DNA from: Haloprofundus salilacus | GTDB lineage: Archaea > Halobacteriota > Halobacteria > Halobacteriales > Haloferacaceae | Assembly (NCBI RefSeq): GCF_020150815.1 | Contig: NZ_CP083723.1 | Coordinates: forward strand, 682,001-746,000 | Reading direction: 5' to 3' | Length of the DNA: 64,000 nt | Shown here: positions 1 through 64,000 of the stretch, one piece after another | Position numbering within the stretch: the first letter of the stretch is position 1 | Layout of the letters: each line of letters begins with the position of its first letter | Position numbers and translations under genes: made by a program | The notes under the pieces: model-generated | What the model was told of the DNA's origin: nothing | Seen by the model: the letters and a program-made list of their open reading frames with translations, nothing else | Database searches by the model: none

Positions 1-2
1 GC

Positions 3-617
3 GGCGGCGGTCCGGGCGCGGGTCCGGTCGGCGTCGTCGACGAACTCGCCGAGTTCCTCCCGAGCCCGCGCGTCCGCGAGCGGTCCTCCCGGTCCGGCTA
101 CGAACTGTTCGATCCCGAGCGGTCGGTCGGCAAGGTCCACGGGTTCCACGGCAACTGGCTCGTGCTCGTGAAGGCGTACGCGTACATCGCGCGCCTCGGC
201 GACGAGGGGCTGCTCGACGCGAGCGCCAAAGCCGTGCTGAACGCCAACTACCTCGGCTCGCAGGTGGAGTTCGACATCCCGTACGGTCCGTTCCACCACG
301 AGTTCGCGGCCACGTCGGGCGAGAAGGACGCCGCCAACGTCGCAAAGCGGATGCTCGACTACGGCGTCCACCCGCCGACGACGAAGTGGCCCGAGATGGT
401 GCCGGAGGCGATGCTCACCGAACCGACCGAGATAGAGAGCAAGAAGTCGCTCGACGACCTCGCGGCCGCGTTCAATGCCGCCGCCGGGGACGACGAGGAG
501 ACGCTGGCCGACGCGCCGTCGCGGACGACCGCCCGGCGCATCGACCAGGTGAGCGCCGCGCGCAATCCGCAACTGTCGTGGCGGGCGCTCGATGACGAGA
601 GTGATGACGACGCATAA
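3..617 (+). CDS. gcvPB: Glycine dehydrogenase (decarboxylating) subunit 2, C-terminal part
   Basis: This is the last 204 residues of the PLP-dependent P-protein of the glycine cleavage system, which decarboxylates glycine and passes the aminomethyl group to the lipoyl H-protein. The fragment opens with the Gly-rich segment GGGPGAGPVGV, which in this family follows the PLP-lysine motif, so the catalytic lysine lies just outside the window. The stretch FDIPYGPFHHEF and the segment ending HPPTTKWPEMVPEAML are typical of GcvPB. The tail after residue 150 is acidic and poorly conserved. The gene is cut by the window edge, and its gcvPA/gcvH partners would be upstream. Confidence 0.93.
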   Translation, partial: GGGPGAGPVGVVDELAEFLPSPRVRERSSRSGYELFDPERSVGKVHGFHGNWLVLVKAYAYIARLGDEGLLDASAKAVLNANYLGSQVEFDIPYGPFHHEFAATSGEKDAANVAKRMLDYGVHPPTTKWPEMVPEAMLTEPTEIESKKSLDDLAAAFNAAAGDDEETLADAPSRTTARRIDQVSAARNPQLSWRALDDESDDDA

Positions 618-647
618 ACGTCGGCGACGAGTGAACCGACGAGGCGC

Positions 648-1007
648 CTACTCCTCGTCGAGAATGACACCGTCGTCTTTGACGTTCGGCGCGCCGACGA
701 CGAGCACGGTTCCGCGCTCGACGGCGGTCAACCGCCGCTTCGCCCGTGGCTCGACGACCACGTAGTCGTCGGGTTCGAGTTCGAGCGTCTCGTCTTCTAT
801 CCGGAGTTCGAATCGCCCGTCGAGGACGACGTACAGCTCTTCTTGTTTCTTCTGATAGTGGTACGGCGTCGACTCGCCCGCCTCGAACGTCCAGACGTTC
901 GGTCGCATCGTCTCCGGGCGCAGTTCGTAGCCGACCGGTTTGACGCGGGCGTCGCCCGCCTCCGCGTCGTGTGCGTCGACGTCCGCGATGTTGACTCGTG
1001 AGTACAC
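648..1007 (-). CDS. Cupin-domain protein
   Basis: This 119-residue single-domain cupin is convergent with gcvPB. Residues about 35-105 form the conserved beta-barrel: the first motif is around TPYHYQKKQEELYVVLDG, where the usual first metal histidine pair is reduced to Y-H-Y, and the second is around ELEPDDYVVVEPRAKRRL. The metal set looks incomplete, so it may bind a sugar or small ligand rather than act as a dioxygenase. Substrate and pathway cannot be told. Its start lies about 190 bases from the next gene, so it is probably transcribed alone. Confidence 0.8.
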   Translation of the reverse strand: MYSRVNIADVDAHDAEAGDARVKPVGYELRPETMRPNVWTFEAGESTPYHYQKKQEELYVVLDGRFELRIEDETLELEPDDYVVVEPRAKRRLTAVERGTVLVVGAPNVKDDGVILDEE

Positions 1008-1200
1008 GGACGACTCGTTCGTCGTGAGCGACGAAAGAACGTTCGGCGGACCGTCACTGTATATCGCAGGTGATAGTGTATCGCTCGGGATCGAAGCGAC
1101 ACCGGTCGGTGTGCGACGATATCGGCTGGAGGAAGAGAGAACTCGGGAGACGGTCGGTTCGACGGGATTCGAGGAACTCCGAGCGGTGGTGGGGGACGTG

Positions 1201-1362
1201 CTACTGCGTGCTGTCGATGCCGTCGATGAGGACGAACCCGTAGTCGCACTCGGTGCAGCGCCACTTCGTCTTCTCGCCGAGGTGGAGTGTCGTACTCGCC
1301 GAGCGGTAGAACTCTTGGTTCCCGCCGCAACTCGGGCAGTCGTGTTCCATTTCGAGGCTCAT
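1201..1362 (-). CDS. Small zinc-ribbon protein (53 aa)
   Basis: A 53-codon frame reads leftward from ATG at 1362 to TAG at 1201. It has two CxxC pairs, CPSC (residues 9-12) and CTEC (36-39), spaced like a zinc ribbon, and the segment HLGEKTKWRCTECDYGFVLIDG. Haloarchaea carry many such TFIIS-like one-domain ribbons (DUF7838 type) of unknown function. It is too short for a usual ORF cutoff, but the codon pattern and the motif make it convincing. It stands alone between the cupin and glutaredoxin genes. Confidence 0.78.
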   Translation of the reverse strand: MSLEMEHDCPSCGGNQEFYRSASTTLHLGEKTKWRCTECDYGFVLIDGIDSTQ

Positions 1363-1593
1363 ACTTCTGTCTCGCGCGTGTGACGTGTTGAAGATGTTGG
1401 TTCGGCGTGGATGGAGGATAGTTCACCGGAGTCAAATCGAATGACGCGTTCGTCGATGCGTCGGCGTCGCGGCACTCGTACACCCTGTGTCGAGGGTACT
1501 CGTAAACTCTATGTCGTGATACGAACTCTCGACTCCTCAACTCGTCTCTCCCGCGGGCGAACCTCTTTGATGCGCGCGCACCAACGACCGGCT

Positions 1594-1836
1594 ATGTCCA
1601 TCGAACTCTACGCGCTGGACGGCTGTCCGTACTGCGAGAAAGTTCACGACGCGCTGCAGGACAACGATATCGATTACGAGACGCACTGGACGGAAGCGAT
1701 GCACTCCGAGCGCGACGAAGTGAAGCGCGTGAGCGGTCAGCGCGGCGTTCCGGTGCTCGTCGACGACGAGCGCGGCGTCACGATGAACGAGAGCGAGAAC
1801 ATTCTGACGTACATCGAGACGACGCTGGCGCGATGA
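1594..1836 (+). CDS. Glutaredoxin family protein
   Basis: This 80-residue thioredoxin-fold protein carries the dithiol active site C-P-Y-C at residues 11-14, close to the N-terminus as in glutaredoxins, and the cis-proline segment GVPVLVDD near residue 52. It should reduce disulfides or glutathione-like mixed disulfides; haloarchaea use gamma-glutamylcysteine. A longer frame is open upstream, but ATG at 1594 matches the family N-terminus. Its stop overlaps the start of the next gene (ATGA), so the two are co-transcribed. Confidence 0.9.
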   Translation: MSIELYALDGCPYCEKVHDALQDNDIDYETHWTEAMHSERDEVKRVSGQRGVPVLVDDERGVTMNESENILTYIETTLAR

Positions 1837-2366
1837 CGATCTACACCGGCCGCGGCGACGAGGGGATGACCGACCTCCGGAACATGTCGCGCGTCTCGAA
1901 GACGAGTCCGCGCATCGAAGCCTACGGCACCGTCGACGAGGCGAACGCGCTCGTCGGGACGCTCCGACCGACCGGCTACGACGACGTGGACGAGATTCTC
2001 GAACGCATCCAGAACCACCTCCACATCGTCCAGGCGGACTTTGCGAACCCCGAACCGGACGATGACGACCCACAGGTGCGCGAGGAGCACGCCGAACAGT
2101 TAGAACAGTGGATGGACGAGTTCGACGAGGAGCTCGAACCGCTGCAGTCCTTCATCTTGCCCGGCGGGAGCGAGTCGGGCGCGGCGCTGCACCACGCCCG
2201 GGCAGTGGTTCGACGCGCCGAACGCCGCGCCGTTGCGCTCGCCGCCGACGAACCGGTGAACGAGCACGCGGTGACGTACCTCAATCGACTCTCCGACGCG
2301 CTGTTCGTCTTCGGTCGGGTCGTCAACGCTCGCGACGGCGAGAGAGAGGAGTCGCCGACGTACTGA
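1833..2366 (+). CDS. Cob(I)yrinic acid a,c-diamide / cob(I)alamin adenosyltransferase, PduO type
   Basis: This 177-residue protein transfers adenosine from ATP to Co(I) corrinoid to make adenosylcobalamin. The N-terminal ATP loop is Y-T-G-R-G-D-E-G-M-T-D-L (residues 3-14). It is followed by IEAYGTVDEANALVG (about 29-43) and the late helix YLNRLSDALFVFGRVVN, all hallmarks of the PduO four-helix family. Residues about 75-105 are very acidic. It overlaps the glutaredoxin gene by four bases. Adenosylcobalamin would serve methylmalonyl-CoA mutase, which acts after the propionyl-CoA carboxylase encoded later in the window. Confidence 0.92.
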   Translation: MTIYTGRGDEGMTDLRNMSRVSKTSPRIEAYGTVDEANALVGTLRPTGYDDVDEILERIQNHLHIVQADFANPEPDDDDPQVREEHAEQLEQWMDEFDEELEPLQSFILPGGSESGAALHHARAVVRRAERRAVALAADEPVNEHAVTYLNRLSDALFVFGRVVNARDGEREESPTY

Positions 2367-2486
2367 CCGCTCCGCGAACAGCGTCGGAAGAAGCCCGGTG
2401 TGTCCGAGTTGATGCCCACGGACGCCGGGGTTGGGACAGATGCGGTGTCCGACGTGACCGGACAGGCGCGGTCACGACACCGTGTT

Positions 2487-2535
2487 TTAGGGTAGCCTAA
2501 GATTAACAAAAGCGTTACGATTTAGGCCTGCCTAA
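2487..2535 (+). promoter_or_regulatory. Twin DtxR/IdeR-type iron boxes
   Basis: Two near-identical inverted repeats, TTAGG-GTAG-CCTAA (2487-2500) and TTAGG-CCTG-CCTAA (2522-2535), lie with centres 35 bases apart in an A/T-rich patch. TTAGG-N4-CCTAA is the core of DtxR/IdeR-family iron-regulator sites, and haloarchaeal Idr sites look alike. No iron-uptake gene follows; the next element is tRNA-Val at 2653. The boxes may control a small RNA, or may be left over from a lost iron gene. Regulator identity is inferred from the motif only. Confidence 0.6.
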
Positions 2536-2623
2536 AACGCCGGAGAGCGTGAGATCTCGCGGAATCGCGCGCAGTTGGGTGGTTTCGAGGGTGCGGGCCC
2601 GCGGTCGGACAAGAAAATCCTTA

Positions 2624-2645
2624 AGTCGTACCCGCGGGTACGACT
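2624..2645 (+). repeat. Perfect 22-base palindrome upstream of tRNA-Val
   Basis: AGTCGTACCCG is followed directly by its exact complement CGGGTACGACT, eight bases before the tRNA. A TTAA core (2621-2624) adjoins it and may be the tRNA promoter box. The palindrome could be an operator, a processing hairpin in the tRNA leader, or a recombination site next to the tRNA. Confidence 0.6.
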
Positions 2646-2652
2646 GAGTGCC

Positions 2653-2727
2653 GGGTTGGTGATCTAGTCTGGTTATGATACCTCCTTCACACGGAGGAAG
2701 TCGGCAGTTCAAATCTGCCCCAACCCA
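2653..2727 (+). tRNA. tRNA-Val (CAC anticodon)
   Basis: The acceptor arm GGGTTGG (2653-2659) pairs with CCAACCC (2720-2726), followed by discriminator A. The anticodon stem CCTCC/GGAGG encloses the loop TTCACAC, giving anticodon CAC, which reads GUG valine codons. The T arm is GGCAG-TTCAAAT-CTGCC. CCA is not encoded and no intron is seen. The sequence just downstream looks foreign, so this tRNA may have served as an integration site. Confidence 0.95.
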
Positions 2728-2833
2728 TCTTCTGCTGGCGGAACGCGACGACATCCCCAGATACATCGAGTACGACGATCCGCAATCAACAGAGTCGAAC
2801 CTGCCGAAGATCGGCATTACAATGCCCCAGTAA
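2728..2833 (+). pseudogene. C-terminal gene remnant after tRNA-Val
   Basis: Directly after the tRNA an open frame with no start codon reads LLAERDDIPRYIEYDD and, after a few residues, ends LPKIGITMPQ at TAA 2831-2833. The acidic, haloarchaeal-looking composition suggests the tail of a protein whose front was lost, as left when an element recombines at a tRNA 3' end. I do not recognise the family. It may also be chance coding-like sequence. Confidence 0.4.
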
Positions 2834-2880
2834 CCGCGATAGTGGATTACTTTTTGAAGAGGGAGTGATGGCTCACTGAA

Positions 2881-3240
2881 CTATCGGAAGTTCTGCAAGA
2901 CGCGACTCACCTGCTCTATGTCCTCTCCCGGAACGATAATTTGACTCCGATAGTCGTACTCAACGAGCCCACCACTGTCCAATCTTGGCAGGTCGTTGTG
3001 GTGCAGCCTGATCTTGACGCGACGAACCTCGTGACCGCCTAACGCGTCCAGCGGAGCGTCGAATACTTCTTCCGCGACGTATTCGGCTAACATATCGAGA
3101 TCCAGCACTTCGTCACAGTCTGCGAGGACTGTAATCACCGCTCTCTGTCGTTTGCTTCCAAGGACCTTGAGATACTGTTCAAGCTCATCCGATCCGATAT
3201 CAACCTCCAACATCTTACGCCCAGAGCGTGTTTCTCCCAT
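2881..3240 (-). CDS. DUF7344-type winged-helix protein
   Basis: This 119-residue protein matches the haloarchaeal DUF7344 pattern: a helical front (SKRQRAVITVLAD), then KIRLHHNDLPRLDSGGLVEYDYRS, which is a winged-helix recognition helix and wing. It is probably a DNA-binding regulator; the target is unknown. Such genes are common in haloarchaeal islands and megaplasmids. Codon use is more A/T-rich than in the neighbours, which fits acquisition together with the surrounding scar beside tRNA-Val. Confidence 0.75.
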   Translation of the reverse strand: MGETRSGRKMLEVDIGSDELEQYLKVLGSKRQRAVITVLADCDEVLDLDMLAEYVAEEVFDAPLDALGGHEVRRVKIRLHHNDLPRLDSGGLVEYDYRSQIIVPGEDIEQVSRVLQNFR

Positions 3241-3619
3241 ATTGAGTGGAAGTAACTCCTCAAGCTACAACCTGATGCCTAACTGTTTATGTAATTGTAT
3301 TCGATACGTATCCAGATACTGTCCGTACCATCCTCTCAGACGTCGACTTCACATTGCACACGGTCTCTATCCCTGCTCTCACGCATTCATCGTTGTGGAC
3401 GACGATATCCGCGAACGAACCGAGAGGGGCTGCTCACAGACGACAACCAGAGCTCGGTAGGCCCCACCGCAGAGCCCTCGGTGTCGCTGTCAGCGCCTCC
3501 GAACGATTGGCGCTCATGTACGCACTTTACGTCACGGACAACGGGTCACTATCCGAGACGCCACGGCGCGAGCGACTCGGTACCATACCAGCACTTCCGT
3601 CTCATTGCGAAAGGGTTTA
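3241..3619. other. Gene-poor stretch of lower G+C
   Basis: No convincing gene is present here. The short frames lack family signatures. One of them (about 3490-3620, + strand) reads SERLALMYALYVTDNG, which could be a fragment of a helix-turn-helix protein, but this is weak. Base composition is visibly less G+C-rich than in flanking genes, in line with a decayed accessory segment. TTTAA at 3616-3620 may be the promoter box of the TetR-MATE operon. Confidence 0.45.
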
Positions 3620-3666
3620 ACTGACCGGTCGGTTAGTACGACCGAGTAGCCTGACCGACCAGTCAG
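3620..3666 (+). promoter_or_regulatory. Two TetR-type operators
   Basis: Two imperfect palindromes precede the TetR gene: ACTGACCGG-TCGGTTAGT (3620-3637) and CTGACCGA-CCAGTCAG (3651-3666). They are about 30 bases apart, close to three helical turns, so two dimers could bind the same face. The TGACCG...CGGTCA shape is typical of TetR autoregulatory sites, and the position overlaps the expected core promoter and transcription start. Confidence 0.65.
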
Positions 3667-3680
3667 TAGAGAACTCCGGG

Positions 3681-4025
3681 ATGAGCGAAGATGAGCGAAG
3701 AGACCCCACAGAACTGATGCGCGCGACGTACCGCGCGCTCTGCAAACACAGGTCCGCATCGTCGACGATGCCGGAGATCGCCGAAAAGTCCTCGAAGGGC
3801 AAAGCGAGCCTCCACTACTCCTTCGACGGCAAGCGTGACCTGCTAGTCTCGTTTCCGGACTTTCCCGGCGAGACCGCCGAGTTCTCCTCTCCGCCGTCAA
3901 CGGCGCGCAGACGAGACGGGTCGCGGTCGGTCACGACGCAGACGAGACAGATGATAGACGACCCCGTGGAGACGACCGTGGTATCGGACGAATCGCCGAG
4001 ACGAACTGAGGTGCGGGCCGAGTGA
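3681..4025 (+). CDS. Shortened TetR/AcrR family regulator
   Basis: Residues 1-60 hold a TetR DNA-binding domain: ELMRATYRALCKH, then the helix-turn-helix around MPEIAEKSSKGKASLHYSFDGKRDLL. TetR proteins normally run near 190 residues; this one has 114, and the part after residue 60 is an Arg/Ser/Thr-rich tail unlike the usual ligand-binding helices. The gene has probably lost its middle by deletion or frameshift. Its TGA overlaps the GTG start of the MATE gene, so it was the pump's local repressor. A second in-frame ATG lies at 3691. Confidence 0.72.
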   Translation: MSEDERRDPTELMRATYRALCKHRSASSTMPEIAEKSSKGKASLHYSFDGKRDLLVSFPDFPGETAEFSSPPSTARRRDGSRSVTTQTRQMIDDPVETTVVSDESPRRTEVRAE

Positions 4026-5524
4026 GCCTGCTCGACCGCATCGACAGCGTGTTCAAAGGCCCGGAGGACGTCGACCTCACTTCGGGCGGCATTGTGAGAC
4101 CGCTGTTCTACCTCTCGTTGCCCATCGTCCTCACGAACCTGCTGCAGACGGCGTACAACCTCGCCGACACGTTCTGGCTGGGCCAGTACGACACCGCCGC
4201 ACTCGCGGCCATCAGTTTCGCGTTCCCGATGGTGTTTCTGCTCATCGCCATCGGCATGGGCTTCTCCGTCGCCGGGAGCGTCCTCGTCGCCCAACACACG
4301 GGCGCGGACGACGAGAAACGAGCCGAGTACGCGGCGTCGCAGACGGTGACGTTCTCGCTTCTCGCCGCGCTCGTCCTTGGACTGGTCGGGTTCGTCTTCG
4401 TCGAGCAACTGCTGAGCGTCTTCGGCGCCTCGGCTGAGGTGCTCCCGATGGCGACGAGTTACATGCAGGTTATCTCGCTCGGCCTCGTGTTCATGTTCGG
4501 CTTCTTCGTCTTCGTCGCGCTGATGCGCGGCTACGGCGACACCGTCACGCCGATGCTCGTCATGTTCGGCTCCGTCGTCCTCAACATCTTCCTCGATCCG
4601 TTTCTCATCTTCGGGTTCGAGAACAATCCCCTCTTTGCGATGCTCGGGCTCGAGGGCCTCCAGACGACGCTCTTTGCGGCGACAGGCTACACCGGGTCGG
4701 GCATCACCGGCGCCGCGATCGCAACCATCTTCTCGCGGGCGCTGGCGCTGGCCGTCGGGTTGGCTATCATGTTCAACGGAACCCGCGGCGTAGAGATCCA
4801 CCTCCGCGACATGGCTCCGGACTTCGGCTACGCGCGGAAACTCCTCGCCATCGGCCTCCCGGCGTCCGTCGAGGGCTCCGGCCGCGCCATCTCCATCAAC
4901 ATGCTGCTTATTGTCGTCGGGCTGTTCTCGACGAACGTCATCGCCGCCTACGGCGTCGGGACGCGGGTGCTGTCGGTCATCTTCCTGCCGGCGCTCGCCG
5001 TCGCCCGTGGCGTCGAGACGATGACCGGCCAGAACATCGGCGCGGACAAACCCGACCGCGCAGAGAAGGCCGCCAACAGCGCCGCACTGACGATGTTCGT
5101 CGTTCTCTCGGTGTTGGGTGTTCTTACCTGGTTCGCCGCCCGTCCCATCGTGGATGTCTTCACCAACAACCAGCAGGTCATCAGCATCGGCGCGGAGTTC
5201 CTCCGGTACGTCGCACCGACGTTCGGCTTCATCGGCATCGTCCAGTCGCTCGTCGGAAGTTTCCGCGGCGCGGGCAAGACGGTCGTCGCCGCCATCATCT
5301 CGGTGTCGATGCTCGGCCTCATCCGCCTCCCGGTGGCGTTTTTCGGAGCGACCGACTTCGGGATGGGTCTCGGATCGTCCGGTATCTGGCTCGGCTTCGC
5401 CGTCTCGAACGTCGTCGGAGGGGTCGTCGCACTCCTCTGGTACCGCCGCGGGACGTGGCGCGACATCGACCTCTCGTCGGACCGGAGCGCTCCTACCGTC
5501 GAGACCGAGCCGACCGACGACTGA
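4022..5524 (+). CDS. MATE family multidrug/cation efflux transporter
   Basis: This 500-residue integral membrane protein has about 12 hydrophobic segments. Two MatE halves show in the repeated GSVLVAQHTGADD (half one) and METMTGQNIGADKPDRAEKAAN (half two). It is a DinF/NorM-like exporter driven by Na+ or H+. The N-terminal region includes IVRPLFYLSLPIVLTNLLQ. GTG at 4022 is chosen because it overlaps the TetR stop and precedes the conserved start. If the TetR protein no longer senses ligand, pump expression may be fixed on or off. Confidence 0.93.
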   Translation: MSLLDRIDSVFKGPEDVDLTSGGIVRPLFYLSLPIVLTNLLQTAYNLADTFWLGQYDTAALAAISFAFPMVFLLIAIGMGFSVAGSVLVAQHTGADDEKRAEYAASQTVTFSLLAALVLGLVGFVFVEQLLSVFGASAEVLPMATSYMQVISLGLVFMFGFFVFVALMRGYGDTVTPMLVMFGSVVLNIFLDPFLIFGFENNPLFAMLGLEGLQTTLFAATGYTGSGITGAAIATIFSRALALAVGLAIMFNGTRGVEIHLRDMAPDFGYARKLLAIGLPASVEGSGRAISINMLLIVVGLFSTNVIAAYGVGTRVLSVIFLPALAVARGVETMTGQNIGADKPDRAEKAANSAALTMFVVLSVLGVLTWFAARPIVDVFTNNQQVISIGAEFLRYVAPTFGFIGIVQSLVGSFRGAGKTVVAAIISVSMLGLIRLPVAFFGATDFGMGLGSSGIWLGFAVSNVVGGVVALLWYRRGTWRDIDLSSDRSAPTVETEPTDD

Positions 5525-5629
5525 CGCGTCGTCCACTCGTCTTCGCTGTCGCCGAATTGTCAGACCACCGAGACGGTCAGCTCAGCTTGCGAAACGATGA
5601 ATATCGGCGCTTCGCTATCGTCGAGGGGA

Positions 5630-5920
5630 ATGGAACTGCTGTTCAGAGTGCTGGTGGCCGGATTCGTCGTCGTCGCCCCGTCGGCGCTGTTTCTCGGCCT
5701 CTGGCACGGATTACACCGACTCCGGGACGACCGCCTCGTCGAACGGTTGCTCGACGAGACCGACGACCAGGAGCCGAACGCCGGGGGCGGCTTCGTGCTG
5801 ACGCCGACGGCACGACGCAGTCACAGGTCGGGGTCCGTCGCCTGCGCGGCCTGCGGAACGCCGAACCCGCGCGGGGTTCGCTTCTGTCACGACTGTCTGT
5901 CGAAACTCGACGCGGCGTAG
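5630..5920 (+). CDS. Membrane-anchored zinc-ribbon protein (DUF7577-like)
   Basis: This protein has 96 residues: an N-terminal membrane helix (about 4-26, LLFRVLVAGFVVVAPSALFL), a polar linker, and a C-terminal zinc ribbon with CAAC and CHDC pairs (around residues 70-90). ATG at 5630 follows GAGGGG and begins right at the helix; an in-frame ATG at 5597 would add 11 residues. The ribbon faces the cytoplasm if the helix is N-out. Its function is unknown, and small ribbon-plus-helix proteins are frequent in haloarchaea. Confidence 0.75.
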   Translation: MELLFRVLVAGFVVVAPSALFLGLWHGLHRLRDDRLVERLLDETDDQEPNAGGGFVLTPTARRSHRSGSVACAACGTPNPRGVRFCHDCLSKLDAA

Positions 5921-5961
5921 AAAACGGAGGGTCAGTCGTCGGTCGGTTCGGCGTCTCGGAC

Positions 5962-6615
5962 TCAGTCGCGGCGAAGGGCGATGGCGACTGCCGCGAGGAG
6001 ACCGACGAGCGCCGCGACGACGCCGAAGCCGGGTCCGTCCGTGCTGGTCGTAGAGTCGCTGCTGTCGGCCGTCGTCTCATCGGCACTCGCACCGTCGGAC
6101 GACGTAGTCGTCTCGTCCGTCGACGTGGTCGTCGTGGTCGTCTCTTCGCTCCCACCTTCGACGGTCAGATACGCCGTGCTGCTGACGGGAGCGCCGCCGT
6201 CTCGGTACGGCGCGTTAGCGCTCTCGTTGAACTCCCGATTCCCGTCGTCGGTGTGGACGGTCGCCACCGTCACTTGACTCCGCGAGAGCGCTTCGTCGAG
6301 CGTCACCGTGACGTTCGTCTGTTCGCCCGACCCCAGATAGTCGGAGTGACCGACGAGGCTTCCGCCCTCGTCGTAGATGGCGACGTAGCCGCCGTTCGAG
6401 AGGTTCACCCGCTCGACGACGACGTTCTCTCCGTCTATCGTCTGGTCGTTGTACTCCACCGTGGCGGTTGCGTTCGCGGTGTCGTTTGCGGTTCCGTTCG
6501 TCTGCGCGGCGACCGTTCCCGTCGCTGCGGGACCAATGAGGGCCATCGCGGCGGCGAGCACGGCGAACGCCACTCCGGCGGTGAGTGCGGCGTGTCGGAT
6601 TGTAGATTGCTTCAT
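5962..6615 (-). CDS. Secreted PGF-CTERM surface protein (DUF7282-like)
   Basis: This protein has 217 residues from ATG 6615. It has a Sec signal peptide (about 1-40, ending near TVAAQ), a beta-rich domain with VNLSNGGYVAIYDEGG and DEALSRSQVTVATVHTD (DUF7282 style), a long Thr/Ser/Glu linker likely O-glycosylated, and a PGF-CTERM tail: P-G-F, a hydrophobic helix, then RRD. Archaeosortase A should cut at PGF and attach the protein to an archaeal lipid, leaving it on the cell surface. The longer upstream frame lacks a signal sequence and is not used. Confidence 0.88.
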   Translation of the reverse strand: MKQSTIRHAALTAGVAFAVLAAAMALIGPAATGTVAAQTNGTANDTANATATVEYNDQTIDGENVVVERVNLSNGGYVAIYDEGGSLVGHSDYLGSGEQTNVTVTLDEALSRSQVTVATVHTDDGNREFNESANAPYRDGGAPVSSTAYLTVEGGSEETTTTTTSTDETTTSSDGASADETTADSSDSTTSTDGPGFGVVAALVGLLAAVAIALRRD

Positions 6616-7207
6616 CGTTGTCTCCGGTTCCGGCGGCGTCCGGCGGCCGCCGACGGTTGGGCGTCCGCGGCGCACACCTGGAACTTGGCTTGCATATTTT
6701 CAACCGATGGTAAATTGCTTTGTGATACCGAACGTTTCGAAGTGTCACGCTCCGCGGTAGAACTCACCACGGTGTGGTGAGACAGGGCGTGTATCTGTCG
6801 TGGTCGTTGGTGACGGACATATCAACTATACGAAAAACTCATAAGCGAGTAAATCCTCGGGACTAGTGTGAACTGGAAACACCGACGCAACACACCGACC
6901 GTAGAGCGAAAGAAGAAAGAGACCGACGCCGGCACCCGCTGGTCGTTCATCGCGGCCGCGACTGTCGCCGCGTAGACGGATACGACGTGGTCTCCCACTG
7001 CACCGCACCACACCGCACCGCACTACACCGAATCGTAGACACGACGTCTCGCGACGCCGCAATCGCTGACGTTTCACGGATGGTTTCTCCACGTCGCCGA
7101 CGACGCGTTCTCGCCGGCGGCGGCCGCAACTCCGCCGACGGACCACGGTCCACCGCCCGGAGTGGCCGCCGCTTGACATATATCTGACGAGTACGTCTAC
7201 ACGACGT
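6616..7207. other. Non-coding gap with hairpin and simple repeats
   Basis: No supported gene. Visible structure includes a perfect stem-loop CTCACCAC-GGT-GTGGTGAG (6763-6781), a run of CACCGCAC-like units (about 7000-7025), and the promoter of the next gene. Frames here are short or read opposite to the known genes with arginine-rich products. Confidence 0.6.
7175..7185 (+). promoter_or_regulatory. TATA box of the HTH regulator
   Basis: ACATATATC sits about 30 bases before ATG 7208, the distance expected for a leaderless haloarchaeal transcript. Confidence 0.6.
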
Positions 7208-7858
7208 ATGAGCCACATCGCCGAGTTCGAACTTTCGAGTCCAAAGATACCGCTGCTGTCCGCCCTGGAGGCAGCACCGTCGATGGAACTCCGCGTCGAA
7301 GAGGCCGTTCCGCTGCGCGAACCGACACCGTTGTTTCTGTTTCTGTGGGCCAGCGGCGGTGACTTCGACGCCTTCGAGAGCGCCCTCGAAGACGACGAGA
7401 CGGTCACCGCCGTCGACGTCCTCGACCGGTTCGAGCACCAGCAGCTCTACCGAATCTGCGTCGACGGCGACGAGGTGTTCTACCCCGTCGGGGCGACAGT
7501 CGGTGCGTCGCGTCTGGAGGTGACTGCGACGTACGACGGACTCCACGTTCGGATGCGGTTTCCCGACCGCAAGTCGCTCTCGGCGTTCCGGAAGAGCGTC
7601 CGCGAACGGGGCGCTACGTTCTCGTTGAAACGGCTCTACACGCCTGACAGCCCCGGAGTTAGCGAGCAGTACGGCCTTTCGGAGAAGCAGCGCTCCGCGC
7701 TTCGAACGGCGGTCGATATCGGTTACTACGACGTCCCTCGCCGCGCGAGTCTCGACGAACTCGCCGACGAGCTGGGTATCTCGGGACAGGCGACGTCCGA
7801 GCGCCTCCGTCGAGGGACGGTGACGCTTGTCCGCAACACTATCGGCGTCGAACCGTAG
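7208..7858 (+). CDS. Bacterio-opsin-activator type HTH regulator
   Basis: This 216-residue cytoplasmic regulator has an N-terminal sensory region (about 1-150, with LEDDETVTAVDVLDRFEHQQLYRI) and a C-terminal HTH-10 domain: LSEKQRSALRTAVDIGYYDVPRR, then LDELADELGISGQATSERLRRG. This architecture is typical of the Bat/HTH-10 family, abundant in haloarchaea. The sensed signal and targets are unknown. It ends one base before sucD, which is convergent, so there is almost no terminator space between them. Confidence 0.9.
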   Translation: MSHIAEFELSSPKIPLLSALEAAPSMELRVEEAVPLREPTPLFLFLWASGGDFDAFESALEDDETVTAVDVLDRFEHQQLYRICVDGDEVFYPVGATVGASRLEVTATYDGLHVRMRFPDRKSLSAFRKSVRERGATFSLKRLYTPDSPGVSEQYGLSEKQRSALRTAVDIGYYDVPRRASLDELADELGISGQATSERLRRGTVTLVRNTIGVEP

Positions 7859-8728
7859 TCAGAGGAACGACTCGATGGCGTCGGCGACTTCCTCGGGCGT
7901 GTCGCCGACGGGGACGCCCGCGTCGTTCAGGGCGTTGATCTTGCTCTCGGCGGTGCCGGTGCCGCTGCCGGAGACGATGGCGCCCGCGTGGCCCATGCGC
8001 TTGCCCGGCGGCGCGGTCCGGCCGGCGATGAAGCCGGCGACGGGGGTGTCCATCTGTTCGTCGATGAACGCGGCGGCCTCCTCCTCGTCCTCGCCGCCGA
8101 TCTCGCCGCACATGACGACCGCGTCGGTCTCGTCGTCCTCCTCAAACAGCGAGAGCGCGTCGACGAAGTCCGTCCCGATGATGGGGTCGCCGCCGATGCC
8201 GATGGCGGTGGTCTGGCCGATGCCGCGGCTGGTGAGGTTGTCGACGACCTGGTAGGTCAGGGTGCCGGAGCGGGAGACGAGACCTACGTTACCGTCGGCG
8301 AAAATGTTACCGGGGAGAATGCCGAGTTTCGCCTCGCCGGGGGTGATGATGCCGGGGCAGTTCGGGCCGATGAGGCGGGTGTCGACCTCCGAGAGGCGCT
8401 TGTTCACCTTCGCCATGTCCTGCGTTGGAATGCCCTCGGTGATGGCTACGGCGAGGTCGAGGTCGGTGTCGAGCGCCTCGAAGATGGCGTCGGCGGCAAA
8501 CGCCGGGGGAACGAAGATGACGGAGGCGTCAGCGTTCTCCTCGCGGACGGCCTCGTCGACCGTGTCGTAGACGGGGATGCCGTCGACTTCCTGGCCTCCC
8601 TTGCCGGGCACCGCGCCCGCGACGACGTTCGTGCCGTACTCCTCCATCTGACCGGTGTGGAACTTCCCTTCCCCACCGGTAATTCCCTGTACCACTACGC
8701 GCGTGTCGTCGTCTACGAGAATGCTCAT
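7859..8728 (-). CDS. sucD: Succinate-CoA ligase (ADP/GDP-forming), alpha subunit
   Basis: This 289-residue subunit of the TCA-cycle enzyme interconverts succinyl-CoA and succinate with ATP or GTP. The CoA-binding fold begins [15 protein letters not shown], and [17 protein letters not shown] follows. The phosphohistidine is in [14 protein letters not shown] (His247). It overlaps sucC by four bases, beta first, the usual haloarchaeal order. It shares the promoter before sucC and has no visible defect. Confidence 0.97.
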
Positions 8729-9870
8729 TGGCTCGCCTCCTGGGCGTTTTCGACCGCACGCTGGACCGCGTCCTCCAGCGTCTCTTCGACCTCCACGAGG
8801 TCGGTGTTCAGAATCTCCATCCCCTCCTCGGCGTTCGTGCCGGCGAGGCGGACGACGACCTTCTTCGGAATCTCGTCGAAGGACTCGAGCGCCTCGTTGA
8901 TACCCTTGGCGACCTCGTCGCCGCGGGTGATGCCGCCGAAGATGTTGAAGACGACCGCGTCGACGTTCTCGTCGGAGAACACCATGTCCAGCGCGTTCGT
9001 CACGCGCTCGGCTTTCGCGCCGCCGCCGATGTCGAGGAAGTTCGCCGGCTTGCCGCCGTAGTAGTCGACGAGGTCGAGCGTCGTCATGACGAGACCGGCG
9101 CCGTTGCCGATGATGCCGACGTTGCCGTCGAGGCGGACGTAGTCGAAGCCGTACTCGCCGGCTTTCTTCTCCAGTTCGTCCTCGTACGTCTCCTCTTCCA
9201 TCTCCGCGAGGTCCGGCTGCCGGAACAGCGCGTCGTCGTCAATGTTCATCACGGCGTCGGCGGCGACCACGTCGCCGTCGCTCGTGATCATCACCGGGTT
9301 GATCTCGATGTCGGAGGCGTCGCGCTCCTCGTAGAGGTCGTACAACGTCGTGAGAATCGAGGAGACGCCTCGGGCGACCGACTGGTCGACGCCTGCGTCG
9401 TAGACGGTCTTCCGCGCTTGGTAGGGGTGCAGGCCGAACGCCGGGTCGATGTGTTCGCGGGCTATGGCGTCGGGGTTCTCCTCGGCGACTTCCTCGATGT
9501 TGACGCCGCCCTCGGTGGAGACCATGGCGACGGGCTTGCCCTCGCCGCGGTCCATCGTGACGCCGACGTACAGTTCGTTCGTGAAGTCGACGCCGGCCTC
9601 GACGAGCACCTGCTCGACGGTGTAGCCTTTCAGGTCCATTCCGAGGACGTCGTCGGCGTACTGCCGAGCCTCCTCCTCGTCGGAGGCGATCTTGATACCG
9701 CCGGCCTTCCCGCGGCCGCCGACGTGTACCTGCGCCTTGATGGCGACGGGGTATCCGATCGACTCGGCAGCCGACACCGCCTCGTCGACGTTCGTCGCGA
9801 GCTGCGACTCCGGGATTGGAATCCCGGCGTCGGCGAAGATATCCTTCGCCTGATACTCGTGAAGCTTCAT
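8725..9870 (-). CDS. sucC: Succinate-CoA ligase, beta subunit
   Basis: This 381-residue ATP-grasp subunit begins with [20 protein letters not shown]. The nucleotide-binding lysine region is [17 protein letters not shown]. The C-terminal flavodoxin-like domain holds [15 protein letters not shown], which contacts succinate and phosphate. It is the first gene of the sucCD pair. A CTTAAAT box about 25 bases upstream (near 9896-9902, minus strand) is a plausible promoter. Confidence 0.97.
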
Positions 9871-10130
9871 GCGTACGTGAGGGCGTTCGACTGGCGCTTA
9901 AATCCCGTTCATTCGTGACACAGCGGCGCGTGGTCACGAACAGATATCGCGGCCGAACGGTCGGAATTTTGCACACCGGTCGAGAAATAAGGCTCAATAT
10001 CGTCGGAAACCTCGATAAGCGTGCCCGGTAGCGTCCGGTTACTCGCGCCCACGATATATCCCGCTGCGGGGCGACTCAATCCAACGAGAGACGTGTCGTT
10101 GTCTCGGGAGGACCGTCGCACCGGACTGAG

Positions 10131-10139
10131 ACTTTATTC
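10131..10139 (+). promoter_or_regulatory. Promoter of the SDR gene
   Basis: TTTATT lies about 27 bases before ATG 10162, consistent with a leaderless start. The remaining 260 bases back to sucC show no gene. Confidence 0.5.
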
Positions 10140-10161
10140 GTTCCCGCTGTGATTCCGAAGT

Positions 10162-10941
10162 ATGACAGTACTCGACAGTTTTCGACTCGACGGACGGACG
10201 GCTATCGTCACTGGCGGTAACCGCGGTATCGGCCGCGAAATCGCCGACGCGCTCGCGGAGGCGGGCGCGAACGTCGTCGTCGCCAACCGCAGCGCCGACT
10301 CCGGCGAGACGGCCGCGAACGAGATTGCCGACGAGTGGGGCGTCGAGACGCTCGCCGTCCCCGTCGACGTGGCCGACGAGGCCGAGGTTCGTGCGATGGT
10401 CGACGCGACGGTCGACCGTTTCAGCGGTATCGATATCCTCGTCAACAACGCGGGTATCGTCGTCCACGAGGCGGCCGAGGAGATGACCGTCGACGAGTGG
10501 GACGCGGTGATGCAGGTCAACGTTCGGGGCGTCTTCCTCTGCTCGAAACACGCCGGGACCGAGATGATGGAGTCAGGCGGCGGCACCATCCTCAACGTCT
10601 CCTCGATGTCCGCTCGGGTCGCCAACTACCCGCAGCGACAGGTCGCCTACAACGCCTCGAAGGGCGCGGTCGAATCGTTCACTCGTCAGTTGGCCTCCGA
10701 GTGGGCCGAACACGACATCCGGGTGAACTGCCTCGCACCCGGCTACATCCGCACGGACAACACCGACCAGGCCGACGACGTCAACCCGAACATCGGCGAG
10801 GTGTGGCGCTCGGAGATGCTGATGGACGAAATTCCGGGACCGGAAGCCGTCGCCCCCGCGGCGCTGTACCTCGCCAGCGACGCCTCGTCGTACGTCACCG
10901 GCGGATCGCTCGTCGTCGACGGCGGCTACACGGTCAGATAG
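10162..10941 (+). CDS. SDR family oxidoreductase, glucose/3-ketoacyl reductase-like
   Basis: This 259-residue short-chain dehydrogenase has the cofactor loop TGGNRGIGREI near residue 16, an NNAG motif (VNNAGIVVHE), the catalytic serine in NVSSMSA, and Y-N-A-S-K. The C-terminal DASSYVTGGSLVVDGGY is classical for the FabG-like group. The basic residue after the Gly motif (ANRS) suggests NADP(H). The substrate cannot be named. It is likely monocistronic, facing a convergent zinc-ribbon gene ten bases away. Confidence 0.9.
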   Translation: MTVLDSFRLDGRTAIVTGGNRGIGREIADALAEAGANVVVANRSADSGETAANEIADEWGVETLAVPVDVADEAEVRAMVDATVDRFSGIDILVNNAGIVVHEAAEEMTVDEWDAVMQVNVRGVFLCSKHAGTEMMESGGGTILNVSSMSARVANYPQRQVAYNASKGAVESFTRQLASEWAEHDIRVNCLAPGYIRTDNTDQADDVNPNIGEVWRSEMLMDEIPGPEAVAPAALYLASDASSYVTGGSLVVDGGYTVR

Positions 10942-10950
10942 TCGCGGCGG

Positions 10951-11181
10951 TCACGAGCGCGACGCGTCGCCGACGCCGTCGGCGTAGAGTCGGACCAGTC
11001 CGCACTCCGGACAGACGTAGCCGCGGGCGATGAGCGTGCGCGTGAGACCGAGCGACCCGAGTAAGCCCTCGCGTGCGTGTTCGGTCCGCAGTTTCAGCCG
11101 TTCCTGTTGAACGGCCGTCATCGGGTCCGCTCGCTCCATCGTGACGCCGCAGTCGGGGCAGCGGTGACTTTCTTCGGGCAT
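10951..11181 (-). CDS. Two-CxxC zinc-ribbon protein, intact copy
   Basis: This 76-residue protein has CPDC (residues 8-11) and CPEC near residue 56, with a Leu-rich middle including EGLLGSLGL and the closing GLVRLYADG. The same design (CPDC - about 40 residues - CPECGLVRxYAD) occurs in the next gene upstream, so the two are tandem paralogues. It is likely a nucleic-acid or protein-binding ribbon of unknown function. ATG 11181 lies 47 bases after the stop of its sister. Confidence 0.75.
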   Translation of the reverse strand: MPEESHRCPDCGVTMERADPMTAVQQERLKLRTEHAREGLLGSLGLTRTLIARGYVCPECGLVRLYADGVGDASRS

Positions 11182-11228
11182 AGGGGAGATACGCGTCGCC
11201 AAGCGAAAATCGTTGGGCGTCTCCGCCC

Positions 11229-11418
11229 TCACACGTCGGCGTAGAACCGAACTAGCCCGCACTCCGGACAAGAGCATCGCGTCGACGTACCCGCCCTTCA
11301 GGTCGAGTGCACCGAGGATGCCACCGCCGGACTTGACGCGGAGACCGTCGCCGTTGTACGTGGTCTTGTGGCTGACTTTCTTCATCGAGAGGTCGCAGTC
11401 GGGACAGCGGGGAGCCAT
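11229..11418 (-). pseudogene. Zinc-ribbon paralogue with a frameshift
   Basis: From ATG 11418 the frame reads CPDCDLSMKKVSHKTTYNG and then GGGILGALDLKGGYVDAM. It then leaves the family pattern. Shifting one base at CTCTTGTCC (about 11264-11272) restores LCPECGLVRFYADV and a TGA at 11229-11231, matching the paralogue downstream. One extra T would explain it. Either the gene is newly inactivated or the assembly has a single-base error. Unshifted, the frame runs through into the next gene and gives a false fusion of the two ribbons. Confidence 0.7.
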
Positions 11419-11470
11419 GGTTCGGCGCACGTCGCCTCCTTTTATCGCTCCTGCGGTCCTCGGTCCTCGC

Positions 11471-12427
11471 ATGCGCGCAGCCAGATTCCACGAGCACGGT
11501 GGCCCGGACGTACTGACCGTCGACGACGTCGACTCGCCCGAACCCGGTTACGGAGAGGTCGTCGTCGACGTTCGAGCCATCGGCGTCAACCCCGTTGACA
11601 CCTACTTCCGCGAGGGCGCGTACCCCGTCCCCTCGCTGCCGTTCACACCCGGTTCGGACCTCGCGGGCGTCGTTTCGAGCGTCGGCGACGGCGTCGAGCG
11701 GTTCGCCCCCGGCGACCGCGTCTTCGGCACCGGCCTCGGCAATGGGATGCACGGCACCTACGCCGAGGAAGTCGCCACACCCGCGGAGTTCCTCGCGACG
11801 CTCCCCGATGGTGCCTCCTTCGAGGACGGCGCGGCGCTCGCGCTCGTTGGCATGACCGCGTGGCAGGCGCTCGTCGCGCACGCCGACCTCGAACCCGCCG
11901 AACTCGCGCTCGTCCACGGCGGCAACGGCGGCGTCGGCCACGTCGCCGTCCAACTCGCCGAGACGATGGGCGCGCGCGTCCTCACGACTGCGAACCCCGA
12001 CTACCGCGCCAGGCTGCAGGAACTCGGCGCGGAGACCGTATTCGATTATGGCCGAAGCGACCTGACCGAGTCCGTCCAGCGCGTCGGCGCGCCCGAGGTC
12101 ATTGTCGACACGCGGATGGACGAGTACCTCCAGTTCGACGCCGACGTGGCGGCGCAGGGCGCGCGAGTCATCTGCGTCGGCAACTCGACCGAACAAGCGG
12201 GACTCTCCGCCGTCGGCGCGGCCAAGAGTAAGGACGTGCGCTTCCAGTTCATGACGATGTACAACACGCCGGACAAGGCGGCGGTGCTGGCCCGCCTCGG
12301 CGACCTGCTCGCACGCGGCGAAGTCGTCCCCGAAATCGAGGAGACGTACGGACTCGACGAAGCGGGCGAGGCCCAGCGCACCGTATTGGAGGAGAGCTTC
12401 CTCGGAAAGTTGGTCATCACGACCTGA
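11471..12427 (+). CDS. NADPH:quinone reductase-like zinc-type alcohol dehydrogenase (MDR)
   Basis: This 318-residue medium-chain dehydrogenase has an N-terminal GroES-like domain (GVNPVDTYFREG, PGSDLAGVVSSVGDGVERFAPGDRVFG) and a Rossmann domain with VHGGNGGVGHVAVQLAETMGA. Zinc-ligand cysteines are absent, as in quinone oxidoreductases (QOR/zeta-crystallin). It probably reduces quinones or enones with NADPH. ATG 11471 is chosen because MRAARFHEHGGPDVL is the standard N-terminus; a longer open frame upstream overlaps the ribbon gene on the other strand. Confidence 0.92.
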   Translation: MRAARFHEHGGPDVLTVDDVDSPEPGYGEVVVDVRAIGVNPVDTYFREGAYPVPSLPFTPGSDLAGVVSSVGDGVERFAPGDRVFGTGLGNGMHGTYAEEVATPAEFLATLPDGASFEDGAALALVGMTAWQALVAHADLEPAELALVHGGNGGVGHVAVQLAETMGARVLTTANPDYRARLQELGAETVFDYGRSDLTESVQRVGAPEVIVDTRMDEYLQFDADVAAQGARVICVGNSTEQAGLSAVGAAKSKDVRFQFMTMYNTPDKAAVLARLGDLLARGEVVPEIEETYGLDEAGEAQRTVLEESFLGKLVITT

Positions 12428-12432
12428 GCGAA

Positions 12433-12927
12433 ATGACGACCCCGTTCAGAACCCTCGAACTGCTCGACTGCTCGATAGACCGGCAGGGCTACCCGCTCGA
12501 CTTCGAGGTGGAGGTCGTCGACGCGGCAGCAACGGCGGAGCATCCGCTCTCGTTCCGTGTCAGTCTGAGATGGAACGGTGACGAACCGACCGATGTGCGA
12601 ACCGGCTCGACCGATTCACTCGCGCCAACTTTCCCGTGACCTCCGGGGCTGATGCTGTTCACCCGAGACGATGTCCCGGTACGAGACGAGGCGAAACCAG
12701 AGTGCTGGCGCGTGGACGAAGACCAGAGTAATCTCGGAAGTCACCTTGCCATGCCGGTAAATCAACTCCAACCGGGTGAAGCCCTTACGTCGGAGTACGA
12801 AATCTGGACACGTGAGGCAGACAAGTGCCTCCCAGCGGGGACGTACACGGTAAAACAGCAAATTCGGTTAGAACTGAAACCCGAGGACCATCCGACGATT
12901 CAGTTCTCGTTTCGAATCGCAGACTAG
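12433..12927 (+). pseudogene. BsuPI-like beta-sandwich protein split by an in-frame stop
   Basis: Two parts lie in the same frame. The first starts at ATG 12433 (FEVEVVDAAATAEHPLSFRVSL) and stops at TGA 12637-12639. The second follows at 12652 (MLFTRDDVPVRDEAKPECW, then QPGEALTSEYEIW, PAGTYTVKQQ) and ends at 12927. Together they resemble the BsuPI/Ig-like fold of intracellular proteinase inhibitors. The second part could be made from its own ATG. UGA readthrough is not known in haloarchaea, so a mutation or sequencing error is likely. It starts five bases after the oxidoreductase. Confidence 0.55.
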
Positions 12928-12977
12928 CCACCTCGCCGCCACGATTTTATGCCGCTCGCTGCTGACCTCTCTCCCGT

Positions 12978-13688
12978 ATGACAGTGAGCTTCGACTTCAG
13001 CGACAGAGTCGCCGTCGTCACCGGCGCGTCGGGCGCGCTCGGCAGCGCCGTCGCCGAGGCGTTCCACGACGCGGGCGCGACCGTCGCGGCCTGCGACGTG
13101 GTGGCACCGAGCGACGAGGATTCGCTGCTGGACGCCGACGAGGGCATCCAGTTCTACGAGGCGGACTTCACCGACGAGGACGCCGTCTCGGAGACGATGA
13201 GCCAAATCGCCGACGACCACGGGCGAATCGACTACCTCGCGAACATCGCCGGGACGTGGCGGGGCGGATCGCCCATCGAGGAAACGGAGGTAGAGACGTT
13301 CGACTTCCTCTTCGACGTGAACTTGAAGACGATGTTTCTCGCCTCGAAGCACGCGATTCCGCACCTCGACGACGAGGAGGGGGCCATCGTCTCCGTCTCC
13401 GCGCGGTCGTCGCTCGAAGGCGGCGATGGCGACGGTATCTACCGGGCGTCGAAGGCGGGCGTGCGACTGTTGACCGAGACCATCGCCGAGGAGAACAAGG
13501 GGACGGTCCGGGCGAACGCAGTGATGCCGAGCGTCATCGACACGCCGCAGAACCGGGAGATGATGTCCGACGCTGACTTCGACAAGTGGGTGAAACCGGA
13601 GGAGATCGCCAGAGTCGTCATGTTCCTCTGCTCGGACGGCGCGGCGGTGACGAGCGGCGCGGCGGTACCCGTCTACGGCGAGGCCTGA
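12978..13688 (+). CDS. SDR family oxidoreductase
   Basis: This 236-residue protein has TGASGALGSAVAEAF at residues 14-28 for cofactor binding, ANIAGTWRGG in place of the usual NNAG, a catalytic serine in VSVSARSS, and Y-R-A-S-K (IYRASKAGVRLLTE). The acidic residue after the second strand (ACDVVAP) suggests NAD(H). The active-site set is complete, and the substrate is unknown. The start is preceded by GATTTTATG, a weak TATA box. It is convergent with the NSS transporter gene. Confidence 0.9.
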   Translation: MTVSFDFSDRVAVVTGASGALGSAVAEAFHDAGATVAACDVVAPSDEDSLLDADEGIQFYEADFTDEDAVSETMSQIADDHGRIDYLANIAGTWRGGSPIEETEVETFDFLFDVNLKTMFLASKHAIPHLDDEEGAIVSVSARSSLEGGDGDGIYRASKAGVRLLTETIAEENKGTVRANAVMPSVIDTPQNREMMSDADFDKWVKPEEIARVVMFLCSDGAAVTSGAAVPVYGEA

Positions 13689-13737
13689 AGACACGGAGTT
13701 CGCAAAAAATCGCTGTGGAACGCCCTCGCGGACGCGC

Positions 13738-15066
13738 TCAGAAGTACGTTTCCTGCAGGAAACCGATGTAGTCCTGTACGCCAAGCGCGAGGGTGACGAG
13801 GAGCAGGAGAATGACTGGGATGCGGAGCATCCAGATCCAGTAGGTCTCGAACGCGCCGTCGCTGCCCCGGCCCTGCGCGAGTTCCGCCAGCGAGTCCTCC
13901 GCGTAGGCGTAGCCGACGAAGATAGCCATCAGGGTGCCGCCGAGGATGAGCAGGATGTTGTTCGCGAACAGGTCGTACGTGTCGAGGTACGTGAGGTCCA
14001 GCGCCGTCGGGATGCCGACGACGAAGAGGACGCCGGCGATGGCGACGGTCGCCACCTTCCGGTCGACGCCGAAGTTGTCGATGGCGTACGAGACGATGAC
14101 TTCGAGGATGCTGAACGCGCTCGTCAGCGCCGCGATGCCGAGCATCACGAAGAAAACGAAGCCGATGATGCCGCCTGCGGGGAGTTCGGCGAACGCCGCC
14201 GCGAGGCTGATGAACACTGCACCCGCGCCGCCCGAACCGGGGTCGGTCCCCTGCGCGAACAGGAACGGGAAGACGACCAACCCTGCGAGGAACGCGATGA
14301 ACGTGTCGATGGTGACGACGGTCAGTCCGTCCTTCAGCAGGTTACGGTCCTCGCCGAGGTAGGACGCGTAGGTTATCATCACGCCCATCCCGAGCGAGAG
14401 CGTGAAGAACGCCTGCCCCGCCGCGTCAGGGATGATGGAGAAGACGTTGGCCGCGATTTCGCCGAAGTCGGGCGAGAGGTAGTACGCGTACGCGTCGCCC
14501 GCGGAATCTAGCGTCGCGCCGTATCCTGCGAGCGCGACGAGCAGGACGATGACGCTCGGAACCATGAGTTTCGCCGCGCGTTCGAGACCGTCGCGGATGC
14601 CGAGCGCGACGACGCCGGCGACGAGTCCCATGAAGACGGCGTGGAAGACGACCGCGTTCGTTCCGGATGCCGTCGAGAGGAAGTACTCCTCGGGCGCGGC
14701 GAAGTACGCGCCGCTGAGGCTTCCGATGATGTACTGGATGACCCATCCGCCGACGACGCTGTAGTACGAGAGGATGATGAACCCCGCGAGCGCGCCGATA
14801 GCGCCGATGAACGTCCACGCCGGTTTCCCGAGACGTTCGAAGGCGTTCACCGGATTACGCTCGGAGCGCCGTCCGATGACGAACTCCACGAGAAGCACCG
14901 GGAGTCCGACGACGGCGATGAACAGCAGGTAGACGACGAGGAACGCCGCCCCACCCGCCTCTCCCGTGAGGAAGGGAAAGCGCCAGATGTTACCTAATCC
15001 CACTGCGCTACCGACCGCTGCCAGGATGAAGCCGAGCCGCGTGGCCCAGGTTTCTCGTGCAGGCAT
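13738..15066 (-). CDS. Sodium-dependent transporter, NSS/SNF family (copy 1)
   Basis: This 442-residue polytopic transporter has about 11-12 helices. The NSS signature is in helix 1: GFILAAVGSAVGLGNIWRFPF, where the unwound Gly and neighbouring residues bind Na+ and substrate. Further marks are GLPVLLVEFVIGRRS and AFFTLSLGMGVMITYASYL (helix 6). It imports an amino acid or similar solute with Na+, fitting a salt-rich habitat. It is divergent from a second NSS gene 279 bases away. Confidence 0.93.
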   Translation of the reverse strand: MPARETWATRLGFILAAVGSAVGLGNIWRFPFLTGEAGGAAFLVVYLLFIAVVGLPVLLVEFVIGRRSERNPVNAFERLGKPAWTFIGAIGALAGFIILSYYSVVGGWVIQYIIGSLSGAYFAAPEEYFLSTASGTNAVVFHAVFMGLVAGVVALGIRDGLERAAKLMVPSVIVLLVALAGYGATLDSAGDAYAYYLSPDFGEIAANVFSIIPDAAGQAFFTLSLGMGVMITYASYLGEDRNLLKDGLTVVTIDTFIAFLAGLVVFPFLFAQGTDPGSGGAGAVFISLAAAFAELPAGGIIGFVFFVMLGIAALTSAFSILEVIVSYAIDNFGVDRKVATVAIAGVLFVVGIPTALDLTYLDTYDLFANNILLILGGTLMAIFVGYAYAEDSLAELAQGRGSDGAFETYWIWMLRIPVILLLLVTLALGVQDYIGFLQETYF

Positions 15067-15345
15067 GTTACGCCCTATCCAAGTGCCGTGTTATAAACCC
15101 GCATTATCTTCTCGGACATTGGCACGTGGTAACGGCCGTATTTTCGCCGATTTTCAAATTGAACGGTTTACAGTTCCCGCGTCGACACGAGTGTCGTCAA
15201 CTCGCTTTCAGGTGTGGAATCTTCACTGGGACCGAGTTTCGAGTGAAAGTTCGACTTCTATATCGCCAGTAGAGCGTCCATAATCCGTTATTTTTGGCCG
15301 TTGAGAGATTGTCAACCCGAAACTCACTTTAGCGACCTCCGGCCA

Positions 15346-16812
15346 ATGGCAGCCAATGACACGAAACGGACGGTCGGTGCACTCATGACACGAGAGACGT
15401 GGGGCACGCGAATCGGATTCATCCTCGCCGCGGTGGGCAGCGCGGTCGGGTTGGGCAACATCTGGCGCTTCCCGTGGATCACCGCCGAACAGGGCGGCAG
15501 CGCCTTCCTCGCGGTGTATCTGCTCGTCGTCCTCGCTATCGGGGTGCCGGGGTTGCTCGGCGAGTTCGTCATCGGGCGGCGGTCGAAGCGGAATCCCGTC
15601 GGCGCGCTTCGCTCGCTGTCGGGGTCGAAGAACTGGGGTCGCGTCGGCTTCTTCAGCGTCGTCACGTCCGTCGCGCTGCTCTCGTTCTACAGCGTCGTCG
15701 GCGGGTGGATTCTCCGGTACTTCGTCGAGAGCGTCGGCGCGCTCCTCGGCGTCGGCGCGCCGTACTTCTCGAACCCCGGCGACTACTTCGGCGCGGCCGC
15801 GTTCGGTCTCGGCGCGCTATTCTTCCACGTGCTGTTTCTCGCGCTCACCGCCGGTATCGTCCTCGCGGGCGTCCGCCGCGGCATCGAAGTCGGGACGACG
15901 GTGATGATGCCCGCCGTCTTCGTGCTCCTCGTTGCGCTCGCGGCGTGGGCGTCGACGCGCACGGGCGCGGCGGGCGGCTACGAGTTCTTCCTCCGCTTCG
16001 ACGTCGCGACCGTTCGGGAGAACTTCTTCGAGGTGCTCGGTCCGGCGGCCGGGCAGGCGCTGTTCACGCTCTCGCTCGGCGCGGGCACGATGGTAACGTA
16101 CTCGTCGTACCTCGACGAGGACCGCTCGCTCCCCGCGGACGCGACGACGATCGCCGTGCTCAACACGGCCGTCGGCGTCCTCGCCGGTCTCGTCGTCTTC
16201 CCGCTCCTGTTCTCGCTGGGCATCGACCCGGCGTCGACGGGGACCGGCGAGGGTGCGCTGTTCGTCGGTCTCGCGGGCGCGTTCTCGCAGTTACCGGGCG
16301 GCGTGCTCATCGCGACGGCGTTCTTCGCCGTCGTCACGCTGGCGGCGCTGTCGAGTTCCATCAGCATGCTCGAGATCCCCGTCGCCTTCCTCGTCGACGA
16401 GTACGGGATGAAGCGCCGCGACGCCGTCGCCCTGCTGTTGGCGCTCGTCGCGGTCACCGGCGGCGTCTGCGCGCTCCGCCCGAGCGTCTTCGGGTTCGTC
16501 GCCGGAACGCTCGTCGACATTCTCCTGACCGTCGGTCTCATCGCGTTCCTCGTCTTCGTCGGGTGGGTGATGGGTCGCGACGCCGTCGAGGAGTTCCGCT
16601 CCGGTAGCGGGACGGTCGCACGCGCGCTGTCCGACCCGTGGCGCGTCGCCGCCGGCGTCGTCATTCCCCTGTTCTTGGTGTTCACGCTCCTGACGACGTT
16701 CGGCGTCGACACCCGCGTCGGCTTCTGGCCCACCGTCGCCATCGCCGTCGGCGTCGCCGCCGTCACCATCCTCGGCGCGCGCGCCTCTCGACGGCTGCCG
16801 AAAGCGAACTGA
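15346..16812 (+). CDS. Sodium-dependent transporter, NSS/SNF family (copy 2)
   Basis: This is the divergent partner of the previous gene, 488 residues from ATG 15346; ATG 15385 (MTRETWGTRIG) would match the start of copy 1 and is a real alternative. Helix 1 carries AAVGSAVGLGNIWRFPW, helix 6 ALFTLSLGAGTMVTYSSYL. Helices 6-8 and the C-terminal pair are longer than in copy 1. Sequence differences beyond the core suggest a different substrate. The shared 279-base intergenic region contains two A/T-rich promoter patches (TTATTTTT near 15289) and no gene. Confidence 0.92.
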   Translation: MAANDTKRTVGALMTRETWGTRIGFILAAVGSAVGLGNIWRFPWITAEQGGSAFLAVYLLVVLAIGVPGLLGEFVIGRRSKRNPVGALRSLSGSKNWGRVGFFSVVTSVALLSFYSVVGGWILRYFVESVGALLGVGAPYFSNPGDYFGAAAFGLGALFFHVLFLALTAGIVLAGVRRGIEVGTTVMMPAVFVLLVALAAWASTRTGAAGGYEFFLRFDVATVRENFFEVLGPAAGQALFTLSLGAGTMVTYSSYLDEDRSLPADATTIAVLNTAVGVLAGLVVFPLLFSLGIDPASTGTGEGALFVGLAGAFSQLPGGVLIATAFFAVVTLAALSSSISMLEIPVAFLVDEYGMKRRDAVALLLALVAVTGGVCALRPSVFGFVAGTLVDILLTVGLIAFLVFVGWVMGRDAVEEFRSGSGTVARALSDPWRVAAGVVIPLFLVFTLLTTFGVDTRVGFWPTVAIAVGVAAVTILGARASRRLPKAN

Positions 16813-16956
16813 CTCCACCCATCGCCGGGCGGTCGCCTCGATCGAGTCCGTTCCCGGAGGATTTTTCGACGACTGTCGAACCGCGTCTTGCCGTATTGCG
16901 GAAGTCCTTTTGCACATCGAACGGACATTCGTGACAATGACCGTTGGTGGTCCGGT

Positions 16957-18507
16957 ATGACGATGGACGACCGTATCGAAGAACTCCGCGAGAAGCGCGC
17001 CGAAGCGCGCAAAGGCGGCGGCGAAGACCGCATCAAGTCCCAGCACGAGAAGGGGAAGATGACGGCGCGCGAGCGCATCGACTACTTCCTCGACGACGGG
17101 ACGTTCCACGAGTTCGACCAGTTCCGCACGCACAGAACCCACAAGTTCGGGATGGAGGAACAGCAGTTGTACGGCGACGGCGTCGTCACGGGGTACGGCG
17201 AAGTCGACGGCCGCACGGTCTTCGTCTTCGCACACGACTTCACCGTCTTCGGCGGGTCGCTCGGCGAAGTGTTCGCCGAGAAAGTCTGCAAACTGATGGA
17301 CCAGGCGATGGAAGTCGGCGCGCCCATCGTCGGGCTCAACGACTCCGCGGGCGCGCGGATTCAGGAGGGCGTCACCTCCCTCGGCGGGTTCGCCGATATC
17401 TTCACGCGCAACCAGAAGGCTAGCGGCGTCGTTCCCCAGATTTCGGCCATAATGGGACCGTGCGCGGGCGGCGCGGTGTACTCGCCCGCCATCACCGACT
17501 TCGTCTTCATGGTGAAGGAGACGAGCCACATGTTCATCACCGGTCCCGACGTTATCAAGACGGTCACCGGCGAGGAAGTGACGTTCGAGGAACTCGGCGG
17601 CGCGGTCACCCACGCCTCCACCTCCGGCGTCTCGCACTTCGCTGTCGACTCCGAGGAGGAGGCACTCGACGAGATAGCGCGCCTGCTCTCGTACCTCCCG
17701 CAGAACAACGTCGAGGACCCGCCGCGCGTGGACCCGTGGGATGACCCCGAGCGCGCCGACAAGGAGCTCAACTCCATCGTCCCCGACCAGCCTCGGAAGC
17801 CGTACGACATGCACGACGTCGTCGACCACGTCTTCGACGAGCGCTCTTTCTTCGAGGTCCACGAGGAGTACGCGAAGAACATCGTCGTCGGCTTCGCCCG
17901 CCTCGACGGCCACGCCGTCGGCGTCGTCGCGAACCAGCCGCGAGTGAACGCCGGGACGCTCGACATCCATGCCTCCGAGAAGGGCGCGCGCTTCGTCCGC
18001 TTCTGCGACGCGTTCAACGTCCCCATCGTCACGTTCGTCGACGTACCGGGCTTCCTCCCCGGCACCGACCAGGAGCACAACGGCATCATCCGTCACGGCG
18101 CGAAGCTGCTATACGCTTACTCGGAGGCGACCGTCCCGCTCCTGACGGTCATCACGCGCAAAGCCTATGGCGGCGCGTACGACGTGATGGCGTCGAAGCA
18201 CCTCGGCGCGGACGTGAACTACGCGTGGCCGACGGCAGAAATCGCCGTCATGGGACCGCAGGGCGCGGTCAACATCCTCTACCGCGAGGAACTCGCGGAG
18301 GCCGACGACCCCGACGCCCGCCGCGACGAGCTCATCGAGGAGTACCGCGAGGAATTCGCCAACCCCTACACCGCGGCGGACCGTGGCTTCCTCGACGACG
18401 TCATCGAACCGCCGGAAACGCGTCCGCGACTCGTCGACGACCTGCACATGCTGAAGTCCAAGCGCGAGCAGACACCGGACAAGAAACACGGAAACCTCCC
18501 GATATGA
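16957..18507 (+). CDS. pccB: Propionyl/acyl-CoA carboxylase, carboxyltransferase subunit
   Basis: This 516-residue protein transfers CO2 from carboxybiotin on PccA to an acyl-CoA (propionyl-CoA to methylmalonyl-CoA). Two crotonase-like halves are evident: [19 protein letters not shown] with [12 protein letters not shown] (N-half oxyanion region) and [23 protein letters not shown] with [15 protein letters not shown] (C-half). ATG 16957 gives [17 protein letters not shown], the family start; an earlier ATG at 16888 adds unrelated residues. Its stop overlaps pccX (ATGA). Confidence 0.95.
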
Positions 18508-18842
18508 GCCTCGACGCCGACGCGAAAGGTGAGGAGACCGGAGGCGACGACTCCGACAGCGGGACGACCCGCCAGCGTCTCGCCGACAGTTCGGCGGATC
18601 TCCTCGTCCCCGCCAACGCCGACGACGCCGAGGCGGCCGCCATCGCCGCCGCCGTCGGCGCGCACCTCCGGGACCAACAGGTGGCCGCGGCGGCCGCCGC
18701 CTCGGAGTCCGCAGAGACCTGGGAGGGAGAGCGCTGGCGGTTCGCCGCCCGCGTCGACGCGCTGCAGGGCCGCTCGGTTCGAGTGCCCGACGGTGCGCCG
18801 ACGGACGCGTGGACCGCCGCGGGGCGGACCGACCGACTCTGA
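18504..18842 (+). CDS. pccX: Carboxylase accessory subunit PccX
   Basis: This small acidic protein of 112 residues overlaps pccB by four bases. The middle (about 45-60) is an Ala-rich helix, [22 protein letters not shown], followed by [15 protein letters not shown], like the short epsilon-type subunits of acyl-CoA carboxylases. In Haloferax mediterranei a small PccX is an essential third subunit of propionyl-CoA carboxylase; position and pattern support the same role here. It should help PccA and PccB assemble. Confidence 0.85.
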
Positions 18843-18879
18843 GTCGGGAGCTCCTTTTTCATCCCCTTCGACGAACCGA

Positions 18880-19053
18880 GTGAAACGACGACGATTTCTC
18901 GCATCCGTCGGTGCGACGGCGGCGCTCGGCGGTTGCAGCGCCGTCGGCGGGAACGCGGCGTTACTCGCCGTCTGCTCGACTTACTCGCCGTCCGCTCGGC
19001 TCGGGGGCCGATCCACCTCGCCGACGGTAACGTTTCATTCTCGGGCGTCGTAG
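18880..19053 (+). pseudogene. Orphan Tat lipoprotein signal peptide, remnant
   Basis: From GTG 18880 the frame gives KRRRFLASVGATAALGGCSA, a complete twin-arginine signal with a lipobox (GGCS). It is followed by only about 35 residues of no family, ending at TAG 19051-19053. Haloarchaeal Tat lipoproteins are normally far longer, so this is probably the 5' stub of a deleted gene. A 20-base direct repeat lies inside it at 18961-19000. A tiny functional lipoprotein cannot be excluded. Confidence 0.5.
18961..19000 (+). repeat. Two-copy 20-base direct repeat
   Basis: TTACTCGCCGTCTGCTCGAC (18961-18980) is followed at once by TTACTCGCCGTCCGCTCGGC (18981-19000), with two differences. It sits where the lipoprotein stub loses its coding sense, and may mark the deletion or a slippage event. 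Confidence 0.8.
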
Positions 19054-19075
19054 GCGCAACCGACGGAACGCGAGT

Positions 19076-19699
19076 ATGACCATAACCGTACACGTCGCGG
19101 AGAACCCGAACGTCAGACTGACCGACCAGCGGTTCGAGGCGCGACCGCCCGGCGAACTCTCCTTTCGCGTCGAGGGGAACCTCACCCTGACCGGCGCGCT
19201 GCTGCGGGCGTTCGAGGGGACGACGCTGGACCCCGTCAGCCTCGGCGTCGCGGTTGACGGGTCCCGCGACTCGGAGACGGTCGATATCGACCTGAGGGAC
19301 GAGGCGACGTTGCGACTCGAAGGGGTCGACGTCGGCATAGCGACGCCAGACGCCGACGCGATGCCGACGGAGCCCGACGACGTCTCCCCAGATGCGGAAC
19401 TGGTGGGTGACGTCGCGGCCGAAACGCCGGACGCCGACGCGAGTCCCGCCGCGCTCTCTTTCACGGTCGAAGGCTCGATGACGGCGGTCCCCGACTCCGT
19501 GGTGAGGGCGCTCGCCGACGGGCCACCGCGACTGGCGTCGCTCACTTTCGCCGTCGACGACGCCGTCAGAGGCGACGGCGGGGCAGGGGACGACGTCCTC
19601 GCCGAACTCGCGTTCCTCGGGTACACCGTAACCGTCCGCCGAGACGGCTCCATCGTCGTCGGCGCGCACGAGAAATCGACGGGGAAGGGCCTCCTCTGA
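19076..19699 (+). CDS. Hypothetical haloarchaeal protein (207 aa)
   Basis: I do not recognise a family. The protein is soluble and acidic, with no signal or membrane segment. Its two ends look like an internal repeat: FRVEGNLTLTGALLRAFEGTTLDPVSLGVAVDG (about 32-64) and FTVEGSMTAVPDSVVRALADGPPRLASLTFAVDD (about 127-160), separated by a Pro/Asp-rich linker. So it may be a duplicated beta-alpha domain. The coding bias is clearly genuine. It stands between the pcc genes and P450 with its own upstream gap. Confidence 0.7.
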   Translation: MTITVHVAENPNVRLTDQRFEARPPGELSFRVEGNLTLTGALLRAFEGTTLDPVSLGVAVDGSRDSETVDIDLRDEATLRLEGVDVGIATPDADAMPTEPDDVSPDAELVGDVAAETPDADASPAALSFTVEGSMTAVPDSVVRALADGPPRLASLTFAVDDAVRGDGGAGDDVLAELAFLGYTVTVRRDGSIVVGAHEKSTGKGLL

Positions 19700-19798
19700 G
19701 CATCCGACGACGAGATCCACTGTTCGTTGACACGACCGTGCTATCGGGCCGACAGATTCCCGAGCGCTTTTGCCGGTCGCCGCGGAGTTCTACACAGT

Positions 19799-20191
19799 AT
19801 GGCAGACACAGACGCTCCGACCGAAGGGAAGCCGTCACGGACCGACGGCGGTCGGTTGTCGGCGTCGGATTCCTCGCAGCCGTCCGGTTCCTCGGACTCG
19901 TCGGACTCGTCGCAGTCGACGCCGGGGAGCGTGACGCTCGGCGAGTTAGTCGGAACGACCGGCGAGAGCCGGACCGGTCCGAGTACCGCGTGGCTCTTCC
20001 GCCACGGGATGTACATCGGGGCGATTCTCCTCGTCGGTTTCGTCATCCTGCCCGAACTGCTACTCTCGCTCGGCGCGGGGTGGCCCGTCGGATTCGCGTG
20101 GGCGCTCGCGGAGGCGTTCCGCTACGGCGCGGTCATCCTCGCCGGACTGTACGCGGTGAACGTCGCCGTCGCGGATGCGCTCGGCCGGTAA
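19799..20191 (+). CDS. Small membrane protein with Ser-rich N-terminus
   Basis: This protein of 130 residues starts at ATG 19799. Residues 1-60 are a hydrophilic Ser/Asp/Gly-rich tail with repeated SSDSS units. Two membrane helices follow (about 70-92, MYIGAILLVGFVILPELLL, and 100-125). It is probably cytoplasmic at the N-terminus. No family or function is recognised. It is convergent with the P450 gene, four bases apart; co-function with P450 is not implied by this layout. Confidence 0.72.
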   Translation: MADTDAPTEGKPSRTDGGRLSASDSSQPSGSSDSSDSSQSTPGSVTLGELVGTTGESRTGPSTAWLFRHGMYIGAILLVGFVILPELLLSLGAGWPVGFAWALAEAFRYGAVILAGLYAVNVAVADALGR

Positions 20192-20195
20192 GCCG

Positions 20196-21650
20196 TCACC
20201 GTCGCCAAACGCGCATCCGAATCGGGTCTTTCGGTTGGAGTGTCGCTCCCGGCCGAAACGTCAGCGACCGTTCGCCGACGATATCGAACTCGACGCGACT
20301 GACGACCGTCGCGAGGACGAGTTTCAGTTCGAGCATCGCAAAGCGCATCCCGAGGCAGTGGCGCGGCCCGCCGCCGAACGGGAAGTACGCGTAGTCGGGC
20401 AGTGCCGACTCCATCTCGTCGGTCCACCGCTCCGGCCGGAACGCCTCCGGGTCGTCGTAGAAGCGCGGGTCGTTGTGGACGCGGAACAGCGGGAGCGTGA
20501 TATTCGTCCCCGCGGGAACTCGATAGCCGCCGAGTTCGACGGTCTCGGTCGGTTGTCGAAAGAGGATGTAAGCGGGCGGATAGCACCGCATCGACTCGGT
20601 GAGCACGCGCTCGGCGTAGTCGAGTTCCAGCGCGTCCGCGGCGGTCGGTCGCCCGTCGACGACGTCGTCGATCTCGGTCCGTAGCTTCCGCAATCGGTCG
20701 GGGTGCTGGGCGAGCAGATACAGCGTGTACGTCATCGCCAGCGACGTTGTCTCGTGACCCGCGAAGAGGAACGTCACGAGTTGGTCGCGAACCTCCCGTT
20801 CGGACATCGCCGACCCGTCGTCGTACTCGACGCCGAGCAGCAGCGAGAGCAGGTCGTCGCCCGCGTCGTCGGCCGCGCGGTGTTCGGCGACGAGCGTCTC
20901 CACGGTCGCCTCGAACTCGGCGGTCGCGCGCCGGAATCGCCGGTTCGTCGGCGTCGGGAGCCACTTCGGGAGAAACGAGGTGAGCGACGAGGCGTCGCTG
21001 CGCTCCTGTATCGCCTCGGCTCCGCGTCGAATCGCCCGTTCACGCTCGCGGCTGTCGACGTCGAACAGGCTCTTCGCGAGGATGCGCAGCGCCAGCGTCG
21101 ACAGCTCGTTGAGGAGGTCGACCGTCTCGCCGTCGCGCCACGACTCGACCGTCTCGGCGGCGTAATCGGCCATCACGTCGGCGTACGCGGCGATGCGTTC
21201 GCGGTAGAACATCGGTTGCATGGCGGTGCGCTGGCGTCGCCACGTTTCGCCTTCAGTGAGGAGCACGCCCTCCTCCATCAGTTCGACGCCCGACTGCTGG
21301 AGGATGCCGCCCTTCTCGTAGGTCGACGCATCGGTGAGCAGGACGCGTTCGATTTCGTCCGGATGCAGCAGCGTCACGAAGTCGTACCCGGCGATGGAGT
21401 AGCCTACCACGTCGCCGTACGCCTGCAGAACGTCGTAGAACCCGAAGGGGTCGCGGACGAATCGGAACGTGTTGCCGACGATTGGGAGTCCCTCCGGTCC
21501 CGGCGGGAGCGACTCGGGTGACGACGCGGCGTCTCGGCGCTCTCGCGCGGTACGGTCGGTGTCGTCGTTGAAGCCGTCGCCGAGGCTGTCGCGGTCGTGG
21601 CCGTCACCCCCTCGTCCGGCCGGAGGGCCAGATACTGGCGCGTCGGTCAT
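20196..21650 (-). CDS. Cytochrome P450
   Basis: This 484-residue heme monooxygenase has the oxygen-activating I helix FLFAGHETTSLAM (A-G-x-E-T-T complete), the K-helix ExxR in ESMRCYPPAYILFR, and the heme loop PFGGGPRHCLGMRFAMLE with the thiolate cysteine near residue 431. The N-terminus is not a membrane anchor, so it is soluble. It resembles the CYP102/CYP4-like clan found in haloarchaea. The substrate is unknown, perhaps a fatty acid or carotenoid. A redox partner is not adjacent. A palindrome lies 14 bases before the start. Confidence 0.95.
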   Translation of the reverse strand: MTDAPVSGPPAGRGGDGHDRDSLGDGFNDDTDRTARERRDAASSPESLPPGPEGLPIVGNTFRFVRDPFGFYDVLQAYGDVVGYSIAGYDFVTLLHPDEIERVLLTDASTYEKGGILQQSGVELMEEGVLLTEGETWRRQRTAMQPMFYRERIAAYADVMADYAAETVESWRDGETVDLLNELSTLALRILAKSLFDVDSRERERAIRRGAEAIQERSDASSLTSFLPKWLPTPTNRRFRRATAEFEATVETLVAEHRAADDAGDDLLSLLLGVEYDDGSAMSEREVRDQLVTFLFAGHETTSLAMTYTLYLLAQHPDRLRKLRTEIDDVVDGRPTAADALELDYAERVLTESMRCYPPAYILFRQPTETVELGGYRVPAGTNITLPLFRVHNDPRFYDDPEAFRPERWTDEMESALPDYAYFPFGGGPRHCLGMRFAMLELKLVLATVVSRVEFDIVGERSLTFRPGATLQPKDPIRMRVWRR

Positions 21651-21663
21651 GGTTCTGATTTGA

Positions 21664-21678
21664 CATTGGGCCCCAATG
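21664..21678 (-). promoter_or_regulatory. Palindromic operator-like site before P450
   Basis: CATTGGG-C-CCCAATG is a perfect 7-base inverted repeat between the P450 start (21650) and a TATA-like TTTAAATA at 21705-21712 (read on the minus strand). The repeat would fall just after the transcription start, where a repressor would block transcription. The regulator is unknown. Confidence 0.5.
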
Positions 21679-21801
21679 GACTTTCCGCCGACTATAGCCG
21701 ACTCTTTAAATAGACGAGTCGGGCGTACACCGGACAGCCGCGGTGACCGATGAGTCGCATACGCGACTGTTCGACCGCAGAACCGTCAACTCGATGCGAT
21801 G

Positions 21802-21833
21802 TTGTCAACGAGTTTCTCTCTGAGAGTTGACGA
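21802..21833 (+). promoter_or_regulatory. BirA-type operator before pccA
   Basis: TTGTCAAC (21802-21809), a 16-base spacer, then GTTGACGA (21826-21833): 7 of 8 bases form an inverted repeat. Known BirA operators have TTGTAAAC and GTTTACAA arms with a similar spacer, so this differs by one base per arm plus one. It lies 41 bases before the pccA start, and the BirA encoded at 25330 retains a DNA-binding domain. This would couple pccA expression to biotin supply. Confidence 0.55.
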
Positions 21834-21874
21834 GTACGACCTCGGACCGATAGAATGAGGTTCCGCTTGCGAAT

Positions 21875-23683
<1,809 letters not shown>

Positions 23684-23742
23684 CGCCGTCGCTGGTTTCT
23701 TGTTTCTCTCGCCGAACGTAGAACCTGGATTTTCTCCGTCGG

Positions 23743-25047
23743 TCAGGTCGTGTTCGTCGTCGACGACGGGTCGTCAGCGTCGGCCAGCCGCGTTCCCCGC
23801 CTATCGAACAGTCGCTGCGCCGTCAGCGCCGCCGACTGCATCACCGCCCCGGCGGCCGGGACCGGGTCGTCCCACGCCGAGACGCTGTGTTCGTGCGTCG
23901 CAAGCGCGCGTCCGAACGCGCCGAAGGCCCCGAACCGCCGCTGAGAGATCTGCTCGCCCAGCCACTTGACGTCCTCGTAGAACAGCCGTTGCATCTGCTC
24001 GCCGGTGCGGTACTCGCCATCGTGTTCGGGCGTCTCGCCGAGCAGTTGCCGGTAGTGGAGCCACGGGAAGTCGACACCGCAGGCGACGGCGAACGGCACC
24101 GACCCCCAGTAGCGGCCGTTGACTTCGATGAGGTGGTACTCGCCGTCGTCGGTCCGCATGAACTCGACCATCGCCGGTCCCGTCCACTCCAGCGCCTCAA
24201 CGACTCGCTCGGCGTAGCGGTGCATCTTCTCGTCGCGCATCGACTCCAACACGGCGGAGTTGCCGCCCGAAGCGGGATAGGTGCGGACGCGTCGCTCCTG
24301 GAACTGGGCGAGAACCTCGCCCTCGTCGGCTAACACGACCGCCGCCGTCGTCTCGCCGGGGACGTACTCCTGAACGATGGGCTCGTGGCCTTTGAGGTGA
24401 CTGTTTCGGCCGACGAGCACCTGATACGTCGAGATGAGCGCCGCTTCCGTCTCGACGTAGTTGACGTCGTCGATGAGGTCTGTGTGAGCCTTTCCGCCGT
24501 CGAGCACCGTCTTGCTCCGGTACTTCACGACCGCCGGAAGCGACATCCCGTCGGCGAGGTCGACGACGTCCGCGTAGTCGTCGCGCTGGCGCGTCTCGGG
24601 CGTCGGCACGTCGAGGTCGGCGGCGAGTTCGAAGAGAGCTCCCTTGTCGTACGCTTTCTCGAACGTCTCGGGGTCCTCGACGGCCACTTTCGTCCCCGTC
24701 TCCGCTAATTCGGCTTTGTGCTGCGAACACACCAGCGAACTCGCGTCCGAGACCGGTATCACGGCGAAGACATCGTTGGCGGACAGATACTCGCGAAGGT
24801 GGTCGACGAACCGTCGGTAGTCGGACGCCGGGTCCGGGTAGACGTAGCGGTCGTCCGCGTACCGCGATACCATCCCGAGACCCATCCGACTCGTTCCGCC
24901 GACCGTCACTGGTACGCCGCGCCGTCCGAGCGACCGAACGACGCGTAACGCGGCCGGTCCGTCGCCGTCCAACACCAGTACTCGTGGAGGGTCCGTTCCC
25001 GCCTCCGTGGTGGTCAGTTGCGACTCGGAATGAACCTGATTGGGCAT
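23743..25047 (-). CDS. ATP-grasp family carboxylate-amine ligase
   Basis: This protein has 434 residues from ATG 25047. The N-terminal Rossmann-like PreATP-grasp part is VLVLDGDGPAALRVVRSLGRRGVPV. The ATP-grasp core follows, with VVKYRSKTVLDGG, IVQEYVPGETTAAVVLADEGEVLA and the metal loop LIEVNGRYWGSVPFA. The C-terminal part (after 330) is a helical extension. The fold is like PylC/carbamoyl-phosphate-synthase-L ligases that join a carboxylate to an amine. The substrate is unknown. Similar genes sit in surface-polymer or peptide-tagging loci, but nothing next to it confirms that. Confidence 0.82.
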   Translation of the reverse strand: MPNQVHSESQLTTTEAGTDPPRVLVLDGDGPAALRVVRSLGRRGVPVTVGGTSRMGLGMVSRYADDRYVYPDPASDYRRFVDHLREYLSANDVFAVIPVSDASSLVCSQHKAELAETGTKVAVEDPETFEKAYDKGALFELAADLDVPTPETRQRDDYADVVDLADGMSLPAVVKYRSKTVLDGGKAHTDLIDDVNYVETEAALISTYQVLVGRNSHLKGHEPIVQEYVPGETTAAVVLADEGEVLAQFQERRVRTYPASGGNSAVLESMRDEKMHRYAERVVEALEWTGPAMVEFMRTDDGEYHLIEVNGRYWGSVPFAVACGVDFPWLHYRQLLGETPEHDGEYRTGEQMQRLFYEDVKWLGEQISQRRFGAFGAFGRALATHEHSVSAWDDPVPAAGAVMQSAALTAQRLFDRRGTRLADADDPSSTTNTT

Positions 25048-25329
25048 GTGGGGTAGAACGTCGCCAACGGTGAAAAAGGCAGTATGAAAATCCATTGACA
25101 AACTAATAAGAGTACCGGCCGATTCGGGTAGAAGTAGCCAACCGTACGTTGATTTGATAATGGCTAATGAATGACATCTTTCGCCCGTGACGCTCGGTTC
25201 GACCGGGACGCCGCCTCACCGGCGCGGAGGTTTTCGTCGCGTATCGTTCCGCTGATATCCGTTCCAACAGCGAATATTGCTCCATCGCCGACCGTCGCGT
25301 TCATTGCGGCCGCCCGCGGAGTCGTCGCC
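25048..25329. other. Intergenic region between divergent ligase and birA genes
   Basis: This holds the promoters of two divergent genes. A/T-rich TTGACAAACTAATAAGAG (25095-25112) and GATTTGATAATGGC (about 25151-25164) are candidate cores. In-frame codons upstream of birA continue to 25171 but look non-family. No gene is seen. Confidence 0.4.
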
Positions 25330-26334
25330 ATGAGCGACACGCGGCGGGCGGTTCTGGATGCGTTGACCGACAGTGTGGTTTCCGGTCCGGCACTCGCCGA
25401 GGAACTCGGCGTCTCGCGGGCGGCGGTCTGGAAGCAGATAGAGGCGCTCAGAAACGAGGGGTTCGTCGTCGAGAGCACCGACGACGGGTACGAGGTGACG
25501 AGAGTTCCGGAGTACGGCGGGTCGGCCGTCGAGTTCGGTCTCGACGCGCCGGTGTGCATCGAGTACCACGACCGACTCGGCAGCACGAACGACCGCGCCC
25601 GCGAACTGGCCGCCGAGGGGACGGCCGACGTGGCAGTTCTCGCGGACGAACAGACCGGCGGGAGGGGTCGGCTCAGCCGCGAGTGGACCGCACCCAGCGG
25701 CGGCGTCTGGCTCAGCCTCGTGCTCCGACCGTCGCGTCCGCCCGCGCACGTCCCGCTTTTCACCCTCGCCGCCGCCGTCGCCACGACGCGCGCGGCCCGA
25801 GAGGCGGGCGTTCCGGCCGAAATCAAGTGGCCGAACGACGTGCTGGTCCGCAGTGCGGACGAGGACGGCGCCGACAACAACGAGGAAGATGAGGGCGACG
25901 GCGGCGCCGACAACGACGACGTGCCGGCCCGCGGCGGGCGGAAACTCGCGGGTATCCTCACCGAGATAGAGGGCGAAGCCGACCGGGTCTCGTGGTTAGT
26001 CGTCGGAGTCGGCGTCAACGCGAACGTCGACGCCGCGTCGCTTCCGGCGGGAGCGACGAGCATCCGCGGAGAGGCGGACGACGTGGAGCGACGGCTGTTC
26101 GTCCAGCGACTCGTCGAGGAGTTCTACGCCCTCCGCGACGACCCCGACGCCGTGCTTCCGGCGTGGCGTGAGTACAGCGCGACGCTCGGTCGACGCGTTC
26201 GCGTCGAGACCCCCGGCGGCGTCGTCGAAGGCGAAGCCGTCGACGTCGTTCACCCGGGCGCGCTCGTCGTCGACACCGACGACGGCGAGGTGACGGTCCA
26301 CGCCGGCGACTGCGAACACCTGCGTCCGGCGTAG
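25330..26334 (+). CDS. birA: Bifunctional biotin-protein ligase / biotin operon repressor
   Basis: This 334-residue protein has an N-terminal winged helix (about 1-60, ALAEELGVSRAAVWKQIEALRNEGF), a catalytic domain with STNDRARELA and the biotinyl-AMP loop GGRGRLSREWTAPSGGVWLSL, then IKWPNDVLV, and a C-terminal SH3-like domain (RRVRVETPGG). It joins biotin to Lys568 of PccA. An acidic Asp/Glu/Asn insertion (about residues 176-204) lies just after IKWPNDV and is unlike the usual family. The start ATG 25330 begins with MSDTRRAVLDAL. Confidence 0.95.
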   Translation: MSDTRRAVLDALTDSVVSGPALAEELGVSRAAVWKQIEALRNEGFVVESTDDGYEVTRVPEYGGSAVEFGLDAPVCIEYHDRLGSTNDRARELAAEGTADVAVLADEQTGGRGRLSREWTAPSGGVWLSLVLRPSRPPAHVPLFTLAAAVATTRAAREAGVPAEIKWPNDVLVRSADEDGADNNEEDEGDGGADNDDVPARGGRKLAGILTEIEGEADRVSWLVVGVGVNANVDAASLPAGATSIRGEADDVERRLFVQRLVEEFYALRDDPDAVLPAWREYSATLGRRVRVETPGGVVEGEAVDVVHPGALVVDTDDGEVTVHAGDCEHLRPA

Positions 26335-26397
26335 TCCGGCGCGTCCGAGCGCTCCCGACACGTACTTGGCCGTCGTCGACGCCGACGCTCCGGACGC

Positions 26398-26859
26398 TCA
26401 GGCGGGTTGTCCGGGCGCTTCGTCGGCGACGTGGACGGTCAACACTGGCACGTTCGAACCACGGACGACTTTCTCGGCGACGCTTCCCAGAAGCAGCCGG
26501 TCGATTCCGCCGCGGCCGTGCGTGCCCATCACGATGAGGTCGCAACCCTCGCGCTCGGCGTAGTTGACGATCTCTCGACTCGGCGAGCCTTCGACGACGG
26601 CGCCCTCGACCGGGACGTCGCGCTTGGCGGCGATTCGGCGAACTTCCTCGACGGCCGCCTTGGCGTCGGCGCGGAGCATCTCGTCGATCCCGTCCCAGGA
26701 CGACTCCATCGGCAGGCCCGCGTAACTCGCCGTGTTGACGACGTAGATGGCGTGAATCGTCGCGCCGTGCGCGTCTGCGAGGTCGACGGCGTGTCCGATA
26801 GCCCGCTCGACGCCCTCGGAGCCGTCGGTCGGAACGAGAATCCGTTCGTACATCCCCAT
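26398..26859 (-). CDS. Universal stress protein, UspA family
   Basis: This 153-residue single Usp domain has an N-terminal strand MYERILVPTDGSEGVERAI with the aspartate that holds ATP, and the C-terminal ATP loop G-T-H-G-R-G-G then LLLGSVAEKVVRGSNVPVLTV, matching GxxG-x9-GS. So it is an ATP-binding type. ATG 26859 or 26853 both fit. It is a stress-response chaperone-like regulator with no known client, probably monocistronic and convergent with birA. Confidence 0.92.
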   Translation of the reverse strand: MGMYERILVPTDGSEGVERAIGHAVDLADAHGATIHAIYVVNTASYAGLPMESSWDGIDEMLRADAKAAVEEVRRIAAKRDVPVEGAVVEGSPSREIVNYAEREGCDLIVMGTHGRGGIDRLLLGSVAEKVVRGSNVPVLTVHVADEAPGQPA

Positions 26860-26937
26860 GCGATATCGTACCAAGCTACTGTTGGAGGGTTAATAACTGT
26901 TCGCGCGGCGAGGGTCGGCCGCCGAGCGGTCGTTCGC

Positions 26938-27951
26938 TCAGAGGACGACGCGTTCGACGTCCGAGACGCCCGCACGACGGACGACGGCGCGGACTGGGTC
27001 TCGGACCCCCGCGAGGTTGTCGGAGTCGCCGTCGAGAACCAGCAGTTTCGCGTCGCGACCCTCCTCGACGAGTCCGCAGTTCAATCCGGCGATCTCCGCC
27101 CCGTTGACCGTCGCCATGCGGAGCACTTCGACGGCGGAGACGTCGGCCAACTTGGCAGCGAACTCCATCTCGCGGAACATCGACGGACTGTTGAGCATCA
27201 CGTTGTCGGTGCCGAGCGCCACCGTCGTCCGGTCGACCAGTTCGCGGATTGGCGGCACGCCGACGTTCGTGACGAGGTTCGAACGCGGGCAGACGACGAT
27301 GGGGACCTCACGGTCGGCGATGCGTTCGAGGTGCAGCGGTTCCGGGTGGACCATGTGGACGACAAAGTCCGGTTCCAGGTCGAGCGCCGGGTTGATGTCG
27401 TCGGGGTCGCGCTCGCCTGCGTGGATGCCGAACAGCTTTCCGGCCTCTCGGGTCGCAGTGCGGACGCTGCCGAACTCTCCGTCGCGCGCGCCGCTGGCGC
27501 CGAACCCGTCCGATATCTCCATCGCGTCGGCCGTCTCGCGGCCGAGGATGACCGGGCGGAGGTCGACGCCGGCGGCGGCGGCGCGAATCGCGTCGACGCC
27601 CTCGCGGCCACCCTCGCGGAACTCGATACAGACAGCGGTGCCGCTCGACTGCATGTACTGCAACGACCGTCGCATCGCGGTGATTTTCTCGGACTGACTC
27701 GCTGCCCGGAGCAGGCGGTGTTTGAGACCGTCCGGCGGCGCGACGAGTTCGTCGAGGCTCAGACCGCGGCCGGCCTCCTTCGCTATCGAGTCGCCGATGT
27801 GGGTGTGCGCGTTGACGAACGCGGGGACGATTATCGACGTGGAGTCCGTCGACGCCTCCTCGACCGTTCGTATCGTGCCGTCTTCGACGACGACCCGCCC
27901 TTCTATCGGCTCGAACTCTTGGCCGATGAGAACGGTTCCCTCAAGTTCCAT
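26938..27951 (-). CDS. Amidohydrolase family protein (cytosine deaminase/SAH deaminase-like)
   Basis: This 337-residue TIM-barrel metallohydrolase has an N-terminal composite-domain segment (GTVLIGQEFEPIEGRVVVEDG), the metal motif VNAHTHIGDS, later FGIHAGERDPDD, VVHMVHPEPLH, and ALGTDNVMLNSPSMFREME (catalytic Asp). The C-terminal strand GRDAKLLVLDGDSDNL closes the composite domain. It deaminates or hydrolyses a ring compound that cannot be specified. ATG 27951 is chosen as the family start; upstream codons are non-family. It lies 63 bases before UspA on the same strand. Confidence 0.9.
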   Translation of the reverse strand: MELEGTVLIGQEFEPIEGRVVVEDGTIRTVEEASTDSTSIIVPAFVNAHTHIGDSIAKEAGRGLSLDELVAPPDGLKHRLLRAASQSEKITAMRRSLQYMQSSGTAVCIEFREGGREGVDAIRAAAAGVDLRPVILGRETADAMEISDGFGASGARDGEFGSVRTATREAGKLFGIHAGERDPDDINPALDLEPDFVVHMVHPEPLHLERIADREVPIVVCPRSNLVTNVGVPPIRELVDRTTVALGTDNVMLNSPSMFREMEFAAKLADVSAVEVLRMATVNGAEIAGLNCGLVEEGRDAKLLVLDGDSDNLAGVRDPVRAVVRRAGVSDVERVVL

Positions 27952-28039
27952 CGTCTGGGGCGAGACGGTGCCACGGCTTGAAACCCTCGTTCCGCTGTCG
28001 CCTCGGTGCAGACGACGCGAGCCGGCGCAGACCGTCGCC

Positions 28040-29263
28040 TCAGTCGAACTGGTCGAGCGTCGTCGGCTGTCCGGCACGAACGTCGTTAACGAGCGCACCA
28101 TCGATGTCGAGACCGAGTTCGTCGGCGGCGGCGCGTCCGACCGAGTCGGCGACGGCTGCGGGAGCGTAGACGCCGAGTCGCCACTGGTTCTGTTGGGCGG
28201 TTCGGAGCGCGTTGACGAGCGGCGACTGTCGGCCGAGTCGCCGGATGTCGCCGTTGACGACGACCCGGGTCGTCGACTCCGTCATCGACGGTTTTTCGGG
28301 CACGTCGACGATGACGTGGTCGGGGTCGACGCCCACCGTCTCGGCGACGCTCGCCTCGACGTCTCGAATCTCGTCGTGGGGCGCTTCCAGAACGGACTCC
28401 GGAACGTCGGAGAGTTCGGCCCAAACGCCGCGTTTGTAGAGGTTTCGGGCGTCGAGTCGGCGGGCGAACTCGGCGGTCTCGTCGATGTTTCGGAGCGCGA
28501 CGAGCAGGTCATGGTCGTCCATCCGGCGGAGTCGCTCGGCAGTGCAGTCGGTGTCGGTGAGCAGATGCTCGGCCGCCCGGCGCAGCATCGCCTTCGAGAT
28601 GCGCGCGACCGGGTGCTGGTAGACGGTCGGGTTCATCAGCGCGCGGGCGACGAGCAGGCTCTCGGCGGTCTGGACGTTCCCCTCCGCGAGCACCAACTCG
28701 CCGTCGACGAACGTCAGTTCGCGGACGAGGCGCTCGTGGTCGATGGTGCCGTAGGGGACGCCGGTGTGGTGGGCGTCGCGGACGAGGTAGTCCATCCGGT
28801 CGACGTCTAGCTCCCCCGAGACGAGTTGGCCGTACATGCCTTCGCCGCGGACGAGTCCGGCGACCCGCGCGGGGTCGAGGTCGTGGTTCCGCAGCACGTC
28901 GCCGACGGCGCCCTCGGCGAGCAGTTCGTCGACGTCGTCGTGGTACTTGCCGGTGTGACGGTAGGTGAGCGACTCGACGTTGTGGCTGAACGGACCGTGA
29001 CCGACGTCGTGCAGTAGCCCGGCGGCGCGGACGCGCTCAGCGTTGGTCCCTTCGACGCCGAGGTGGTCGAGCGCGCGGGAGGCGAGGTGGTAGACGCCGA
29101 GGCTGTGCTCGAAGCGCGTGTGGTTCGCGGAGGGGTAGACGTACTGCACCGTCCCGAGTTGCTTGATGTGCCGGAGGCGCTGAACCTCCGGCGTGTCTAA
29201 CAGCGCCGCGGCGACGCCTCCGACCTCGATGTGGTCGTGGACGCTGTCTTTGATAGTAATCAT
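28040..29263 (-). CDS. HD-domain phosphohydrolase
   Basis: This 407-residue protein begins MITIKDSVHDHIEV, the signature start of dGTPase-like HD proteins. The metal core is RFEHSLGVYHLA and HDVGHGPFSHNVESL, with later D in LDVDRMDYLVRDAHHTG. The C-terminal part (about 280-407) is helical plus a beta domain, GVDPDHVIVDVPEKPS and TRVVVNGDIRRLG. It hydrolyses dNTPs or another nucleotide. A short homologous copy of this C-terminal part lies immediately upstream (29355-29591). Confidence 0.93.
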   Translation of the reverse strand: MITIKDSVHDHIEVGGVAAALLDTPEVQRLRHIKQLGTVQYVYPSANHTRFEHSLGVYHLASRALDHLGVEGTNAERVRAAGLLHDVGHGPFSHNVESLTYRHTGKYHDDVDELLAEGAVGDVLRNHDLDPARVAGLVRGEGMYGQLVSGELDVDRMDYLVRDAHHTGVPYGTIDHERLVRELTFVDGELVLAEGNVQTAESLLVARALMNPTVYQHPVARISKAMLRRAAEHLLTDTDCTAERLRRMDDHDLLVALRNIDETAEFARRLDARNLYKRGVWAELSDVPESVLEAPHDEIRDVEASVAETVGVDPDHVIVDVPEKPSMTESTTRVVVNGDIRRLGRQSPLVNALRTAQQNQWRLGVYAPAAVADSVGRAAADELGLDIDGALVNDVRAGQPTTLDQFD

Positions 29264-29354
29264 TGGTAGGCGCTTCGGCGTCACCGAATAAAAACCGTTG
29301 GAGGCGTGGACTGTCGTTCTCGTCGCTTTTTCTGAGCTGAGGGGCCAGAACGTC

Positions 29355-29591
29355 TCAGTTGTCGACGCCGAGCACGCTTGTGGCCGCATCGCCGAAGTTG
29401 TTGACGAGTTCGGAGGCCTCCTCCAGTCGCCGAACCGTGTCGACGACGACGCACGTCTCGGGCTTTTTGAGCGCCGGTCGGCGCGACACATCGACGATGA
29501 CGGTCTCCGGGTCGACGCCCGCGGCGTCGCTCGCGACATGGAACTCTGGTGCGGCACCGCGCTCGCGCGTCGCCGTGAAGGTCAGATACAA
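29355..29591 (-). CDS. 78-aa protein homologous to the C-terminal domain of the HD protein
   Basis: The segment [20 protein letters not shown], then [20 protein letters not shown], aligns with GVDPDHVIVDVPEKPSMTES and TRVVVNGDIRRLGRQSPLVN in the next gene. The N-terminal 25 residues ([20 protein letters not shown]) do not align. It lies 91 bases upstream of the HD gene on the same strand. It is either a partial tandem duplicate whose HD core was lost or a free accessory domain acting with the HD enzyme. Start codon ATG 29591. Confidence 0.6.
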
Positions 29592-29617
29592 ATCGTCCCG
29601 CGGCCAACCTCCGGCAT

Positions 29618-30613
29618 ATGATCACTTTTCTCGCCGGGGGGACGGGCACCCCGAAGCTGCTCGACGGTCTCGGGGAGTCGAAGTTCGAGCCGAGGGAGAC
29701 GACCGTCGTTGGCAACACCGGCGACGACGTGGAACTCGGCGGGCTGCTCGTCTGTCCGGACCTCGACACGGTGCTGTTCGACGGCGGCGGCGTCCTCGAC
29801 CGGGAGCGCTGGTGGGGTATCGACGGCGACACCACAGAGACCCACGAGGAACTCCACCGCCTCGCCGACGCCGCCGGACTCGACGGCGGCCCGCGGTACC
29901 TCTCCGACGACGCGCAGACCGCCGGGCGAGAAATCGCGCGCTGGCGACGCTTCTCGGGCGTCGCGGAGTTCATGGAACTCGGCGACAGGGACCGCGCAGT
30001 CCACGTGACGCGGACGAGTCTCCTCGACGAAGGCCGAACGCTCACCGAGGTCACCCGAGTTTTGGCCGACGCATTCGGCCTCGAGGTGACGCTCGTGCCC
30101 ATGTCGAACGACCCCGTCGCCTCCGTCGTCCACACCGACGAGGGGCCGATGCACTTTCAGGAGTACTGGGTCGCTCGTCGCGCCAAACCCTCGGTTCGCG
30201 ACGTGGAGTTCCGCGGGGCCGACGACGCTCGGCCGACCGACGCGGTGCTCGCGGCGCTCGCCGCGCCGGTCGTCGTCGGTCCCTCGAACCCGGTGACGAG
30301 CATCGGGCCGATGCTCGCGGTTCCCGGCGTCCGCGAGGCGCTCGACTCGACGCCGGTCGTCGCCGTCTCGCCGTTCGTCGAGGATCGGGTGTTCTCCGGT
30401 CCCGCGGCGGAACTGATGCGCGGCGTCGGCTACGAAGCCAGCACCGCGGGCGTCACGGAGGCGTACCCCTTCGCCGACGCGTTCGTCCTCGACGACGAGG
30501 ACGGAACCGAACTCGACCGACCAGTCGTGCGCACCGACACGAAACTCGACGGTCCCGACGACGCCGCGCGCGTGATGGGTGCCGTTGAGGACGCGCTGGA
30601 GGCCGTCTCGTGA
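29618..30613 (+). CDS. cofD: 2-phospho-L-lactate transferase
   Basis: This 331-residue enzyme of coenzyme F420 synthesis transfers (2S)-lactyl-2-phosphate from its nucleotide diphosphate donor to the deazaflavin Fo. The start is [18 protein letters not shown], the nucleotide loop. [49 protein letters not shown] and the closing AARVMGAV are family hallmarks. It is first gene of an operon; the next start GTG lies inside its stop. F420 serves as electron carrier of some oxidoreductases. Confidence 0.96.
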
Positions 30614-31425
30614 GCGCTCCCGGTCAGGACGCCGAGCTACCCTCGCCGCGCTTCGCCGCCGCGAGCCTCAGCGGCGAGTCCGACTCGGAGTGGGCGAGAG
30701 CGGCCGCCCCACACGTCGACGCGGCGTTTCTCGGCGGTATCGCGCTGGACGAACCCTCGCGAGAGGCGGCGCGCGAACTCGTCGCCCGCGGACGCTCGGA
30801 GTTCCTCCCCGAGGACCCGCTCTCGTTCGTCGAAGCCGAGTTGCAAGCATTGGCCGACACGCCGATTCGCGTCGGGGTCAACGTCCGCAGTACGACGGTC
30901 TCACCGATTCGGGCGGCGGCGACGGTCTGCGCCGACCGGGGGGCAATTCTCGAGGTGAACGCGCACTGTCGACAGGACGAACTCCGCGCGGTGGGATGCG
31001 GCGAGGCGCTGTTGGCCGACACTGACCTCCTCTGCCGGTACGTCGCCGCCGCCGCCGAGACCGGTGCGACAGTGAGCGTGAAGGTCAGGACCGAAGTCCC
31101 GGAGGTCGACCTCCCGGAGACGGCGCGACGCGTCGCCGACGCGGGCGCGACGGTGCTCCACGTCGACGCGATGGACTCCGAACCCGTCGTCGGCGACGTG
31201 GCCTCGGCGGCCGGCGACGACCTCTTTCTCGTCGCCAACAACGGCGTCCGCGACGCCGCCACGGTTCGCGAGTACCTCGACTACGGGGCCGACGCGGTGA
31301 GCGTCGGCCGTCCGAGCGACGACCCCGAGGTGCTCCATCGCGTCCGTACCGCCGTCGACGAGTGGTTCGGGGCGAACGAGTCGGGCCGACCAGAGGAGTC
31401 AGAGGAGTCGGAGGTGTCGGCGTGA
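30610..31425 (+). CDS. Dus-like (dihydrouridine synthase-type) TIM-barrel protein
   Basis: This 271-residue TIM-barrel protein has the Dus-like C-terminal half [50 protein letters not shown], and the substrate-cysteine region [22 protein letters not shown]. Cys in NAHCRQDE and the final phosphate loop are compatible with FMN binding. Archaeal genomes annotate such proteins as tRNA-dihydrouridine synthase, but they form a separate MJ0144-type group, so the function is open. It overlaps cofD and the next gene by GTGA junctions. Confidence 0.82.
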
Positions 31426-32258
31426 CGCCCGCCGAGAACGCGGAACTCGCGCTCCTGCTGGAGGTCGCGAGCACGCCGAAACCGGGGAACGTCGACCGAA
31501 AGCGCGACCTAGACGACCTACGGTTCGAGCAGTTTCTCGCCGGGGCCGTCGGGTCGGCGAAAGGGCTTCGGATGGCTGCCGACGGCGCGCCCGTGGGCGA
31601 GGCGTTCGAGCGCGCGGTCGAGGGAATGAGCCGGCAGGAGGGTGGCAACACGCAGTTCGGCTGTCTGCTACTGCTCGTGCCGCTAGTGAACGCGGCCGCC
31701 GAGAGCGACGAGACGCTCACCCCGGAGGACGCGACGAGCGTCGTCGAAGCGACTACCGTCGCCGACGCCGTCGACTTCTATCGCGCCTTCGAGCACGTCG
31801 ACGTCGCCGTCGACGACCCGCCGGCGGACGCGCCCGAACTAGACGTTCGCCGCGGGAGCGACGCGGTTCCGGCGCTCGAACGCCGCCAGATGACGCTGTA
31901 CGACGTGATGGAGATGAGCACCGAGCGCGACGGTAACGCTCGCGAGTGGACCGGCGGATTCCGCCGGACGTTCGCCGCCGCCGATGCGATCTGCGACGAC
32001 GACGGTCCCGTCCCGGACCGCGCGGCGCGGGCGTTTCTCGACCTGCTCGCCGAGGAACCGGACACGCTCGTCGCGACCCAGCACGGCGAGGAAGTCGCCG
32101 CCGCGGTTTCGGAGTGGGCCGACGACGCCCGCGGCGACGAAGCGGCGACGGACCAACTCGCCGAAGCGCTCGTCGCCGAAGGCGTCAACCCGGGGACGAC
32201 GGCGGATATCACCGCCGCGGCGCTGTTCGTCGCGCTCGAACGGGGGGTACGCATGTGA
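31422..32258 (+). CDS. CitG/MdcB-like triphosphoribosyl-dephospho-CoA synthase family protein
   Basis: This 278-residue helical protein begins ENAELALLLEVASTPKPGNVDRKRDL, where STPKPGNVDR is the CitG signature. GGNTQFGCLLLLVPL and GVNPGTTADITAAALFVAL complete the family pattern. CitG makes the prosthetic group of citrate or malonate lyase, yet neither lyase nor its acyl carrier is here, and archaeal homologues sit by cofD. The true substrate may be another nucleotide cofactor. GTG 31422 is chosen as it overlaps the previous TGA. Confidence 0.85.
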   Translation: MTPAENAELALLLEVASTPKPGNVDRKRDLDDLRFEQFLAGAVGSAKGLRMAADGAPVGEAFERAVEGMSRQEGGNTQFGCLLLLVPLVNAAAESDETLTPEDATSVVEATTVADAVDFYRAFEHVDVAVDDPPADAPELDVRRGSDAVPALERRQMTLYDVMEMSTERDGNAREWTGGFRRTFAAADAICDDDGPVPDRAARAFLDLLAEEPDTLVATQHGEEVAAAVSEWADDARGDEAATDQLAEALVAEGVNPGTTADITAAALFVALERGVRM

Positions 32259-32902
32259 GCGGGGGCGGTGGCGGCGGAATGCGGCCGAGCGCAGAGTGGC
32301 CCGCCGAACTCCGTGGCATCACCGAGTCCGTCGTGACGACACTCGGGCCGAACGGCCTGTGGAACGTCGCGGCGCTCGGGATTCGAGCGCCCGAGGGCGC
32401 CGGGGCCGACGCCGACGGGGACGCGCCCGCGACGGCGACGACGTGGGGCAACACCCGGACGCGCCGGAACTTCCACCGGCGCGGCGAGGGCGTGGTCCAG
32501 TTCGTCACCGATTCGCGGACGTTCGTCGACGCCGCTGTGACGGTACGCGAGGAGTCCGAGCCGGTGCTCGACGACGCCGACGCGTGGGTGCGCGTCGAAG
32601 TCGAGCGCGTCGACGCCGAGGAGCGGGACGGGACGCGAATCGAGCGGTGGGAGCTTCGACCCGTGGAGTCGGAGGTGGTCCGGACGGACGTCCGAACGAT
32701 CAACCGCGGATTCTACGCCGTCGTCGACGCGTCGGTCGCGGCGTCGCGGTTGGACGTGCCGGCCTACGACACCGATGCGCTACTGGCGCGACTCGAATAC
32801 TTCGAGGAGACCGTCGAGAAGTGCGGCGGCGACGCCGAACGGGAGGCGTTCGAGCGACTGAGCGCCGAGACGGGGTGGCGCGAACGGCGCAGCGGGCGCT
32901 AA
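32255..32902 (+). CDS. DUF447 family flavin-binding-like protein
   Basis: This protein of 215 residues starts at GTG 32255 (overlapping TGA). After a Gly-rich tail, the split-barrel DUF447 fold starts at ITESVVTTLGPNGLWNVAALGI, with WGNTRTRRNFHRRGEGVVQFVTD and RTINRGFYAVVDASVAASRLD. DUF447 proteins resemble flavin-reductase split barrels, and structures show FMN. In archaea they neighbour F420 and methanopterin genes, as here. It is probably a reductase or sensor; the partner is unknown. It is the last of the GTGA-linked genes. Confidence 0.85.
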   Translation: MSGGGGGGMRPSAEWPAELRGITESVVTTLGPNGLWNVAALGIRAPEGAGADADGDAPATATTWGNTRTRRNFHRRGEGVVQFVTDSRTFVDAAVTVREESEPVLDDADAWVRVEVERVDAEERDGTRIERWELRPVESEVVRTDVRTINRGFYAVVDASVAASRLDVPAYDTDALLARLEYFEETVEKCGGDAEREAFERLSAETGWRERRSGR

Positions 32903-32991
32903 CCGCGGCAAAGTCGCACCGCGTGGTACGCACACTCACACGGGAGGCGCGGAACGAATCGTTTTAGTGTCCTACACCGGAAGATTTCCGT

Positions 32992-33186
32992 ATGGCTATC
33001 AAACCCAAGTACGTGAAGCAGATGGGTAGTCTGCTGCTGGAGAAGTATCCGCAGGCGTTCAACACCGACTTCGAGACGAACAAAGAGAACGTCGAGAAAC
33101 TGACCAACGTCGAGTCGAAAGGCGTCCGCAACCGCATCGCGGGGTACGTCACGCGCAAGAAGCAGTCGCAGGCGGCCGCCGCGTAA
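32992..33186 (+). CDS. rps17e: Ribosomal protein S17e
   Basis: This 64-residue archaeal/eukaryotic 30S protein begins MAIKPKYVKQMGSLLLEKYPQAF, continues with VESKGVRNRIAGYVTRKK, and ends in an Ala-rich tail. This is the conserved length for archaea. It is preceded by GTTTTAGTG (about 32962-32970), roughly 27 bases upstream, so it probably has its own leaderless promoter downstream of the cofD operon. Confidence 0.97.
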   Translation: MAIKPKYVKQMGSLLLEKYPQAFNTDFETNKENVEKLTNVESKGVRNRIAGYVTRKKQSQAAAA

Positions 33187-33276
33187 CCGTTCGTTCTGCA
33201 AGATTCTGATTCGGGACGAGAGACGACGAGCGACGGCGTCCGAGTCGGGGCGCGAGTCGCTGGACTGGACGGCCGC

Positions 33277-34662
33277 TCAGAGCGTGTACTCGGATTCCTT
33301 TAGTTGGACGTAGCGACCGTCGCGGAACTTGAACTTCCGTTTCTTGTACGCGCCCGCGAGGCGGGCAGCGCTGACGCCCGCGCGTGCGCCGGCTTCGAGA
33401 ATCCGGATGCCGTCCTCGGCGTCCATGAGTTTTTTCGCAGTCTCGAACGCCCAGTCCCAGTCGTCAGGGCCGTAGTCGTGAACCAGATCGGCCATTGAGA
33501 CGTTACGGAGGATCTCGTCGTTTATCGCCTCCTTCCAACGGTCGTTGTACGCCGAGAGGTCGCCGGCGGCCGCGAGTTCGCCCGCAATAGCGCCCGTGCG
33601 GACAGCGACGTGGTCGCCGCCCTCGTGGAACGCGGAGGTCGCACCCATCGCGCCACCGACGACGGCGACGTCCGCGCCGACCGGTGAGTCGATGGGGCGC
33701 GTAGAGGAGATAGCGTACGTCTCCGTGCCGCCGCGTTTGCCGCGGTCCTCGACCAGCGGGAAGTCGTCGAGGTCGTACTCGTCGCCGTAGACGTGGTCGA
33801 GCAGGCGTCGGATGTACTCCTTGCCCTGCGGGATGCGCTCGTCCTCCGGGCGGAGGAGCGCGTACTTCTCTCTGTCCTCAATGTCGTCGATGTCCATCCC
33901 GATGGGCATCGTCAGGCCGACGCGGCAGACGTTGTCGTCGTTCGGGAACACCCACGGATAGGCGGTGTGGCCGGGCATGTAGCCCCACCAGAACGTGATG
34001 GCCGACTTCTGCTCTTCGAACAGTTCCTCGGGGAAGCGGCGGTACTCCTGGTAGGCAATGTGGTTCGAGCGCCGCGAGGAGAGCCGCTCGGAGGCTTTCT
34101 CGTTCTCAGGGAGGAACCGGTCGAGCACGCGGTTCGTCACGGTTCGCTGCGGGCCGTCGGCCAGAATCAGGAAGTTGGCGGCGACGTCCTCGCCGCTTTT
34201 CGTCCTGACCAGATGCCGCGGCTCGTCGCCCGAGGCGGCGAGGTTGGTCTCGACGTCCTGCACCGAGACTTTGACGCGGTACTCCGCGCCCGCGTCCTCG
34301 GCGCGCTGGCGCATCCAGTCGTCGAAGCGGGCGCGGTGGAAGGTGTAGCCGAACTTGTCGTACGACGATTCGATACCCGTCGCGCGGAGCGTCATCGACT
34401 CGTTCGGGCCGACGAACTCCGCGCGGTCGAGCGTCTGAAGGACGATTCCGTCGGGCATCTCGTCGGGGTGGATTCCCATGATGTCCACCCAGTAGTCGAG
34501 GATGCCCGCGGCGTCCGTCGAGTCCGGGCCGAGTCCGTCTCGGTCCGCCCGCGGAACGCCTCTCTCCATCACGACGGCGGTCGCTCCGGCCGACGCGGCG
34601 GCGTGCGCCGCTGACGTTCCGCCTGGGCCGCCGCCGACGATGGCCACGTCTACGCGCTGCAT
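33277..34662 (-). CDS. FAD-dependent geranylgeranyl-reductase family oxidoreductase
   Basis: This 461-residue protein has the N-terminal FAD loop VAIVGGGPGGTSAAHAAASAGA, the conserved YTFHRARFDDWM, and ADGPQRTVTNRVL. The motif YAISSTRPIDSPVGADVAVVGGAMGATSAFHEGG resembles GGxxG-A in digeranylgeranyl lipid reductases. So it may saturate isoprenoid lipids or carotenoids. The middle part WWGYMPGHTAYPWVFP also fits. ATG 34662 begins MQRVDVAIVGG. It is convergent with rps17e, with 90 bases between. Confidence 0.88.
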   Translation of the reverse strand: MQRVDVAIVGGGPGGTSAAHAAASAGATAVVMERGVPRADRDGLGPDSTDAAGILDYWVDIMGIHPDEMPDGIVLQTLDRAEFVGPNESMTLRATGIESSYDKFGYTFHRARFDDWMRQRAEDAGAEYRVKVSVQDVETNLAASGDEPRHLVRTKSGEDVAANFLILADGPQRTVTNRVLDRFLPENEKASERLSSRRSNHIAYQEYRRFPEELFEEQKSAITFWWGYMPGHTAYPWVFPNDDNVCRVGLTMPIGMDIDDIEDREKYALLRPEDERIPQGKEYIRRLLDHVYGDEYDLDDFPLVEDRGKRGGTETYAISSTRPIDSPVGADVAVVGGAMGATSAFHEGGDHVAVRTGAIAGELAAAGDLSAYNDRWKEAINDEILRNVSMADLVHDYGPDDWDWAFETAKKLMDAEDGIRILEAGARAGVSAARLAGAYKKRKFKFRDGRYVQLKESEYTL

Positions 34663-34786
34663 ACCTCGTAACCGGCAGTACACCGCCATTAAAGGTCCGG
34701 AACATCTTTCGGAGCGGACAAACCGTCGCGCGAACGGTAACTATCGGAACGACCGGTGCGGCGCTCGCCCGAACCGTTCGACGCAG

Positions 34787-35287
34787 CTACGCCTCTGTGG
34801 CCGGTTCTCCCGGCGTCTCCGCGCAGTCCGCTTCGGCCGCGGAGTACCAGATGCCGAGCGTTCCGTCGAAGTCGACGCTCACTTTCAGCTGATAGCACGG
34901 CGCACCCCCGAGGTCCGAGAGGTCTAGCGTTTTCCACGACTCCTCGTGGTCGAGGCGTGCGTGGACGACGTAGCGGGCGGCGTCGCCCTCCCACGTCGGC
35001 GAGACGGTCGCGCTGTCGGCGCGGTTGTCGACCATCGCGTCGAGGTCGTGCGACGACCAGTGGACCATCTCGCCGTCTTTCCGGACGACGACACTGACGG
35101 TGTGCGCCTCGCCGTGCGTGTTCTGTATCTGCACGCCGCTAAGCCGCGTCGGTTCGGCCGCGCCGCTCTCCGCGCCTCCGTCTTCGCCGAGCACGCCGAC
35201 GCAGCCGCCGGAGAGCGCTGCGAAGCCGACCGCGCAGGCTCCCAGCGCCCGACGGCGAGTCGTTTTCGTGCGGTCGGTCGGTGACAT
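34787..35287 (-). CDS. Tat-exported lipoprotein, hypothetical
   Basis: This protein has 166 residues. The N-terminus TTRRRALGACAVGFAALSGGCVG is a twin-arginine signal with lipobox GGCV. The mature part is a single domain with QNTHGEAHTVSVVVRKDGEMVHWSSHDLD and ARLDHEESWKTLDLSD, a beta-sandwich style. Such haloarchaeal lipoproteins bind small ligands or face the cell surface. Function unknown. Divergent from the dehydrogenase gene, with about 120 bases shared upstream. Confidence 0.82.
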   Translation of the reverse strand: MSPTDRTKTTRRRALGACAVGFAALSGGCVGVLGEDGGAESGAAEPTRLSGVQIQNTHGEAHTVSVVVRKDGEMVHWSSHDLDAMVDNRADSATVSPTWEGDAARYVVHARLDHEESWKTLDLSDLGGAPCYQLKVSVDFDGTLGIWYSAAEADCAETPGEPATEA

Positions 35288-35407
35288 ACTCGTTCGCGAG
35301 ACAGTCTCCGCGTAAATACGTTCCGTCAGACGCTCCGTTCGCCGTAGGAAAGGGGCTGACCCTGCCGTTGGAGGAGGAGTAATGTGAACCGTCGCCAAAC
35401 GACCCCC

Positions 35408-36361
35408 ATGACCGACCCGGACATCGTCGTGCTGCGGCAGAAGATTCACGGCCTCTCCGCCGAGGCGTACGCCGAGACGCTGCGCGAACGACTTCCCGAC
35501 CGCGAAGTCGCGCTGGCGAAGACGCCCGCCGAGGAGCGCGAGTACCTGCGGACTGCGCGCGTCGCCACCGGCTTCTCGCTCGACGCGGAGGCGCTCGACG
35601 CAGCGCCGAACCTCGAACTGTTCGCCTGCGTCTTCGCCGGTACCGGACATCTGGACCTCGACGCCTTCGCGGAACGCGGCGTCGCCGTCACAAACGCCTC
35701 CGGCGTCCACGGTCCGAACATCGCCGAGCACGTTCTTGGCGCGATTCTCTCGTTCGCCCGCGGCTTCGACACGGCGTGGCGACGAAAGGAACGCACCGAG
35801 TGGCGCTCCTACCAAGCTACCGAAGTTCGAGGCAGCAGAGTCGCCGTCGTCGGTCTCGGTTCCATCGGGCAAGCCATCGTCGACCGACTGGAACCGTTCG
35901 GCGTCGAGACGGCGGGCGTTCGCTACTCGCCGGAGAAGGGCGGCCCGACCGACGAGGTGTACGGCTTCGACGAGGTTCATCAGGCGCTCGCCGACAGCGA
36001 CTACGTCGTCGTCGCCGCCCCGCTGACCGAGACGACGGAGGGTCTCATCGGCGAATCAGAACTGCGGACTATGCAGCCGCACTCAGTTCTGGTGAACGTC
36101 GGTCGCGGCCCCATCGTCGACACCGACGCGCTCGTCGACGCGCTCCAGAAGAACGGGCTTCGCGGCGCAGCGCTGGACGTGACCGACCCCGAACCGCTCC
36201 CGCAGGGCCACCCGCTGTGGACGTTCGACAACGTGCTCATCACGCCGCACAACTCGGGGCACACGCCGAAGTACTGGGAGCGACGGGCGGATATCATCGC
36301 GCAGAACCTCGATACCGTCGAGGAGACGGGCGAGTTCGAGGAGTTGGAGAATCAGGCCTAA
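35408..36361 (+). CDS. D-2-hydroxyacid dehydrogenase
   Basis: This 317-residue NAD-dependent D-isomer-specific dehydrogenase has the Rossmann loop VAVVGLGSIGQAIVDRLEPFG. The catalytic Arg sits in NVGRGPIVDTDALVDAL, and Glu and His sit in VTDPEPLPQGHPLWTFDNVLITPHNSGHTP. The dimer-domain segment is ERGVAVTNASGVHGPNIAEHVLG. It reduces a 2-keto acid or acts on phosphoglycerate-like acids, but the substrate is not determined. ATG 35408 is used; GTG 35384 would add eight residues. Convergent with the FAH gene. Confidence 0.92.
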   Translation: MTDPDIVVLRQKIHGLSAEAYAETLRERLPDREVALAKTPAEEREYLRTARVATGFSLDAEALDAAPNLELFACVFAGTGHLDLDAFAERGVAVTNASGVHGPNIAEHVLGAILSFARGFDTAWRRKERTEWRSYQATEVRGSRVAVVGLGSIGQAIVDRLEPFGVETAGVRYSPEKGGPTDEVYGFDEVHQALADSDYVVVAAPLTETTEGLIGESELRTMQPHSVLVNVGRGPIVDTDALVDALQKNGLRGAALDVTDPEPLPQGHPLWTFDNVLITPHNSGHTPKYWERRADIIAQNLDTVEETGEFEELENQA

Positions 36362-36409
36362 CGAATTCGCCCCGACGCTTGCGACACAGAGTAGGAGCCG
36401 TTCCGCCCG

Positions 36410-37120
36410 CTACTCCACAGTGTTCCGCAGCGTCCCGATACCCTCGTAGGTAATTTCGACCACGTCGCCCGGTTCGATTGTTCCGGGATTCGCCGGACTG
36501 CCGAACGCGATGGCGTCACCCGGGCGGAAAGTGAACCGCTTCGAGAGGTAGGAGACGATTTCGTACGGGTCGAACAGCATCAGTTCAGTGTTCGCCTCCT
36601 GTCGGCGCTCGCCGCTCACGTCCGTGTGCATGTCGAGGTTTCGCGGGTCGAGGTCGGTCTCGATCCACGGCCCCAGCGGACCGGAGCCGTCGAACGCTTT
36701 TCTCGCGGTCCGGCCCTGCTGGTCGAGCGCGTCGACGTCGTTCAGGATGGTGTACCCACAAACGTATCCGGGTACTTCTTCGACCGAGATGTCGTGGCAC
36801 TCGTCGTCGATTACGGCGACGAGTTCGCCCGCGTAGGTGAGTTCCTCGGTGAACGACGGATAGAAAATCGGCTCCTCGTGGGCGATAATCGAGTTCGGCG
36901 GCTTGATGAAGAAGTCGGGCTCCTCGGGTCGTTCGTACTCCATCTGGTCCAAGGTCGCGGCGTAGTTGCGACCGACGCAGTACAGCGCCGACGGTTCGCA
37001 CGGCGCGAGCAGGTTGCCATCTTCGCCGACGACGTACTCGCCGTCGTCGCAGACAACGGTTCCGTCTCGGTACTCGCCCTCGCGCGGGCCGTCGGGGGTC
37101 TGAATGCGGGCGATTCGCAT
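36410..37120 (-). CDS. Fumarylacetoacetate hydrolase (FAH) family protein
   Basis: This 236-residue protein has CVGRNYAATLDQMEYERPEEPDFF followed by IKPPNSIIAHEEPIFYP, where the acidic residues bind a divalent metal. VDDECHDISVEEVPGYVCGYTILND and GDAIAFGSPANPGTIEPGDVVEITYEGIGTLRN are family hallmarks. It probably hydrolyses or decarboxylates a beta-diketo acid such as an acylpyruvate or a catechol breakdown product. Transcribed leftward, between the hydroxyacid dehydrogenase and asd, with no clear operon link. Confidence 0.9.
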   Translation of the reverse strand: MRIARIQTPDGPREGEYRDGTVVCDDGEYVVGEDGNLLAPCEPSALYCVGRNYAATLDQMEYERPEEPDFFIKPPNSIIAHEEPIFYPSFTEELTYAGELVAVIDDECHDISVEEVPGYVCGYTILNDVDALDQQGRTARKAFDGSGPLGPWIETDLDPRNLDMHTDVSGERRQEANTELMLFDPYEIVSYLSKRFTFRPGDAIAFGSPANPGTIEPGDVVEITYEGIGTLRNTVE

Positions 37121-37264
37121 GGTCGTTACTCCCGTTACGCCTCGAAAGGAGTACCGGAAGCGGCGGAGACTGCGTCTCTGCAGAGCACAGTTGGTCTCCG
37201 CCGCTCAATCGGGCGACCCTCCGTCGACTACGAACTATCCCACGGCTGTATGAAATCTATTCTA

Positions 37265-37393
37265 CGAAAATCGCTCCGTGATTTTCGGCCGACGACTGAG
37301 CGGAGGCCGTAGGCCGAAGCGAAGGAGGAGTGCTTTTGGTCCACCTTTTACTGAGCGAAACCGCTTCGCGGTTTCGCGCAGCGCAAAAGGTGG
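37265..37393 (-). repeat. Nested-hairpin element after asd (terminator or extragenic repeat)
   Basis: Three stacked inverted repeats lie in 130 bases. CGAAAATC/GATTTTCG has arms at 37265-37272 and 37280-37287. CCACCTTTT/AAAAGGTGG (37341-37349 and 37385-37393) encloses a perfect GCGAAACCGC-TTC-GCGGTTTCGC (37355-37377). The larger hairpin starts five bases after the asd stop on the minus strand, so it should end asd transcription. Its compact make-up suggests a member of a dispersed palindromic repeat family. Confidence 0.65.
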
Positions 37394-37397
37394 GTGT

Positions 37398-38432
37398 TTA
37401 GACCCAACCCTCTTCGACCAACAACTCGCCGTTGAGTACGCTCGCGCCTGCCGCGCCGCGAATCGTGTTGTGCGCGAGGCAGTTGTACTTGATACCCGTG
37501 CTCGTCTCCTCAATGCCGCCCGCGGAGATAGCCATCCCGTCACCGTGCATCCGGTCGAGACGCGGCTGCGGTCGCGTCGGGTCCTCGAAGACGCGGATGA
37601 GCGGGTCCGGCGCGCTCGGCAGGTCGATGCCGGGGAAATCGCGCATCGCGTCGGCAACGTCTGCGACCGACGGGTCGTCTTCGAGTTCGGCGAAGACGTT
37701 CTCGAGGTGACCGTCGAGCGTGGGAATCCGGTTACAGGAGGCCGAAACGTCGGCGTCGTGCAGCGACAGCTCCGCGCCGTCGAACGAGCCGAGCAGCTTG
37801 CGCGACTCGGTCTCCATCTTCTCCTCCTCGCCGCCGATGTGCGGGATGGCGTTGTCGATGATCTCCATCGAGGTGACGCCGGAGTAGCCTGCGCCGGAGA
37901 CGGCCTGCAAGGTGGAGACGTGGACGCGTTCGAGCCCGAACGCGTCGAGCGCCGCAAGCGTCGGCGTCATCGTGATGGTCGAGCAGTTCGGGTTCTTGAT
38001 GAGCGCGCCGTCCCAGCCGCGCTCGTCGCGCTGGACCTCGATGAGACCGAGGTGGTCGGCGTTGACCTCCGGGATCGTGAGGGGAACGTCGGGGGCCATC
38101 CGGTCGTTCGAGGAGTTCGAGGAGACGATGAAGCCGGCCTCGGCGAACTCGGGTTCGACGTCGGCGGCCGCCGAGGAGGGGAGCGAGGAGAAGACGAGAT
38201 CTAAATCGTCGGGCACGTCGTCGACGGCGGTGCGTCGAACTTCCATCTCGGCGATGTCGTCCGGAATGGGCGTGTCGACGCGCCACTTGGCGGCGTCTCG
38301 GTAGCTCTTGCCCGCGCTCTCGTCGCTGGCGGTCACCGCCGTGAGTTCGAAGCTCGGGTGCCCGTCGAGAAGTTGGATGAATCGCTGTCCGACTGCGCCG
38401 GTGGCGCCGAGGATGCCGACTCGTACTGACAT
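37398..38432 (-). CDS. asd: Aspartate-semialdehyde dehydrogenase
   Basis: This 344-residue enzyme reduces beta-aspartyl phosphate with NADPH, a branch point to Lys, Thr and Met. The Rossmann start is VGILGATGAVGQRFIQLL. The catalytic Cys150 is in LIKNPNCSTITMTP. GYSGVTSMEIIDNAIPHIGGEEEKME and the late SAGGIEETSTGIKYNCLAHNT match the archaeal type. ATG 38432 is preceded by ACTTATGC, about 27 bases upstream on the minus strand, so a leaderless transcript is expected. Followed by a strong hairpin. Confidence 0.96.
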   Translation of the reverse strand: MSVRVGILGATGAVGQRFIQLLDGHPSFELTAVTASDESAGKSYRDAAKWRVDTPIPDDIAEMEVRRTAVDDVPDDLDLVFSSLPSSAAADVEPEFAEAGFIVSSNSSNDRMAPDVPLTIPEVNADHLGLIEVQRDERGWDGALIKNPNCSTITMTPTLAALDAFGLERVHVSTLQAVSGAGYSGVTSMEIIDNAIPHIGGEEEKMETESRKLLGSFDGAELSLHDADVSASCNRIPTLDGHLENVFAELEDDPSVADVADAMRDFPGIDLPSAPDPLIRVFEDPTRPQPRLDRMHGDGMAISAGGIEETSTGIKYNCLAHNTIRGAAGASVLNGELLVEEGWV

Positions 38433-38628
38433 TAGCCTGTGGGTGGGTGACTCTCGCATAAGTGGGTTCGGATTCGGACGCAATTTTGCGGATATTCGTG
38501 AACATTGGGCGGTTTGACGGCCGTTTTACCCGTTTGCCGAGAAACCGTCGGCGGCGGGTCGAGTTGGGTTTTGGTCTCTCGGCGAAGCGGGTCGAAACCC
38601 GTATGAGGGCGGGAATACTACATCGATT
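38433..38628. other. Gap between asd and the guide RNA
   Basis: No gene is seen. The asd promoter lies near 38455-38462 on the minus strand. A/T-rich words near 38565-38625 could hold the promoter of the guide RNA, but none is decisive. Confidence 0.4.
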
Positions 38629-38813
38629 GCGTGCCTTTAGTCCCCGCCCGAGTGTTCCCACTTTGGGAGCGATGACCGCGCGGCGAACCCGGGCACGCGA
38701 CATCAGTGCAACCGCCGTCCGGCCGAAAGGGACGGCTGCCTGGCACGAGGGTTTCCCGGCCGACGCGGCACGCCGCCACGGGATGAGGCCGGTCGTTAGT
38801 GTCCCGGGCAACA
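38629..38813 (+). ncRNA. H/ACA guide RNA resembling haloarchaeal sR-h45
   Basis: Two H/ACA units read rightward. Unit 1: lower stem GCGTGCC (38629-38635) with GGCACGC (38692-38698), then ACA (38700-38702); upper stem CGCC/GGCG; kink-turn-like GAG and CGATGA sides. Unit 2: TGCCTGGCAC (38737-38746) with GTCCCGGGCA (38801-38810), one mismatch and one wobble, then ACA (38811-38813); upper stem CCGGCC/GGCCGG; GATGA again. Guide arms lie 14-16 bases before each ACA: AACCC in unit 1, TAGT and GTTA in unit 2. These fit rRNA positions 2605 and 1940/1942. A third hairpin (38714-38736) lies between. Confidence 0.72.
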
Positions 38814-39019
38814 TTTCAAGACGACACTAGAAGCGTCTACGATCAGTATCGATGACGTCTTCTCTCGCTTATCGACTATCCCACGAACTCGTATTCGTCG
38901 AATGGGAGCCGGTCGTCCGTCCGGTAACCGATGATTTCCGCAACTCGCTCTGGTTCACTGGATCGGTCCGATACGGATTTCGCCGACTTGATCTCCTCTC
39001 GTCATCTCGCCGTCGAACT

Positions 39020-39229
39020 CTACGCGAGGAGCAGCGGGAGTACTGTCGCCGCGAAGGCAACGTCGAACAGTGCGAGTAGTATCACGAGTATCGCCCCGGG
39101 GACGCCGAGGACCGCACAGATCAGTAGTGTGAGAATCGATATCTGGACGCTCAGCCCGATGACGTTCGCCACGAACAGGATCACGAGGCCGACAATCGCA
39201 TTGACCAGGAGCGCTCTTAGAGATACCAT
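39020..39229 (-). CDS. BofA-like membrane protein (pro-sigmaK inhibitor family)
   Basis: This 69-residue, almost wholly hydrophobic protein has two membrane helices separated by a short polar turn: LLVNAIVGLVILFVANVIGL and ICAVLGVPGAILVILLALFDVAF. In Bacillus BofA restrains a sporulation protease. Archaea do not sporulate, and the homologue is of unknown use, perhaps holding a membrane protease. The gene is isolated, between the guide RNA and csp. Confidence 0.8.
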   Translation of the reverse strand: MVSLRALLVNAIVGLVILFVANVIGLSVQISILTLLICAVLGVPGAILVILLALFDVAFAATVLPLLLA

Positions 39230-39587
39230 GGCATCCGCTACGGGGCACTACCCCTTTGTTAGGCGCCGCTTTGTCTGCGTTCTACGCTGGAAGCCACCAA
39301 CCAGACGATCTTCCGGCATGTTGGCTCTACGCTTCTCAGAAACAGCCGGGTTCGACCGCCCTCCGAGCAGAACGCGTGCGTTTGATAGCGTCGTGTGGCG
39401 CGAAACGTCGCCCGGTAGCGTGGTCTCGAGTCCGGCGATAACCGTTCCCAGCACACTGCCTCGTTGGTTCAGGGAAGATCGCTGTCGGCTGATTCTTCTG
39501 TGACCGGCCGTCGTGTCAATTTATTCCGTCCAAGGACGCTACAAATTCGCAAGCCTTATTGGCGGACGGCAATTGTTTCCAGAAGCA
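39230..39587. other. Intergenic stretch before the cold-shock gene
   Basis: No supported gene. Short frames on both strands have arginine- and proline-rich products without family pattern. The csp promoter box GCCTTATT sits at 39553-39560, about 28 bases before the ATG at 39588. Confidence 0.55.
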
Positions 39588-39782
39588 ATGGCGAAAGGCG
39601 AAGTCGATTTCTTCAACGACACTGGCGGCTACGGTTTCATCTCGACGGACGATGCGGACGACGACGTGTTCTTCCACATGGAAGACGTTGGCGGCCCGGA
39701 CCTCGAAGAGGGACAGGAAGTGGAGTTCGACATCGAGCAGGCCCCCAAAGGCCCGCGCGCGACGAACCTCACCCGTCTGTAA
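39588..39782 (+). CDS. Cold-shock domain protein
   Basis: This 64-residue single-domain protein is CspA-like. RNP-1 is GYGFIST (residues 14-20) and RNP-2 is DVFFHMEDV (27-35), the classical nucleic-acid binding surface. Acidic residues flank it, as expected in a haloarchaeon. It binds single-stranded RNA or DNA and melts structure. Short A/T-rich promoter upstream; likely a highly expressed, leaderless gene. No neighbour in operon. Confidence 0.94.
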   Translation: MAKGEVDFFNDTGGYGFISTDDADDDVFFHMEDVGGPDLEEGQEVEFDIEQAPKGPRATNLTRL

Positions 39783-39915
39783 ATTAGTTCAGTACGCCGC
39801 CTTCGGCGGCAAAACGACCCCACATTCTATCATTTTCGACTCTCGGTAGCGGCGTCGCCGGACTGCGGTGAGCAGTAGCCGACCGTCTCTCACTCGCGGA
39901 TATCGCTCCGGCAGG

Positions 39916-40518
39916 TCACAACCGCCGCCCCGAGTCGAATCGCTCGTCGGTCAGATACACGTCGCCGTCTCTGCACTCGACTTCGATGAGGTCGAGCGAC
40001 TGCCCGCGACACGGCCCTCGGGTACAGAACCCGTCGCCGCGGACGAACCGTGCCCCGTGTTCGTGACAGACGATGTGATCGTCGGTCGTCCGCGCGCCGA
40101 ATCCGGGGTCCAATCGAACGTGGGGTTTGTGCGGACAGGAGTTGCGCCACGCGTACACCCCGTCGCCACTGCGTTCGAGTATTCCCTCGGTTCCGCGCTG
40201 GCCGTCGATGGCCTCGAATCGAATCGTCCCTCTCGTGGGCACGTCGTCGACAGCGACGAGTCGGCGCGGGTCCGTCGCCGACTCGGGAGTTGCGGCTGAC
40301 GGGCCCTGCTCCCTGCTGTCGGTTTCGGTGCCGCTGTTGTCACGGTCGGCCGAGACGTTCCCATCGGTGTAGGGCCGCTCACCGTCGTCAGCGCGCTCGT
40401 CGTCGACGCTGAACCGAAACATCGCGTCGCCGACTTCGACCGCTCCTTCGGTGTCGTGGATTCGCACGGTCTCGTCTCCGTCGTCAGTTTCGACGGTCAC
40501 TCGGATGGCGTCGTCCAT
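39916..40518 (-). CDS. Rieske [2Fe-2S] protein
   Basis: This protein of 200 residues starts at ATG 40518. The Rieske cluster ligands are C-P-H (SCPHKPHVRLD) and C-H-E-H (VCHEHGARF), spaced by about 17 residues, as in Rieske ferredoxins. The N-terminal 110 residues are an acidic linker and a beta-strand (RVTVETDDGDETVRIHD) of unknown function. No membrane helix, so a soluble electron carrier or a halogenase/oxygenase partner. Divergent from the Gfo/Idh gene; no oxygenase is next to it. Confidence 0.88.
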   Translation of the reverse strand: MDDAIRVTVETDDGDETVRIHDTEGAVEVGDAMFRFSVDDERADDGERPYTDGNVSADRDNSGTETDSREQGPSAATPESATDPRRLVAVDDVPTRGTIRFEAIDGQRGTEGILERSGDGVYAWRNSCPHKPHVRLDPGFGARTTDDHIVCHEHGARFVRGDGFCTRGPCRGQSLDLIEVECRDGDVYLTDERFDSGRRL

Positions 40519-40660
40519 GTATGGTTCTCCACGGGCGCGAGCGACGATAGCTTGTCGCCGGCGTCGACCCGTTCGTTGCCGGCACGTCGTTCCGACGGTA
40601 CGTCGACGCAGCGCGTTCCGGAATGACCAGAGTCTTGTCGCGACGGCGCTCTTCGACGCC

Positions 40661-41659
40661 ATGCCAACCGAACCCGTCTACGACGTGGGAATCGTCGGCT
40701 GTGGGGTCATCGGCAATCGGCTCGCCGAGTCGTTCGCCGCCCACGACCGAACGAACGTCTGGGGGGCTTGCGACCTCGTCGACTCCAAAGTAGCGACGTT
40801 CGCCGACGAGTACGACTGCGCCGCGTTCACCGACTTTCGAGAACTTATCGAGAACGACGCCGTCGACCTCGTCTACGTAGGCGTGCCGCCCGTCGCACAC
40901 CTCGACGTCACGAGTTTCGCGCTCGAACGGGAAAAGCACGTCATCTGCGAGAAACCCATCGCCGAGAACGCCGACGAGGGCGAGAAGATGGTCGAACTCG
41001 CGGCGTCGTCGGGGCGGACGACGGCCATCAACCTCCCGTTCCGCTACACGCCGGGGTTCGTCGAGATGCGCGAGCGCATCCGCGACGGCGAAATCGGTCG
41101 ACCGAAGCGAATCAATCTCGATTTCAGATTCCCGCAGTGGCCCCGCGAGTGGCAGGACGTGGAGTGGCTCAGGAGTCGTGAGCAGGGCGGTCCGCTCCGC
41201 GAGGTGGGAACGCACTTCCTCTTCGGCGTGCAGGAGATCTTCGGTTCCGTCGACCGACTCAGCGCCGAGGTGACGTACACCGGACCCGACGCGTACGAGG
41301 AGTCCATAGTCGGCTACTTCGAAGTCGACGACATCCACGGCACGCTTGATCTGCTCTGCGACCACCGCCAGCCCGAAGAGAACTCGATTACGGTCGTCGG
41401 GTCGGAGTCGGCGCTCACGCTGTCGGAGTGGCACAAACTCGTCGAGCGCAGCGGCGATTCGGGCGGCGGCGAGGAGCGCGAGACGACGCTCAACGAAACG
41501 CGCGAACAGACGACGCTGACGCTCGTCGACGAGTTCGTCACTGCCCTCGACGGCGGCGACGGTGACCTGGTCTCGTTCGAGGAAGCGAACCGCGTCCAGC
41601 GCGTAGTCGACGCAGTGTTCGCCTCCAACGGCGCGCAGTTGACGCTCGACTCGGCGTAA
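40661..41659 (+). CDS. Gfo/Idh/MocA family oxidoreductase
   Basis: This 332-residue NAD(P)-dependent sugar-type dehydrogenase has the N-terminal fold GIVGCGVIGNRLAESFAAH and the conserved ICEKPIAENADEGEKMVELA, including the catalytic Lys of the EKP motif. The C-terminal domain carries EVGTHFLFGVQEIFG. It oxidises an inositol, glucose or amino sugar. ATG 40661 is clear. A Rieske gene lies divergently, and a small membrane protein follows; the substrate cannot be told. Confidence 0.9.
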   Translation: MPTEPVYDVGIVGCGVIGNRLAESFAAHDRTNVWGACDLVDSKVATFADEYDCAAFTDFRELIENDAVDLVYVGVPPVAHLDVTSFALEREKHVICEKPIAENADEGEKMVELAASSGRTTAINLPFRYTPGFVEMRERIRDGEIGRPKRINLDFRFPQWPREWQDVEWLRSREQGGPLREVGTHFLFGVQEIFGSVDRLSAEVTYTGPDAYEESIVGYFEVDDIHGTLDLLCDHRQPEENSITVVGSESALTLSEWHKLVERSGDSGGGEERETTLNETREQTTLTLVDEFVTALDGGDGDLVSFEEANRVQRVVDAVFASNGAQLTLDSA

Positions 41660-41696
41660 CGCAACAGTCATTCCCACCCTCGGCCGCTGTCTACGT

Positions 41697-41912
41697 ATGA
41701 ACCGCGAGCACTTTGTCCGACTCTCGCTTCTGGCGTTCGGCCTCATCCTCGTCAGTTTCGTCGTGATGGGGACGACGCGCATCTTTCTCCCGTACCGCAT
41801 CGCACGACTGCTCGCCGCGCCGACGTTCTTTACGGCGTTCGGACTCGTCGTCTACTTGTTTCTCCGAGCAACGCTCTCGTTTCTCGGCGTCGTGCCCATC
41901 GAAGAAGCGTAG
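41697..41912 (+). CDS. Two-helix membrane protein (71 aa)
   Basis: This short protein has two helices: about 8-26 (LSLLAFGLILVSFVVMG) and 40-60 (LLAAPTFFTAFGLVVYLFLRA). A loop IFLPYRIARL lies between them. No family function is known, but similar small double-helix proteins are widespread in haloarchaea. It is co-directional with the Gfo/Idh gene, 37 bases after it, so probably the same transcript. Confidence 0.75.
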   Translation: MNREHFVRLSLLAFGLILVSFVVMGTTRIFLPYRIARLLAAPTFFTAFGLVVYLFLRATLSFLGVVPIEEA

Positions 41913-42115
41913 CCGTACCACTGTCGGTGCGTACTGGTAGCGAACAGGCGACGCAGTTGCCGTCGCACGGGAGGTCGCCGCACACCCGCCTCGTCTCCCG
42001 CGCGTCGAATCGTCAGGGCACGCCCGGCAGTGGTCCCCTTCTCTCGTATAAACGTTCGCGGCGGCGCGTGTCTCCCTATCGGAACGTCTTTTCCCGCCGC
42101 CGTCGATGGCCGAAC

Positions 42116-43441
42116 ATGGAAGTCAAGCGAATTGCGGACCTCGGTCCCGACGAACGCGACGCGCTGTTCGAGCGCGACGCGGGCGTCGACGCCGTCCGCA
42201 ACGACGTACGCGACATCGTCGGTCGCGTACGCAAGGAGGGTGACGTGGCGCTCCGGGAGTTCTCCCGCGAGTTCGACGGTGTCGAAGTCGGTAACATCGA
42301 CGTGACCGACCTCGCCGAACGAGCGTACGACGATATCGACGAGGAGATGCGCGACGCCATCGAGACGGCGGCCGAAAATGTCCGCGAGTTCCACGAGCGG
42401 CAGGTGCCAGTCGACTGGCGCGACGACTTTTCGGGGCGCGAACTCGGCCGTCGGTTCCGGCCGCTCGAACGCGTCGGCGTCTACGTCCCCGGCGGCGCGG
42501 CCGCCTACCCGTCGAGCGCGCTGATGGGCGTTATTCCTGCAAAGGTCGCCGGTGTCGAACACGTCGCCGTCGCGACGCCGCCCGCCGACGAAATCAACCC
42601 GGTGACGCTCGCGGCGATTCACGCCGCCGGAGCGGACGTCGTGTACGCCGCGGGCGGAGCGCAGGCGATTTCGGCGCTCGCGTACGGCACCGAGACAGTC
42701 AACGCGGTGCAGAAAGTCGTCGGTCCGGGGAACAAGTGGGTGACGGCCGCGAAAGCCGAAGTCCGCGGAGACGTCGAAATCGACTTCCTCGCCGGACCGA
42801 GCGAGATACTCGTCGTCGCCGACGAGACGGCGTCTCCCGAGTTCGTCGCCGCCGACCTACTGGCACAGGCCGAACACGACCCCGAGGCCTCGGTCGTCGC
42901 TGTCACCGCCGACGAGGCAACGGCCGACGCCGTCGCCGAAGCGGTCGAAGCGGGTGTCGACGACCGCGAGCGCAGCGAGGTGATTCGAGACGCGTTGGAC
43001 AACGACGCCAGCGGCGTCTTCCTCGCGCGGTCGATGCCCGAGGCCGTCCTCTTCGCAGAGGAGTACGCCGCCGAACACCTCTCGATTCAGGCGCGCGACG
43101 AGGAGGAACTACTGGACCGCATCACCAACGCCGGGAGCGTCTTCCTCGGTCCGTACACGCCCGTCGCCGCGGGCGACTACGCCTCCGGGACGAACCACGT
43201 CCTGCCGACGAACGGCGGCGCGAAACTCTACGGCGGCCTCTCGGTCGACACGTTCGTCCGCTCGACGACGGTTCAGCGACTGGAGAAGGACGGTCTGGAT
43301 GCACTCTGGGGGACGATTACGACGCTCACGGAGGCCGAAGGGCTGGAGGCGCACGCCGAGAGCGTCCGCGTCCGACTCGAAGGTGCGGACGAGATCGACG
43401 GCGGAAACGACGACGGGATCGTCGGGGAAAACGTCGAGTAG
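42116..43441 (+). CDS. hisD: Histidinol dehydrogenase
   Basis: This 441-residue zinc enzyme of histidine synthesis oxidises L-histidinol to histidine in two NAD steps. The family signature is GRRFRPLERVGVYVPGGAAAYPSSALMGVIPAKVAG. Also AGGAQAISALAYGTETVNAVQKVVGPGNKWV and AEHLSIQARDEEELLDRITNAGSVFLGPYTPVAAGDYASGTNHVLPT. ATG 42116 fits the start. Other his genes are not in this window, so the gene is separate, as usual in haloarchaea. Confidence 0.96.
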   Translation: MEVKRIADLGPDERDALFERDAGVDAVRNDVRDIVGRVRKEGDVALREFSREFDGVEVGNIDVTDLAERAYDDIDEEMRDAIETAAENVREFHERQVPVDWRDDFSGRELGRRFRPLERVGVYVPGGAAAYPSSALMGVIPAKVAGVEHVAVATPPADEINPVTLAAIHAAGADVVYAAGGAQAISALAYGTETVNAVQKVVGPGNKWVTAAKAEVRGDVEIDFLAGPSEILVVADETASPEFVAADLLAQAEHDPEASVVAVTADEATADAVAEAVEAGVDDRERSEVIRDALDNDASGVFLARSMPEAVLFAEEYAAEHLSIQARDEEELLDRITNAGSVFLGPYTPVAAGDYASGTNHVLPTNGGAKLYGGLSVDTFVRSTTVQRLEKDGLDALWGTITTLTEAEGLEAHAESVRVRLEGADEIDGGNDDGIVGENVE

Positions 43442-43457
43442 AGGCTCCAAAGAGAGG

Positions 43458-43485
43458 ATTCCACAAACTGATGAGTTTGTGGAAT
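43458..43485 (+). terminator. 12-base stem-loop after hisD
   Basis: ATTCCACAAACT (43458-43469), loop GATG, and AGTTTGTGGAAT (43474-43485) form a perfect 12-bp stem 17 bases after the hisD stop. Then AATTTGTAG-AATTTGTGG repeats follow and an ACTTTT run (43511-43516). It is a strong candidate terminator. Confidence 0.65.
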
Positions 43486-43620
43486 TTGTAGAATTTGTGG
43501 AATTCGCATAACTTTTAGAGACTGTACGCCGTCTTCGAATCGCCGGTTACGCGCCGCGGAGTCCACGGAACCCTGTGAACCAGCGTCACAGTTAACATCC
43601 TCCGGACGATACGCTCAGTC

Positions 43621-43986
43621 ATGAGTATCGAATCCGTCGACGGCGACGCCGAGACGCCGGTGAAGGTGACAGAGAGCGCGGCGTCGGAGGCGCTGTCGCT
43701 CCTCGAGAGCGAAGGGCTGGACACCGATGTCGCGGGGCTTCGCCTGTTCGTCCAACAGGGCGGCTGCGCGGGGCTCTCCTACGGGATGCGCTTCGATGAC
43801 GAACCCGAGTCCGACGACGCGGTGACCGAACACCACGGTCTCCGGATCTTCGTCGACCCGGCGAGTCGCCGCTACATCGGCGGGAGCGTCCTCGACTACG
43901 AGGGCGGCCTGCAGGCGGCGGGCTTTCATGTAGAGAACCCGAACGTCGTCTCCGAGTGCGGGTGCGGCGAAAGCTTCCGCACGTAG
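43621..43986 (+). CDS. Iron-sulfur cluster assembly protein, HesB/IscA/ErpA family
   Basis: This 121-residue A-type carrier has the three conserved Cys: GGCAGLSYGM and ECGCGE (one at Cys54-like position, two near the C-terminus). RYIGGSVLDYEGGLQAAGFHVENPN is family-typical. It delivers Fe-S clusters to client proteins. Short N-terminal acidic tail. Monocistronic-looking, with the promoter in the preceding A/T-rich patch. Confidence 0.94.
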   Translation: MSIESVDGDAETPVKVTESAASEALSLLESEGLDTDVAGLRLFVQQGGCAGLSYGMRFDDEPESDDAVTEHHGLRIFVDPASRRYIGGSVLDYEGGLQAAGFHVENPNVVSECGCGESFRT

Positions 43987-44022
43987 AAACGCAGTTAACT
44001 CCCGTCACCCGTAGTCGAACGC

Positions 44023-44268
44023 ATGGAGCTCGAAGTCGCCACGACGCCCGCAGACGATACCGTCTACGTCGACCGCAGCGAGCGGACGCGCGGGGCGAAA
44101 GCGCCGTTTTTCACCGCCTACGTCACCGAATCGCGCGATGTTCGCTGGGGCTATCTCTGCGGCAACTGCGAGACGTTCGACAACGCGATGGACACGATGG
44201 GACGCATCGAGTGCAACGCCTGCGGCAACATCAAGAAACCCGACGAGTGGGACGCCGCCCACGAGTGA
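44023..44268 (+). CDS. DUF5816 zinc-ribbon protein
   Basis: This 81-residue protein has GAKAPFFTAYVTE, then a zinc ribbon with CGNC (LCGNCETF) and CNAC (CNACGN) pairs, and MDTMGRIECN. This is the haloarchaeal DUF5816 layout. Role unknown. It starts 37 bases after the IscA-like gene on the same strand, so it is possibly the same transcript. Confidence 0.85.
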   Translation: MELEVATTPADDTVYVDRSERTRGAKAPFFTAYVTESRDVRWGYLCGNCETFDNAMDTMGRIECNACGNIKKPDEWDAAHE

Positions 44269-44394
44269 GCCGACGCGAGACACCCGTCCGTTCGTCCGGT
44301 TATCGTCCGTTTGGTTCCCCGTCGTTCGGCGTTCGTGACTGTTCCTAGTGACTGTGACAAAGTTTATCATACGAGGGAGAGTACGTTCAGTTAC

Positions 44395-44748
44395 ATGGCC
44401 CCTGTTACCATGCCACCAGTCGAGGAGGCTAAAACGATTTTCACCCGCCTCGGCTACACCGTATCCGGAGAGGGGACGGACCTACGGGCCGAACGAAAGT
44501 GGCGTACCGTACAAGTGACGGCTGTCGCAGACGACAACACGATGGGTCGCGCGCTCGCCGACGGCGGGCGCGACGACGGCCCGCCGTTCCGCTGCTTCGT
44601 TACCTGGGACGAACATGCCGACTCGCTCTGTCGACGACTCGAGCACACCGCTCGAACGTACGAGTGGGCGGTCATCAGCGTCGGTGACAGCGACGCCGAC
44701 GCTGACGACTATCGGGTCATCCGCGAAGACGTCCCGGCCGTCGCCTGA
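44395..44748 (+). CDS. DUF7116-like conserved haloarchaeal protein
   Basis: This protein of 117 residues starts at ATG 44395. The N-terminal half holds the pattern EEAKTIFTRLGYTVSGEGTDLRAERKWRTVQVTAV. The second half is FRCFVTWDEHADSLCRRLEH and YEWAVISVGD. A small alpha/beta protein of unknown function, known only in Halobacteria. A TTTATCAT box at 44363-44370 about 25-30 bases before the start is a good promoter. Confidence 0.78.
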   Translation: MAPVTMPPVEEAKTIFTRLGYTVSGEGTDLRAERKWRTVQVTAVADDNTMGRALADGGRDDGPPFRCFVTWDEHADSLCRRLEHTARTYEWAVISVGDSDADADDYRVIREDVPAVA

Positions 44749-44805
44749 CCGGCTTTCGACTGTTAGAAGGCGTTCATTTATCAGTTCGGCTGTTAGTTTT
44801 CGGGT

Positions 44806-45354
44806 GTGTACTCACCCGTCTTACAGACCGGTGTCGTCGAGGACGCCATCGAGGCGTTTCTCACTCAGTTGGTCGACGCGATTCCGGTGCTCCTCGTCGG
44901 AGCGCTGTTTCTGGTGCTAGCCGCCGTCGTCGTCAAAGTTGTGCTCTACGTCGTGAAAACGGTTCTGCGTCGAGCGTTCCCGGGCGAGTCGCCCGTCTAT
45001 CGCCAGTTCATTGCAACCATCGTCTCGGTGTTTCTCTGGTTCGCCGTCGCGCTGTCGTTTCTTTCGGTCGTCGGTCTCGAAGGGATCGCGGCGTCGCTCG
45101 GCACCGCCGCGGGGTTCGTCGCGCTCGGCGTCTCCTACGCCACCTCGGGGATGATAGCCGACGCCGTCGCCGGCGTTTATCTGCTCCGTGACCCCGACTT
45201 CAACCCCGGCGACCGGGTCGTCGCCGGCGACACGACGGGCGAGGTAGTGAGCATCGAACTCCGGAAGACCCGTCTGCGCGTCGAAGACGACACCGTCGTC
45301 CGCGGCAACGCCGAGATCGAGAAGAAGTGGACGAAACTCGACGACTACGCCTGA
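44806..45354 (+). CDS. Small mechanosensitive channel, MscS family
   Basis: This 182-residue MscS core has three membrane helices (about 15-50, 58-82, 88-115). The pore helix is ASLGTAAGFVALGVSYATSGMIADAVAGV, followed by the beta domain FNPGDRVVAGDTTGEVVSIELRKTRLRVED. The large cytoplasmic cage of full MscS is missing; the protein ends at KKWTKLDDYA, as in short archaeal forms. It releases solutes on hypo-osmotic shock. GTG start at 44806. Confidence 0.88.
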   Translation: MYSPVLQTGVVEDAIEAFLTQLVDAIPVLLVGALFLVLAAVVVKVVLYVVKTVLRRAFPGESPVYRQFIATIVSVFLWFAVALSFLSVVGLEGIAASLGTAAGFVALGVSYATSGMIADAVAGVYLLRDPDFNPGDRVVAGDTTGEVVSIELRKTRLRVEDDTVVRGNAEIEKKWTKLDDYA

Positions 45355-45451
45355 ACTTCGAGGTCGGCCGGCTTTCGAACCGCCGACCAACGGGCGCGTC
45401 GGATGCTCTCACGTCCGCACTGCTTATTTATCCAGACGCGTAACCACGAGT

Positions 45452-46402
45452 ATGTTCGTCGGGCACGCGGTTTTCGCGTTCGCACTCGTCGCCGGGGCGG
45501 CGGCGGTTCGCGGCGTCGACTCATCGCGCGCGCTCTCGCTGGGGGCGGTCGCCGCGGCGTTCGCCGCCGCTCCCGACGTCGACATGGCGTACGCGCTCGT
45601 CGGCGTCGTCAGTGCGCAGACGACCGACGCGCTCTCGGTCGCCTCGCAGTTCTGGCAGACCGGTAACCTCGTCCACCGAGCGATGACGCACTCCGTCGTC
45701 CTCGCGCCCGTCGTCGCCGTCGCCGCGGCACTGTGGCTCCGTGGCCGTCGCCTCCGCCGACGGCGAGAACTCGTCGCTGCAGGCGCCCTGCTCGCGAGCG
45801 TCGTCGCCATCGCCGCCGTCGTCTCGGGGGGTCTCGGCCTCCTCATTATGGCACTGTTCGTCGCCGTCGCGGTCGGCATCGCAGAGGGGACCGAGCGGTT
45901 GACCGACCTAGGCTCGAGGGAGACGTTCTCGACGGCGCTCGTGGGACTCGTCTCGCACCCATTCGGCGACCTGTTCACCGGGTTGCCGCCGGCGATGCTC
46001 TACCCGTTCGACGCGACGCTGTTGGCCGACCGACTGTCGTTCAGCGTCGACCCGACGTTGAATCTCCTGGGCGCGTTCGGTCTCGAACTGCTCACCATCT
46101 GGTTGGCGTTGTTGGTCTCGCTCTCTCTCTTCGGCTACTCGCTCCGCGATGCCGTCGACGGCCGCGCGGCGCTGGGCGCGGGCTACGCCGTCAGCGTCCT
46201 GCTCATCCCGGCGCCGACGCTCGAACTCTCGTACCCGTTCGTCTTCAGCGTCCTCGCCGTCGGGATGGTCGGCGCGGCCCCGCGTGTCGGCATACGGAGT
46301 CGGCGCGTCGAACTGCCGGACAGAATCGCCGCGCTGTGCACCGGTCTCGCGGCGGTGAGTATCGCCGGTTTTGCCTACACGGTAGCGTATCTGGTCGCGT
46401 AG
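45452..46402 (+). CDS. YdjM/DUF457 family membrane metal-dependent hydrolase-like protein
   Basis: This 316-residue membrane protein begins MFVGHAVFAFALVAGAAA. GHAV, APDVDMAY and NLVHRAMTHSVVLAPVV carry the H, D, and HRxxTHS residues of the YdjM family, which are annotated as metal-dependent hydrolases. It has eight or so helices. Homologues are thought to act on lipids, but the activity is unproven. Followed by a strong hairpin. Confidence 0.82.
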   Translation: MFVGHAVFAFALVAGAAAVRGVDSSRALSLGAVAAAFAAAPDVDMAYALVGVVSAQTTDALSVASQFWQTGNLVHRAMTHSVVLAPVVAVAAALWLRGRRLRRRRELVAAGALLASVVAIAAVVSGGLGLLIMALFVAVAVGIAEGTERLTDLGSRETFSTALVGLVSHPFGDLFTGLPPAMLYPFDATLLADRLSFSVDPTLNLLGAFGLELLTIWLALLVSLSLFGYSLRDAVDGRAALGAGYAVSVLLIPAPTLELSYPFVFSVLAVGMVGAAPRVGIRSRRVELPDRIAALCTGLAAVSIAGFAYTVAYLVA

Positions 46403-46420
46403 CGTTTCACCTCGTCGCGC

Positions 46421-46455
46421 GGTGTTCCGCCGTCAGCGCTCGCGCTGACAACACC
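46421..46455 (+). terminator. Bulged stem-loop after the YdjM-like gene
   Basis: GGTGTT (46421-46426) pairs with AACACC (46450-46455). Inside, GTCAGCG-CTCG-CGCTGAC (46432-46449) is a perfect 7-bp stem, with a five-base bulge on the left. Located 18 bases after the stop of the upstream gene, it is probably a terminator. Confidence 0.55.
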
Positions 46456-46521
46456 GAAAGCCGACTGCCGCCGATAGTCACAGTCAGAAACCTTTTGCTC
46501 GGAACGGAACGATAGGCGGGT

Positions 46522-47169
46522 ATGAATCGGTCGGGATTGAGCGATGTCGTCGAGAACGAACGGACAAACGCGGCAGTCGGGTGGGTTTGCGTCGTTGTTC
46601 TCTGCGTCGCCGGCGTCGGCGAACTGCTGACGGGCGAACTCGTCCAGGCGGGATTCGTCCTCGCCACCGCCGGCTTGGCTGTCGTCCCGGCTGTCGCCTA
46701 CCGGAACCCGCGGGCGATGCTCCCGTGGGAAGTGCTGGCGCTTGCGGTGCTGCCGGTCGTCGGGCAGGCGGTCATCGGCGGACAGACCATCGACGGCGTG
46801 ACGCTCAGCGGGCGCGTCGTCCGCTACTTCGCCGTCGCGGCCGTCGCGCTCGTCGTCGCCGTGGAACTCGACGTGTTCACCCCCGTCCGGATGAACTACT
46901 CGTTCGCCGTCCTCTTCGTCGCCGTCACGACGATGGCCGCCGCCGGGGTGTGGGCCGTCGTCCAGTGGCTCTCGGACCTCTATCTCGGCACCGAGTTCCT
47001 GCTGGACGGCCGTCCGGGGGACGTGGTCCACACCGCGCTGATGTGGGACTTCGTCGCGGCGACGCTCGCGGGCGTCGGAGCCGGCCTGCTGTTCGAGTTC
47101 TACTTCCGCCGCCGCGCCCACGGCAGGGAGCGACTCCCGGCGACCGTCGGGAGAGGTGAGCACCGATGA
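46522..47169 (+). CDS. Polytopic membrane protein (215 aa)
   Basis: Five or six membrane helices: VGWVCVVVLCVAGVGELL, VQAGFVLATAGLAVVPAVA, PWEVLALAVLPVVGQAV, YFAVAAVALVVAVELDVF, NYSFAVLFVAVTTMAAAGVW, and LMWDFVAATLAGVGAGLLFEFYF. The end is basic (RRRAHGRER). No family is recognised, but it overlaps the next gene by four bases (ATGA). The pair FTPVRMNYSFAVLF and WDFVAATLAG resemble helices of the partner, so these two may form a two-subunit membrane protein. Confidence 0.75.
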   Translation: MNRSGLSDVVENERTNAAVGWVCVVVLCVAGVGELLTGELVQAGFVLATAGLAVVPAVAYRNPRAMLPWEVLALAVLPVVGQAVIGGQTIDGVTLSGRVVRYFAVAAVALVVAVELDVFTPVRMNYSFAVLFVAVTTMAAAGVWAVVQWLSDLYLGTEFLLDGRPGDVVHTALMWDFVAATLAGVGAGLLFEFYFRRRAHGRERLPATVGRGEHR

Positions 47170-47825
47170 GAGTCCGCGAGAAAATCGGCATCAGCAATCG
47201 GCGGCAGACGCAGGTGGCGCGGGCGATGCAACTGTTTCTCTTCGGGATGGTCGCCATCGGGATCGAGCGCGGCGAGATGGGCGTCGTCGTCAACGCGGGC
47301 GTCGGGCTCGCCGTGACGTACGTGCCTGCTCTCCTGGAGCGCGACTACCACATCCCGATGGACGCCGGACTGACGCTGTGGGTGACGACGGCCGTCTTCC
47401 TCCACGCCATCGGCAGCGGCGGGGTACCCGGCGTCGAAACCGGGTTCTACCGCCAGTTCCCGTGGTGGGACCACATGACGCACACGCTGTCGGCGTCGCT
47501 CGTCGCCGCAGTCGGCTACACCGTCACCCGCGCACTCGACGTGCACACCGACTCGGTCAAGCTTCCGCCGCGGTTCATGTTCGTGTTCATCCTCATGTTC
47601 ACCGTCGCGTTCGGCGTCTTCTGGGAGGTGCTGGAGTTCGCCATCGGCGAGGTCGCGGCGATGACCGGCGGCGACCCGGTGCTGACCCAGTTCGGTCTCG
47701 GCGACACGCTCGTTGACATCATGTTCAACACGCTCGGCGGCGTCGTCGTCGCGATCTGGGGGACGGCGCACCTCTCGGATGTCGTCGGAGCGGTGGCGGC
47801 GAGGTTCGGTTGGACGAAGGCATAG
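47166..47825 (+). CDS. Polytopic membrane protein, DUF2238/YjdF-like (219 aa)
   Basis: This protein has about five helices. WWDHMTHTLSASLVAAVGY and VFWEVLEFAIGE carry the H, D/H and E residues that mark the DUF2238/YjdF group, in which a W-D-H-x-x-H motif in membrane resembles a metal site. FGLGDTLVDIMFNTLGGVVVA matches the family end. Function unknown. Co-transcribed with the preceding gene. Confidence 0.78.
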   Translation: MRVREKIGISNRRQTQVARAMQLFLFGMVAIGIERGEMGVVVNAGVGLAVTYVPALLERDYHIPMDAGLTLWVTTAVFLHAIGSGGVPGVETGFYRQFPWWDHMTHTLSASLVAAVGYTVTRALDVHTDSVKLPPRFMFVFILMFTVAFGVFWEVLEFAIGEVAAMTGGDPVLTQFGLGDTLVDIMFNTLGGVVVAIWGTAHLSDVVGAVAARFGWTKA

Positions 47826-47923
47826 CCGGATGCAGCCCCGGGAACCGCCGCCGAAGCCACGTGTATCGCGATCTGTGATCGCCGCATGCATTTTTATTGC
47901 CACGAATCGTAGCCGTACCCGAG

Positions 47924-48118
47924 ATGGTGTTCAAGAAGATCACGCTCATCGGTCAGAGCGACGAAGGATTCGACGCAGCTGTCGACAACGCCGTCGACCG
48001 CGCGGAGAAGACGCTGGAGAACGTCTACTGGGTCGAAGTGGACGAACTGATGGTCGAACTCGCCGACGACGGCCGAGAGTACCAAGCCGAGGTAACCGTC
48101 GCCTTCCAACTCGAATAA
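47924..48118 (+). CDS. Dodecin (flavin storage protein)
   Basis: This protein of 64 residues starts MVFKKITLIGQSDEGFDAAVDNAVDRAE. Then TLENVYWVEVDELMVEL with the flavin-stacking Trp (W36), and YQAEVTVAFQLE. Dodecin makes 12-meric hollow spheres that store riboflavin-type cofactors, well studied in Halobacterium salinarum. Promoter TTTTTATTG (47891-47899), 27 bases before ATG. Confidence 0.95.
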   Translation: MVFKKITLIGQSDEGFDAAVDNAVDRAEKTLENVYWVEVDELMVELADDGREYQAEVTVAFQLE

Positions 48119-48167
48119 TCAAAGAAACCCGGAGGCTTCTTGCCGCGGCCGCTCCGACGCGGGGTGA

Positions 48168-49538
48168 ATGCCGCGGTTGCTTCACTACTCGGACATCGAG
48201 AACGTCTACGACGACCCCGAGCGCGCGGGCCGTCTCGCAGGCTTGCTCTACTCGCTCGACGGACCGGACTCGCTCGTCGTCGGCAGTGGCGACAACACCT
48301 CTCCAGGGGTTCTGGCGCTGGTCTCGAAGGGACGGCAGGCGCTCGACTTCTTCCGCGCCGTCGACAGCGACGTGGAGACGTTCGGCAACCACGACTTCGA
48401 CTACGGACCCGACGCGACCCGCGAACTGGTCGCCGACGCCCCGCAGACGTGGGTGAGCACGAACGTCCGCGACGAGGCGGGCGACCGATTCGGCCGCGAC
48501 GAGGGCGTCGTCCCGTGGACCGTCGAGTCCGTCGGCGGTGACGACGTCGGCTTCTTCGGCGTCACCGACCCGGCAACTGACTCGCTGAACCCGCAGGCCG
48601 CCGAATTGGCGTTCACGGACCCGTACGAGGCGGCCGAACGCGCCGTCTCCGAACTCCGCGCCGAGGGCGTCGACTACGTCGTCGCGGTGTCGCACCTCGG
48701 CGCAGGCGACGACGAACTTGCCCGGCGGGTGGACGTCGACGCGGTTCTCGGCGGCCACGTCCACTCCGAGCGGGTCGAACGCGTCGACGAGACGCTGCTG
48801 CTCCGACCGGGCGTCAACGGCCGGACGGTGCTCGAACTGACGCTCGACGACGGCACGCGCGCCGACCGACACGACCCGAACGAGAGCGACGCGCCCGTCG
48901 ACGAGTCGCTGGTAGCGGCGCTCCGGGGTCGCCTCGCCGAGTCCGGACTTGACACTGTGGTCGCGCGGGCGGAGACGCCGCTGCGACGGTCCGAGGAGGT
49001 GGTCTTCGGCGGCGAGTGCGCCATCGGCAACTTCGTCGCTGACGCGTATCGCTGGGCCGCCGACACGGACGTGGGTCTCCAGAACAGCGGCGGCATCCGG
49101 AACGGGCCGCCGCTGTCGGGCGAGGTGACCGTCGCGGACCTCGTGAGCGTCGTCCCCTTCGCCGAACCGGTCGTCGTCGCCGAACTGACGGGCGAGGAGT
49201 TGCTGACCGCGTTCCGGCAGGCGTCCGGCGGAATCGTCGACTTCGGCGAACCACACTGGTGGCATGGCCACCTCAGCGGCGCGACGGTCCGGTGGGACGA
49301 CGAACGGGAGGAACTGCTCTCGGCGTGCGTCGGCGGCGAACCCGTCGACCCGGAGCGACTGTACCGCGTCGCGACGGCGGAGTACCTGCTCCACGGCGAC
49401 CACGAGTTCCCGGTCATCGAGGAGCGTCACCGCGCGGGCGAGTTCGGCATCCAGCACGAGATACTGGCGGAGTACGCCCGCGAGGTCGGCCTCTCGGCGA
49501 GCGTCGAAGGGCGGATTCGGCGACCGGCGAGCGACTGA
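48168..49538 (+). CDS. 5'-nucleotidase / metallophosphoesterase family protein
   Basis: This 456-residue two-domain protein has an N-terminal calcineurin-like part: LHYSDIENVYD, VVGSGDNTSPG, TFGNHDFDYGP, VVAVSHLG, VLGGHVHSER (all metal ligands). The C-terminal 5-nucleotidase domain holds GNFVADAYRWA and QNSGGIRNG. No signal peptide, unlike bacterial UshA, so it acts in the cytoplasm. Dephosphorylates nucleotides or other phosphates. Codes co-directional with dodecin, 49 bases apart. Confidence 0.92.
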   Translation: MPRLLHYSDIENVYDDPERAGRLAGLLYSLDGPDSLVVGSGDNTSPGVLALVSKGRQALDFFRAVDSDVETFGNHDFDYGPDATRELVADAPQTWVSTNVRDEAGDRFGRDEGVVPWTVESVGGDDVGFFGVTDPATDSLNPQAAELAFTDPYEAAERAVSELRAEGVDYVVAVSHLGAGDDELARRVDVDAVLGGHVHSERVERVDETLLLRPGVNGRTVLELTLDDGTRADRHDPNESDAPVDESLVAALRGRLAESGLDTVVARAETPLRRSEEVVFGGECAIGNFVADAYRWAADTDVGLQNSGGIRNGPPLSGEVTVADLVSVVPFAEPVVVAELTGEELLTAFRQASGGIVDFGEPHWWHGHLSGATVRWDDEREELLSACVGGEPVDPERLYRVATAEYLLHGDHEFPVIEERHRAGEFGIQHEILAEYAREVGLSASVEGRIRRPASD

Positions 49539-49662
49539 GACCGGCGAGTGACGAAACGCCGACCGTGCGCGCGGTCGGGGCAGTGGGCGAGGGACTCGGT
49601 TTCCGGAATATATTGCGACGCGGATAGAAATATTCACACCCGCGAACACTGACTGTCCTGTA

Positions 49663-50091
49663 ATGACGTTGGTTGTCGTCCCGGTTCGGTATCCGCTGAC
49701 CAGCCACTCGAAGGCGACGCTTGGCGAGGCGATTCGCATCGCCGACGAGCGAGACGCTGAGTTGACCGTCCTCCACGTGAACCTCTACCAGAACAACGAC
49801 AACGTCACTCGCACGGAACTGAAACGGGCCACGTAGGCCACGTTCGGACGCGTCCCCCGTGCGCGGTACGTCATCCGTCGCGGCTTTCTGGTTGAGGAGA
49901 CAATTCTCGAAGAGGTCGCGGCCGAAGACGCGGACATCGTCGTCATCGGGTCGAAACAGGCCGGGCGCTGGCGGCGGATGCTTCGAAAGTTCCTCGACGA
50001 CCCGGACATCGAGTCGTACCTCCGCGAGAAACTCGACTGCACGGTCATCACCGTCCGGGCCGACGGCGAAACGAGTACGATAAACGGGTGA
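49663..50091 (+). pseudogene. UspA-like stress protein interrupted by a TAG stop
   Basis: From ATG 49663 the frame reads TLVVVPVRYPLTSHSKATLGE, then LTVLHVNLYQNNDNVTRTELKRAT, and stops at TAG 49834-49836. Without a break it continues in frame as ATFGRVPRARYVIRRGFLVEE and VVIGSKQAGRWRR with CTVITV at the end, stopping at TGA 50089. The two parts form one 142-residue Usp domain. One GAG-to-TAG change at that codon would explain it. No UAG suppressor is known in haloarchaea. Confidence 0.72.
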
Positions 50092-50118
50092 GCGGTCGGC
50101 TACACCGGCGTCCTTCTC

Positions 50119-51261
50119 TCAAATACCGAGCGTCGCGCGGAGCATGTCGCGGGTGCCGGGACCGAGACCCACCGCGAGCGCGGCGATGAGAAGCAGCATC
50201 GCGTAGCGCGGACTCTCCTCGAATATCTCCGGTTCGAAGATCCAGATGATGAAGACGGCGGCGGCGAGTTTCACCAGCAAGAACGGCCACGCGTCGCCGG
50301 TCACCGCGAGTACCGACGCCGGAAGGACGGCGGCGGTGATGTCGACGATACCGGCGTTCACCGGGTGTTTGGGGACGAGGTTCGGTCCCGCGCCGAGCGC
50401 CGTCATCCAATCGAGACCGACGACGTTGGCGACGCCGTCGAGCGCGTGCCCCCAGAGGAGCAGCAATCCGACGTAGACGGTTCCGGCGTTGAGTTCGGGT
50501 TTGTACGTCTCGATGAGCCACCACGTGACGGCGGTGACGACGGTGGTCAACATCAGCATCACGGTGATGACCTGCGGGTAGAAGGTGACGTACTCCGTCG
50601 CCGCCGCGAGATAACCCAGATACGCGAGCGTCGTCGCGAGGACGAGCGCTCCGATCGCCGCCAGCGGCCGGTAGAACTCGTCGAACACGCCGCGCCGCGA
50701 GAGCATCACCGTGACGACGACGGCGGCGAGCGTGACGAAGAAGACGGTGAAGTAGATGAACGGGCTGATGATGAGCGCGCTCCACGGGAACGGAATCGCG
50801 GGGTCGACGCCCGCGCGCATCGCCGCGATACCGGCGTCCTCGACGACGCGCAGCGCCCCGCCAAACAGCATGAACGGGAAGAGCGCGTAGAAGAACTTGC
50901 GACTCGTGCCGATGTTCAGGCGGCGAAGCAGGAGGACGACGCCGCCGAGCATGAGCAACAGGGTGACGACGTACCCGGCCTCCGAGACGAGCGTGTACCC
51001 GGGATACGCGACGAAGCCCGTCGCGGACTGACACGCCCCGGCGCTGTCGAGCAGCGACGTCGTGCCGCCGGAGCGGACGGCGCACACCGCCCCTTCGCCG
51101 TCGGCGACGACCGGGCCCCAGAAGTAGCGCCAGAGGAAACCATCGTAGACGATGCGGGGGAAAGCGAGAGACCCGCCGACGAGCGCGACGAGGAGGGCGG
51201 CCATCGTCGCGAGCCACGTGCGCTCGGGGTCCGCCTCCACGCGTTCTGCGACCGTTGCCAT
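50119..51261 (-). CDS. DUF63 family membrane protein
   Basis: This 380-residue membrane protein has about 10 helices. The DUF63 hallmarks are [32 protein letters not shown] and [16 protein letters not shown]. The latter H-x-x-D in membrane suggests a metal or proton role. Found only in archaea; function unknown. It begins with a short soluble helix. It faces the UspA-like pseudogene convergently and the Lrp gene follows upstream. Confidence 0.88.
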
Positions 51262-51373
51262 ACCCGAACTCCCGGAGTGGCGGATGTTGAGGGTTCCGGT
51301 CTGTCGCGTCTCCGACGCCCGAGCGGGAGATGGAACGGACGGTGAAGGCTGGGCGGATGCCGGAAGCGCGAAC

Positions 51374-51823
51374 TCAGACTGGCAGCCCCGCCCGCTCGTA
51401 CTCGGTGCCGAGGATGACCATCGTCTGCGAGCGCGAGAAGCCGTCCATCGCCGCGATGTGGTCGAACATCAGTTCGCGCAGACCCTCGGTGTCGGGGGCG
51501 AAGACGCGGAGCATCACGTCCCACTCGCCGGTCGTCAGGTAGATCTCCTTGACGGCGTCGAGTTCCTCGAGGCGTTCGAGCGCCTCCGCCTCGTGGCCCT
51601 GTTCGACGCGGAGACCGACCAGCGCGGACGTGCCGTAGCCGACCGCCTTCGGGTCGACTTTGGCGTGGTAGCCCTCGATGACGCCGGCGTTCTCCATCCG
51701 TCCGACGCGGTCGTGGACGGTCGCACTCGACATGTCGATTCGACGTGCGATTTCGCTGAACGGGGTGCGGGCGTCCTCCTGAAGTATGCGGAGAATCGAC
51801 CGGTCCGTCTCGTCGAGTTCCAT
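51374..51823 (-). CDS. Lrp/AsnC family transcription regulator
   Basis: This 149-residue regulator has an N-terminal winged helix ([48 protein letters not shown]) and a C-terminal RAM domain ([38 protein letters not shown]). It binds an amino acid or small effector at the dimer interface. Located 112 bases after DUF63 on the same strand. Its targets are unknown; haloarchaeal Lrp proteins govern amino-acid metabolism or the lrpA-glnA system. Confidence 0.92.
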
Positions 51824-52035
51824 GCGCGCATCTCGCAGTCCGGCGACTTTTGCCTACCGAATGGCGCAAATCGGCGACGGGCGCGCCGTGTGACAGCCGT
51901 GCCGTGCGACGGCCACGCGGAGGGAGTCGTCTGCTCTTGGTCGTTCGTCGACCGAGCGCACCGAACGATCGTCGGTTTCGTCTGTCTCGTCAGTATCGCC
52001 CGCTTTTTTTCGCGCGGACGCTGAAGACGGGTCCG

Positions 52036-52308
52036 ATGACCGACCTCCCCCCGGACGTGCACGACGTGTTGACTCAGTTGCTTGACGAGACGCGCGAACG
52101 CGTGCAAGCGGGGGACTCGGAGACGGCGCACGAACTCGTCAAGACGGGTGCGGCGGTGACGAAGAACGAGGTTCCGAGCGGGACGCTCAGAGCGCGTCTG
52201 CTCCACGGATGGGTGGAACTGCCGCCGCTGGTCGACCACGACCCCGCGGTGGCGACGGAGTACCTGCGGTCGATGCGGAGACTTCTCGACGACGGAGAGC
52301 CGGAGTGA
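52036..52308 (+). CDS. Small helical haloarchaeal protein (90 aa)
   Basis: A mostly alpha-helical protein: VHDVLTQLLDETRERVQAG, TAHELVKTGAAVTKNEV, then LRARLLHGWVELPPLVDHDPAVATEYLRSMRRLLDD. No domain is recognised. Both ends are acidic. Conserved-looking, with proper coding pattern, ATG 52036. Divergent from lrp with about 210 bases between. Confidence 0.72.
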   Translation: MTDLPPDVHDVLTQLLDETRERVQAGDSETAHELVKTGAAVTKNEVPSGTLRARLLHGWVELPPLVDHDPAVATEYLRSMRRLLDDGEPE

Positions 52309-52762
52309 GGCTCAGACGTACGGGAGATGCGGTGCTCCGCGTCTCGGTGTGAAAGAAAGCGAGAATCACAAATTGGACTCGGACGGGAGACGTTTTCGTC
52401 CGCCCTAACGGTTCGTCCAACTCTCGTCGGTTTCGCGAACGCCGCTTTCGCGTCGTCCGTTACTTGACCTTCTTCCGACCTCGTACGGTCGAATGCGGGC
52501 GGGGTCGGTTCTCCTGCGACGCGTTGACCTCGATTTCCTCTTACGGATTTCTCGGTGTTTACGTCTAACCGCGTCCGGTATGAGCGGGTGCGGTCGTCCG
52601 GTGTGTCCTTGCGACCCTCGCACACTGTGGTATGCTACCTATACACATGAATCTTTTCTCAGGAGTGGAGATACGTTCGCGTCCGCTGCCGAGCGTTGAC
52701 GGGCCTGCCATTGCCGCCGTCGCCACGGAGGTTCATGTACCGTCCCGACGTATCGGGCGTCG
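52309..52762. other. Non-coding gap before the HARP gene
   Basis: No supported gene. GTATGCTACCTATAC around 52630-52646 is an imperfect palindrome that may be the core promoter of an unseen short transcript. Frames of 60-90 codons are Arg/Ser-rich shadows. Confidence 0.5.
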
Positions 52763-53386
52763 ATGGCCGACTACCCGCTGAAACAGCGGTTCGTTCTCGA
52801 CACGTCGCTGTTCCTCGCCGACGAGATTCGCGAGGGCGACGAGACGATGGAGAAGGCGCTCGTCCGACTGCTCGACACGCTGGCGCTCGCGAAACTGCGG
52901 CTCAACATCTCCTGTTACATGCCGCCGTCGGTCCACAACGAACTGATGGCCGTGCTCCGGAACCGCGGCGTCGGCGAGGAGACGACGGCCCAACTCAACA
53001 CCTGGGTTATCCGTAAACACCCCTCCCGGTTCGAGGTGATGATTCCGGCCGAAATCGTCTCGCGGTTCATGCGCGAGATGAGTTCGCGCGTCGACGGCGG
53101 CCTGCGCGTCGCCGAGGATGCCGTCCGAGAAGCCGCCGAGGCGGGCGTCGCCGACGACGCCATCTCGAACCTCCGCCGCAACTACCGGCAGACGCTCCGG
53201 CGCGGCGTCGTTGACTCGCAGGAGGATTTAGACCTGCTGGTACTCGCGCGCGAACTCGACGCGGGCGTCGTCACAGAGGACACCGGTATCATCGACTGGG
53301 CGGAGGATTTCGGCCTGCGGTACCTCCGCGGACGCGACTTCCCGGCGCTCCTCGACGCGTACCTCGACGCGAGTTTCGAGGCCTGA
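52763..53386 (+). CDS. HARP-type RNA-free ribonuclease P (PIN domain)
   Basis: This 207-residue PIN-domain nuclease belongs to the group once called RNA-ligase partner and now HARP (homologue of Aquifex RNase P). The start [18 protein letters not shown] carries the first catalytic Asp (D13). [34 protein letters not shown] holds the others. It trims tRNA 5' leaders. Haloarchaea also keep RNA-based RNase P, so the role of HARP is auxiliary. tRNA-Leu lies about 0.5 kb further. Confidence 0.9.
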
Positions 53387-53469
53387 GCGGACCGATTCGG
53401 CCATTTCCACTAATTAACTCATTTCCGAAATAGAGTAGTTTTATAGCCGATGACGTAGAACGCGTTCCT

Positions 53470-53739
53470 ATGCGCCCAGAAACTGCCGCTCGACAACTGA
53501 AGTACCTCGCCGACACGCGCTTCGAGGAGGACAGTGCCAGCCACTGGGAGGAGTACGCGTACAACGACGTGTTCGAGTACGTCTACGAGAACGGCAGGCG
53601 ACAGGATATGACTGAGTTGGTCACTCGCATCTGCGACGAGATGGACGACGGCTGCCGACCGACCGCCGACGACGCGCAGATGTTCGCTGACACGCTCGTC
53701 ACCGAAGGCGGACGCCCGCTGACGGACGGCGGAAAGTAA
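53470..53739 (+). CDS. Hypothetical haloarchaeal protein (89 aa)
   Basis: Helical, acidic protein with no family recognised: ARQLKYLADTRFEEDSASHWEEYAYNDVFEYVYENGRR and LVTRICDEMDDGCRPTADDA. Two Cys (ICDE and GCRP) might bind metal. The promoter AGTTTTATAG at 53436-53445 lies just upstream, at the right distance, showing this is a real leaderless gene. Confidence 0.75.
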   Translation: MRPETAARQLKYLADTRFEEDSASHWEEYAYNDVFEYVYENGRRQDMTELVTRICDEMDDGCRPTADDAQMFADTLVTEGGRPLTDGGK

Positions 53740-53909
53740 CGTAGCGCCGAGAGCTGTCGGCGACGACGAGGCAGTAGCGTTCCCGCTTTTTCGGTCCTCA
53801 GATGTCGAGTAGTGACGTCGCTCAGGAGTTAGCTTCGGTGAGTGAGTTGTTGCGAGGGAAGAGCGCTCCAAGAGCGGTCTTCCCGCACTACGTCCGGTGA
53901 GGACGACAG

Positions 53910-53993
53910 TGCGAGGGGAGGGATTTGAACCCACGGACCTCTACAGGAGCGGATCTTGAGTCCGCCGCCGTTTCCAGGCTTGGCTACCCTCGC
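53910..53993 (-). tRNA. tRNA-Leu (CAA anticodon)
   Basis: Read on the minus strand, acceptor GCGAGGG/CCCTCGC (with discriminator A), anticodon stem GCGGA/TCCGC with loop CTCAAGA gives CAA, reading UUG. A long variable arm (type II) and T arm GTGGG-TTCAAAT-CCCTC-like are present. No encoded CCA, no intron. Confidence 0.93.
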
Positions 53994-54123
53994 ACGCAGT
54001 TTTCGGTGGTACCTCGGAACGCTAAAACGTTCCGGAAGCCATGGCGTAATCCTGTCTGCGACGTTCGAGTACACGACCAGCGCGGCCGAAACAGCTACCT
54101 CCCCACCGTAACCACCCGAACCC

Positions 54124-55161
54124 GTGACGACGACTTCGGCGGACGTGCGTGATCGAATCGACGCCGCACTCGACTCGTTCGAAGCGGAATACGAAGTTTC
54201 GGTCGTCCTCGCGGTCGCTCGCGGGAGCCACGCGTGGGGGCTCGCCTCGCCGGAGAGCGACTACGACGTGGGCGTCGTCTACGCACCCGACGACCTCCGG
54301 ACGGGCTTTCACCTCTCTGCGCCGCGCGACACCGTCGGGCGGACGTTCGATCCGGATATCGAGGTGAGAGGGTGGAACGCGACGAAGTTCGCGAAACTCC
54401 TCTCGCAGTCGAACGACGGAGCCGTCGACGCGCTCCGGAGTCCAATTCGGTACCGCGAGCGGTTCGACGCCGACGCGCTCCGCGAGTACGTCGAGGAGAC
54501 GTATAACCCGGCCGCTCTATACCACTGTTATCGCGGTATCGCGAAGTCGAACTACCGGAAGTATCTCTCGCGGCATCTCGTCGACAACGAGAAGCAACTG
54601 TACCCAATCCAGGAGCGGACGGCCGACGAGTATGTCGTCCGCAGTCGCGTCAGCGGAAAGCGTTTCTCGGTTCCGCGTCGCCTCGTCGACTCCGGAGAGT
54701 CGGTGCGGGTTTCGGTCGAACTCGTCGAATCTGGACCGACGGCCGAAACAGCGGGAGCGTCCCCCGAGTTCGTCGAGCGGACGTTCCGGTCGACGAAGAC
54801 CAGACGGACGGTGAAACGAAACCTCTCGGTGCTCGCCGCGGTGATGAACGCCCGGTACCTCCTCGCGACGGGCGAAGCGGGGGAACACGAACTCCCGCAC
54901 GTCGACTTCTCAACGTTCCTCGCCGAACAAGCGCCGAACGTCTTCGACGACGAGTTGCTCGCGCTCGCCGACGAACTCGTCGAACGTAAACGGCGAGGCG
55001 ACAACAGCGACATCGGCGACCGAATCGGCTACGAGACGGCGACGCTCCCCGAAGAACTCGACTACGAGACGCACGCACGGCCCGGTCCGGCGAACACGAG
55101 GTTGGATGAGTTCGTAGACGAGATGTTGGCCGCGCGACGAAGTCGTCGCGGCGCGGAGTAA
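54124..55161 (+). CDS. Predicted nucleotidyltransferase (COG3541)
   Basis: This 345-residue protein starts at GTG 54124. The Pol-beta motif is [22 protein letters not shown]34-S35 and the metal Asp pair D46/D48. The rest is helical ([19 protein letters not shown] and [21 protein letters not shown]). COG3541 proteins may adenylylate or nucleotidylate substrates; none is known for this group. Starts 130 bases after tRNA-Leu on the opposite strand. Confidence 0.87.
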
Positions 55162-55219
55162 CTACCCTCGGAGGCGAACCACCGATGCAGTTACCCCTCT
55201 CGGCGCGGACCCTCCCAGT

Positions 55220-55699
55220 ATGGACGAGCACACCCGCGATCCGAGCGTGGCTCCGCCGCTCGGCGACCCGACCGGGTGGCGCGCGGACAACCGGTGGGAA
55301 CACGCTACGCTCCGCCGCGCCGTCGAACACGGCGTCCGACTGTTCAACGCCGGCGCGTTCCACGAGAGCCACGACTGCTTCGAGGACGAGTGGTACAACT
55401 ACGGTAGCGGCACGACCGAGAGCGCCTTCCTCCACGGGATGGTGCAGGTTGCCGCGGGCGCCTACAAGCACTTCGACTTTGAGGACGACGCCGGGATGCG
55501 CTCGCTGTTTCGGACCGCGCTCCAGTATCTCCAGGGCGTTCCGGACGACTTCTACGGCGTTGATTTGCTGGAGATTCGTGGGACGATGCGGTCGGCGCTG
55601 GAGGACCCGACCGCCCTAGAGGGGTTTCGAATCAGCATCGACGACCACCAACCCACTGCCTACGAAGCCGACTACGAGTACGCGGAGCGCCTCGATTGA
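55220..55699 (+). CDS. DUF309 family protein
   Basis: This 159-residue protein carries the DUF309 signature [20 protein letters not shown], then [15 protein letters not shown]. Helical, TPR-like fold that may bind phosphate-containing ligand. Two His and Glu suggest metal binding. Function unknown. 58 bases after the nucleotidyltransferase, probably one transcript. Confidence 0.88.
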
Positions 55700-55762
55700 G
55701 CGTCCGTCTCTGGGCCACTGGCGTCGGCTCGGTGACAGCTCTTCGGCGAATTCTAAAACGAT

Positions 55763-56593
55763 ATGACTATCCCCATCTTTGACCACGTAATGCGGGTTCA
55801 TCAGCTAGGTGACGGAACACCTGAAGTCGCCGTTGTCGCCGGAATTCACGGCGACGAACCGTGCGGTCCTCTCGCAGTCGAACGGCTCCTCGCCGAGGCA
55901 CCGACCGTTGAACGCCCCGTCAAACTCGTCATCGCCAACGAGGAGGCGCTCGAACGCGGCGTCCGCTACCTTGACGACGACCTGAACCGCTCGTTTCCGG
56001 GAGCGGCCGACGCCGAGAGCCACGAGCGCCGACTCGCTTACGATCTCGTACGGGAACTCCGCGACTGCACGGTGTTGGCCCTGCACTCCACGCAGTCGAC
56101 GCCTCGGCCGTTCGCCGTCGTCGATGCGGTCGACGCTGTCGCGCGCGCCGTCTGTCCCCACCTCCCCGTCGACGTGCTCGTCGAGACCGACGGCTTCGTC
56201 GAGGGTCGACTCATCGACCACGCCCACACCGTCGAAGTCGAGTGCGGGCTGCAGGGGAGCGACGAGGCCGTCGAGAACGCTTACGATCTGATTCGAGGCT
56301 TTCTCGCGGCGACGGGCGTGCTCACCGCCCCCGAGAGCACCGACCGCCTCGACGCGGGCCTCAGCGACGAGGTGACCGTCTTCCGACTCGCCGACAAGAT
56401 ACCGAAACCGCCCGCAGGCGAGTACGAAGTGTTCGCGACGAACTTCGAGTTGGTCAAGGCGGGCGACCGCTTCGCCGTCTACGACGGCGAGGACGTCGCC
56501 GCGGAAGTCGACTTCTACCCGGTGCTCCTCTCGCCGTACGGCTACCCCGACCTGTTCGGCTACGCTGCCGAGAAGGTCGGCACGCTGGAGTAA
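55763..56593 (+). CDS. Succinylglutamate desuccinylase/aspartoacylase family protein
   Basis: This 276-residue zinc carboxypeptidase-like protein has zinc ligands in GIHGDEPCGPLAVERLL (His, Glu) and the third His in VLALHSTQSTPRPFAV. The catalytic Glu is in VEVECGLQGSD. C-terminal beta domain, LFGYAAEKVG. Probably removes an acyl group from an amino acid. Start ATG 55763. Confidence 0.9.
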   Translation: MTIPIFDHVMRVHQLGDGTPEVAVVAGIHGDEPCGPLAVERLLAEAPTVERPVKLVIANEEALERGVRYLDDDLNRSFPGAADAESHERRLAYDLVRELRDCTVLALHSTQSTPRPFAVVDAVDAVARAVCPHLPVDVLVETDGFVEGRLIDHAHTVEVECGLQGSDEAVENAYDLIRGFLAATGVLTAPESTDRLDAGLSDEVTVFRLADKIPKPPAGEYEVFATNFELVKAGDRFAVYDGEDVAAEVDFYPVLLSPYGYPDLFGYAAEKVGTLE

Positions 56594-56653
56594 GGGAAAA
56601 AACGACAGAGGGGAGACGAGAGACGACCAGACACCGACGTGCCGGAAATCGAC

Positions 56654-57103
56654 TCAGTTCTCCTTCGGTTCCAACTCGACGAGCGTCAGCGACCGGTTCA
56701 GGTGACAGTAGTCGTGCGGCGGGTCGCCGACGATGGACTGAATTCGGTACTCCTCGTTGAACTCTGCCCCGTCGGGTTCGCAAAACTCGTGGCTCGGACA
56801 CTCGGTGTGCGGGCACGGCCCCTGCAGGCGGGTTTTGCTCCCGGCGTACGCGCCCTTCGAGGGGACGTTCGCGGGGACGGACGCGGGTTCGACTTCAACG
56901 GCACGGACGCCAGCGTCGTGGACGGCGCATTCGAGCGTCTGAGTGTTCTCGCGGACGTCGAGGACGCGGTAGCGCGTCCCCTCCGAGAGGTTCAGACACT
57001 GCTTCCGGTACGGACAGCCCTCGCAGGCGGCGGACTCGCCCCCGTATACGAACTCTTGACCCGGTTCCGCCAGGCGAGTCCCGATGAGCGTGACGGTAGA
57101 CAT
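56654..57103 (-). CDS. UPF0179 family protein
   Basis: This 149-residue protein has many Cys: AACEGCPYRKQCL (C27, C30, C36), CPHTECPSHEFCEPD, and HDYCHLN. This pattern is the archaeal UPF0179 mark; it may hold an Fe-S cluster or zinc. TLIGTRLAEPGQEFVYGG begins the protein. Function unknown. Convergent with the aspartoacylase gene. Confidence 0.9.
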   Translation of the reverse strand: MSTVTLIGTRLAEPGQEFVYGGESAACEGCPYRKQCLNLSEGTRYRVLDVRENTQTLECAVHDAGVRAVEVEPASVPANVPSKGAYAGSKTRLQGPCPHTECPSHEFCEPDGAEFNEEYRIQSIVGDPPHDYCHLNRSLTLVELEPKEN

Positions 57104-57188
57104 GAGCGAGGGTTTGACGGCCGCGGTGTTAAGCCTCGCGTCCACGAGGCGGGCTGTCGCGAGTATTCGTGACCGTCTCGGCGGCGGA

Positions 57189-57575
57189 TTAGTCGCTCCG
57201 ACCGGTGAGTTCGTCGAGTCTGTCGAAGTACGTCTCGCGCGGCACCTGATACAGCGAGCGGTACTCAACCTCGCCGTCGGCGAACCGCCTCGCGCACTCG
57301 ACAGCGCCGTCGACGGCGGCCGCTCGGGAGTCGTACTCGGTCGTCTCGGCCTCGATTTCGGGTTCCAAAAGGAGCGTCACGTGCCAGGTGTCGGTCTCTA
57401 TCTGCGAGGCTCCGGGCCGTCGTCTCCGAGAGCCGTTGCTGAGAAACACGGTCGGCATACACGGGGCGGGGAACTGCTGGCTGTCGAACACGTCCGGCCG
57501 GTAGGCGAGAATCGCCCGGCCGTCGGGTTCGTCGTTCCAGACGGTCCACCCGTCGGGGAGCGCGTCGAAGCTCAT
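57189..57575 (-). CDS. DUF5820 family protein
   Basis: This 128-residue haloarchaeal protein carries ALPDGWTVWNDEPDGRAILAYRPDVFD, then FPAPCMPTVFLSNGSRRRRPG and DTWHVTLLLEPEIEAE. Mixed alpha/beta. No function is known. Start ATG 57575, 85 bases upstream of the UPF0179 gene on the same strand, so possibly co-transcribed. Confidence 0.85.
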   Translation of the reverse strand: MSFDALPDGWTVWNDEPDGRAILAYRPDVFDSQQFPAPCMPTVFLSNGSRRRRPGASQIETDTWHVTLLLEPEIEAETTEYDSRAAAVDGAVECARRFADGEVEYRSLYQVPRETYFDRLDELTGRSD

Positions 57576-58156
57576 ACGCGGTTCTCGGTCGTCCGTAGGT
57601 TAAGGCGTCTCGGTCGTCACCGCGGGGACGGCCGCCGCACTCAGATCGCTCACGACGCAGGGGGATCGGCCGTCGCAGCGGGGGCGCCGCGGCGCCCTCG
57701 CCGCTCGATTTTACCTCTCGAAACCGTGCGGAAGTACATAAATCTCTCAAGTGATAGGTTCGGTGAACGTCTCTCACCCCCGCCTCGTCTGCTTGTTTTT
57801 CCGTTCCATTTTCGTGAACGGACCCGAAATTGGGAAAAGACTTATGTATGCTACTGACTCACACTCTAAATAGTCTCGGACAACTCCGAGGTGAATGCAG
57901 TCAACCCCTCCACGCACCGCTCGCCGAACGAGAGCCGTTCTGTGTTGCCTGCTGTCGCCGATACCGTCGTCGTGCGCAACGGAGAGGTATGTCAAAATAT
58001 GCCACGGACGAACGACCCCCGGCTACGACCGCCACGCCACCCGACGCGAGCGACGCGTCACCGGCTTGGCGAGTCGGACGCGGTGGTCGCCCGACGGGGT
58101 CTCAGTCCACGGCGAACACCCGTCCGCAGACTACACGAGACTCCGTCAGTGATACA
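57576..58156. other. Long leader region before the prkA cluster
   Basis: No separate gene is seen. GACTTATGTATG (57839-57850) is a TATA-like patch, and CTCGGA-CAAC-TCCGAG (57875-57890) a small stem-loop. If transcription starts near 57870, the 5' leader of prkA is about 290 bases long, unusual for haloarchaea. The frame of prkA stays open through it, and an in-frame ATG at 57989 would add 56 Pro/Thr/Ser-rich residues. Confidence 0.5.
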
Positions 58157-60229
58157 ATGAACGGTGATATCGAAACCCTCGAAGACCTGAGCCAGCACTA
58201 CCAGGATTCCGTGCCAGCGGACCTCCGTGAGGCGAATTCGTTCGACTGGTATCTGCGCGAAGTGTACGACGACCCGCGCATCGCTCGCAACGCCCACCAG
58301 CGCGTTGCCGACATGTTCGACTACTACGGCACCGAGTACGACGAAGACGCCGGTGTCGTCGAGTACCTCATGGCGTCGGAAGACCCGCTCCACGACGGCG
58401 AGAACATCTTCTACGGCCGCGAGGTCCACGAGTCTATCCACGAGTTCGTCAACAAAGTCAAAAGCGGCGCTCGCGGACTCGGTCCCGAAAAGCGCATCAA
58501 ACTCCTCCTCGGTCCCGTCGGGTCCGGGAAGTCGCACTTCGACCTGATGGTCCGACGCTACTTCGAGGACTACACGCTGCGCGACGAAGGCCGGATGTAC
58601 ACGTTCCGATGGACGAACCTCTGCGACGTCATCCGCGACCAGGACCCCGCCGACGACACGGTCCAGTCGCCGATGAATCAAGACCCCAGCGTGTTGCTCC
58701 CGCAGGAACAGCGCGACAGAGTCATCGAGCGGCTGAACGAGAACCTCGACGCCCCGTACACCATTCGCAACGAGCAGTCGCTGGACCCCGCCAGCGAGTT
58801 CTACATGGACAAACTGCTGGCGCACTACGACGACGACCTCCAATCGGTTTTAGAGAACCACGTCGAGATCATCCGACTCGTCGCCAGCGAGAACAAGCGG
58901 CAGTGCATCGAGACGTTCGAACCGAAGGACAAGAAGAATCAGGACGAGACCGAGCTGACGGGCGACGTCAACTACTCGAAACTCGCCGTCTACGGCGAGT
59001 CCGACCCCCGCGCGTTCGACTACTCGGGGGCGTTCTGTAACGCTAATCGAGGACTGTTCTCCGGTGAGGAGCTGTTGAAACTCCAGCGGGAGTTCCTCTA
59101 CGACTTCCTGCACGCCAGCCAGGAACAGACGATCAAGCCGAAGAACAACCCGCGAATCGACATCGACCAGGTCATCGTCGGCCGGACCAACATGCCCGAG
59201 TACCGCGACAAGAAGGGCGACGAGAAGATGGAGGCGTTCAACGACCGGACGAAGCGCATCGACTTCCCATACGTCCTCGAGTACACGCAGGAGGCCGAAA
59301 TCTACCGGAAGATGCTGCGGAACGCCGACGTGCCTGACATGCACATCGAACCGCACGCGATGGAGATGGCGGGGCTGTTCGGCGTCTTGACGCGCATCAC
59401 CGAACCCGACGGCGAGCGCATCTCGCTTACCCAGAAGGCGAAAGCGTACAACGGCGAAATAGACGACGGCGACGACGTGGACGTGAAGAAACTCCGCGAG
59501 GAGGGCGAGTCGAAAGCCGACATCGCGGAAGGGATGGAGGGCGTCTCCGCGCGCTTCATCGGTGACGAGATCGCCGAGGCCATCATGGACGCGACGCACC
59601 GTGGCCGCGACTACCTCAGCCCGCTCTCGATCTTCACGCACTTCGAGGAGAACCTCGAAAACCACGGCTCCATCCCCGAGGAGAACGTTGAGCGCTACCA
59701 CCGCTACCTGGAGATGGTGCGCGACGAGTACAAAGAGCGCGCCATCGAGGACGTGCGCCACGCGCTCGCCTACGACCTTGACGAGATTCAGCGGCAGGGC
59801 GAGAAGTACATGGACCACGTGATGGCGTACATCGACGACGCCACCGTCCGCGACGAACTGACGGGCCGCGAGCAGGATCCCGACGAGAAGTTCCTCCGCT
59901 CCGTCGAGGAGAAACTGGAGATTCCGAGCGACCGCAAGGACGACTTCCGCCAGGAAGTGAGCAACTGGGTCTCGCGCCGCGCCCGCGAGGGCACGTCGTT
60001 CAATCCGCAGGACAACGACCGACTCCGCCGCGCGCTCGAGCGCAAACTGTGGGAGGACAAGAAACACAACATCAACTTCTCCGCACTGGTGTCGGCCAAC
60101 GAACTAGACGACGACGAGCGCAACGCCTGGATAGACGCGCTCGAAGAACAGGGGTACTCGCGCGAGGGGGCGCGTGAAGTGCTCGAATTCGCCGGCGCGG
60201 AGGTGGCCAAAGCCGAACTTGAGACGTAA
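58157..60229 (+). CDS. PrkA family serine protein kinase / AAA+ ATPase (copy 1)
   Basis: This protein of 690 residues starts MNGDIETLEDLSQHYQDSVPADL. The P-loop is LLLGPVGSGKSHF (around residues 116-128). RTNMPEYRDKKGDEKMEAFNDR and IDFPYVLEYTQEAEIYRKML are PrkA hallmarks. The C-terminal PrkA domain spans about 430-690. E. coli YeaG, a stress and starvation kinase, is the closest well-known relative. It heads the operon prkA-prkA2-yeaH-spoVR. An alternative start at 57989 is open. Confidence 0.92.
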   Translation: MNGDIETLEDLSQHYQDSVPADLREANSFDWYLREVYDDPRIARNAHQRVADMFDYYGTEYDEDAGVVEYLMASEDPLHDGENIFYGREVHESIHEFVNKVKSGARGLGPEKRIKLLLGPVGSGKSHFDLMVRRYFEDYTLRDEGRMYTFRWTNLCDVIRDQDPADDTVQSPMNQDPSVLLPQEQRDRVIERLNENLDAPYTIRNEQSLDPASEFYMDKLLAHYDDDLQSVLENHVEIIRLVASENKRQCIETFEPKDKKNQDETELTGDVNYSKLAVYGESDPRAFDYSGAFCNANRGLFSGEELLKLQREFLYDFLHASQEQTIKPKNNPRIDIDQVIVGRTNMPEYRDKKGDEKMEAFNDRTKRIDFPYVLEYTQEAEIYRKMLRNADVPDMHIEPHAMEMAGLFGVLTRITEPDGERISLTQKAKAYNGEIDDGDDVDVKKLREEGESKADIAEGMEGVSARFIGDEIAEAIMDATHRGRDYLSPLSIFTHFEENLENHGSIPEENVERYHRYLEMVRDEYKERAIEDVRHALAYDLDEIQRQGEKYMDHVMAYIDDATVRDELTGREQDPDEKFLRSVEEKLEIPSDRKDDFRQEVSNWVSRRAREGTSFNPQDNDRLRRALERKLWEDKKHNINFSALVSANELDDDERNAWIDALEEQGYSREGAREVLEFAGAEVAKAELET

Positions 60230-60233
60230 ACCC

Positions 60234-62504
60234 ATGCGCGAAGATTACATCCGCGCCGCCGACGCCGAGTTGCGCGGCGCATACGAGGCGCCGATGAGCC
60301 TCGAAGCGTACGTCGACGCGGCGTTCGAGTCGCCCTCCATCGCCTCGCACGCCTCGAAGTACCTTCTGGAGGCCATCGAGTCGATGGGGACGCGAACCGT
60401 CGTCGAGGAGGGCGAGGAGCGCCAGCGCTACCGCTTCTTCGACGACCCCCACAACGAGGGCGAACACGCAATCCTCGGCAACACCGAGGTGCTCAACGGC
60501 TTCGTCGCCGACCTCCGAACCATCGCCGCCGAACGCGGTAAGAGTGAGAAGATTCTCTGGTTCGACGGGCCGACGGCGACCGGTAAATCCGAACTGAAGC
60601 GCTGTCTCATCAACGGGCTTCGGGAGTACTCGAAAACCCCGGAGGGGCGGCGCTACACCGTCGAGTGGAACATCTCGACGGCCTCCGACACTCGGGGGCT
60701 GAGCTACGGTGGCGACGGCGGCGAGAACGAGGACAACTGGTACGAGAGTCCGGTGCAGGTCCACCCGCTGACGGTGTTCCCGCCGGACGTGCGCAGAGCC
60801 TTGCTCGCAGACCTCAACGACTCCTCGGGAGACCACATTCCGACGGTCGTCGACGAGGAACTCGACCCCTTCTCGCGGGAGGCGTACTCCTACCTCGAAG
60901 AGCAGTACCGCCGCAACGGGAAGACGGATCTGTTCTCGGCGGTGGCCGACACGCGCCACCTCAGAGTGAAGAACTACGTCGTCGACGTGGGCCGCGGTAT
61001 CGGCGTGTTGCACTCCGAGGACGACGGCAGTCCGAAGGAGCGACTCGTCGGCAGTTGGATGCCGGGGATGCTCCGCGAACTCGACTCGCGAGGCAGAAAG
61101 AACCCGCAGGCGTTCAGCTACGACGGCGTTCTCTCCCAGGGCAACGGCCTCCTAACTATCGTCGAGGACGCCACACAGCACTCCGATCTGCTGCAGAAGC
61201 TACTGAACGTCCCCGACGAGGGGCGCGTGAAGTTGGACAAAGGAATCGGGATGGACCTCGACACCCAGTTGCTCATCATCTCCAATCCCGATCTGGGCGT
61301 CGAACTCGACAAGTTCGCCGACCGAAACGGGCGCGACCCGCTGAAGGCGTTGAAGCGCCGACTCGACAAACAAGAGTTCCGCTACCTGACGAACCTGAGC
61401 CTCGAAAGTCAGCTCATCCACCGGGAACTGACGAACGAGACGGCGGTGTGGGAGGAGGTCGACTACGCCGACCTCGAAGCGCGCATTCGCAAACCGGTGA
61501 CCGTGTCGGTGCGCGACGAGGGCGGCATCGTCGTCGAGCGGGAACTCGCGCCGCATGCCGTCGAGGCGGCGGCGCTCTACAGCGTCGTCACGCGTCTCGA
61601 CGGCGAAGATCTCCCCTCGGGACTGACGCTGGTCGACAAGGCGCTGCTGTTCGACCGGGGCTACCTACAGGAAGGAGACGAGCGACGGACCATCGACGAC
61701 TTCGAGTTCGACCGCGACGGCGAGGAGGGGACCCACGGCATCCCCGTGACGTACACCCGAGACATCGTTGCGGACCTGCTCCAACACGAGAGCGAGCGAG
61801 CGCACGCCGAACTCCCCGTCGAACGGGTCGTCATGCCCGACGACGTGCTCGACGCGATGGCCGAGGGACTCCGCGCCGCGCCAGTGTTTTCGCGCGGCGA
61901 ATCCGCCGAGTACGAGTCGCGACTGGCTGGTGTCAAAGGCTACATCTTCGACCAGCAGGAACGAGACGTGCTCGACGCGATTCTCGCGGAGAAACACGTC
62001 GAACAGGAGACGGTCACCGAGTACGTCGAGCACGTCTACGCGTGGGCGGGCGACGAGGAGATAGAGACCGAACGCGGTCCCGTCGAAGCCGACGCGCTGT
62101 TGATGAAGCTGTTCGAGACCGAACACCTCGGCCGGTTCGACGACAGCGCGTACGCGGGCAACGAGCCGTCGCCGCAGGTGGCGCGGTTCCGCCGCGAGAA
62201 GGTCATCTCGGCACTGAACCGCTACGCGTGGGAGAACCGCGACGAAGGGTTCGCCGTCCACAAGGTCGACTTCACCGATATTCCGGTCATCCGCACGGTG
62301 CTGGAGAACCACGAGTGGAGCGACGTGAAGCGACTGTTCGAGGACTTCGAACCCCGCCAGTGGGAGGACCCGCCGGCGAACACCGAGACAGCGCGGCTGA
62401 AGGAGAAGACCATCGAACGGATGACGAAGGCAGGCTACTCGGCGGCCAGCGCCGAGTTGACCAGTAGAAAAGTGATGCGAGAGGTGAGCTACAGATGGGA
62501 CTGA
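60234..62504 (+). CDS. PrkA-like P-loop protein (copy 2, divergent)
   Basis: This 756-residue PrkA-type protein is divergent from copy 1. Its P-loop is [14 protein letters not shown] (around 110-122). Shared features: [35 protein letters not shown] (sensor region near Walker B), [31 protein letters not shown]. The last third is helical, ending [24 protein letters not shown], which resembles the closing helices of copy 1. Starts four bases after copy 1. Together the two could form a mixed AAA+ ring. Confidence 0.85.
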
Positions 62505-63811
62505 GAGACGACCTCGAACGGTTCCGCGAAGTGGGCGAGGAGCGAAGAGAGGACCTCGAGGAGTTCATCAGCTACGGTGATCTCGGCGGGTCGGGGGCGA
62601 ACAGCATCAACATCCCCATCAAGGTGGTAGACCTCCCGGAGTTCGCCTACGACGTCCGCGACCGCGGCGGCGTCGGACAGGGGCAGGGCGGCACGCCCGA
62701 CGTGGGCCAACCCGTCGGCCCACCGCAACCCGGCGACGGCGACGAGGAGGGCGACCCCGGTGAGGAGGGCGCCGACCACGAGTACTACCAGATGGACCCC
62801 GAGGAGTTCGCCGAGGAACTCGACGAGCAACTCGGACTGGATCTCGAACCCAAAGGCAAGGAGGTCATCGAGGAGATAGAGGGCGACTTCACCGACGTTA
62901 CCCGGACCGGCCCGAACAGCACGCTCGACTTCGAGCGCCTGTTCAAGGAGGGGTTGAAGCGAAAGCTCTCGATGGATTTCGACGAGGAGTACGTCAGAGA
63001 GGCGCTGAAAGTCGAAGGAAAGAACGCCGAAGACGTGTTCCGGTGGGCCAGAGAGCAGCACATCCTCGTCTCGTGGGCGTGGGTCGCCGACGCCTACGAC
63101 GACATCCCCGAGGACGAGCGCGGCAAGTGGTCGAGTTTCGAGGAGATGGACGAGAACGTCGAGCAGACGACCACCTTGCAGCGGATTCGACGCGACGGTC
63201 TTCGCGAGGTGCCGTTCCGCCGCGAGGACGAACGCTACCGCCACCCCGAGATAATCGAGAAGAAGGAGAAGAACGTCGTCGTCGTCAACATCCGCGACGT
63301 GTCGGGGTCGATGCGCGAGAAGAAGCGTGAACTCGTCGAGCGGACGTTCACGCCGCTGGACTGGTATCTGACCGGCAAGTACGACAACGCCGAGTTCGTC
63401 TACATTGCCCACGACGCCGAGGCGTGGCAGGTCGAGCGCGAGGAATTCTTCGGCATCCGCTCGGGCGGCGGCACAAAGATTTCCTCCGCCTACGAACTTG
63501 CGGCGGCGATCCTCGAAGAGGAGTACCCGTGGCACGAGTGGAACCGCTACGTGTTCGCGGCGGGCGACAGCGAGAACTCCTCGAACGACACGACCGAGAA
63601 CGTCGTGCCGCTGATGGAGGATATTCCGGCGAACCTCCACGCGTACGTCGAGACGCAACCCGGCGGCAACGCCATCAACGCGACGCACGCCGAGGAGGTC
63701 GAACGGGCGCTCGGCGACGCCGGAAATGTCGTCGTCGCGCGCGTCTCGCGCCCCGAGGACGTGATAGACGCCATCTACGACATCCTGAGCACGGAGGACG
63801 ACGACCAATGA
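62495..63811 (+). CDS. YeaH/YhbH (DUF444) von Willebrand A protein
   Basis: This 438-residue protein has the DUF444 fold: [20 protein letters not shown], a Gly/Asp/Glu linker (about 65-95), and a vWA domain with [23 protein letters not shown] (D268, S270, S272) and [32 protein letters not shown]. In E. coli YeaH partners YeaG (PrkA). It overlaps prkA2 by ten bases and spoVR by four. It likely senses or delivers substrates to the AAA+ proteins. Confidence 0.93.
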
Positions 63812-64000
63812 GACCGAACCGACTGACCGCACGCAAAGCAGCGAGCAAGCTCGAAGAGCCGACGCGCGAGGCTCGCCGCCTCGCGCGGAAGCTCGGCCTC
63901 GAACCGTATCCGGTGAACTACTGGGTCGTCAGCTACGACGAGATGAACGCGCTCATCGCCTACGGCGGCTTCCAGACCCGCTACCCGCACTGGCGCTGGG
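63808..64000 (+). CDS. SpoVR family protein, N-terminal part
   Basis: The first 64 residues of a SpoVR/YcgB-like protein: [40 protein letters not shown] matches the family start (PYPVxYWxVxYDEMxxLIAYxGFxxRYPHWRxG). The window edge cuts it. ATG 63808 overlaps the TGA of yeaH (ATGA). SpoVR homologues always travel with PrkA and YeaH in bacteria; here the same order holds in an archaeon. Confidence 0.9.

Follow-up and report, generated by a model that had tools for sequence, protein, structure and literature searches.

The cofD gene of Haloprofundus salilacus, which belongs to F420 biosynthesis, is followed on the same strand by genes for a Dus-like protein, a CitG-like protein and a DUF447 protein. 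Given that proteins of such different kinship are strung together here, we wondered whether they serve one cofactor or two, and which. The genes lie in a stretch of 64,000 nucleotides that was analysed as a whole (hereafter the window; coordinates in Table 1 are those of the window). An earlier note on this DNA had suggested that the genes point to an undescribed cofactor or to a modification pathway linked to F420, with DUF447 included.

The string of four genes and its conservation

Table 1. Genes and junctions of the cofD string
Feature	Position	Strand	Evidence
cofD (LPPG/EPPG:FO transferase, F420 biosynthesis)	29618–30613	+	TIGR01819, 372.3 bits (cut-off 257.45); PF01933
Dus-like protein of the "archaeal Dus" type, consisting of the TIM barrel alone; residue 120 is the catalytic Cys	30610–31425	+	PF01207; TIGR00736 below cut-off; invariant residues; AlphaFold and PDB matches
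CitG-superfamily triphosphoribosyltransferase-like protein, archaeal/H4MPT-island type	31422–32258	+	PF01874; nearest solved chain 3h9p; conserved motifs
DUF447 protein	32255–32902	+	PF04289 and PF20766 over cut-off; solved relatives 2iml, 2nr4, 2ptf, 3b5m
GTGA overlap, cofD stop/Dus start	30610–30613	+	GGAGG at 30598–30602
GTGA overlap, Dus stop/CitG start	31422–31425	+	GGAGG at 31410–31414
GTGA overlap, CitG stop/DUF447 start	32255–32258	+	GGGGG at 32243–32247

The three GTGA junctions described in the earlier note (at 30610, 31422 and 32255) are present in the sequence of the window, and each consists of the stop codon of the upstream gene and the GTG start of the downstream gene. The span that it had given, 30610–32258, captures the junctions but ends with CitG, while DUF447 extends to 32902 and cofD begins at 29618. 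The Dus-like and CitG starts are preceded by GGAGG 8–12 nt ahead, and the DUF447 start by GGGGG. In the named haloarchaeal loci (the best 80 of 529, all near the query), a 4-nt overlap is the commonest arrangement at these junctions, being found in 33/79 cofD–Dus, 36/49 Dus–CitG and 45/51 CitG–DUF447 junctions that were measured. This recurrence is more than chance. Because of the GTGA overlaps, the upstream GGAGG or GGGGG and the recurrence in these loci, translational coupling of the four genes is plausible. Overlaps of this type are frequent in compact operons and are no proof of a common pathway.

One set of 116 haloarchaeal genomes then served to compare the four families, with adjacency computed from match positions; split matches (for example, those of CitG in G008, G087 and G097) were merged or a single piece was used. 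cofD was matched in 116 genomes, the Dus-like gene in 114, and CitG and DUF447 in 113 each. All four genes stand in the order cofD-Dus-CitG-DUF447 in 89 of the 116, which answers the conservation check named in the earlier note, and the string divides into two pairs. cofD adjoins the Dus-like gene in 113 of 114 genomes, the exception being G021, where cofD is on a different contig, and CitG adjoins DUF447 in 113 of 113. Dus and CitG are neighbours in 90 of 111 genomes, and all 21 order breaks lie between these two genes and within a single family (f4).

Gene losses follow the same division. G002 and G068 have no Dus-like gene and retain cofD-CitG-DUF447. G001, G007 and G018 have neither CitG nor DUF447, and cofD and Dus are still side by side. 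In G001 and G007 the CitG–DUF447 pair was cleanly excised, since Dus is directly followed there by the gene that comes after DUF447 in the window (S17e, judging by its sequence); in G018, no remnant of the pair was found in the corresponding interval. Among the best 80 of 529 loci, 79 have cofD immediately before the Dus-like gene, with L128 counted among them despite a computed gap of −1722, an apparent artefact of its long open frame; CitG-DUF447 is missing in 20 and distant or inverted in 5. We consider it likely, on balance, that the string comprises two cofactor modules in one overlapping transcription unit, cofD and the Dus-like gene for F420, and CitG and DUF447 acting with the RFAP synthase MptG on a methanopterin-type tail, and that the two pathways are separate.

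Loci outside the haloarchaea suggest a different reading, in which one molecule is processed in turn by the Dus-like protein, CitG and DUF447, by analogy with methanogens, where CitG-DUF447 follows methanogenesis marker protein 9 (TIGR03277, which contains a Dus barrel), and cofD is a mere neighbour. Of 20 such loci that were fetched, 18 contain CitG, and 17 of these have DUF447 next to it (L056 does not). All 9 fetched loci from methanogen-type families (L057–L064 and L070) show the order mmp9-like/CitG/DUF447, TIGR03277 was confirmed in L057, L062 and L064, and L062 has the same complete four-gene order as the haloarchaea. The barrels are homologous as well, with 143–166 bits between the Dus-like protein of the window and the methanosarcinal form of about 380 aa (the marker 9 type) and 74–119 bits for the short form of family f13. 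However, the haloarchaeal protein is placed behind cofD and is without the Cys-rich TIGR03277 domain, which gave no match in the window protein and whose columns are absent in 13 haloarchaeal sequences. The single sequential pathway is also at odds with the genomes described above: Dus stays with cofD after the loss of CitG, DUF447 and MptG in G001, G007 and G018 and after the pair has moved in the 21 f4 genomes, and G002 and G068 keep the pair without Dus. We regard a single pathway as unlikely and proceed with two modules.

The CitG–DUF447 pair and the methanopterin genes

RFAP synthase (MptG) is the first committed enzyme of methanopterin biosynthesis, according to a passage of PMC6787355. 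Its model, TIGR00144, matches 113 of the 116 haloarchaea, 111 of them over the cut-off; as a subfamily-level model it gives the family, and the activity is only predicted. MptG is missing in exactly G001, G007 and G018, the same three genomes that have lost CitG and DUF447. In the H. salilacus genome itself, MptG is unlinked to CitG (G000:C1:338321-339289, about 374 kb from 713431) and reaches 141.2 bits, level with a bacterial MptG that is described below (L178; 141.9 bits, cut-off 113.5). Because G001 and G007 belong to one genus (g15) and G018 to another (g17) whose other sampled members have MptG, we count two joint losses. By our own arithmetic, chance agreement is about 1 in 1000 for two events among about 47 lineages, and odds at the level of genomes would overstate the case. 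Smaller genomes may be partly behind the co-loss: those of G001, G007 and G018 are 2.1–2.4 Mb in size, but G021 (1.9 Mb) and G092 (2.2 Mb) keep all the genes. Within 14 control genomes, DUF447 and RFAP synthase each match M. jannaschii, M. acetivorans, H. volcanii and S. acidocaldarius and no other. S. acidocaldarius, which has both, gave no match to cofD or TIGR00736. In H. volcanii, mptG is HVO_2628, and cofD is HVO_2479 according to PMC8305020. DUF447 was also considered as a dehydro-F420 reductase and rejected, since S. acidocaldarius has DUF447 without cofD and G001, G007 and G018 have cofD without DUF447.

The pair is placed beside methanopterin genes outside the haloarchaea. In the archaeal locus L054, CitG-DUF447 is followed by a TIGR02700 dihydromethanopterin reductase (313 bits, cut-off 251) and, further on, by a TIGR00284 DHPS-like gene (348 bits, cut-off 257). 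A search of plasmid proteins located CitG and DUF447 3 kb apart in an unannotated stretch of a Cupriavidus oxalaticus megaplasmid (L178). The genes there run MptG, Mpt_N dehydrogenase, ATP-grasp, MCH, MptN-like ligase, CitG, AfpA-like flavoprotein, DUF6513/DUF4346 protein and DUF447, with fhcB, fhcA and fhcC (formylmethanofuran dehydrogenase B, A and C) further on. By position, the MptN-like, CitG, AfpA-like, DHPS-like and DUF447 genes fit orf19-orf20-afpA-orf21-orf22 of the methylotroph tetrahydromethanopterin island as given in a passage of PMC3615186; this mapping is our own. L178 also carries MptG within the same island. In contrast, haloarchaea show only MptG, CitG and DUF447 of the genes tested, without TIGR00284, and their pair is linked to cofD-Dus. 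The constant association with F420 genes asserted in the earlier note is thus true of Dus, which adjoins cofD almost throughout, but not of CitG-DUF447: this pair has left the locus in 21 of 111 genomes, and it is present or absent together with RFAP synthase. As the cofactor link of the pair is to methanopterin genes, a single F420-linked pathway does not best explain the four genes; the suggestion of an undescribed cofactor step was a fair guess.

CitG belongs to PF01874 over its full length (219.1 bits, cut-off 27, profile 1–284), has 3h9p as its nearest solved chain (E 1e-30) and conserves the motifs KPGNVDR and NPGTTAD. This membership is the point in favour of a true triphosphoribosyl-dephospho-CoA synthase that would serve an ACP-type lyase. 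The superfamily is what the protein shares with CitG and MdcB of citrate lyase and malonate decarboxylase, whose equivalog models TIGR03125, TIGR03132 and NF002315 gave 17.4, 18.6 and 21.7 bits, respectively, against cut-offs of 272.3, 282.35 and 280. The neighbours also differ, CitG being located in H4MPT clusters and co-lost with MptG. A dephospho-CoA synthase is therefore very improbable, in agreement with the doubt of the earlier note about a lyase-linked CitG. DUF447 is matched by PF04289 (72.0 bits) and PF20766 (63.8 bits), and the structures of its solved relatives presumably represent the FMN split-barrel fold.

Known chemistry offers a possible role for the pair. CitG forms an alpha linkage with a 5-triphosphoribosyl group from ATP, as in the citrate-lyase prosthetic group, and CitX subsequently makes a phosphodiester, releasing pyrophosphate. 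Methanopterin carries an alpha-ribofuranosyl group on the ribitol 5-OH, and the 5-phosphate of that group is in a phosphodiester of hydroxyglutarate. In the sequence that we propose, MptG would make RFAP from pABA and PRPP, and DUF447 would be a candidate for the reductive opening of the C-riboside to ribitol. CitG would then take 5-triphosphoribosyl from ATP and attach it, alpha-linked, to the ribitol 5-OH, and a CitX-like step would afterwards form the phosphodiester to hydroxyglutarate. On an aryl-ribitol, the CitG and CitX-like steps would give exactly the alpha-ribosyl/phosphodiester tail of methanopterin. In view of the co-loss with MptG and the location beside methanopterin genes in archaea and the bacterial H4MPT island, the most likely role of CitG-DUF447 in haloarchaea, which are thought to be folate-only, is to make the ribosylated tail of a cofactor derived from RFAP.

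Full methanopterin in haloarchaea was considered and found unsupported. None of the 116 haloarchaea reaches the cut-off of TIGR00284, the pterin-coupling enzyme; 23 weak matches sit in long frames (806–1153 aa), which we read as FolP-FolC. Mch does not track MptG, as it is found in 116 of 116 haloarchaea including G001, G007 and G018. The mptG neighbourhoods in 20 haloarchaea contain no informative conserved partner (KaiC-like ATPase, ILVD). Passages of PMC4500146 and PMC8305020 describe folate use in haloarchaea; according to those of PMC8305020, haloarchaea lack methanopterin-specific enzymes, and RFAP is probably not made by their MptG homolog. For these reasons (TIGR00284 absent, Mch kept without MptG, folate use), we claim from the genomes a predicted conserved RFAP-type module and not methanopterin itself. 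The same absence of TIGR00284 and persistence of Mch, together with folate being the known C1 carrier in the passage of PMC4500146, could mean that MptG, CitG and DUF447 are re-used in haloarchaea for a non-pterin metabolite and have only their families in common with methanopterin chemistry. Such re-use is a minority prospect, because the three genes are kept together as a set as in methanogens, S. acidocaldarius and the bacterial H4MPT island; an RFAP-derived tail stays our preferred reading.

The Dus-like barrel beside cofD

The Dus-like protein scores 37.4 bits with PF01207 (cut-off 20.4) but stays below both curated Dus equivalogs, with 19.1 against 293.3 bits for TIGR00737 (DusB) and 128.7 against 218.7 bits for TIGR00736. 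N117-A-H-C-R-Q122, K158, R160, H184 and D186 are invariant in 48 haloarchaeal sequences, and these include the catalytic Cys (Cys120) and the Lys and His motif residues of Dus. The protein has the NxHC and HxD variant of the archaeal Dus type described in PMC3674756. The AlphaFold model (pLDDT 90.8, pTM 0.87) is ordered to about residue 258, and its best solved fold is T. thermophilus Dus (3b0p; Z 23.9, 2.5 Å over 217 residues, aligned to chain 2–244 of 308). The free-pyrimidine enzyme DPD (pig dihydropyrimidine dehydrogenase, 1gth) matches nearly as well (Z 23.3), with DHODH near 21. The C-terminal helical tRNA-binding domain of Dus is absent from the model as aligned with 3b0p; this reading of a barrel alone depends on where we take the Dus catalytic domain to end.

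All catalytic residues of Dus and the best fold matches would suit an enzyme that makes dihydrouridine (D) in some RNA, either rRNA or an unexamined tRNA. The missing tRNA-binding domain, the scores under the model cut-offs, the adjacency to cofD in 113 of 114 genomes and the absence of D from H. volcanii tRNA, as a passage of PMC2584109 reports, point the other way. RNA dihydrouridine formation is thus quite improbable; the protein is probably not a tRNA enzyme, and the earlier note was right that it is not a standard one.

We prefer a role in the F420 branch, where each of two accounts leaves a gap. Bashiri et al. (PMC6450877) argued that a dehydro-F420-0 reductase ("CofX") is required in archaea; they sought it near cofE as a nitroreductase fold and did not find it. 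A later paper (PMC8764529) reports archaeal CofC/D pairs that are specific for 2-phospholactate, in which case no dehydro-F420 reductase is needed; the enzyme that supplies 2-phospholactate is missing as well (PMC3087415). Either gap, that of CofX or that of the 2-phospholactate source, could be filled by an FMN ene-reductase with PEP, EPPG or dehydro-F420-0 as its substrate.

Our best guess is that the Dus-like protein is a small-molecule FMN ene-reductase serving F420. On an unsaturated carbonyl, Dus enzymes place a hydride at the beta carbon and a proton, donated by Cys, at the alpha carbon, and this chemistry makes the protein suitable for reducing an enolpyruvyl unit. By analogy with Dus acting on uracil C5=C6, hydride would go to the methylene carbon and a proton from Cys120 to the alpha carbon, turning the enolpyruvyl unit of PEP, EPPG or dehydro-F420-0 into the lactyl unit handled by CofD. 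We put this forward tentatively, as a possibility that is more doubtful than probable. If the PEP route operates, saturation of the C3 unit of F420 calls for an FMN enzyme, a part played by the C-terminal domain of mycobacterial FbiB and assigned in archaea to the postulated CofX, as set out in passages of PMC6450877; FbiB, however, has the nitroreductase fold, whereas the Dus-like protein is a TIM barrel with an F420 activity that is only proposed. The model of that FbiB reductase, TIGR03553, is over its cut-off in 0 of 196 genomes; at E 1e-3 it gives any match in 10 of 33 haloarchaea and none in the H. salilacus genome.

Several observations weigh against an F420 role. G002 and G068 retain cofD without the Dus-like gene, G002 has no TIGR03553 match either and so possesses neither candidate for a dehydro-F420 reductase, and the methanogen relative sits with CitG-DUF447 rather than with cofD. 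In a phylum sample, all 127 genomes matched by TIGR00736 have cofD, and 62 of 189 cofD-bearing genomes have no TIGR00736 match. Because of these 62 genomes and the barrel of L064, from which the Cys is lost, we rejected CofX as the universal role of Dus-like proteins and kept the narrower haloarchaeal reading.

Implications for cofactor biosynthesis

The gene families, the methylotroph island and the gaps in the F420 and methanopterin pathways are already known. Within the open-licence PMC literature, three points are new: the division into two modules, the haloarchaeal co-loss of CitG and DUF447 with MptG, and the proposed Dus-like ene-reductase of F420 biosynthesis. Searches of that literature on DUF447, CitG, marker 9 and methanopterin genes yielded no paper in which these genes are given a function. 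The boldest form of our proposal combines both modules. In it, haloarchaea would make a second, RFAP-derived (methanopterin-like) cofactor, with a tail assembled by MptG, DUF447 and an alpha-ribosyltransferase of the CitG type. The neighbour of cofD, the Dus-like protein, would be the ene-reductase so far missing in archaea, through which F420 acquires a saturated lactyl unit (PEP to 2-phospholactate, EPPG to LPPG, or dehydro-F420-0 to F420-0). We think it rather unlikely that this combination holds in every part.

An inventory of 2011, in a table passage of PMC3087415, lists about seven methanopterin enzymes and the lactate kinase of F420 biosynthesis as unidentified. CitG and DUF447 are put forward here for two of those methanopterin enzymes and the Dus-like protein for the missing F420 lactyl step, so that both gaps can now be tested in a host with convenient genetics. 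The locus also questions the view, expressed in the passages of PMC8305020, that haloarchaea have no methanopterin-specific enzymes. If the RFAP-type module is real, most haloarchaea would contain a cofactor that has so far gone unseen.

Neighbours of cofD and DUF447

Upstream of cofD in the window lies a divergently oriented gene for an HD-domain protein. Because homologs of this protein also adjoin cofD in loci L002 and L006 and in the non-haloarchaeal loci L052, L054, and L065, the neighbourhood of cofD and the HD-domain gene is also old. An amidohydrolase gene is likewise close to the cofD cluster, and its NF005552 score is barely above the cut-off. On the other side, the small gene directly after DUF447 presumably encodes ribosomal protein S17e. 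Among 57 named haloarchaeal loci (the named loci being the best 80 of 529), 33 have an S17e-like gene no more than 700 nt downstream of DUF447. In G018, a haloarchaeal genome lacking CitG and DUF447, one open frame, whose product resembles deoxyhypusine synthase, occupies the site of these two genes between Dus and S17e (locus L005).

Features at and around the cofD cluster and in related loci
Feature	Position	Strand	Remarks
Amidohydrolase	window 26938-27954	(-)	NF005552 'chlorohydrolase', 297.7 bits (cut-off 294)
HD-domain protein	window 28169-29434	(-)	HD_assoc_2 + HD domains
Small gene, 64-aa product	window 32992-33186	(+)	directly after DUF447
Single open frame, ~378 aa	L005 5678-6887		between Dus and S17e
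DUF763 + YfcE-type phosphodiesterase	L052 7929-9694	(+)	DUF763, 440 bits
Marker 9 protein	L064 7359-8312	(-)	family f25; TIGR03277, 172.6 bits

Relatives outside the haloarchaea

CitG relatives with 24.8-33.1% identity are carried by many megaplasmids of Azospirillum, Rhizobium, Paraburkholderia, and Phyllobacterium (plasmid matches H4-H38, Cupriavidus H28 excepted), for which the protein search of plasmids found no DUF447 match; they form another CitG branch. In L052, the DUF763 and YfcE-type phosphodiesterase genes sit between cofD and CitG-DUF447, and similar genes occur in L053 and L055. The methanogenesis marker 9 protein of non-haloarchaeal L064 retains its C-terminal TIGR03277 domain while its Dus barrel is degenerate and has lost the NxHC cysteine, as if its two domains served distinct functions.

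Follow-up and report, generated by a model that had tools for sequence, protein, structure and literature searches.

The intergenic stretch between asd and the cold-shock gene csp of Haloprofundus salilacus carries no annotated gene, which raises the question of whether it encodes a functional RNA and, if so, of which kind. The window considered here comprises 64,000 nucleotides (assembly GCF_020150815.1, contig NZ_CP083723.1, positions 682,001 to 746,000 of the forward strand), and all coordinates refer to this window. A preliminary description, made from the sequence alone, had proposed a two-unit H/ACA guide RNA at this position that matches sR-h45 of Haloferax volcanii. With a probability of roughly 95%, positions 38628-38813 (+) constitute an unannotated two-unit archaeal box H/ACA guide RNA gene, the Haloprofundus counterpart of the published hairpin pair HP1/HP2. 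The identification corrects the annotation of a gene that is kept across a class of archaea and is undetected by the Rfam families in the window, and it yields covariance-supported models of both hairpins.

Sequence and fold of the two hairpins

Two hairpins with ACA boxes and two GATGA motifs had been claimed for this locus, and all of them are present in the window sequence (Table 1). The ACA follows directly 3' of the closing stem in HP1 as well as in HP2, and the guide arms start at the distances given earlier, 14 nt before the ACA for AACCC in HP1 and for UAGU in HP2, and 16 nt for GUUA in HP2. The end of the element at 38813 is likewise unchanged, with the start of HP1 now placed at 38628 instead of 38629. 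The kink-turn of HP2 is canonical (CCGGCC-GA / UGA-GGCCGG) and its stem covaries. In HP1 the GAUGA is invariant on the 3' side, the canonical 5' GA is absent in some relatives, and the upper stem contains a non-canonical mid-stem pair in most sequences.

An unconstrained fold of the predicted transcript (38628-38816) recovers both closing stems, each of 9 bp and that of HP2 interrupted, together with a stem within the linker. With flanking sequence included (38600-38840, 241 nt) the prediction is an alternative structure, which we consider a misfold, and the folding energy is unremarkable (z = -0.97). Folding energy alone could therefore not reveal the guide, and the case rests on comparison.

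Table 1. Features of the proposed guide RNA gene in window coordinates.
Feature	Position	Strand	Description	Basis
Putative promoter	38594..38606	+	BRE-like CGAAAC (38594-38599), TATA-box-like GTATGA (38601-38606)	Conservation
HP1, first H/ACA hairpin	38628..38702	+	Closing stem of 9 bp, internal loop that holds the guide arms, upper stem, GATGA side, ACA at 38700-38702	Alignment, pair counts, single genome match (98.7 bits), fold
HP1 5' guide arm, UUUAGUC	38636..38642	+	C, U and G pair with G2613, A2614 and C2615 of 23S rRNA, followed by a mismatch and one U.G	
HP1 3' guide arm, AACCC	38686..38690	+	Pairs with GGGUU 2606-2610, adjoining target U2611; 14 nt before ACA	
Linker	38703..38737	+	Hairpin GCCGUCC...GGACGGC (38714-38736), separated from the closing stem of HP2 by a single base (38737)	Stem in free fold, compensatory change inside the genus, own-arm test over 63 loci
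HP2, second H/ACA hairpin	38738..38813	+	6 + 3 bp closing stem, internal loop, 6-bp upper stem CCGGCC/GGCCGG, kink-turn GA/UGA, ACA at 38811-38813	Alignment, pair counts, single genome match (105.5 bits), fold
HP2 5' guide arm, GAGGGU(U)	38747..38753	+	Pairs with (G)ACCCUC of helix 69	
HP2 3' guide arm, GUUAGU	38795..38800	+	UAGU pairs with ACUA (target U1948), GUUA pairs with UAAC (target U1946)	

Conservation and covariation

Covariance models were built from 25 loci each, R1 for HP2 and R2 for HP1. Both models have exactly one match in the genome of H. salilacus; a better match elsewhere, which the preliminary description had named as evidence to the contrary, does not occur in the whole genome. 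DNA searches recover the locus in all 5 genomes of the genus, with 92-95% identity for the four relatives, and give matches at E <= 1e-12 in all but one of the 170 genomes of the family, the exception being a genome of 56% completeness. Across the class Halobacteria, R1 matches 383 of 391 genomes, and all 78 loci that were checked carry HP1 (model R2) upstream of HP2 in the same orientation. None of the three genomes of family f11 (G307, G354, G418; 88-92% completeness) has an HP2 match under strict filters, indicating either loss or strong divergence. Genome G293 differs from nearly all others in having two equal-scoring copies of HP2 (G293:C1:1714775-1714851 and G293:C1:3469978-3470054).

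The pairing of both hairpins, in closing and upper stems alike, is supported by covariation, the lack of which among haloarchaea had been listed as the other possible objection. In the 78-locus alignments, which are fitted to the covariance models and with which unfitted 25-locus MAFFT alignments agree, 89.7% of the cells are paired in HP1 and 98.8% in HP2, and changes on both sides of a pair occur at 14 of 21 pairs of HP1 and at 9 of 20 pairs of HP2. The covariation score of each hairpin exceeded those of all 500 shuffles, and pairing falls to 20-53% if the partner is slid by 1-3 columns. The ANA box reads ACA in 70 of the 78 loci for each hairpin, with AUA or GCA in most of the others.

No H/ACA family of Rfam matches the window, either at the gathering threshold or at E values up to 10. 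This includes RF00064 (HgcG), without a match in the window up to E = 10, so that the guide is not filed under this family. We attribute the miss to missing haloarchaeal models.

Predicted targets in 23S rRNA

Every uridine of the organism's own 23S and 16S rRNA was scored against the guide arms. The arms were fixed from the motif positions before ranking; the register of HP2 termed HP2a, with three unpaired bases, was taken from the published model. Numbering of the 23S rRNA begins at the first base matched by Rfam. The genome has two 23S copies, carrying GTAACTATGACCCTCTTAAGG and GAGCTGGGTTTAGACCGTCG. The two copies (L031, L032) differ at 32 of 2915 positions and are identical at the target sites of the guide.

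For HP2, the arms UAGU and GAGGGU place U1948 first among 788 uridines, with -18.4 kcal/mol and a next best of -11.9 kcal/mol. The preliminary description had assigned the left arm GAGGGT to helix 69, as found here, but had given its target as ACUCUC. The organism's own 23S rRNA reads ACTATGACCCTC, that is, ACCCUC, and GAGGGU thus makes six Watson-Crick pairs. The pairing of the right arm with ACUA and the shift by two bases to a neighboring U had been anticipated correctly, with U1948 and U1946 as the predicted targets. In the shifted register, the arms GUUA and GAGGGUU with three unpaired target bases place U1946 second among 787, just behind U2224 and in a near-tie with it (-18.1 vs -18.0 kcal/mol). 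Both arms are strongly conserved, GAGGGU in 77 and GUUAGUG in 78 of 78 loci.

For HP1, the arms AACCC and UUUAGUC rank U2611 first of 787 uridines. The proposed pairing of AACCC with GGGUU is recovered in the organism's own 23S rRNA. The 5' arm had been credited with about three pairs, and the computed duplex indeed has three pairs in a row and, beyond a mismatch, one U.G. It is conceivable, on the strength of this short duplex, that HP2 is the working guide and that the guide role of HP1 has been lost or weakened, U2611 being modified without HP1 or remaining unmodified, and HP1 being retained because it stabilizes the RNA or binds Cbf5. In several relatives from outside the class, GGUC stands in place of the haloarchaeal AGUC and would give one more pair with GACC; moreover, one position in P. 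abyssi can be modified in vitro without a guide (PMC2584109). However, in all 78 loci AACCC stands 14 nt ahead of the ANA box, AGUC is conserved in nearly all of them, U2611 is still the best of all uridines ranked, and for Hvo1 a productive fold with the corresponding site has been described (PMC4652768). We consider the loss of the guide role of HP1 very improbable and retain both hairpins as guides. The points that count against the preferred reading are the weak 5' arm of HP1, the near-tie of HP2a with U2224, the non-canonical kink-turn of HP1 in some relatives, and the Rfam threshold that is not reached on the window.

Matched by local sequence and offset, U2611, U1948 and U1946 correspond to pseudouridines 2621, 1958 and 1956 (numbering of H. 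marismortui), which have been published for haloarchaea. By offset arithmetic, they correspond to 2586, 1917 and 1915 of E. coli, respectively, the latter two in helix 69. The position pair 1950 = E. coli 1909 (Grosjean 2008, PMC2584109) gives 1956 and 1958 as E. coli 1915 and 1917; the position pair 2587 = E. coli 2552 was used to place 2621 at E. coli 2586.

Gene context and proposed function

The gene is located between asd, which is upstream and divergent, and csp, which has the same orientation; Pfam confirms both neighbors. That the region instead serves as a 5' untranslated region or attenuator for asd or csp, as its position between asd and the equally oriented cold-shock gene might suggest, is scarcely credible, given that asd is divergent and that relatives conserve the hairpins, ANA boxes and guides, although asd was not found beside the gene in most of them. 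The adjacency to asd named in the preliminary description holds in this genome and fails as a general mark, as asd adjoins the gene in only a few relatives; linkage to asd was therefore rejected as a defining trait.

Upstream of the guide RNA gene, 77 loci share a characteristic composition: relative to position 1 of the HP1 model (38625), A or T occupies position -22 in 100% of the loci, positions -30 to -28 are rich in A, and a second A/T peak occurs at -6. The pattern fits a haloarchaeal promoter, and the predicted start of transcription is accordingly near 38628, the first closing pair of HP1.

Judging from sequence, the gene would be transcribed independently as a two-unit box H/ACA guide RNA, and each hairpin would be bound by Cbf5, Nop10, Gar1 and L7Ae; genes for Cbf5, Nop10 and Gar1 were found in the genome. 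The pocket of HP1 is predicted to open around U2611, and the pocket of HP2 around U1948 and, after a register shift of two bases, around U1946. Cbf5 would isomerize U2611, U1948 and U1946 to pseudouridine.

The folded linker

The segment between HP1 and HP2 measures 2-177 nt in the 78 class loci, usually 17-177 nt, and outside the class 0-8 nt. In two genomes of the order the linker is nearly absent (2 nt in L075 and 0 nt in L110), the remaining loci of the class having 17-177 nt. Class linkers share little sequence. One linker of 142 nt (G254) was searched for as a dispersed repeat and has a single full copy in its own genome, and this explanation was discarded.

Linkers of at least 60 nt are folded, their folding z averaging -3.3 over 23 loci vs +0.1 and -0.5 for stretches of equal length upstream and downstream. 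Most class loci have a stem that terminates one base ahead of the closing stem of HP2; such a terminal stem was not found in some loci (L033, L040, L049, L057). For single loci its support is weak: compared with shuffles, which like the arm swaps below treat loci without regard to kinship, 25 of 77 loci reach p < 0.05 and 58 of 77 reach p < 0.2. Since MAFFT fails to bring the linker stems into register, arms were swapped between loci instead. The match of the 3' arms to their own linkers is far better than to foreign ones, with a total score of 886 vs 599 +/- 23 and a maximum of 675 for swapped arms (63 loci, 2000 permutations, again irrespective of kinship). Within Haloprofundus, one pair of the linker stem shows a compensatory change from C-G to U-A.

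The linker in the class Halobacteria may be a rapidly evolving series of hairpins, one to several in number, usually with a stem exactly one base ahead of HP2 that can stack on the HP2 closing stem, and might act as a strut that sets the distance or order of the two pseudouridylation RNPs or that protects the linker. We advance this interpretation tentatively, at slightly less than even odds. To our knowledge, which does not extend to the key paper, neither a folded linker in this guide nor such a part in other archaeal H/ACA RNAs has been reported. The folded linker poses a testable question on the layout of two-unit H/ACA RNPs.

Relatives beyond the class

Outside the order, R1 matches 43 further genomes of the phylum with 33-42 bits. 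We examined 18 loci, 17 of them outside the order together with L110, a deep branch inside it. HP1 lies directly upstream of HP2 in 7 of the 18 loci with a gap of 0-8 nt, and L110 is among the seven. RF00064 (HgcG/Pab40) has weak sub-threshold matches in 2 of 8 loci, both from non-haloarchaeal relatives (23.4 and 22.2 bits, gathering threshold 77). The weak matches and the close pair of hairpins outside the class fit the published view of HP1/HP2 as stems II/III of Pf7. In four loci outside the class (L103, L107, L109, L112) the 5' arm of HP1 contains AGGUC where haloarchaea have AGUC; provided that the 23S rRNA of these relatives is the same at this site, a fourth pair with GACC would be regained.

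Comparison with known guide RNAs

The HP1/HP2 guide is presumably the sR-h45 of H. volcanii, a name that we adopt from the preliminary description and whose targets are reportedly numbered 1940, 1942 and 2605. The claimed match to sR-h45 appears to hold, as the predicted targets equal the sites given to the haloarchaeal two-hairpin guide in two papers. In the first, HP1 is assigned pseudouridine 2621 and HP2, via alternative structures, 1956 and 1958, and a long spacer is described for halobacteria (Grosjean 2008, PMC2584109). In the second, Hvo1, Hvo2a and Hvo2b have productive folds on the same three targets (2015 NAR paper, PMC4652768). The guide family is already known; the locus adds an ordinary member and confirms published biology. 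In common with the halobacterial and H. volcanii HP1/HP2, the Haloprofundus RNA has two hairpins with a spacer, the same three 23S targets and an HP2 that is used in two registers. It differs from the H. volcanii guide in belonging to another genus and in forming, with its own helix 69, a fully Watson-Crick 5' duplex; the likeness is drawn from the published targets and the layout.

With respect to HgcG/Pab40/Pf7 of the Thermococcales (RF00064), HP2 has been described as homologous to stem III of Pf7 and HP1 as the apparent homolog of stem II (PMC2584109). Pf7 consists of three adjacent hairpins, whereas the Haloprofundus RNA has two, separated by a folded linker. The eukaryotic H/ACA snoRNAs U19 and snR191 have the eukaryotic H-hinge-ACA layout, unlike the Haloprofundus guide. 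There, too, one RNA guides both equivalent positions of helix 69 (PMC2584109).
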